The translations under genes were made by a program, and so were the position numbers. Source: a virus. Taken from it: 24,279 nucleotides of DNA. The stretch spans positions 1 to 24,279 of IMG/VR virus record IMGVR_UViG_3300043438_002448, one strand, 5' to 3'. Positions 1-24,279 of the stretch are shown in pieces (positions within the stretch are counted from its first letter, which is position 1; every line of letters begins with the position of its first letter). The notes under the pieces were generated by a model that saw only the letters and a list, made by a program, of their open reading frames with translations, was not told the origin of the DNA and did not search any database.

Positions 1-543
1 ATCAATAGTAAAGTTATTCAAACGAGAATCTTGAGCTCCAAATGAACTTCCGTTTCCGTTTGCGTTATACTTTGTAATACCATCAATTGTTCTTGCACCC
101 GCAATTGGGATGTTTTGTAAATCTCTACGAGTAAATTGTTGAGATGCACCTGTTCTGTCTTTAGAGAATAGATTGTTTCTTGTTCCAGTTACAACCACAT
201 CTTTAAGAGAGGATTTCTCATCAATTAAAATAAAGTCTACATTTGATGTTACACCTAATTGAGTGTTTACATCTTTCTCTTCACCTTTCTTAAATCCTAC
301 AAATGAAGCATGGATTGTGTATGGGCCACCTACTCTTACGGCAGGTAATACATAAACACCATTTTTGTTTGTTACGGTTTTGTACTGAGTACCCGTTGGC
401 GTGTGAGTAGCGTGAATTGATGCACCTACTAACACTTCTTGTTTTTCGTTCTTAACAACACCTGAAACAGTTGATGTGGTAACTTGACCAAATCCTACTA
501 ATGCAAATGCCGAAAGAGCTAACGATAGAATCGTTTTTTTCAT
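1..543 (-). CDS. TonB-dependent outer-membrane receptor, Oar-like (partial, N terminus only)
   Basis: The frame opens with an ATG at 543 and runs off the left edge, leaving 181 visible codons. Residues 1-20 form a classical signal peptide (MKKTILSLALSAFALVGFGQ) with likely cleavage just before the Gln, as is common in Bacteroidota. Residues about 24-100 look like a carboxypeptidase-regulatory-like beta-sandwich (start SGVV, then GASIHA, TNKNGVYVLPAVRVGG, ending DVVVTG). After that the start of a TonB plug follows (QQFTRRDLQNIPIAGART, then SSFGAQDSRLNNFTID). This order is that of Bacteroidota TonB receptors of the Oar type, which sit in the outer membrane and import ligands using TonB. The gene lies 18 nt beyond a strong terminator and has an A-rich leader (AACAAAAACAAAC) with no Shine-Dalgarno. 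A receptor in a phage genome is unexpected. The beta-barrel lies outside the window, so whether the gene is intact cannot be judged. Confidence 0.85.
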   Translation of the reverse strand, partial: MKKTILSLALSAFALVGFGQVTTSTVSGVVKNEKQEVLVGASIHATHTPTGTQYKTVTNKNGVYVLPAVRVGGPYTIHASFVGFKKGEEKDVNTQLGVTSNVDFILIDEKSSLKDVVVTGTRNNLFSKDRTGASQQFTRRDLQNIPIAGARTIDGITKYNANGNGSSFGAQDSRLNNFTID

Positions 544-560
544 GTTTGTTTGTTTTTGTT

Positions 561-593
561 AAAAAATAAAAGGGTGGAGATTATCCACCCTTT
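561..593 (-). terminator. Rho-independent terminator after the H1-like gene
   Basis: A perfect 10-bp inverted repeat pairs 569-578 (AAAGGGTGGA) with 584-593 (TCCACCCTTT) around a 5-nt loop. Read on the minus strand the stem is followed at once by TATTTTTT (568-561). It begins 5 nt after the stop codon of the H1-like gene and ends 17 nt before the ATG of the receptor gene. It is the only clear intrinsic terminator I found. It should end the transcript from the promoter at 805-836 and so set the receptor gene apart from its neighbours, unless there is read-through. Confidence 0.85.
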
Positions 594-598
594 AGGGT

Positions 599-781
599 TT
601 ATTGACTGCTTTTAGTTTCTTCTACTGATGCCTGACGATAATCTGTGACTACTTTTTTTAAGTCACCAATTAAGGTTCTTGCGTTTTTTTGCGATACTTT
701 TGTTGTCTTGTTGTGTTCTTCTTCGAACTTACTAAACAATTCTTTCATTGTTTGAAATAGTTCTTCTTTTTTACTAGCCAT
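599..781 (-). CDS. Histone H1-like (Hc1-type) small basic DNA-binding protein
   Basis: A 60-residue, lysine-rich, helical protein. The centre (residues about 28-50, KVSQKNARTLIGDLKKVVTD then YR) resembles the pattern of Bacteroidota and chlamydial H1-like proteins, in which a KxGTRxRKxLxELKKL segment is followed by acidic and basic helix. Family members bind DNA without sequence specificity and compact the nucleoid. Here it could package phage DNA or condense host DNA. It is a single-gene unit: it has its own promoter (805-836) and is followed by the terminator at 561-593. The start at 781 is the only reasonable Met, and the leader is A-rich (AACAACAAAAAACAGCAATT). The match is short, so a generic small basic phage protein remains possible. 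Confidence 0.6.
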   Translation of the reverse strand: MASKKEELFQTMKELFSKFEEEHNKTTKVSQKNARTLIGDLKKVVTDYRQASVEETKSSQ

Positions 782-804
782 AATTGCTGTTTTTTGTTGT
801 TAAA

Positions 805-836
805 TAAATATACGAAAGATTTTTGATATTACCAAA
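805..836 (-). promoter_or_regulatory. Promoter P1 (Bacteroidota-type) for the H1-like gene
   Basis: On the minus strand TTTG (836-833) is followed after exactly 20 nt by TATATTTA (812-805), close to the Bacteroidota -33 TTTG / -7 TAnnTTTG consensus. The -33 box is extended as TTTGGTAAT, and the bases before the -7 box read CTTTCG. The same extended layout with the same 20-nt spacing recurs at 2821-2852 and 22135-22166. The -7 box ends 23 nt before the ATG of the H1-like gene. Confidence 0.7.
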
Positions 837-1037
837 TTATCTTCCTCTTTTTTGACGGATTGCCAATTCTTTTAGGTAGTGTGGTTTCCAATGATATTCA
901 ACCGAAATGGGCCCATTCCTGAATTTCTTTAAATCATACTTCCAGATAGATGTAGAATCCTCATCTTCAAATATGTATTCGAATTTTGTGGGTTTTTCCG
1001 TTTTACTTAAGTTTTCTTTAGAAGTCTTTATACTCAT
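837..1037 (-). CDS. Hypothetical protein, 66 aa
   Basis: I do not recognise this protein. It is 66 residues, has a charged N terminus (MSIKTSKENLSKTEKPTKFE), an acidic stretch (FEDEDST) and a basic C terminus (RQKRGR), and shows no membrane segment or cysteine motif. It is the last gene of the Fe-S operon: its ATG (1037-1035) overlaps the TGA of the preceding SGNH gene as ATGA, which supports the start and coupled translation. Its stop codon lies directly against the -33 box of promoter P1. Confidence 0.65.
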   Translation of the reverse strand: MSIKTSKENLSKTEKPTKFEYIFEDEDSTSIWKYDLKKFRNGPISVEYHWKPHYLKELAIRQKRGR

Positions 1038-1750
1038 GTGTTGAAAAATTGAGGAAAGTTAACAATAACATAATCTGCAAATGCTTTATGCATTTTTGGT
1101 GAAAAATGTGCATCACCCCTTTGGCCTTCTACACCATTTGTTTCTTCATATAAATCATTAAAAGTATGCCAGTAACCAATAATTTGAGTTATTTGTTGTT
1201 TATTTAATACTAATTCGGATTCTATTTGATTATCCCAACTCCATACAAATATTTCAAATGGTAAATATGATTTAAGTGATTCTATGATTTCTAAATAATT
1301 ATTTTTTGATGCATTTGAGTCATTTATAATTGAACTGATTTCTATTTTTTCAATCAAACTATATTTATCTATATCAGTAAGTGGTGGTTCTAATTCACAT
1401 GAGGGGTGATTATTTATATATGATGATTGTCCCATAAAATAATCAACATTACATTCCATTTCATTTTCTCTGTTTGTAAGTTCTGCATCCAATTTCGGTG
1501 TCTGAAGTGGTAATCTAACTCTACCAAGACTTGGTACTATTAATATAACAAAATCATCTTTTGATATATTTTTTAAATTTCTTAAAAAGATATCTAATAT
1601 TGTTTGAAAATCTCTACTTGCTCTCGATGATACTTGATATTCTTTTCCTTTAAATTTATTAGAAACGATTTGAGGCCAATGTATTTCTCCTTTGGTAGTA
1701 TCCCCACAACTTGCAAAACTATCACCAATAATCCAAAGTTTTCTATTCAT
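1034..1750 (-). CDS. SGNH-hydrolase-like protein (first of three)
   Basis: This 238-residue protein starts with a strand followed by the block-I nucleophile motif GDSFAS (residues about 9-14). A hydrophobic strand is then followed by PSLGR (FVILIVPSLGR, where block III is expected). Near the C terminus is GDAHFSPKMHKAFADYV, the Asp/His block V, so the Ser-Asp-His triad could be present. The block II Gly is less clear (SRASRD). SGNH enzymes are esterases or acetyl transferases that often act on O-acetylated glycans; the substrate here is unknown. The start ATG overlaps the TAA of iscA as TAATG, so the gene is translationally coupled to the Fe-S operon although its role there is not obvious. 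Two further SGNH-like genes lie at 5827-6465 and 22181-23038 and have clearly different sequences. Confidence 0.7.
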   Translation of the reverse strand: MNRKLWIIGDSFASCGDTTKGEIHWPQIVSNKFKGKEYQVSSRASRDFQTILDIFLRNLKNISKDDFVILIVPSLGRVRLPLQTPKLDAELTNRENEMECNVDYFMGQSSYINNHPSCELEPPLTDIDKYSLIEKIEISSIINDSNASKNNYLEIIESLKSYLPFEIFVWSWDNQIESELVLNKQQITQIIGYWHTFNDLYEETNGVEGQRGDAHFSPKMHKAFADYVIVNFPQFFNT

Positions 1751-2073
1751 TATAAAGCAAATGACTCACCACATCCACAAGTTCTACTTGCATTAGGGTT
1801 TATGAATTGGAAACCCTTACCATTAAGTCCGTCTGAAAAATCCAATTCGGTTCCAAAAAGATATAGTAATGATTTGTTGTCTATTAAAATTTTTACTCCA
1901 TTGTTTTCTGCAAGAGTATCTGCTGGTTGTTTTTCGGTATCAAATGAAAGGTCATATGATAATCCACTACATCCGCCTCCTTTAACTGCCACTCTAACAA
2001 AGGGAGTTTTGAATCCACTTTCTTCAATAAGTGAATTTAGTTTTTTTGCTGCACCTTCTGATACTGTTACCAT
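1750..2073 (-). CDS. iscA: A-type Fe-S cluster carrier/scaffold, IscA/ErpA family
   Basis: A full-length A-type protein of 107 residues. All three ligand cysteines are present: C35 in GGGCSG and C99/C101 in TCGCGESF, the family signature. The body (VRVAVKGGGCSGLSYDLSF and the C-terminal FQFINPNASRTCGCG) is unambiguous for the HesB/IscA family. Members bind Fe or Fe-S clusters and hand them to apo-proteins in the cytoplasm. The ATG overlaps the TAA of the ferredoxin gene as TAATG, and its own TAA overlaps the ATG of the next gene in the same way, so translation is likely coupled. It is the third gene of an iscU - ferredoxin - iscA operon driven by promoter P2. IscA, ErpA and SufA cannot be told apart by eye, so the symbol marks the family only. 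Confidence 0.93.
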   Translation of the reverse strand: MVTVSEGAAKKLNSLIEESGFKTPFVRVAVKGGGCSGLSYDLSFDTEKQPADTLAENNGVKILIDNKSLLYLFGTELDFSDGLNGKGFQFINPNASRTCGCGESFAL

Positions 2074-2381
2074 TATGCGTATTTTAGTCCGAAAAATTCA
2101 TAGTTTTTATGTACTGACACTTCATCACCTGCTTTAATTGCAATGTCCTCATCTTCGTAAATTGCAGAAACAGGACATTCTGGAACACATGCTCCACAAT
2201 TTATGCAAGTGTCTGGATTAATATACATTTGCCCACCTGGGAATGCTGCTCTACCATCTCTTTCAATTTCACCACCTGAACCTTCCATATCGATGGGTCC
2301 GTGGATACAATCTACCGGACACGCACTTGCACATGCGGTATCCATACAATCAATACAACTATTTCCAATTATAAAACTCAT
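2073..2381 (-). CDS. Dicluster ferredoxin, FdxA-like
   Basis: A 102-residue protein with two cysteine sets. The first is C9-x2-C12-x4-C17-x3-C21-P-x2-C25 (CIDCMDTACASACPVDC), and the second is CINCGACVPECP about 35 residues later. The N terminus (MSFIIGNSC) and the C-x2-C-x4-C-x3-CPxxC arrangement are those of FdxA-type ferredoxins. In many 7Fe members the second cysteine of the first set is lost, whereas here it is kept, so two [4Fe-4S] clusters are possible. An insertion rich in Gly and acidic residues (MEGSGGEIERDGRAAFPGGQ) lies between the sets. The likely role is a low-potential electron donor for Fe-S assembly, since iscU lies 12 nt upstream and iscA overlaps downstream. In classical isc operons the ferredoxin is [2Fe-2S], so this is a different solution. 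Confidence 0.92.
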   Translation of the reverse strand: MSFIIGNSCIDCMDTACASACPVDCIHGPIDMEGSGGEIERDGRAAFPGGQMYINPDTCINCGACVPECPVSAIYEDEDIAIKAGDEVSVHKNYEFFGLKYA

Positions 2382-2393
2382 TATTTATATTTT

Positions 2394-2804
2394 TTATATA
2401 TGTGACTCTTCAAAGATTATTGCCTCTAATCCGTTTTTTACTCTATAATCATTAATTGCAGATTTGATAGCATCTTCTGCTAAAACCGAACAGTGAATTT
2501 TAACTGGTGGAAGATTTAACTCCTCAACCAAATCCATATTATCAATTGTTAATGCAGTCTCAATTGTTTTACCTTTCAACCATTCAGTTGCTACCGAAGA
2601 TGATGCGATTGCCGAACCACATCCAAAGGTTTTAAATTTAGCATCAACAATAATATTATCAATTACTTCTATTTGTAGTCTCATTACATCACCACATTCT
2701 GGTGCACCTACTAAACCCGTTCCTACATTTTGTTTAGATTTATCCAAAGTTCCTACATTTTTAGGGTTTTGGTAATGGTCTAAAACTTTATCTGAATATG
2801 CCAT
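2394..2804 (-). CDS. iscU: Fe-S cluster scaffold protein IscU
   Basis: At 136 residues this is a complete IscU. It opens with MAYSDKVLDHYQNPKNVG. The three cluster ligands are C37 (GAPECGDVM), C62 (FGCGSAIASSS) and C105 (VKIHCSVLAEDAI), and the Asp needed for cluster turnover is present (D39). The motif LPPVK (98-102) that the chaperone HscA recognises is intact. IscU receives sulfur from a cysteine desulfurase and builds [2Fe-2S]/[4Fe-4S] clusters. No desulfurase (IscS) or HscA/HscB gene is in this window, so host partners would be needed unless they lie elsewhere in the phage. It is the first gene after promoter P2, with a leader of about 16 nt after the -7 box and no Shine-Dalgarno. Intact motifs suggest a functional gene. 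Confidence 0.95.
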   Translation of the reverse strand: MAYSDKVLDHYQNPKNVGTLDKSKQNVGTGLVGAPECGDVMRLQIEVIDNIIVDAKFKTFGCGSAIASSSVATEWLKGKTIETALTIDNMDLVEELNLPPVKIHCSVLAEDAIKSAINDYRVKNGLEAIIFEESHI

Positions 2805-2820
2805 ATTATCTGTTTATGTA

Positions 2821-2852
2821 TAAATATACGACAAATATTTTAAATTACCAAC
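2821..2852 (-). promoter_or_regulatory. Promoter P2 for the iscU-ferredoxin-iscA operon
   Basis: On the minus strand GTTGGTAATTTA begins at 2852 and is followed by TATATTTA (2828-2821). The distance between the four-base -33 box and the -7 box is 20 nt, as in P1 and P3. The bases before the -7 box read TTTGTCG. The GGTAA extension doubles as the last codons of the upstream gene (TGG TAA). The -7 box ends 16 nt before the iscU ATG. Confidence 0.7.
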
Positions 2853-3252
2853 TAATTTCCCAGTCTTTAAATTCAGACGCTAAGCAATCAATTTTATAAT
2901 CCTTCCTACCACCTACAACTTCTTGTATTTTATTCTTTGCAGTATTTCTAATACCATTCAATCCATGTGTCAATACTAATGCAGATGGGCCTGATTTTCC
3001 TGCTCTTACATTTGATTCATTATGCCAAATATGTAAGTTCATTTGTGAAAGAACTACAATCGCTCTAATGGTTTCTGCCGTAACAGGTTCAGTTCCACTT
3101 TCAATACAAATTTGAATGTCATTTACGATGTCTGCAATTTCTTGTGCATATTCCTCTTTGTGTTCCGTAATGAATACTTCTTTTAATTGTGAAATACTTA
3201 ATCTGTCAATTAACTCCGCTAATGTAGGGAGATACTTTCTTTCCTTATTCAT
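2845..3252 (-). CDS. Conserved hypothetical phage protein, 135 aa
   Basis: This protein has 135 residues, is predominantly helical and has no membrane segment. The N terminus (KYLPTLAELIDRLSISQLKE) resembles an opening I associate with uncharacterised proteins of tailed phages, but I cannot name a family or function. The middle contains MNLHIWHNESNVRAGKSG, and the C terminus ends in DWEISW. The start overlaps the end of the HTH/HNH-like gene by 8 nt, so the two are probably co-translated. It is the last gene before promoter P2, whose -33 box overlaps its stop codon. Confidence 0.7.
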   Translation of the reverse strand: MNKERKYLPTLAELIDRLSISQLKEVFITEHKEEYAQEIADIVNDIQICIESGTEPVTAETIRAIVVLSQMNLHIWHNESNVRAGKSGPSALVLTHGLNGIRNTAKNKIQEVVGGRKDYKIDCLASEFKDWEISW

Positions 3253-3853
3253 TTGTTTCTATGTTTTGATTGTTTAATAATATTTCCTCAGCTTCTGTGA
3301 TTTGTCCACCATTTTCTGCATACCAATTTTTTACATTTCTATCACCAACCAATAAAAAGAAACAATTATAACACAAAGGTCTAATATTATCTAATTTACG
3401 ATTGTTCAAATTTCCATCTAAAAAATCTATAAGTAATGGCATCTTACCATCCGTAATTCTTTCTTCACTAAATCCACAACTACTGCATACTTTAGGAACA
3501 TATCCACTTAAAAATAATTTGTTTTTGAATTTATGTAATGGGTAATGTAAATGTTTACCATCTATAATATCATCAATATTATACTTTTTGTTTTTGATTG
3601 CCTTTGCTTTTTCAATACCAATACCATATGGGTTTTTAAGGTTTTCAAAAATACCATAAAGTTGTGCATATTTTTTATAAGTATTATACGAAACACCCAG
3701 ACTTCTTGCAGCTTCGAATGCCGAACGTGATTTTTCTTGTGCAGCTTTAATTTCTGATTCTAATAGAGGTCTTGCACCAATTCCTCTCTTACCTCTAGGT
3801 CTTTGTTCTAAATTTGGGAAAAATCCATCTTGTTGAATTTGTTCATTTTCCAT
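3245..3853 (-). CDS. HTH plus degenerate HNH/zinc-finger DNA-binding protein
   Basis: A 202-residue protein with two recognisable parts. Residues about 45-65 (FEAARSLGVSYNTYKKYAQL) form a helix-turn-helix. Residues 123-164 form a treble-clef zinc site, C123-x2-C126 and C161-x2-C164, around the segment LIDFLDGNLNNRKLDNIRPL (141-160). That segment matches the HNH homing-nuclease pattern HHxDGNxxNNxxxNLRxLCxNCH, but the first His pair is replaced by Asp-Phe and the final His by Phe. The catalytic histidines are therefore missing while the zinc ligands and fold signature remain. The likely role is sequence-specific DNA binding, perhaps a regulator, rather than cutting. Both the HTH and the zinc site read clearly; the function is inference. 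Confidence 0.7.
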   Translation of the reverse strand: MENEQIQQDGFFPNLEQRPRGKRGIGARPLLESEIKAAQEKSRSAFEAARSLGVSYNTYKKYAQLYGIFENLKNPYGIGIEKAKAIKNKKYNIDDIIDGKHLHYPLHKFKNKLFLSGYVPKVCSSCGFSEERITDGKMPLLIDFLDGNLNNRKLDNIRPLCYNCFFLLVGDRNVKNWYAENGGQITEAEEILLNNQNIETNE

Positions 3854-3886
3854 ACTAATAACTATTTAATTATAACTATAAGTATA

Positions 3887-4333
3887 TCAAATAATTATTT
3901 TTAATAACTTCTTAAAAGTTTCGTCTGATGTGTCTGATGTATCTAAATCTATAAAATATTCGGTAGGTGGTTCATAGTCTAATGCAAACTTATCTTCTCT
4001 ACCTCTAATCTTCTTAGTGTGACAATATACCTCTTGTACCTTGCATTGAGACTTAAATTCGTCTCTTAAATGTTTATACGGACTAACTAAACTAATTACA
4101 ACATCGTTTCCAGAATCGTCTAAAAACCTTGCAATATCGAATGCCTTTTGGATATTCTTTTCTCTACCTTCTTTTGAATAATCTTTGTTTGGAAATAATT
4201 CTCTTAATTGGTCTCCGTCAATATGAAATACGGATTTTCTCCAATTTGCTTTATCGGTTTGTAACCATATTTGTAACTTCTTAGCCAAAGTAGTTTTACC
4301 ACTTCCCGGCTGACCTGTGAAAAGGTATATCAT
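3887..4333 (-). CDS. P-loop kinase, adenylylsulfate-kinase (CysC)-like
   Basis: This 148-residue protein opens with a Walker A motif, GQPGSGKTT (7-15), at the very N terminus. Next comes HIDGDQLRELF (D39), matching the DGDN(V/L)R motif of APS kinases, then YSKEGREKNIQKAFDIARFL, matching their DRxENIRRxxEVAxLF helix. LVSPYKHLRDEF (S84-P85-Y86) follows, and YEPPTEYFIDLDT near the C terminus resembles YExPxxPExxLDT. This order is characteristic of CysC. It is shorter than typical CysC (about 200 residues), so the substrate may differ. CysC makes PAPS, the sulfate donor, but I see no sulfotransferase here. A HAD phosphatase gene lies immediately upstream (gap 3 nt), which also permits a role as the kinase half of a split polynucleotide kinase/phosphatase. 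Confidence 0.8.
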   Translation of the reverse strand: MIYLFTGQPGSGKTTLAKKLQIWLQTDKANWRKSVFHIDGDQLRELFPNKDYSKEGREKNIQKAFDIARFLDDSGNDVVISLVSPYKHLRDEFKSQCKVQEVYCHTKKIRGREDKFALDYEPPTEYFIDLDTSDTSDETFKKLLKIII

Positions 4334-4336
4334 AAC

Positions 4337-5146
4337 TTATTTCTTTTTAACTAAATTAGATGCTGCTTTATATACTTTTGATTGTTTATCATATCCTAAT
4401 GCAGATTTAACTTTAATGTTTCGACCTGTATCTGGATTTTTAATTGTTTTTGGTAACAAAGATTTTAAACTCATATCGATTGGTTTTTCATCTTTTTTCA
4501 TAGTAGAACTTTTAGGTGGTTTAGGTGTATCATGTTTTACATGTTGAACACTCATTTTTATATTTGGATATTTCTCTTTTAACTTTTTTACTGCATTTAC
4601 GTTTTTATGTGAATCGTCAATAAAAAATACATCGTCAAATCCTTTCTTAATTTTTTCTTCTATCCAATCTGCCTTATCTTGTGGGTCAGAACTACCCAAA
4701 GCTGCAACATATATTCCCTCTAAACCAATATCTTTTAAATAATCTCTAACTGGTTGGTATGCACTTCTAGCGGTTAATATTGCAACCGTTCGTTCTCCTG
4801 CCGCATTTACTATTCTTTTAAGTAATTTTGTAACTCCTTTTATTTCCTGTGGGTCTGTTACTTTTTGGAAATCACTAAAATCGAAATCATCACCTTCTTT
4901 TGGTTCATATACTGCATATTCACCTGGATTTAATTTAGATTTCTTTCCGTCTTTATGTGTAATGTATATGAATGATTTTGTTTGAACCAATGTGTCATCA
5001 AAATCAAATACTCTTAATTTTTTGCCAGATGGCATTTCAGCTTCCGTAATAGAATTAAAAGCAAATGCATTTAAGTTCGAATATACTTTTCCAAACTCAA
5101 CCTTCAATCCATTCCACATTCCTTCTATGAATCCATTTTTAGTCAT
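4337..5146 (-). CDS. HAD-superfamily phosphatase with C-terminal NPxTGR motif
   Basis: This protein has 269 residues. The HAD core starts after about 40 residues: motif I is VFDFDDTLVQT (nucleophile D48, D50), motif II ILTAR (T125), and the motif III/IV region runs to DVFFIDDSHKNV (D177, D178). The core is thus complete and likely active. Similar HAD proteins occur in T4-like phages and are often compared with the 3'-phosphatase of polynucleotide kinase. The C-terminal tail (about 220-269) is basic and contains KNPDTGRNIKVKSALGYD, reminiscent of the NPxTGRxI motif of the two-cysteine adaptor domain of large DNA viruses, but without the cysteines. The gene starts with an 8-nt overlap with the coiled-coil gene before it, and the CysC-like kinase follows after 3 nt. 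Confidence 0.8.
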   Translation of the reverse strand: MTKNGFIEGMWNGLKVEFGKVYSNLNAFAFNSITEAEMPSGKKLRVFDFDDTLVQTKSFIYITHKDGKKSKLNPGEYAVYEPKEGDDFDFSDFQKVTDPQEIKGVTKLLKRIVNAAGERTVAILTARSAYQPVRDYLKDIGLEGIYVAALGSSDPQDKADWIEEKIKKGFDDVFFIDDSHKNVNAVKKLKEKYPNIKMSVQHVKHDTPKPPKSSTMKKDEKPIDMSLKSLLPKTIKNPDTGRNIKVKSALGYDKQSKVYKAASNLVKKK

Positions 5147-5456
5147 TCAATAAAGTTTTCTTTCTTTTTGGGATTGACTTTTCTAACTTATCGTTTTCTT
5201 TTGTAAGGTATTCAACTTTAACACTCAATGCTGCAACTTCTTTTGTAAGAGACAAAACCATATTACGAAGTTCATCTTTCTCTCTTGATGCTGATTCTAA
5301 TAACCCTTCTAATTTAGATATACGGTCTTTACAATCGTGTCTGATAAACTCATCATCTCTTTCTTTATTTAGTGCTCTCTTTTCGTAGTATCTCCAAGCT
5401 CCTGTTCCACCTAATACGGTTATTGCCGTAATTATTACTGAATACATATTTTCCAT
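5139..5456 (-). CDS. Membrane-anchored coiled-coil protein, 105 aa
   Basis: Residues 5-22 form one hydrophobic segment (YSVIITAITVLGGTGAWRYY), followed by a long heptad-like charged helix from about 38 to 95 (ISKLEGLLESASREKDELRN and onwards) and a basic end (IPKRKKTLLND). This is a single-span membrane protein with a coiled coil, most likely with the N terminus outside and the coil in the cytoplasm by the positive-inside rule. Small proteins of this build include phage spanin-like and holin-associated proteins, but no enzyme or lysis signature is present, so I leave the role open. The start shares a TAATG with the stop of the preceding gene. Confidence 0.7.
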   Translation of the reverse strand: MENMYSVIITAITVLGGTGAWRYYEKRALNKERDDEFIRHDCKDRISKLEGLLESASREKDELRNMVLSLTKEVAALSVKVEYLTKENDKLEKSIPKRKKTLLND

Positions 5457-5830
5457 TATTTTTCGTCTAATTTATGATAGCCTGTGTTGGCTTGGTTAAT
5501 AAATTGCATTGCCTGTGAAATGTGGTCTTGTATCCATCCCGGTAAATTTATTTCTTCTTGACCTACTTTACCTTTAAGTTCAGTTGCGTTTCTAATAATA
5601 TCATCTAATTGACCACCTGCCATAGATACTTCATGGTCTTGTGATTCAGGTCCTTCCGATATTTTATGCTTAAGTAGTTCAGTCATTTTATTAAAAACCT
5701 GTTCACCACCATTTTCACCTAAACGATATGCTCCACCTAATTTTTCATAAACTTTAATTTTATGAGACATTGACATATCTTTCTCATTTACGGATTTCCA
5801 AGCTTTTGGATTAGTTACTTTAAATTTCAT
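5456..5830 (-). CDS. Conserved hypothetical phage protein, 124 aa
   Basis: A soluble protein of 124 residues with no cysteines. The C-terminal half (GGQLDDIIRNATELKGKVGQ, then LPGWIQDHISQAMQFINQAN) resembles small proteins widespread in T4-like phages of marine bacteria, in which a helix with DxIIxxAxxLKxxV is followed by LxxWVQxKIxxAxxYI. Their function is not known to me, although they are often thought to be virion-associated. The start overlaps the preceding SGNH gene as ATGA, and the stop overlaps the next gene as TAATG. This tight linkage on both sides supports the gene call. Confidence 0.75.
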   Translation of the reverse strand: MKFKVTNPKAWKSVNEKDMSMSHKIKVYEKLGGAYRLGENGGEQVFNKMTELLKHKISEGPESQDHEVSMAGGQLDDIIRNATELKGKVGQEEINLPGWIQDHISQAMQFINQANTGYHKLDEK

Positions 5831-6465
5831 ATTAATTTTGTTTCTATATACTGATATAAATATTCAAAAAATTGTTTATGGCCTACTTTTCCAAAATGTT
5901 TATCATTATTTGTTTGCCACCATAACGGATTTGAATAACAATAATCAATCCAACACTTTTTATCAAATGGAATTATATAATTTTTCTGATGTGTTTTGGT
6001 CATTTCGTCAAATAATAGTAATTGACACTTATCCATATTCCAAAAATATACACGTGTAGTGGTTTTTAAATATTTTATTATAAAGTTATATTGTAATAAT
6101 GCAGTTTTTGTATATTGCATCATTGCTTTTGTATTTATAATTTTTTTTTGATAAAAGTTTATATCATTTTCCGTAAATCCCTCTATAATATTATTTTTTA
6201 AATCAATTCCTTCATTTTCCCAAAAATCATACAATCTATCATAAAATGTCATACCAATTATTACAATATCATCTTTATCAAATGATGGATTACTATAAAT
6301 TGTATTTAATATAGCATAATTTGATGTTCCAGGATTTGCAAATGATTTTAATTCATAACCCAATTTATTCGATAACAATACTGGCCAAGACTCTTCTATT
6401 TGAATTTCATTTATTGATGAGAAATTGGTAGAAAATGAGTCACCAAAAATGTATAAAGTGCTCAT
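5827..6465 (-). CDS. SGNH-hydrolase-like protein (second of three)
   Basis: This 212-residue protein opens directly with a strand and the nucleophile motif FGDSFSTNF (S10). ANPGTSNYAIL (about residue 43) fits block II with the oxyanion Gly and Asn. IVIIGMTFYDR fits the strand of block III, though the usual GxND Asn is replaced. The C-terminal DKHFGKVGHKQFFEYL provides the Asp and His of block V. An esterase or deacetylase acting on glycans is the likely class; the substrate is unknown. The gene lies between the 2OG-Fe(II) oxygenase (gap 10 nt) and a phage hypothetical (ATGA overlap), at the downstream edge of the glycan locus, which is consistent with glycan trimming or O-acyl chemistry. Confidence 0.75.
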   Translation of the reverse strand: MSTLYIFGDSFSTNFSSINEIQIEESWPVLLSNKLGYELKSFANPGTSNYAILNTIYSNPSFDKDDIVIIGMTFYDRLYDFWENEGIDLKNNIIEGFTENDINFYQKKIINTKAMMQYTKTALLQYNFIIKYLKTTTRVYFWNMDKCQLLLFDEMTKTHQKNYIIPFDKKCWIDYCYSNPLWWQTNNDKHFGKVGHKQFFEYLYQYIETKLI

Positions 6466-6475
6466 AAAATTTGAT

Positions 6476-7207
6476 TTAAATTATAGGTTTCATTTCATAA
6501 CTCGAATGAATGAATTCATTTTCGGCAGGTTTTACAAATGATAATAATGCATATCTACCAATACCACCAGTTACTTCTGTTACCATATGTGGGATGTTAA
6601 ATGTTTGTAAATCTATGATTGCAACTCTACCAAATTTTGGAACGATTATTTGTTCAGTATTAAGAATCAAACAACCACCATCTTGTGCATCGTAGTCTTC
6701 ATTTAAGTAAATCAACATTGCACAAATTCTACCGGTACCCGTTCCATCTGAATGGTTTTGTAAGTGACATCCGGTATCATAGTATGTACAACAAGATAAA
6801 TCGGAGTATTTCTTATCTTTTTCAAAATCAAAAAAATAACTTACTATATTTTGGACATATTTTTTATAATCACTTTCTTTTAACTTTGATATTTCTAAGA
6901 ATTCATTTAAATCACTATAATACCAAATTTGAGTGAAATCCGTAATATTTTTATAATCATTTATTATTTTAATTTTTTTTTGTGAAGCAAGTTCATGTGT
7001 CTCAAAATCGTCTTTTATTTCTACATTTTCTATTAATGGATGTTTAACCATATCCATTCTTAATTTTGTTATTTTATCTTTTAAATTAGTTTCTTTATTA
7101 CATTTTAAAGGTTGCAACCAATTATAAAATTCTGGATCAAATTCCGATAGTTCAAACCAAGTATATCCTTCTTTTTTAAGTTTTTCTTTTGCTTCTATGA
7201 TTGTCAT
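6476..7207 (-). CDS. 2-oxoglutarate/Fe(II)-dependent oxygenase (prolyl-4-hydroxylase type)
   Basis: A 243-residue protein whose C-terminal half (about 135-228) is the double-stranded beta-helix of 2OG-Fe(II) oxygenases. The iron ligands are visible as H152-x-D154 (LQNHSDGTG) and H207 (NIPHMVTEV), and the 2OG-binding basic residue is R218 (GGIGRYALLSF). Between them lies the typical LIYLNEDYDAQDGGCLIL. The N-terminal 100 residues are less conserved. Such enzymes hydroxylate protein side chains, small molecules or nucleic-acid bases; the substrate cannot be read from the sequence. T4-like phages often carry them. The ATG overlaps the TGA of the glycosyltransferase gene before it (ATGA), so it is probably expressed with the glycan locus and could modify a sugar or a glycosylated protein. 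Confidence 0.85.
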   Translation of the reverse strand: MTIIEAKEKLKKEGYTWFELSEFDPEFYNWLQPLKCNKETNLKDKITKLRMDMVKHPLIENVEIKDDFETHELASQKKIKIINDYKNITDFTQIWYYSDLNEFLEISKLKESDYKKYVQNIVSYFFDFEKDKKYSDLSCCTYYDTGCHLQNHSDGTGTGRICAMLIYLNEDYDAQDGGCLILNTEQIIVPKFGRVAIIDLQTFNIPHMVTEVTGGIGRYALLSFVKPAENEFIHSSYEMKPII

Positions 7208-8103
7208 GGTTGTTTATTTTTTATTAAATTTTCTAATCCTATATGAAACATTTGTTCGTTATACTTTTTAAACTCTTCTCGTTTGTCTATAAATTGTATT
7301 TTACCCTTATAAGTAGTCATTCTGTCAAAATAATTTTCACAAACAACTATATTTTTTAATTTGAATTGTTTTATTGTAGGGTCTTGTAATATATTTGCAC
7401 CCCACATTAAGTAAGTATCATCCAATCCATAATGACCATAGTTTTCTGGAAATGGAATTACCTTCATTAGTTCTTTTGAAATCAATGCGAACCACCCACC
7501 TCCAAATTTCATATATGGTTGGTGAGGAACATTATTTCTAACCTCTTCTAATGTAGGTTCTTCGTAAATAGTGGCATCTATGTGTGGGTTATTAGTTGCC
7601 TGATATCCAATTGGTTTATTTATAAAATTTTCATTTACCAAACAATCCCAAGTAGAATCCCATTGTCTTACTATTTCAGGAATAGATACAAATTTTGTAA
7701 TTCCGGCATTTTCAATTACATCTATTGAATTGATTGAATGTGCTAATGTAAGTGGGTCAAAGATTATATCAGTATCTAACCATATGTAATATTTTGAATC
7801 GGAATAACCTGATAATCTTCTCATTGAGGTACAACCATTAATAGTAGTCGTAGTTTCAAATATTACATTTCCTGCCCAATCCGTTAATGGTTTTAATTCC
7901 AAAAACTTTTCAGTAACTTTCTCAATAGTAACACAACTTTTACCCCAATCAATTATCTCATCAGAAACACACATAACAACATTAAATTTAATATTGTCAC
8001 ATTGTTCTTTTGTTAGATAATCTTTTCCAATATTCAATCTATTCAAAGTTTTTTCTAAATCATCAATGTCAGTTGGTGATATCCAAATTACAATTTCTAT
8101 CAT
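7204..8103 (-). CDS. GT-A-fold glycosyltransferase, 299 aa
   Basis: A Rossmann-like N terminus (MIEIVIWISPTDIDDLEKTL) is followed by a central DxD motif in YYIWLDTDIIFD (D110, D112), which binds the metal-nucleotide-sugar. Downstream FGGGWFALISKELM and GLDDTYLMWGA match the acceptor-side region of GT2/GT27-like enzymes. The length fits a single-domain transferase. There is no membrane segment, so it would act in the cytoplasm. The gene overlaps the SDR gene upstream and the oxygenase gene downstream as ATGA on both sides. The sugar and acceptor cannot be predicted. Confidence 0.8.
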   Translation of the reverse strand: MIEIVIWISPTDIDDLEKTLNRLNIGKDYLTKEQCDNIKFNVVMCVSDEIIDWGKSCVTIEKVTEKFLELKPLTDWAGNVIFETTTTINGCTSMRRLSGYSDSKYYIWLDTDIIFDPLTLAHSINSIDVIENAGITKFVSIPEIVRQWDSTWDCLVNENFINKPIGYQATNNPHIDATIYEEPTLEEVRNNVPHQPYMKFGGGWFALISKELMKVIPFPENYGHYGLDDTYLMWGANILQDPTIKQFKLKNIVVCENYFDRMTTYKGKIQFIDKREEFKKYNEQMFHIGLENLIKNKQP

Positions 8104-8585
8104 ACTAATTCTGCAACCTTTGCCATTCTACCAAAAACGCTTATTTGATTTTGACCTGTTAGTGGTAAATTGTCTGTTAATAAAACTAATTGTTCTTTAT
8201 CAATAACATATTTGTATTCATCTTTTATCTCAACCGATTCTCCTTTACTCTTTTTGTTTTTGATATAATTAATAAATGTATTTGGATTGTTTCCCCATGT
8301 AATATTACCAATTCTAATAATGTTATAATTTTCAAAATTGGACTTAACTAATAATTCCATCCTTCTTTTGTGTTGAAGGTATTGACTATTTTTACTCATA
8401 TCATCTACCGTAATAGAACTGAAATAGAATATACATTTTGTTTTATCTTGTTTGTCCAATAATTCAATCTCTCTCATAAATTCGGATTCTCTTGTCTCAT
8501 TACTATTTGAAACTCCAGATACAAAAAAGATTGCTCCATCTCTATCATTCAAAACCGATGCGATATCACCTCTGCCTACAATCAT
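8100..8585 (-). CDS. Short SDR / NAD-dependent epimerase-like protein
   Basis: This protein of 161 residues has the landmarks of the extended SDR family. A glycine-rich N terminus reads MIVGRGDIAS, where the dinucleotide loop is expected; IFYFSSITV carries the catalytic-strand Ser; and YLQHKRRMELLVK carries the Tyr-x3-Lys pair in the form YxxxK. NIIRIGNITWG follows, as in capsular-polysaccharide reductases and epimerases. Typical members have 280-330 residues, so this one lacks most of the substrate-binding C-terminal region. It may be a minimal enzyme or a remnant fixed as a coupled gene. Upstream (TAATG) and downstream (ATGA) overlaps show that it is integrated in the operon. A role in nucleotide-sugar conversion is an inference from context. 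Confidence 0.65.
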   Translation of the reverse strand: MIVGRGDIASVLNDRDGAIFFVSGVSNSNETRESEFMREIELLDKQDKTKCIFYFSSITVDDMSKNSQYLQHKRRMELLVKSNFENYNIIRIGNITWGNNPNTFINYIKNKKSKGESVEIKDEYKYVIDKEQLVLLTDNLPLTGQNQISVFGRMAKVAELV

Positions 8586-9439
8586 TATTCGTATTTTTTT
8601 GTTATAATTTTATTCCACTCAGGTATTCTATCGTATTGATGAACCATTGCAAAAGGTATACCTGTACTGGTTTTAACCACATCACCATCCATAATAGGTG
8701 CTGGTTCTAATAAGTTCTCTCCATATTGATTAACCATTCGTGGGTCAACCGTTGTTCCACATTGTGCAGCCCATCCTTCTTCGGAATTAGTAAATCTTGT
8801 CAATTCTCTATATGGTGAAAATGATAAAGCAACATTTACTGCTGCTTGGTCTGGTGTTGCCGATGGACTTCCCTGACACATTAGATATACATTCAAAAAT
8901 AGTTCGGACATAGTTTTCCACTCTCCTGCTATTGTTCCTGCATTTACAGTTATATTATCTTTACATCTCTCATATACAACCTCACCAAAACTTTCAATCA
9001 TATTACTTCTACCCCAAACTTCATGTTTATATTTAACACTTTCACAACCTGCATTTATTTTATAATCACCTAAGTTTTTTTCTAACCACTCTGATGGGTT
9101 GTATTGAAATACCACATCTTTTGGGTCTAATGCCAATACATATCTCAATCCTTCCGGAGTCTCTTCTGCTAATTGTTTTAAAGTAAGATAGTAATGTAAA
9201 TGTCTATCAACCGTAACTATAAAATTATCTCTATATGTGTATCTTTGATTTTCCACATCTTCATTAAATGCAACAACAATCCAACCTCGTTTTTTTAATT
9301 CATTGGCCGTTGAAAATGGAACATTGTAAACTATCATTACTTTATGTCCTGTAAATCCACTTCTATCAACCGAGTTTACGAACAATTTTATTTGTTCAAA
9401 TGTATAATTTGTGATACATCCAATAACTACATCTTTCAT
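8585..9439 (-). CDS. Glycosyltransferase-like protein, 284 aa
   Basis: The N terminus MKDVVIGCITNYTFEQIKLF and the helix-strand alternation fit a GT-A domain. YVLALDPKDVVFQYNPSEWL (residues 100-119) is the metal-binding acidic region, in the DxxDVxFQ form seen in transferases that act on cell-surface galactans and similar glycans. VNAGTIAGEW and PDQAAVNVAL further on match the acceptor and Asp-Gln motif of this group. There is no membrane segment. It is separated from the next transferase gene by 1 nt and overlaps the SDR gene as TAATG. I am sure of the general class, not of the family number. Confidence 0.75.
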   Translation of the reverse strand: MKDVVIGCITNYTFEQIKLFVNSVDRSGFTGHKVMIVYNVPFSTANELKKRGWIVVAFNEDVENQRYTYRDNFIVTVDRHLHYYLTLKQLAEETPEGLRYVLALDPKDVVFQYNPSEWLEKNLGDYKINAGCESVKYKHEVWGRSNMIESFGEVVYERCKDNITVNAGTIAGEWKTMSELFLNVYLMCQGSPSATPDQAAVNVALSFSPYRELTRFTNSEEGWAAQCGTTVDPRMVNQYGENLLEPAPIMDGDVVKTSTGIPFAMVHQYDRIPEWNKIITKKYE

Positions 9440-9440
9440 A

Positions 9441-10208
9441 TTATAACTTTTTGATTATTTCCATATCTTTTAACCCTGTAATTATTTCAAACTCGTTCCA
9501 TTTATTACCCACCTCCCAATGTTCTGCCAATTTATCATTTTGAATAATTTCACATCCATCCAGTTGCATAATAAATTGTAAAATATAATCTGCCCAACCA
9601 ATGATTTTATTAACATTTACTAAATAATCATAATCTTTCCACAATGAGTTTTTATGTGTTTCCCATGCTTTTATGAATTGCTCTCTATTAAAAAACGTAC
9701 CACCACCTGCAGCATAGCCAGGTGAAACCGGATTGCCACCCTTATCACTTATATGCATTATATATTCGTTTGGAATATTATTTGGTCTCATTCTACCAAT
9801 TGGGGATGGTGCTGTTGGATGTATTGCCATTGAAAATTCTTCTTTAAGAATAGATGATTCTTTTAAAACAAAATCATCCTCTTCTAATAAAAGCATATAT
9901 TTTGAATCGGTTTTTAAGCATGCTTCATATATACCTCTAACCCATTCAAATGTTTGTTCTTTATACCAACATTCTCTTCCAACGTTTACATTTCCAAAAT
10001 CACCACAATATCCTAATTGAAAATTATTTTTACTGAATGTGAATTTGTTTTCATCACATATTTTTGAATAAGTTTCCACATCACCTTCATAATCCACATT
10101 GATAAAAATATCAGAATCTGGATAAAATTTCTTTAAACTATTTACAGATTTTAAACCTGCTTCATAATTTTTCCATGCCCACAAATACCCACTTACTAAT
10201 TTACTCAT
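9441..10208 (-). CDS. Glycosyltransferase-like protein, 255 aa
   Basis: A GT-A-like protein. The N terminus (MSKLVSGYLWAWKNYEAGLK) continues into a strand-helix region, and YMLLLEEDDFVLK (residues 104-116, acidic residues 109-112) occupies the place of the DxD motif. PGYAAGGGTFFNREQF and GWADYILQF resemble the acceptor-side loop of GT2 enzymes. No signal or membrane segment is seen. It overlaps the gene before it by 8 nt. The class is probable; the sugar is unknown. Confidence 0.72.
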   Translation of the reverse strand: MSKLVSGYLWAWKNYEAGLKSVNSLKKFYPDSDIFINVDYEGDVETYSKICDENKFTFSKNNFQLGYCGDFGNVNVGRECWYKEQTFEWVRGIYEACLKTDSKYMLLLEEDDFVLKESSILKEEFSMAIHPTAPSPIGRMRPNNIPNEYIMHISDKGGNPVSPGYAAGGGTFFNREQFIKAWETHKNSLWKDYDYLVNVNKIIGWADYILQFIMQLDGCEIIQNDKLAEHWEVGNKWNEFEIITGLKDMEIIKKL

Positions 10209-10854
10209 GTCTTGTTAATTTATATAATTGATTTTGGTTTGCCGTTTTAAATTCATCATCTAACCATATTACATTATCTTCACCCACCAAATCTATTAAA
10301 GGTCTATATATATTATGCAATGCTATTTTATAATTATCATATGGTTTTAATTCACAATCTAATATACCTTGAATAATCGATTCTAACATTGAATATGGAA
10401 ATGTAAAAAAAGTATCATTTAATAAAGGTAAATCTTCACGATGTGGTTCTCTCCATAAAAAGTTAATTTTTTCAAAATCCCAATTATAAACTTCAAATGG
10501 ATTTTTAAAAAATTGTATATCAAATCTAGCTTTAATAATTAAATCCAAATCTTCACCAATCATATCTCTTAATCCATTAATCAAATTATGCCCTTGAACA
10601 GTTGTTCCAGGTATAAGAATTTGTTCTTTTTGATTTATAAATTTTGATTTTATTATTGGTTTGTATGCTGATAATACATCATTTGTTTTTATAGTATCAT
10701 ATGTGTATATGTAAATTTTAACGTCATGTCCTTTTTCTCTTAATGGGTTAATAACATATTTATAAAATTCCTTTACCGAATCTTCATAGTTTCTGTATCT
10801 GTAAATACTACCATCATCATAAGATACTCCGGTTAGACTAATTCCTATTTTCAT
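10201..10854 (-). CDS. Glycosyltransferase-like protein with RxD motif, 217 aa
   Basis: The frame is open upstream to 10971, but I place the start at 10854. The extension there is a hydrophobic stretch read through the end of the acetyltransferase gene, and MKIGISLTGVSYDDGS is a natural strand-loop beginning. From this start the overlap with the acetyltransferase is 17 nt. Residues 104-112 read DLIIKARFD, the R-x-D form found in a group of uncharacterised glycan-locus proteins related to GT-A enzymes, and later WREPHREDLPLLNDTFFTFP forms a loop rich in charged residues. HNIYRPLIDLVGEDN near the C terminus fits this group. The family resemblance is moderate; a transferase role is inferred from motif and neighbours. 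Confidence 0.65.
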   Translation of the reverse strand: MKIGISLTGVSYDDGSIYRYRNYEDSVKEFYKYVINPLREKGHDVKIYIYTYDTIKTNDVLSAYKPIIKSKFINQKEQILIPGTTVQGHNLINGLRDMIGEDLDLIIKARFDIQFFKNPFEVYNWDFEKINFLWREPHREDLPLLNDTFFTFPYSMLESIIQGILDCELKPYDNYKIALHNIYRPLIDLVGEDNVIWLDDEFKTANQNQLYKLTRHE

Positions 10855-11257
10855 AAACCATTTGTATATATTCTCTATCTCTAATTGTTTTGGTATTGCC
10901 GTTTTCGACAAACCCCAATTCAGTATAAAGATTTTTAGCAAAATTATCAACAAATACCCAAAGAGAAGCATATTCTCTATCTTTTAAATAAAGTTTATAT
11001 GCTTCTTTTGCGTATCCTTTTCTTCTATGTTCTGGATGAATGTCTGCACCAATTTCATCTCCGTTGGTTCTAATATATCCCACATTGTTTCCATCTACTT
11101 TAATTATATACCAAAGTGGATTTGTTTTAGAAAACCATTCGGTACAACTTTCTATTGTAAATACCGAATCGTTTTCTAAATTAATTCTTGTTGTTGGGTC
11201 ATTTCTAACTTCTAACAAAAATGGTAAATCACTTTCTTCTAATTTGCGTAATATCAT
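10838..11257 (-). CDS. GNAT N-acetyltransferase, PseH/RimJ-like
   Basis: A 139-residue single GNAT domain. The N terminus MILRKLEESDLPFLLEVRND, followed by PTTRINLENDSVFTIES, is close to the pattern of sugar N-acetyltransferases such as PseH (xLRxAxxxDLxxxLxxRNDPxxR). The acetyl-CoA loop is HPEHRRKGYAKEAYKLYL (R-R-x-G-x-A) and the C-terminal strand holds NLYTELGFVENG. I start it at 11257, not 11278, because that ATG forms TAATG with the stop of the aminotransferase gene. The natural reading is acetylation of the amino group that the DegT enzyme places on a nucleotide-activated sugar. RimI/RimJ-type protein acetylation is the alternative. Confidence 0.82.
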   Translation of the reverse strand: MILRKLEESDLPFLLEVRNDPTTRINLENDSVFTIESCTEWFSKTNPLWYIIKVDGNNVGYIRTNGDEIGADIHPEHRRKGYAKEAYKLYLKDREYASLWVFVDNFAKNLYTELGFVENGNTKTIRDREYIQMVYENRN

Positions 11258-12447
11258 TACCAACCCTTTTTGATACAATCAACAATATATTGTCTTTCTT
11301 CCGGAGTCACCCACCAACCTACTGGTATTGAAACTACCTTTGGTAATACTCTATCTAATGTTGGTAAAGGACTTCTAAATTCTTTTACAGCAGTATGTTT
11401 ATCGTTTCTCTCATGTACTTGTGATACTACAATACCACAATCTTTCATATGTTTATAGAACCCATCTCTATTTTCAACTAATAAACTATAAATCCAAAAT
11501 GCTGAATTATGTTCTGGCTTCCTTTCCAATAGGGTTATACCATTTGCACCTTTTAAATTCTCATCATAAAATTTAGCATTATCTCTATGTTTACCAATAA
11601 TAGTATCGGCATCTTTTAGATTCTCCATACCTACTGTGGCACATATATCATTCATATGGAATTTGAATCCCCACTCAACAATATCTGCTTCACAACGGAA
11701 ATCCTTTCTATTACCACCTCTATCAATACCATACCAACGAATTAATTTTGCTCTATTGTATAGGTCCTGATGAGGTAATACTAACAATCCACCATCAATT
11801 GCAGTAATGTGTTTAATTGCCTGTAAAGAATACATAACCATGTTACCATGATTACCTAACTTCTTTCCTTTATATTCAGAACCAAATGAGTGTGCACCAT
11901 CTTCAATGATTGCAGGTCTAAACCCATACAAGTCAAATGATTTATCTTGTATTTTTTTTAATCTATCTAAATCCAATGGATATCCTCCCCAATGAACTGC
12001 AATAATTGCTTTTGTGGATGGTGATATTTTTCTTTCTAAATCATCTAAATCCATATTAAGAGTTTTCTCATCAATGTCTACCCATTTGATTTTTAATCCG
12101 TTTGCTAGGATAGGCCAGTTAGAAGCTGTACACGTTAATGCAGTTGCAAGTATCTCATCACCACTTTGAATACCTGGCCAATTTCTTTCATGAACCGAAT
12201 AACCATCTGCAGTTACGGAATTTGCCGATTTCTTTAATAAGTGTAATGCAAGATGTAATCCTGATGTACCTGAATTTAAAGTTACTACTCTATCTGAATT
12301 AAAATATTCATTTAGTTTTACTTCAAATTCATCTACTTTAGGGCCTTGTCCTATGTAACCACTATCTAATATTTTGCCGACTTCTACTTTAGCATTGGGA
12401 TTCATATGTACTTTAAACAATTGAATCGGTGTGTTTATTTTTTTCAT
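11257..12447 (-). CDS. DegT/DnrJ/EryC1 sugar aminotransferase (PLP-dependent)
   Basis: A full-length enzyme of 396 residues. Visible features are SGTSGLHLALHLL (phosphate-binding loop, 59-71), IAVHWGGYPLDL, IIEDGAHSFGSEYKGKKLG (D183 and H186 at the pyridoxal ring) and SLQAIKHITAIDGG with the Schiff-base lysine K212. FKFHMNDICATVGMENL is the family's conserved late motif. The enzymes transfer an amino group from glutamate to a keto group on a nucleotide-linked sugar. Compared with the usual family there is an insertion of about 17 residues (72-94) between the phosphate loop and GDEILATALTCTASNW. The acetyltransferase gene follows as TAATG, a typical pair for acetamido-deoxysugar synthesis. It acts in the cytoplasm. 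Confidence 0.93.
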   Translation of the reverse strand: MKKINTPIQLFKVHMNPNAKVEVGKILDSGYIGQGPKVDEFEVKLNEYFNSDRVVTLNSGTSGLHLALHLLKKSANSVTADGYSVHERNWPGIQSGDEILATALTCTASNWPILANGLKIKWVDIDEKTLNMDLDDLERKISPSTKAIIAVHWGGYPLDLDRLKKIQDKSFDLYGFRPAIIEDGAHSFGSEYKGKKLGNHGNMVMYSLQAIKHITAIDGGLLVLPHQDLYNRAKLIRWYGIDRGGNRKDFRCEADIVEWGFKFHMNDICATVGMENLKDADTIIGKHRDNAKFYDENLKGANGITLLERKPEHNSAFWIYSLLVENRDGFYKHMKDCGIVVSQVHERNDKHTAVKEFRSPLPTLDRVLPKVVSIPVGWWVTPEERQYIVDCIKKGW

Positions 12448-12451
12448 AATA

Positions 12452-12889
12452 TTATTTTTTATAATTTTCTATATAATCGGAACATATTCCTACGCATTTA
12501 CTCAAATCATCATTATGTATTTCCGGCATAACTGCGATACTACCTTTGATTGGTTGTTTGCCAGGATATGCCCAAACTACATTCATTGACGTAAGTGTTA
12601 GAGTATCTCCTTCATGCCAAAAATAGTGATAACTATTAAGTATATTAAACCATTCCACTGCTTCTATATTTTTACAATGAATCCACAAATGTTGTATTCT
12701 TTCACTAAACCAATGTTGTGAAACACCATATTGTGGTTTATCGTGTCCTAAAAATAATTGACCTTCTACCATCCATACATCCACTTCAACATTAAATCCA
12801 TCTGATATTGCTTTATCAATATACATTGGTTCGTTTTCATATGATTCAAACTTTCCGTTTGTGTTTCCTCTATGTGATATTAGTATCAT
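12452..12889 (-). CDS. Glycerophosphodiester-phosphodiesterase-like (GDPD/PLC-like) protein
   Basis: A short protein of 145 residues that keeps the start of the GDPD TIM barrel: ISHRGNTNG (H6, R7), YENEPMYIDKAI (E18/E20), FNVEVDVWM (E35, D37) and LFLGHD (H49, D50). These are the HRG..EN, ExD and HD motifs that bind metal and phosphate. The usual length is about 240-300 residues, so the second half of the barrel is reduced. Related short proteins occur next to capsule and lipopolysaccharide genes. It could hydrolyse a phosphodiester in a glycan precursor or a glycerol-phosphate substituent. The ATG overlaps the TGA of the fusion gene before it (ATGA) and the aminotransferase gene follows after 4 nt. 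Confidence 0.75.
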   Translation of the reverse strand: MILISHRGNTNGKFESYENEPMYIDKAISDGFNVEVDVWMVEGQLFLGHDKPQYGVSQHWFSERIQHLWIHCKNIEAVEWFNILNSYHYFWHEGDTLTLTSMNVVWAYPGKQPIKGSIAVMPEIHNDDLSKCVGICSDYIENYKK

Positions 12890-14250
12890 TTCTTATTTTC
12901 TAAATAATAATTTAAATCTTCTGGTGTACCCAGCCCCCACATCTTTTCGATGTTAAATGTTTTAATTTTTTTACCATCTCCAATTGCTTCATTGAAAGTA
13001 GGACAAGTATAAAATTCATTATTGGTTCTGATATTCTTTTCAATCATTTGCTCTGCATACTTTACATAATCGGAACCTTTGGCCCAATAGTAAACACCAA
13101 CAGTTGCGATATCTGAAATTGGATTCTTCTCTGCTACTTCGGTAACATACCCATATTCATCTAGTTTAGCGAATGACCATTTAGGGTGTGTTGCTTTGAA
13201 TGTTAAAATACCACCATCTACTTTTTGTTCAATCATCTTATACATAAACTCATTACTATCCCATTCTACAAATTGGTCGGAGTTTGCCATAACTAATGGT
13301 TGGTCATTATCAATGTATTCTTTCGCTAATAAAGTGGTACACGCTGCACCTTCGGTAATACCATCAACTTCTACTATTTTACAACCAGGTGTAATTAAGT
13401 TAAGTAATGTATCTAAATTATATTTTGCTCTATGTTCTTTCTGAACTACATAAATGTATGTTGCTTCTATATTAAGATTGTCAACTACAACCTGTATCAT
13501 CGGTTTTCCCTGTACATCAATTAGAGGTTTTGGGAATGTGTAACCCGCTTGTTGAAATCTGCTTCCGGCTCCTGCCATTGGGATAAGAACATTCATCTTA
13601 CCACCTTGCCATTTTGGTATATTCATAGTATTTTGTGTTTCATCTAATTTACTAATAATTTTTGATATTACCAAATCTTTTGGAGAATCCACTCTTAAAA
13701 CATTTGCTCTACTTCTACTTGCTGCTAATAGTCCATGTGGAGAATCTTCTACAATCAAAGTTTCTTCAGGCAAACATCCCATCATACTCATAGCCTTCCA
13801 ATACATTTCAGGATGCGGTTTAGAGTTCTTTACATCCTCATTGGAGATGATTAAATCCATATACTCAATTATACCTATCTTTGCTAACATAACTAATACA
13901 GACCTTCTAATTGAGTTTGAAGCACATGCTAACTTATAACCCCTATCTCTCAATTCCTTAAACAATTCAATCTTTTGTAAGTCAGGTTGTAATTGTGAAA
14001 TAGCTTCTATCGTTAGATGTTGCTTTCTATACCAAATATCATCATAGAATTCTGGGTGTAATCCTTTATTCTTTGTAAGTAGTTCTAATTTTTGTGTTGT
14101 CTTTAATCCATCATATATTGAAAGATGTTCTGCTTCTGAAATTACATATTTTTCATCAATTTCTTTTAGAGCTTCGTTTAATGTATCATAGTGTATTTGT
14201 TTTGCTTCTACTAATACACCATCTAAATCAAATATAATTAATTTTGTCAT
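12886..14250 (-). CDS. HAD phosphatase / sugar nucleotidyltransferase fusion
   Basis: A 454-residue two-domain enzyme. Residues 1-205 form a HAD phosphatase of the beta-phosphoglucomutase type: IIFDLDGVLVEA (D8, D10), ASNSIRR, KPHPEMYWKAM (K144) and VEDSPHGLLAA (E168, D169). Residues 219-454 form a nucleotidyltransferase: MNVLIPMAGAGSRFQQAGYT with G227 and R231, FPKPLIDVQGKPMI, GAACTTLLAKEYI, MANSDQFVEW and WGLGTPEDLNYYL. This makes a sugar-phosphate handling protein that could activate a sugar as its NDP or CMP derivative and also dephosphorylate a precursor. I start it at 14250, where the ATG overlaps the preceding TGA as ATGA; the upstream ATG at 14268 adds only six residues. Both halves look intact. 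Confidence 0.88.
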   Translation of the reverse strand: MTKLIIFDLDGVLVEAKQIHYDTLNEALKEIDEKYVISEAEHLSIYDGLKTTQKLELLTKNKGLHPEFYDDIWYRKQHLTIEAISQLQPDLQKIELFKELRDRGYKLACASNSIRRSVLVMLAKIGIIEYMDLIISNEDVKNSKPHPEMYWKAMSMMGCLPEETLIVEDSPHGLLAASRSRANVLRVDSPKDLVISKIISKLDETQNTMNIPKWQGGKMNVLIPMAGAGSRFQQAGYTFPKPLIDVQGKPMIQVVVDNLNIEATYIYVVQKEHRAKYNLDTLLNLITPGCKIVEVDGITEGAACTTLLAKEYIDNDQPLVMANSDQFVEWDSNEFMYKMIEQKVDGGILTFKATHPKWSFAKLDEYGYVTEVAEKNPISDIATVGVYYWAKGSDYVKYAEQMIEKNIRTNNEFYTCPTFNEAIGDGKKIKTFNIEKMWGLGTPEDLNYYLENKK

Positions 14251-14990
14251 TTTCCGTATTTTTGCCAATCGTTATGTTTAAATAATCCTTCACCATGTGC
14301 AACACCATATTCTTGTTGTGCCCACCACTTACTAATATTTCCTTCTAATGCAATTCCTTCACCTGCAAATTGTCTAACTGTTTCTAAATAAAAATCTTTC
14401 TTATACATTGTTGGGTTATTAGTCCAATTACCCCAACGAGATGTTGTTGTAAAGTATTGTCCTAATTTTTGTATCTTATCTGGAAATTCAACGGATGGGT
14501 CTAACCAATGTAATGAGTCCAATAAGTGTGGAGAGGTACATTCTATTTCTGGGTCATAATAAGTAAGTTCTTTTCCTATATTTCTGAATGAAAAATGTGG
14601 ATTACCTGGTTGTTGTCTATGTCTATATCTAACGGCGTTCATACCACATCCATCTAATAACTTAATACCATCTTCTAATCTCTTATATGTAGTTTCTGAA
14701 TTTTCAATTAAATTCCAATCATGTTCTAATACTAAAACGTAATCTTCTTTTGCATTTTCAGTTAATCTAATAAATGCTTGACCTATTCCGATATTTTTTT
14801 GTAAACCTATGAAATCTAATCCAAAGTGTTTTGCAATTTCCATATCTTGCGGTGTTACTTCTTGAAATAGAATCGTAACATCGTTTACCATATCGAATAA
14901 CCCATTTTCATAATATGTAGTTAGTGTATCCACTAATACTTGTCCACTATGCCAGGACAATATTCCTATACTAATTGGTAGTTTTTCCAT
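14247..14990 (-). CDS. Glycosyltransferase family 2-like protein, 247 aa
   Basis: The N terminus LPISIGILSWHSGQVLVDTL is the typical first strand and helix of GT2 enzymes. GLQKNIGIGQAFIRLTENAK forms the NxGxxxxxN-type region, and YVLVLEHDWNLI (E89, H90, D91) takes the DxD position. C-terminal FTTTSRWGNWTNNPTMYKKD and EGNISKWWAQQEYGV resemble the acceptor part. No membrane segment is present. The start at 14990 overlaps the end of the preceding transferase by 20 nt. The sugar is not predictable. Confidence 0.78.
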   Translation of the reverse strand: MEKLPISIGILSWHSGQVLVDTLTTYYENGLFDMVNDVTILFQEVTPQDMEIAKHFGLDFIGLQKNIGIGQAFIRLTENAKEDYVLVLEHDWNLIENSETTYKRLEDGIKLLDGCGMNAVRYRHRQQPGNPHFSFRNIGKELTYYDPEIECTSPHLLDSLHWLDPSVEFPDKIQKLGQYFTTTSRWGNWTNNPTMYKKDFYLETVRQFAGEGIALEGNISKWWAQQEYGVAHGEGLFKHNDWQKYGK

Positions 14991-15618
14991 GTCTTAAATA
15001 ATTTATAAAATATTCGTAATCTTGTTTTTTAATAACATCCCATTCCGTTTCATCCGATGTTGTACTCATTTCGGTTTCCACTTTGAAGTTTCTTAACACT
15101 CCTTTTGATACTGAATTAACATCCTTTATTATATTATCACCATACCAAATTTTTATATCATTTGGAATCGGTAACCAATGTGATTTTTTAAGTAATATCA
15201 AACAACCCCAACCCCAATCATTTACACCCGGCTGCCATACATCAATATAAGGGCCATTTGCTTCATCAATTGGGTCTTTGTAATTACCTTCACCCATACC
15301 AATTATACCACTATATGTTAAAATATTTTCAGTAATTACTCCAAAGATATTTGGGTCAAAATTTATATCATCGTTACACAATGCAATACATTCGTTCTTT
15401 GCCAATTCTATTCCTTTATTCCACGCCGGATTTACATAAATGTTTCCTCCAAATGAAACAAATCTAATTTTTTCAACTTTTGTATTCTGATGGCCATCAT
15501 ACAAATTATCGATTATAATTATTTCATCCACATATTCACATTCTTGTAAATCGGCTATTAATTTTTTAGTTCTATTCGATTTCCAAAGTGTTGGTATTAT
15601 GACTGTATATTTATCCAT
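14971..15618 (-). CDS. Glycosyltransferase family 2-like protein, 215 aa
   Basis: It begins MDKYTVIIPTLWKSNRTKKL, the usual GT2 first strand and helix, with EIIIIDNLYDG next. NPAWNKGIELAKNECIALCN (residues 63-82) contains the Asn-Lys-Gly and the strand before the metal site, and NDDINFDPN (82-90) is the DxD equivalent. WQPGVNDWGWGCLILLKKSH fits the acceptor region. There is no signal or membrane segment. It lies one nucleotide after the methyltransferase gene and overlaps the next transferase by 20 nt. The general class is clear; the acceptor is unknown. Confidence 0.8.
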   Translation of the reverse strand: MDKYTVIIPTLWKSNRTKKLIADLQECEYVDEIIIIDNLYDGHQNTKVEKIRFVSFGGNIYVNPAWNKGIELAKNECIALCNDDINFDPNIFGVITENILTYSGIIGMGEGNYKDPIDEANGPYIDVWQPGVNDWGWGCLILLKKSHWLPIPNDIKIWYGDNIIKDVNSVSKGVLRNFKVETEMSTTSDETEWDVIKKQDYEYFINYLRHGKTTN

Positions 15619-15619
15619 A

Positions 15620-16186
15620 TTAAAGAACTGTAATTTCTAAAATAATATCATCGTATCTTCCTTTATTATTTCTCATATCATATACTTCCCATTTCATATC
15701 AGTTTCATTTGCTTCCAAAACTAATTGATTTAAGTCAGTAATTGATTGTATATCTTCTATTATTAGTTTTCCTCCGGATTTTACTTTTTTTAACCAATGT
15801 TTAATGGAATATATTTGAGAGCCAACTGTATGTGGGCCGTCATCGATTATGTAATCAAAACTACCATCTTCAAATGTACTTAAAATACTTTGGGAATATG
15901 CATCGTCTTTTATAATTTTTACATTTTTTCTTTGATTTACCTCATCCACTATTTCTTGTAAAATATCAACTTCTTTGCAAGGGTCTATTGCGTATATGTT
16001 TGCATTTTCAAACCAATCTTTCCATAATTTTAAAGATAAACCTGCATGAATTCCTATTTCTAAAATAGAAATTGATTCAAATCTTTTTGATGTAAATTCA
16101 TTATTATAATATGCGGATATATAATCATGTGTCGTTCCTTTATCGGATTTTTGATTTCCGTTTTCGTAAAATTCTTTAAGATTCAT
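15620..16186 (-). CDS. SAM-dependent methyltransferase, MycE-like sugar O-methyltransferase
   Basis: A 188-residue class I methyltransferase. ILEIGIHAGLSLKLW (residues 41-55) is SAM motif I, IYAIDPCK (D68) is the acidic end of strand 2, and DYIIDDGPHTVGSQ (111-124; D115, D116, H119) resembles the DDGSH segment of metal-dependent sugar O-methyltransferases such as MycE. SGGKLIIEDIQSI follows as the next strand. The N terminus KSDKGTTHDYISAYYNNEF matches the lid region of the same group. In this locus the natural substrate is a hydroxyl on a glycan or on an activated sugar. The gene overlaps the preceding CgeB-like transferase by 11 nt. Confidence 0.82.
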   Translation of the reverse strand: MNLKEFYENGNQKSDKGTTHDYISAYYNNEFTSKRFESISILEIGIHAGLSLKLWKDWFENANIYAIDPCKEVDILQEIVDEVNQRKNVKIIKDDAYSQSILSTFEDGSFDYIIDDGPHTVGSQIYSIKHWLKKVKSGGKLIIEDIQSITDLNQLVLEANETDMKWEVYDMRNNKGRYDDIILEITVL

Positions 16187-17045
16187 TTTTATATTGTTTA
16201 ATTAATTTATCTACTACCTGTACTTGTGTATAATTGTGTAATACTTTCACCATTCCATTGTGTGCAATTCTTTCTCTTTCTTCTTCGTTTTCATTGTAGT
16301 AGTTCATCTTTTCTATACAATCAAACATATCATTATATAAAACAATATCCTCACCATCTATAAATAATTCTTCCAAACCTCTACTGATATCCAACCTATC
16401 CGTTAATACCATTTTACCACAAGCCATACCTTCAAAAATTCTACGAGTGATTTCACCCCATCTACTATTTTGAATAACCATCAAACCTTTATTTAAAAAT
16501 TCAGTATGTTGTTTTGCATCCATACCATTTTGATTTCCAATTGCACCTTCTGCCCAATGTGTAAGATAATCTAAAAATTCAGAACCACCTCTACCTCTAC
16601 TTGTTACACCCACATATTCAGGTTCTAAATTCATTGGAAACTGGACCATTGTATCTGCCCAATGTGGAACCCAATCACAATCAATACCTCTACTTCTATA
16701 TTCGTATGCCGATACTCTATCCGGAGTAATTGTATAATGAAAACGATTTGCTTTGGGATAATTTCTTTCAAAGTTTTGTGGGTCATCTCCACTTTCTTGT
16801 ATCCAAAATGAATTTGGTTTTAAATTTTTATCCAACCACTTTGAATCAATCCTACCCCAATCCATAAACAATACAATATCCGTTGGAATATCTTGTTGAA
16901 TCCACAATTGTAATGCGGAATCATCGGTTGCTGTAATAGGTACTATTTCAGTTTCCCAACCTCTTTCTTTAAATTCATTAAGTAAAGATAAAGGTGTTGA
17001 CCATATTTCGTTTGGAGTGTGATTATATATGAATGTTATTTTCAT
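16176..17045 (-). CDS. GT-B glycosyltransferase, CgeB-like
   Basis: The N-terminal Rossmann domain (MKITFIYNHTPNEIWSTPLS) and the C-terminal half carry the features of the CgeB / Glyco_trans_1_2 group: FWIQESGDDP, TITPDRVSAYEYRSRGID, WVPHWAD, then the donor site with MVIQNSRWGEITRRIFEGMA and CGKMVLTDRLD. The second half contains LEELFIDGEDIVLYNDMFDC and ends in a helix with MVKVLHNYTQVQ. In this group the donor motif R-x-F-E-G-M-A-C-G replaces the classical E-x7-E. There is no membrane segment. The start overlaps the GT2 gene before it (ATGA), and the methyltransferase follows with 11 nt overlap. Confidence 0.83.
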   Translation of the reverse strand: MKITFIYNHTPNEIWSTPLSLLNEFKERGWETEIVPITATDDSALQLWIQQDIPTDIVLFMDWGRIDSKWLDKNLKPNSFWIQESGDDPQNFERNYPKANRFHYTITPDRVSAYEYRSRGIDCDWVPHWADTMVQFPMNLEPEYVGVTSRGRGGSEFLDYLTHWAEGAIGNQNGMDAKQHTEFLNKGLMVIQNSRWGEITRRIFEGMACGKMVLTDRLDISRGLEELFIDGEDIVLYNDMFDCIEKMNYYNENEEERERIAHNGMVKVLHNYTQVQVVDKLIKQYKNES

Positions 17046-17665
17046 AAAGTATCGTAATAATTATTTTGTCTTTCTTGTCTGTCTATCGTCTTAGGGTGCC
17101 TGATGCAATATATTTCATCTGCTGGGAAATTTGTGTATGATTCAAATCCCACTATTCTCTCATGTACTTTACCACTCCATCCAATTTTGTCAGAGTTTTT
17201 ATAAATACGAGTTTGAACATCTGGAAAGTTTACCCAACCTTTTTCATTTACATTCCAACCCCATTTTTGAATATGTGTTTCGGTCAATCCTTCAACTGTA
17301 TTAATTCTTGGAACAACAATCATATCCTTGTCCGTATTACTATCTAATAATGCTTCCATATTAACAATTAAGTCCGGTGTTAAATACTCATCCGCATCTA
17401 ACTGAAATATCCACTCACCTTTACATTGTGAGTTTAATAAATTTTTCCATTGTGCAAAATCATTATCAAATTCCGATTCGATAAGTGTAATGTGGTCTGC
17501 GTTTGCTTGGAGTTCCAAATATTCTACTAATTCAATAGGAGCTTTTGGTGTATCCAATAGAACTACTATTTCTGAATTTTCTTCTTTGTAGTTTAATAAC
17601 TGATTTACCAATCTAATGGTTTCTTCTACCTCATTACAGGCAGTAATTGCGTAACTTAATTTCAT
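17042..17665 (-). CDS. Glycosyltransferase family 2, WaaE-like
   Basis: A 207-residue GT2 domain. LSYAITACNEVEETIRLVNQ is the N-terminal strand and helix, EWIFQLDADEYLTPDL (D90, D92) is the DxDE metal site, and IGWSGKVHERIVGF near the C terminus matches the conserved H-E region of WaaE/KdtX-type enzymes, which add sugars to lipopolysaccharide core. I start it at 17665 instead of 17701, since that ATG forms TAATG with the stop of the preceding gene and the natural first strand begins there. No membrane segment is present. It acts on the cytoplasmic side. The WaaE-like resemblance is in pattern only. Confidence 0.85.
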   Translation of the reverse strand: MKLSYAITACNEVEETIRLVNQLLNYKEENSEIVVLLDTPKAPIELVEYLELQANADHITLIESEFDNDFAQWKNLLNSQCKGEWIFQLDADEYLTPDLIVNMEALLDSNTDKDMIVVPRINTVEGLTETHIQKWGWNVNEKGWVNFPDVQTRIYKNSDKIGWSGKVHERIVGFESYTNFPADEIYCIRHPKTIDRQERQNNYYDTL

Positions 17666-18033
17666 TAAAATACTTTTTCGTTTGATGTTGTATAACTCCA
17701 TGCAGAACCACTCGGATATCCATATGCAGTTGATGTACTTCCAAATCCAAATGATGGATTAGCAATTGTAATTGAACCAACACCCGGTGTTGTTGTTATT
17801 GTTGTTCCAGATGAACCACTACCACAAGTTATCTTAAATGGATTGTATGGGTCTGTTGGTGGTGGTGTAATAAATGTATTTGGTGTTCCCCATCCACCTA
17901 TACCGATTGGAGTTCCATCGTTAACTTCTGTCAACTTTTCTTTTAAGTTGTCCCATTGTTTTGGAGTAATTGCAAATTCATGTACTCCGTCTGTAAATCC
18001 TTTTAACCAAAGGACAAATTCTTTTGATGTCAT
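17665..18033 (-). CDS. Small phage protein with Gly/Thr/Pro-rich tail, 122 aa
   Basis: Residues 1-36 (MTSKEFVLWLKGFTDGVHEF, AITPKQWDNLKEKLTEV) match a small helical protein common in T4-like phages, in which a WLxGFxE/D helix is followed by TxxQWxxIKxxLxxV. From residue 37 the sequence becomes rich in Gly, Thr, Pro and Ser (TPNTFITPPPTDPYNPFKIT, then GSGSSGTTITTTPGVG), a flexible low-complexity tail that differs from all neighbours. It has a 23-nt gap before it and couples to the GT2 gene as TAATG. The function is unknown. Placed inside the glycan locus, it may be a virion protein or an acceptor for glycosylation, given its many Ser and Thr, but that is speculation. Confidence 0.75.
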   Translation of the reverse strand: MTSKEFVLWLKGFTDGVHEFAITPKQWDNLKEKLTEVNDGTPIGIGGWGTPNTFITPPPTDPYNPFKITCGSGSSGTTITTTPGVGSITIANPSFGFGSTSTAYGYPSGSAWSYTTSNEKVF

Positions 18034-18056
18034 AACTATTTATTGTTTATTTATTG

Positions 18057-18569
18057 TTAATCGTTTGGATTTGTGTCTGTGTTTGTTTGTTTGCCCGCTT
18101 TACTATAAGTCCTATATCCTTTCCTTACTTCTTTCATTTTTGATAACGGAACTAATTTTGTAGTATCCATATCCAATTCAATAATTCTTCTAATTCCGGA
18201 TAGTTTATAAGTTCTATAAAAATTCTTTGAGAAAAATTTCATACTTTTTAATTTACCTTCATAAAAAGATTTTGCATTTTTACCCATGTCTATTTCGGAA
18301 TCGGCTTCGTCTACTAATTTTCCAAAAAGTCTTTTAACCGTAAGTGGATTTATATCAGATAATTTTATACAATGTACTACATCATTTTTACCAGAAACAT
18401 ACAAAACATAAATAATAGGTGCCATAGATGCAGACCATGTTTTAGAATCATCATCATCAACATAATCATATTCTATTAATTGGTAAAATCCACCCCTTTC
18501 TAAACTTCTAGATGGGTCTGATATTTTACTTTTACTTTTTACATATCTTTGGTAAACCTTACTATACAT
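18057..18569 (-). CDS. Conserved hypothetical phage protein, 170 aa
   Basis: I do not recognise this protein with certainty. The first part (SLERGGFYQLIEYDYVDDDD, then APIIYVLYV) and the later HCIKLSDINPLTVKRLFGKL resemble a group of phage proteins in which a GxxYxFxYDP strand is followed by a hydrophobic strand and a GLNLHYLP-type segment; T4-like phages have such genes near replication and packaging functions. FFSKNFYRTYKLSGIRRIIE is a basic segment suitable for DNA or protein contact. The C terminus is polar (KQTNTDTNPND). It sits between two glycosyltransferase genes, sharing TAATG with the upstream one. A phage-structural or DNA-related role is more likely than glycan metabolism. Confidence 0.65.
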   Translation of the reverse strand: MYSKVYQRYVKSKSKISDPSRSLERGGFYQLIEYDYVDDDDSKTWSASMAPIIYVLYVSGKNDVVHCIKLSDINPLTVKRLFGKLVDEADSEIDMGKNAKSFYEGKLKSMKFFSKNFYRTYKLSGIRRIIELDMDTTKLVPLSKMKEVRKGYRTYSKAGKQTNTDTNPND

Positions 18570-19837
18570 TATTTATTTAACATTTTCAATTTTGGTAATT
18601 GTAATTGTTGAAACTTTGGTTGTATTTTAGTATAAATACCATACCCATTTAAAATCACATCAAATCCTTCAGTCATTTTTGATAAACTAAAATTTTGTTT
18701 ATTATGTTTTCCTAATTTAGATGCCTCTACTTTATACTTGTCATAATTTTTATAAACATCCTTCATTGCAACTAATGCTTTTGAAATATTTACATTAAAC
18801 CATTGTGATTCTTTTAAAAGGAATTGGTCTGCTGCTGATTCATGTACAGGTTTTAATTCACCTTCTAATAATACTGCACCTTGTTTTAAGAAATCGATAT
18901 GTCCACTCCAATTACTTACTAAGATTGGTTTACCTGTCAAACTAAATTCTAAAAGAGGTCTGCCAAATCCTTCACCCTTTGTAAAATTTAACATTGCTTT
19001 TACTTTTTTGTGTTCATACAACCCATTCATTTCTGATGGGGTTAAGTCACCATGTAAAAGATAAATTGGAACTGATTTATAGTCTTTTCCTAATACCTCT
19101 CTAATTTTTTTAATTGTAGTTTCTCTATCTATTACACTAAATCCTGCTGAACTGGTTTTAAGAACTAATGCTGGTTTAACCTTTTCGTTTTTGAATGCCA
19201 TTGCAAATGACTTAATCATCATTCCAACATTCTTTCTATCTTCACCCAAATCACCTCTTAACCAATGTCCTACAAATAAGAATGCAAAATCTTCTTTGAT
19301 TGCATCTAATTCAGTTACATTCACCACATCATCGGTTCCAAAATCCATTTCATCAAATCCTTCAAAAAGAATCTCAACTGGTTTTTGAATCCTGTGCTGT
19401 GCTATTAATTGTTTTGTATTGTTGTCGGCCTCATTATAAACACTATCTACTAAACTCTTTTTTGAATGTTCAGATGGTACTATAATTAAATCCATTCTAT
19501 TGCAACCATGTACCCAATCTAATGGTGAATGTGTTGTTTCAATTGCTGCGGTAATTCCAATGTTATAATGTCCTACTGCTTGAAATTCATTTGGTACAGT
19601 AACCTGAATATAAATGTCTGGCTTTTGTTCTACTTTTGGAATAATACTATCAACTATCCACTTATGAAATGGATTGTCATAATTAAGTGAATCCATCGGA
19701 GTATTACCCCAGCGTGTACTAATTACTTTAATTTCAAACTTATCTAATTTATAAAGAGAATGTAATAAATCTCTCGCGTGGTCACCATACCCACTTCTTG
19801 TTGCTATTGGTGCCTGAAATACTAATGTTGGTTTCAT
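18569..19837 (-). CDS. Glycosyltransferase family 4 (GT-B), 422 aa
   Basis: A complete GT-B enzyme. The N-terminal Rossmann domain begins VFQAPIATRSGYGDHARDLL with the glycine-rich acceptor loop. The second domain begins near residue 185 (FAFLFVGHWLRGDLGEDRKN), includes LVLKTSSAGFSVID, and ends in the donor site TKGEGFGRPLLEFSLTGKPI, where E289 and E297 form the E-x7-E motif that binds the nucleotide sugar. Length and motif order fit GT4. It lies 1 nt after the second GT4 gene and couples to the following phage gene as TAATG. It shows no membrane segment and probably acts at the cytoplasmic side. Confidence 0.9.
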   Translation of the reverse strand: MKPTLVFQAPIATRSGYGDHARDLLHSLYKLDKFEIKVISTRWGNTPMDSLNYDNPFHKWIVDSIIPKVEQKPDIYIQVTVPNEFQAVGHYNIGITAAIETTHSPLDWVHGCNRMDLIIVPSEHSKKSLVDSVYNEADNNTKQLIAQHRIQKPVEILFEGFDEMDFGTDDVVNVTELDAIKEDFAFLFVGHWLRGDLGEDRKNVGMMIKSFAMAFKNEKVKPALVLKTSSAGFSVIDRETTIKKIREVLGKDYKSVPIYLLHGDLTPSEMNGLYEHKKVKAMLNFTKGEGFGRPLLEFSLTGKPILVSNWSGHIDFLKQGAVLLEGELKPVHESAADQFLLKESQWFNVNISKALVAMKDVYKNYDKYKVEASKLGKHNKQNFSLSKMTEGFDVILNGYGIYTKIQPKFQQLQLPKLKMLNK

Positions 19838-19838
19838 A

Positions 19839-21221
19839 CTATAACTCTATTAATTTAAATTTTTGTTTTGGTTTCCAATTTTCAAATGCACCTTCCATAC
19901 CATCAACTAATTCTTTACACATTGCTTCTCTACTTAATAAACCTTCACCCATAAAATGTTTTCTACCTTTTAATGCAGCTTTGTCTCTATCTTCTTTTGG
20001 CATTTTATACCAATCCATAATCAATGGAGTAATATCTTCAAAATCAACTCTATCATCAAAAATATATGGAGTAGGTACTGAACCTGTTGTTGACCTAACT
20101 GGCCAAATTGGTTTAACCCAATCTCCCCAAACTACACCTGCTTTTTTATGTCTATCGTGTAATGAACCAATTTCTACATAATCTTCTGCAGTTATTAATT
20201 TACCCGTACCTTTATCTCTAAATCCACATTGGTCTTGTAAACCACCTGTAACCGTTACTATAATTGGTGTTCCTGCCATTACTGACTCTGCCGTTGCTAA
20301 TCCAAATCCTTCGTTTGATGCTACATTGATTGTCACATCACCTATATTATAAAGATAGTTCAATTGTTCTTCGGAATATCTATTTGGTGCAAATACCACA
20401 TTTGTTTCAGGTGAACAACATTCTGCAATTGTTCTTGGTAAATCCGTTCCATGTTCTTCAACAGGAGCAGTGTGCATTAATAAACATACTTTACTTCTTT
20501 GTTCAGGAGCAAGTGCTTCTACAAATTTATCGAATGCTAATATAACATCAATTGGTTGTTTTCTTCTAATGTTTCTATTATTCCAATATAATACAAAATC
20601 ATATTCTTTGTCTCCAAATATACTTTCTTTAAAATCTTTTGGAACTTCTACTGGTTTGTATAAATCCGTATTGATACCATGTGGTACATAACTTACTTGC
20701 CAATCTGCAGGCTTAGTCCAATGTTTTTCTTTATCCCAACCCCAAACTCTACGGGTAATACCATAAGTTTGTTTTGAAATACATCCAATCCAATCACAAC
20801 TTTCGTAGTAATCTCTATTATATTTAGGGTCTGGTAAATCGTCCCAAATGTGATAAAAGAATAAGGGACAAGTTTGTCTAATTTCATGTTCAATATCATA
20901 TAACCATAACCAATATCTCGGGTCGGTAAAGTGTAAGATTGCATCAGGTTTTTCAACCATTAACAATTGTCTGATTACATCTGCATTACCATAACCATCA
21001 AATGGATATATTTTAACACTTGCATCTTTTACGCCTGTTTGTTCTCTAACACTATCGTTTAAATCAAATACTTTACCTGCTTCAGGATGTTTGATTGCTG
21101 CACCTAATTGTACCCAATCATATTTATCAACAGTTCCTAAAACTAATTGCTTAGAAACATTTGCAATACCACTTGCCATTCGTAAATCATCCGCCAATAA
21201 CAGAATTTTCTTTTTTGCCAT
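19839..21221 (-). CDS. Glycosyltransferase family 4 (GT-B), 460 aa
   Basis: The N terminus KKILLLADDLRMASGIANVS carries the glycine acceptor loop of GT-B enzymes. HFTDPRYWLWLYDIEHEI and the WDDLPDPKYN segment lie in domain one, while YVPHGINTDLYKP marks the linker to domain two. The donor site is ASNEGFGLATAESVMAGTPI with E304 and E312 as the E-x7-E pair. Similar long GT4-like proteins are known from large phages. It shares its operon with the GT4 gene that follows after 1 nt, and the two are only distantly alike. The region before it (21222-21242) is AT-rich with a weak TATATTTT, so an internal promoter cannot be excluded. Confidence 0.9.
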   Translation of the reverse strand: MAKKKILLLADDLRMASGIANVSKQLVLGTVDKYDWVQLGAAIKHPEAGKVFDLNDSVREQTGVKDASVKIYPFDGYGNADVIRQLLMVEKPDAILHFTDPRYWLWLYDIEHEIRQTCPLFFYHIWDDLPDPKYNRDYYESCDWIGCISKQTYGITRRVWGWDKEKHWTKPADWQVSYVPHGINTDLYKPVEVPKDFKESIFGDKEYDFVLYWNNRNIRRKQPIDVILAFDKFVEALAPEQRSKVCLLMHTAPVEEHGTDLPRTIAECCSPETNVVFAPNRYSEEQLNYLYNIGDVTINVASNEGFGLATAESVMAGTPIIVTVTGGLQDQCGFRDKGTGKLITAEDYVEIGSLHDRHKKAGVVWGDWVKPIWPVRSTTGSVPTPYIFDDRVDFEDITPLIMDWYKMPKEDRDKAALKGRKHFMGEGLLSREAMCKELVDGMEGAFENWKPKQKFKLIEL

Positions 21222-21242
21222 AACTTTTAAAATATATATTGT

Positions 21243-22127
21243 TTAATTTAAATTTTTTAATCCTCTATCACACAATCCTCTATGAAAAAACTCACACCAT
21301 TCACATAGTTTGGTTGCGTTCTTTGGGTACTCTATTTCGGTTTTATAATTACCATCTTTGTCAAATACACTCTCTACAAAGTCCGTAAAACCTTTCCATG
21401 CTTTATTCACCGATACCTTACCATTTGCAGGTACATGTCTACTAATTCTATGTGTTGGGATATCCTCTCTTACTTCCACTTTTCTTTTCAAAATGATAAA
21501 TTCAACATCAATCACATCTTCGGAAATACTTAGTAATTCTGCATAGAACTTTTTGTATAATAAGATTTGTGCACTTTTAACAGGGTCTGATTTTTGATAC
21601 TTACTCCAACCTCTTGTAGAAGTCTTAAAGTCAATGATTCTATATCTACCATTAAAGGTGTCTCTGATAATCAAATCTATGAAACCCATAAAGTTTACAT
21701 TCTCTGAAATCTTTGTGTTTATAGGTTGTTCAATTGCTACCAACTCATCGTGTTTTAACGAAAAGAATTTGTTAAAGTTTTTGGGTTTTTGGAACCAATC
21801 TAATAAGACATTTCCATCTTCTAAAAACTCTACCATTTCTTCTTTGGTGCATATTGTAGTATTCCCTATTTCTCCATCAGTTTCTTTAAGATATGCATCT
21901 CTCATTCTTTCTTTTAAATACTCTCGTAAATCAATCATCTTGTCAGCTTGTGACTTTGATATTCTTAAACATTTCTCCAAATAATTTTGAAGTGTTTCAT
22001 GCATTGCAGTTCCAAAGATTGAATGAATATTAGACGATGATTCACCTAATTTATCTATGTATGCTAATTTGTATTGTTGTGGACAGTTATGCCACATACT
22101 ATATTGTGAAAATGATACTCTTGCCAT
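21243..22127 (-). CDS. PD-(D/E)XK nuclease, RecB/Cas4-like, with probable Fe-S cluster
   Basis: A 294-residue nuclease. It opens with MARVSFSQYSMWHNCPQQYK (C15). FGTAMHETLQNYL (H43) is the RecB-type motif I, E133 lies in VAIEQPI, GFIDLII gives D151, YRIIDFKTS gives D166 and K168, and SAQILLYKK gives the Gln-x3-Tyr motif (Q187, Y191). The C terminus LCEWCEFFHRGLCDRG supplies C275, C278 and C286. With C15 this is the one-plus-three cysteine layout of AddB/Cas4-type [4Fe-4S] nucleases. I start it at 22127, not 22148, because the -7 box of promoter P3 lies between the two Mets and the family begins at this motif. It likely acts in phage DNA recombination or processing. Confidence 0.88.
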   Translation of the reverse strand: MARVSFSQYSMWHNCPQQYKLAYIDKLGESSSNIHSIFGTAMHETLQNYLEKCLRISKSQADKMIDLREYLKERMRDAYLKETDGEIGNTTICTKEEMVEFLEDGNVLLDWFQKPKNFNKFFSLKHDELVAIEQPINTKISENVNFMGFIDLIIRDTFNGRYRIIDFKTSTRGWSKYQKSDPVKSAQILLYKKFYAELLSISEDVIDVEFIILKRKVEVREDIPTHRISRHVPANGKVSVNKAWKGFTDFVESVFDKDGNYKTEIEYPKNATKLCEWCEFFHRGLCDRGLKNLN

Positions 22128-22134
22128 AATAAGT

Positions 22135-22166
22135 CTAATATAAGACAAATAATTGGATTTACCAAA
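22135..22166 (-). promoter_or_regulatory. Promoter P3 for the nuclease and the glycan run
   Basis: On the minus strand TTTGGTAAA starts at 22166. After 20 nt from the TTTG comes TATATTAG (22142-22135), preceded by TTTGTCT. The layout equals P1 and P2, although the -7 box deviates at its last bases (TATATTAG against TATATTTA). The -7 box ends 7 nt before the ATG at 22127, so the nuclease message would be leaderless or nearly so. Confidence 0.6.
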
Positions 22167-22180
22167 TTATATCTTAAGTT

Positions 22181-23038
22181 TTATTTATATATTTTCTCAA
22201 TATAATCTTTAATTATATCTGCCCACATAGATGCCGATTCCTGATTTGGATGGCCATTATTTTCTTTAAAATAGTATTCACTATCATTGTAATTTTTTTC
22301 TCCGATTTCCATAACAAATTTCATCATTGTTGAAATTTCTTTGAATATTTTTTTATTTGAAAATATATTTTGTATCATATCTTCGTTTATAAAATAACCA
22401 TAATCTCTATGTACTAAAGATTTCCTATAATCATTTGGAAATTGTATATCTAATGATGTTAATATTTTAAATTGCTCGTTTAAACTATCATTCCAAGATT
22501 CTTTTAAATAATATGAATTATTAACTTTGATTGGATTGTGGTCATTTATTCCATCAAATATAATATATGGATATCCATTTGATTCAAAATAAGATGTAAG
22601 AGATATTATGTTTTGTAAAGTTTTATATAATGCAAATGTTATATTACCGTAAATATAAATCAATTCTTCTTTGTTTTTATAAATCCAACTTTGAACACCA
22701 TTTCCACCTTTATTCCACTCCATGCCTTTTAAAAAACATATGGGGGTGACTTGCCATTCCTGTGGTTTGTCTATACCATTATCAAAATATATATGATATC
22801 TTAAACATTCACTTAATTGAATTACATATATTGAATTTTTTGCAATTTCTTTATTAGTTTCAGAAAACTCAATAGTTCTCCAATTTATAGAATCATTTCC
22901 ACTTCCGCCTTTTCCCAAATTTATAAGTTCTAAATCTAATTTTTCACCTAAAAATTTTGCCCACGATCCATCATTTCCTAACAAATGACCTTCTGTGAAT
23001 GAACACCCATTTGTTATTAAATATTTTTTATCTAACAT
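22181..23038 (-). CDS. SGNH-hydrolase-like protein (third of three)
   Basis: A 285-residue protein with NGCSFTEGHLLG near residue 10, where GCS replaces the usual GDS but the serine is kept. NLGKGGSGNDSINWRTIEF follows (the block II Gly and Asn), then SIYVIQLSECLRYHIYF. ENNGHPNQESASMWADIIKD near the C terminus provides the block V His (NGHPN, where an Asn replaces the common Asp). This GCSFTxG / GGSGND form is common in phage and polysaccharide-locus proteins. A hydrolase or acyltransferase acting on glycans is likely, but the Asp-to-Asn change raises doubt about activity. It couples to the gp62-like gene as TAATG and ends just before promoter P3. Confidence 0.72.
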   Translation of the reverse strand: MLDKKYLITNGCSFTEGHLLGNDGSWAKFLGEKLDLELINLGKGGSGNDSINWRTIEFSETNKEIAKNSIYVIQLSECLRYHIYFDNGIDKPQEWQVTPICFLKGMEWNKGGNGVQSWIYKNKEELIYIYGNITFALYKTLQNIISLTSYFESNGYPYIIFDGINDHNPIKVNNSYYLKESWNDSLNEQFKILTSLDIQFPNDYRKSLVHRDYGYFINEDMIQNIFSNKKIFKEISTMMKFVMEIGEKNYNDSEYYFKENNGHPNQESASMWADIIKDYIEKIYK

Positions 23039-23487
23039 TATATTTTAAGTTTCAATTTAGTTATTTGCTTTTTATCAATACCATATTTTTCAGAGACATA
23101 TTTCATATATTCTCTACCTTCTCTTGTTGAATAAAGAACTTCTAAATATTCTATTGCTTGGTTTTCCGAACAATCGTATTCTTTCTTTAAAAGGTCTACT
23201 ATGAATTGTTCGTATTTATCTTCGGATTTTCCTTTAATATATTTCAAAAAGTATTTACCCTTTGGAATAACACTAATATACAACTTATACATTTCCTTTG
23301 GTTGTAAAGTTTGTGTTAAAGGTAATAAAGATGCAATCAACTCAACCCATTCAGGTTTCATTGATAAAAATCTATTAATCATAAAATTACTCCAAGTTTT
23401 CAAATCCTCATCACCAAGTTTATCAAAATACTTTGGGTCTTGAATGGTAGTTATTGCGTTAATATGGTCAAATAACTTTTGTGCCAT
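23038..23487 (-). CDS. Sliding-clamp loader small subunit, T4 gp62-like
   Basis: A 149-residue helical protein. The N terminus MAQKLFDHINAITTIQDPKY and the tail YGIDKKQITKLKLKI fit small-subunit clamp loaders of T4-like phages, where one gp62 works with four gp44 ATPases to load the sliding clamp on DNA. T4 gp62 is somewhat longer (187 residues). It has no ATPase motif, as expected. Identification rests on length, character and position: the gp44-like gene lies one gene upstream, as in the 44-62 order of T4, with a zinc-ribbon gene between them. Overlaps on both sides are TAATG. By sequence alone I would be less sure. Confidence 0.8.
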   Translation of the reverse strand: MAQKLFDHINAITTIQDPKYFDKLGDEDLKTWSNFMINRFLSMKPEWVELIASLLPLTQTLQPKEMYKLYISVIPKGKYFLKYIKGKSEDKYEQFIVDLLKKEYDCSENQAIEYLEVLYSTREGREYMKYVSEKYGIDKKQITKLKLKI

Positions 23488-23726
23488 TATTCTATGATTT
23501 TTGTTTCTTGCAATTCTTGTGGTAATAATTCATTCAATGCTTTTCCACATGATGCACATACATACAATTCAATAGGCATAACCGAATCTTTTGGTGCACC
23601 TGTTAATAATCTACTAATTTTTTTGAATCTATATGCTGGTAAGAATATCTTTCCACCACATTCACAATCCATATCTCTTGCATCATTTAAATTAAAATTC
23701 GGTGGTAATTGTTGTTGTTGTTCCAT
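23487..23726 (-). CDS. Small zinc-ribbon protein, 79 aa
   Basis: Two cysteine pairs define a zinc ribbon: C21-x-C23 (MDCECGGKIFLP) and C57-x2-C60 (YVCASCGKAL), with about 33 residues between them. The N terminus is rich in Gln (MEQQQQLPPNFN). No enzyme motif is present. Phages of this group often carry a comparable small protein inside the clamp-loader block; its role is not known to me, and a DNA or RNA polymerase accessory function is one option. TAATG overlaps at both ends tie it to gp44-like and gp62-like. Confidence 0.78.
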   Translation of the reverse strand: MEQQQQLPPNFNLNDARDMDCECGGKIFLPAYRFKKISRLLTGAPKDSVMPIELYVCASCGKALNELLPQELQETKIIE

Positions 23727-24279
23727 TATTTTATTATGTTTAATATTTGTATAATTGTAGACATAAATACGATTTCTTTATCTACTACTAATGCATCTTT
23801 TGAAAGACCATCTGCAATAGTTAAAATCACATTTGCTACATTTCCTGTTGCGTATTCATCCACTTTATCGTATAGCATTGTATACATTTCCGAATAGTCG
23901 TTTAATTTGTTGTCTGCTACTGCCTGTCTAATTTTCATAAACATATTTCGTTTGTCATCGGATTCCTTTAACAATTCAATAAGCTTAGTTGCAAAGTTTG
24001 CTTCAACCATTACTCTATGGTCTACTTTTAATTCTCCTTTTGCAGATTGTAATTGACAAGTATTAAGTATCCTTCTAATATCTGGGTAGTATGAATTAAT
24101 CACATCAGCCATATTCTTTGGTTCATACTTAATCTTTTCTGCATCTAATATCTTTGCTACCTGAACTGCTACATCCTTTTTAGTCGGAGGTGTTATTGCG
24201 AAAGACTGACATCTACTTTGGATAGGGTCAATGATTTTCTCAATGTAATTGCAGGTTAATATAAACCTACAATGCTTAG
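23726..24279 (-). CDS. Sliding-clamp loader ATPase, T4 gp44-like (partial, C-terminal part)
   Basis: The frame is open to the right edge, so the N terminus with Walker A is missing; 184 codons are visible, the first full codon at 24277. The ATG at 24112 is internal. The visible start reads KHCRFILTCNYIEKIIDPIQ followed by SRCQSF: the sensor-1 segment (T-x-N) and the arginine-finger motif SRC of clamp-loader AAA+ proteins, close to RFIFTANNKNGIIKPLQSRC of T4 gp44. It continues with the sensor-2 helix (YYPDIRRILNTCQLQS) and the helical C-terminal domain. In T4 four copies assemble with gp62 and load the sliding clamp. It overlaps the zinc-ribbon gene as TAATG. Confidence 0.92.
   Translation of the reverse strand, partial: KHCRFILTCNYIEKIIDPIQSRCQSFAITPPTKKDVAVQVAKILDAEKIKYEPKNMADVINSYYPDIRRILNTCQLQSAKGELKVDHRVMVEANFATKLIELLKESDDKRNMFMKIRQAVADNKLNDYSEMYTMLYDKVDEYATGNVANVILTIADGLSKDALVVDKEIVFMSTIIQILNIIK

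Follow-up and report, generated by a model that had tools for sequence, protein, structure and literature searches.

Genes and repeated sites in the window

The window, i.e. the whole stretch of DNA analysed here, corresponds to one entire IMG/VR virus record (24,279 bp), and is probably a fragment since the record is called linear. According to the ORF layout, its main genes are all encoded on the minus strand, and among them are T4-type clamp-loader genes, a PD-(D/E)XK exonuclease gene, an IscU gene and glycosyltransferase-like genes, one of which was matched in annotated phages. At one end (positions 1-543, minus strand) lies the N-terminal part of a gene for a TonB-dependent-receptor-like outer-membrane protein, full-length relatives of which (1093-1096 aa, CarboxypepD_reg plus OMP_b-brl_4) are found in related phage records (L108:16113-19403; G035 163477-166758 in reverse-complement coordinates).

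Three look-alike sites on the minus strand had been reported by the first-pass annotation, and a search with the pattern TTGGTAA-N16-TATATTW located exactly these three (P1 to P3, Table 1), all on the coding strand and none on the other, versus a mean of 0.01 and a maximum of 1 in 100 dinucleotide shuffles of the window, none of which had three. The gap of 20 nt given for them holds when counted from TTG and fails when counted after GGTAA, where it is 16 nt; the N16 of the scan pattern proposed at the same time is the right spacing, and TTTCG, TTTGTCG or TTTGTCT does stand ahead of the box as described. An E. coli-type promoter scan of the window yielded no excess (25 versus 24.3 in shuffles).

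Table 1. Sites, genes and other features located in the window
Feature	Position	Strand	Description
P1	806..835	-	TTGGTAATATCAAAAATCTTTCGTATATTT; TTGGTAA-N16-TATATTT; exact match
P2	2822..2851	-	TTGGTAATTTAAAATATTTGTCGTATATTT; iscU-ferredoxin-iscA unit, iscU ATG 2804; exact match
P3	22136..22165	-	TTGGTAAATCCAATTATTTGTCTTATATTA; TTGGTAA-N16-TATATTA; exonuclease gene ATG 22127; exact match
P4	13645..13674	-	One mismatch (TAAATTA box); in HAD / NTP-transferase linker
60-aa Hc1/histone-H1-like gene	599..781	-	3' of P1, ATG 781; Pfam Hc1 22.7 bits, just below the cut-off of 23.5
Terminator-like hairpin	569..593	-	After P1 gene; ~1.5 expected from shuffles, weak call alone
Packed gene series behind P2	837..2804	-	iscU, ferredoxin-like, iscA-like, two hypothetical genes; from ORF layout
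PD-(D/E)XK exonuclease gene	21243..22127	-	3' of P3; heads a long run of tightly spaced genes
Fused HAD hydrolase / NTP-transferase gene	12886-14268	-	Domain borders; P4 in linker
Internal ORF, 246 aa, NTP-transferase domain	12886..13626	-	Predicted from P4 transcript, inside fused gene

From P1, a transcript is predicted to start at ~800 with a leader of 19 nt upstream of the Hc1-like gene, and the hairpin behind this gene suggests that the P1 unit is a single gene; orthologous sites are present in G001, G031, G035 and G038 (our labels for related phage records). P2-type sites precede iscU and P3-type sites the same exonuclease gene, each in 6/6 genomes. The iscU product has a Pfam match to the NifU_N domain, while the ferredoxin-like and iscA-like genes behind it were named from their translated sequences only. 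The predicted P3 start at 22130 is 3 nt ahead of the ATG and so near-leaderless. For P4 the predicted start is 13639, giving a 13-nt leader to an internal ATG. Its place in the linker is occupied in five relatives too, which suggests a second, shorter product of the fused gene, with the reservation that P4 overlaps coding sequence, so the protein may account for part of the conservation.

The motif recurs at a rigid spacing and on one strand in related phages

More copies at operon starts elsewhere had been proposed as the test of the motif, and this was run in related genomes, in records gathered through the P2 IscU protein. Copies were found, and the motif was not refuted: whole-record scans detected it nine times in G031 (238 kb), 10 times in G035 (209 kb) and 12 times in G038 (78 kb), repeatedly also in G001 and G002, and nearly always on a single strand per record. 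In a core set of six related phage records (0.65 Mb), a refined weight matrix identified 110 coding-strand sites versus one on the other strand in its final round at 16 bits. Iteration of a matrix favours conserved sites, but less selective seeds agreed with the matrix; with the 10-mer TTCGTATATT as the sole seed, TTGG emerged 5' of it (T 31/31, T 30/31, G 28/31, G 30/31). Many of the sites are orthologous and not independent, the 88 linked to an ORF falling into 43 gene clusters, and it should be borne in mind that the gene calls are simple and the records may be incomplete.

The spacing is fixed. Across the six core records, TTGGTAA and TATATT were 16 nt apart in 43 cases and stood at every other spacing tested in 0-2 cases, and the opposite-strand profile was flat. 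When the two half-motifs were scored independently, 99 pairs fell at one offset, none at the four next shorter or three next longer offsets, and only one on the other strand at the favoured offset. The exact pattern TTGG-N16-TC-N-TATATTW matched 88 times, in 23 of the 34 phage records and never on both strands of a record, versus one match for the reversed control and none for the pattern lengthened by one base; throughout IMG/VR, at least 120 stretches had the right spacing versus 17 at spacing +1. Chance similarity would have to be sought in the base composition, as the DNA is about 31% GC and single elements are common in it. The shuffles and the strand, spacing and reversed-pattern controls refuted it, leaving this explanation a negligible probability.

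The class behaves as specific to phages, as the first-pass annotation had supposed for a class at transcription-unit starts: recurrent in phage records, the full pattern showed no excess in 15 Bacteroidota genomes (56 Mb; six matches versus five for the reversed control). In 400 kb of Pedobacter DNA, plain counts of the TTG..TAnnTTTG spacing did not peak clearly at any distance, which precluded a host logo. Almost all of the 80 cellular IscU matches kept are from Bacteroidota, which makes a Bacteroidota host likely, and the phage group carrying the TTGGTAA class is a widespread one of T4-like viruses, probably of Bacteroidota. In Flavobacterium phage immuto, an isolated relative, the TTG-N20-TATATT frame recurs, with TTC before the box and no GGTAA. 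About 20 similar copies, GTTGC...TTCnTATATTTAGGTATC(AATAATTAAAAC), stand before small genes in immuto (NC_055915.1 60,900-76,200), a block that is likely an early module.

The sites combine host-like elements with phage-specific extensions

The 110 sites define a conserved stretch of ~31 bp with the consensus A-T-TTGG-TAA-T-n-T-c-AAAAA-TTTTTCG-TATATT-(T/A)-(G/A), in which ~16 of 33 bits of information lie outside the canonical boxes. Bacteroidota promoters recognised by sigma-ABfr carry TTTG at about -33 and TAnnTTTG at -7 (PMC7366714, PMC9723704). We numbered the sites by placing TAnnTTTG at -12 to -5, as published for a flavobacterium (PMC9723704), so that TTTG occupies -36 to -33 and the predicted start falls 5 nt past the -5 base. 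The proposed match of the -33/-7 elements to the Bacteroidota sigma factor was borne out, in that TTTG and TA..TT fall at matching positions and the predicted start lies 5 nt after the box as in sigma-ABfr promoters; the four bases of TTTG are present at 95, 110, 110 and 102 of the 110 sites, respectively, and TA and TT of the box are invariant. The bases described as additional and conserved are likewise real, namely GTAA after TTTG and TTTCG ahead of the box.

In other respects the phage sites depart from those of the hosts. Promoters of F. johnsoniae show little sign of a -33 element and hardly vary at T-12, A-11, T-8, T-7, T-6 and G-5 (PMC6847099), and the spacing in host promoters is variable (PMC7366714); the phage class, in contrast, has a near-invariant -33 element, a fixed 20-nt distance from TTG to the box, the extra GTAA and TTTCG, and a weak T-6 (61/110, 55%) and G-5 (46/110, 42%). 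Use by host genes, which would be expected of ordinary sigma-ABfr promoters, was not seen in the 15 genomes. Because of the weak T-6/G-5 and the variable host spacing, plain sigma-ABfr recognition of the phage sites is not certain.

Sites mostly lie close before genes and about a quarter of the predicted leaders are absent or minimal

Of the 110 sites, 88 are followed within 160 nt by an ATG that opens an ORF of 40 aa or more, and an ORF start was found within 41 nt for 67% of sites versus 25% of random positions. Most sites lie no more than 60 nt upstream of genes, including those for DNA polymerase, exonuclease, UV endonuclease and IscU. The commonest distance from box to ATG is 5 nt (15 sites), which puts the ATG on the predicted start. 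Leaders of 0-3 nt are predicted for 25/88 sites (about 28%), which look leaderless, with a binomial p of about 6e-12 that is too small because orthologous sites are counted as independent. For comparison, leaderless transcripts make up 5.5% in F. psychrophilum (PMC9723704), and in B. thetaiotaomicron about 3.7% of leaders are shorter than 10 nt (PMC7366714).

Besides the exonuclease gene and iscU (6/6 each) and the Hc1-like gene (5 genomes), a DUF4494 gene and genes for SSB, a PolA-like polymerase, UvdE and an AAA ATPase, among others, recur behind the sites. In G031 and G038, tandem sites stand upstream of a tmRNA and of large tRNA arrays, and in G035 upstream of a tRNA array. The phage-encoded tmRNA has a tag ending in YAVAA (L086:18753-19123, L110:66-430), and arrays that reach ~25 tRNAs, again with tandem sites upstream, occur in L086, L087, L096, L110 and L113.

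A repressor operator or a replication-related repeat could also be conserved as strongly over ~31 bp, yet such an element would hardly explain the strict coding-strand orientation, the constant position ahead of start codons and RNA genes, the matched -33/-7 geometry, or an ATG exactly 5 nt past the box in 15 cases. We thus consider it very improbable that the sites are anything of this kind instead of promoters.

Virion genes mostly carry a second, late-type box

Upstream of virion genes in G031, G035 and immuto, a different element, the late-type box (A/C)TATTTATA, stands out, with coding-strand versus other-strand counts of 30 versus 5, 37 versus 4 and 28 versus 3, respectively. Classified through annotation by homology to immuto, the virion genes of G031 and G035 together had the late box in 19 cases and the TTGGTAA class in two, while the non-virion annotated genes had the TTGGTAA class in six cases and the late box in one (Fisher p=0.0005). 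Both virion exceptions are the portal gene gp20, which carries the TTGGTAA class in G031 and in G035. The genes behind TTGGTAA sites are pre-late in type, which largely supports the first-pass idea of a phage-specific class, of which middle timing and control by a phage factor may be features. A single TATA box, no -33/-35 element and placement at virion genes, the marks of T4-type late promoters, characterise (A/C)TATTTATA and not the TTGGTAA class, whose sites are bipartite and mostly away from virion genes. Masking both classes left no third promoter class visible in the core phages' non-coding DNA.

In the iscU promoter P2, the box TATATTTATA includes a complete late-type box ATATTTATA (window 2819-2828), as in 5/6 of the orthologous sites, and P2 may possibly serve as a dual pre-late/late promoter.

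As in T4, where late promoters have a late TATA box and depend on gp55, the second class is accompanied by an encoded gp55-like sigma candidate, a conserved 230-aa protein (G031 128403-129095; immuto 78174-78872) with many relatives in phage contigs. The immuto protein weakly matches the late-sigma family phrog_234 (E 0.008). An AlphaFold model of the 230-aa protein (pLDDT 80, pTM 0.46) superposes best on T4 gp55 from the gp55-RNA polymerase complex (Z 10.2 over 119 residues, 5.0 A), with other sigma factors ranked just behind; a Z of 10 in a helical protein is no more than suggestive of a gp55-like sigma. Other sequence comparisons were negative: hhalign of three gp55-like proteins against T4 gp55 gave a non-significant probability of 5.6% (E 0.007), a sequence-profile search of solved structures retrieved no sigma factor, and neither Pfam sigma-70 region 4 nor phrog_12791 matched. 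Foldseek against the PDB returned nothing at E<0.001, with many sigma factors in the top rows. Presumably, the (A/C)TATTTATA class is read by this phage gp55-like sigma factor.

A probable pre-late promoter class and how it may be read

The sequences show a motif that is rigid, strand-biased, regularly placed, associated with particular genes and specific to phages; from this we infer promoter activity, host sigma use, timing and start sites, and we are fairly confident that the TTGGTAA class comprises the pre-late (early/middle) promoters of this T4-like Bacteroidota phage group, built from host sigma-ABfr elements plus phage-specific extensions. In the mechanism that we propose from sequence, host RNA polymerase with the primary sigma-ABfr would recognise TTTG (about -36 to -33) together with TA..TT (-12 to -7); G-32, TAA (-31 to -29), the A-tract/T-tract spacer and TTTCG (-17 to -13), held at a rigid distance, would add phage-specific strength or selectivity; and transcription would begin ~5 nt past the box, on or at most 3 nt from the ATG in about a quarter of cases. 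Virion genes would mostly use the second class with its single box (A/C)TATTTATA, presumably via the gp55-like sigma. The rigid spacing and the ~16 bits outside the boxes suggest one more contact, in which the partner may be the polymerase itself or a phage factor, and we give about an even chance to the extensions being read by a phage protein.

T4 has early promoters that need no viral factor, middle promoters that use MotA and AsiA and a box at -30, and late promoters with gp55 and the late TATA box (PMC6024815); judged from its genes, the TTGGTAA class would by analogy fill the early and middle slots. One way of reading it is as early promoters, strong and optimised for host sigma-ABfr without any phage factor, like those of T4, with extensions that add strength only. 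The host-like bipartite elements fit this, as do the immuto small-gene block (61-76 kb), which shares the TTG-N20-TATATT frame and TTC before the box, and the lack of another class in the masked non-coding DNA. The class nonetheless departs from host promoters at -6/-5 and in a spacing far more rigid than theirs, and the pattern has no excess in the 15 host genomes, so that we rate this reading just short of an even chance.

The class could, with a probability rather below even, instead represent true middle promoters, silent until an early protein is made, on which an activator or sigma-remodelling factor, unrelated to MotA/AsiA though like them in function, would contact the extended -33 element and redirect the host polymerase. 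Like T4 middle promoters, the sites form a separate class before replication, nucleotide-metabolism and other metabolic genes, pair a conserved element around -30 with a downstream box at constant distance, and coexist with, and are distinct from, a gp55-type late class. This reading is also favoured by the rigid spacing, by the absence of host use and by the ~16 bits carried outside the canonical boxes, as well as by the near-invariance of TTTGG despite so faint a -33 element in F. johnsoniae promoters (PMC6847099). Against it, the sequence differs from that of T4 middle promoters, no candidate activator was identified, and Pfam models of MotA and AsiA had no match in five related records and immuto, though the records may be incomplete and any MotA or AsiA relatives too diverged to match. 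Moreover, no separate early class was found in the core phages, so the TTGGTAA class, if middle, must serve early genes too. As a bolder and tentative proposal, which we hold somewhat less likely than its opposite, a phage factor unrelated to MotA/AsiA may redirect the unusual Bacteroidota RNA polymerase to the rigid TTTGGTAA...TTTCGTATATT, giving these phages a middle-type switch of their own in which about a quarter of mRNAs are leaderless.

With its pre-late and gp55-type late promoters, the TTGGTAA-carrying group suggests that the T4 scheme has been rebuilt on a divergent polymerase. The transcription programmes of T4-like Bacteroidota phages are little described, and our literature search found no promoter map for them. 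A motif this sharp should allow transcription units, starts, leaderless genes and probable timing to be predicted from sequence in many metagenomic phages, and it offers a template for finding a possible activator as well as candidate phage promoters for Bacteroidota. A DksA-like gene (DnaK suppressor in the immuto annotation) lies at NC_055915.1 60988-61395 and has a relative in G031 (84624-84881); its product is a possible transcription modulator.
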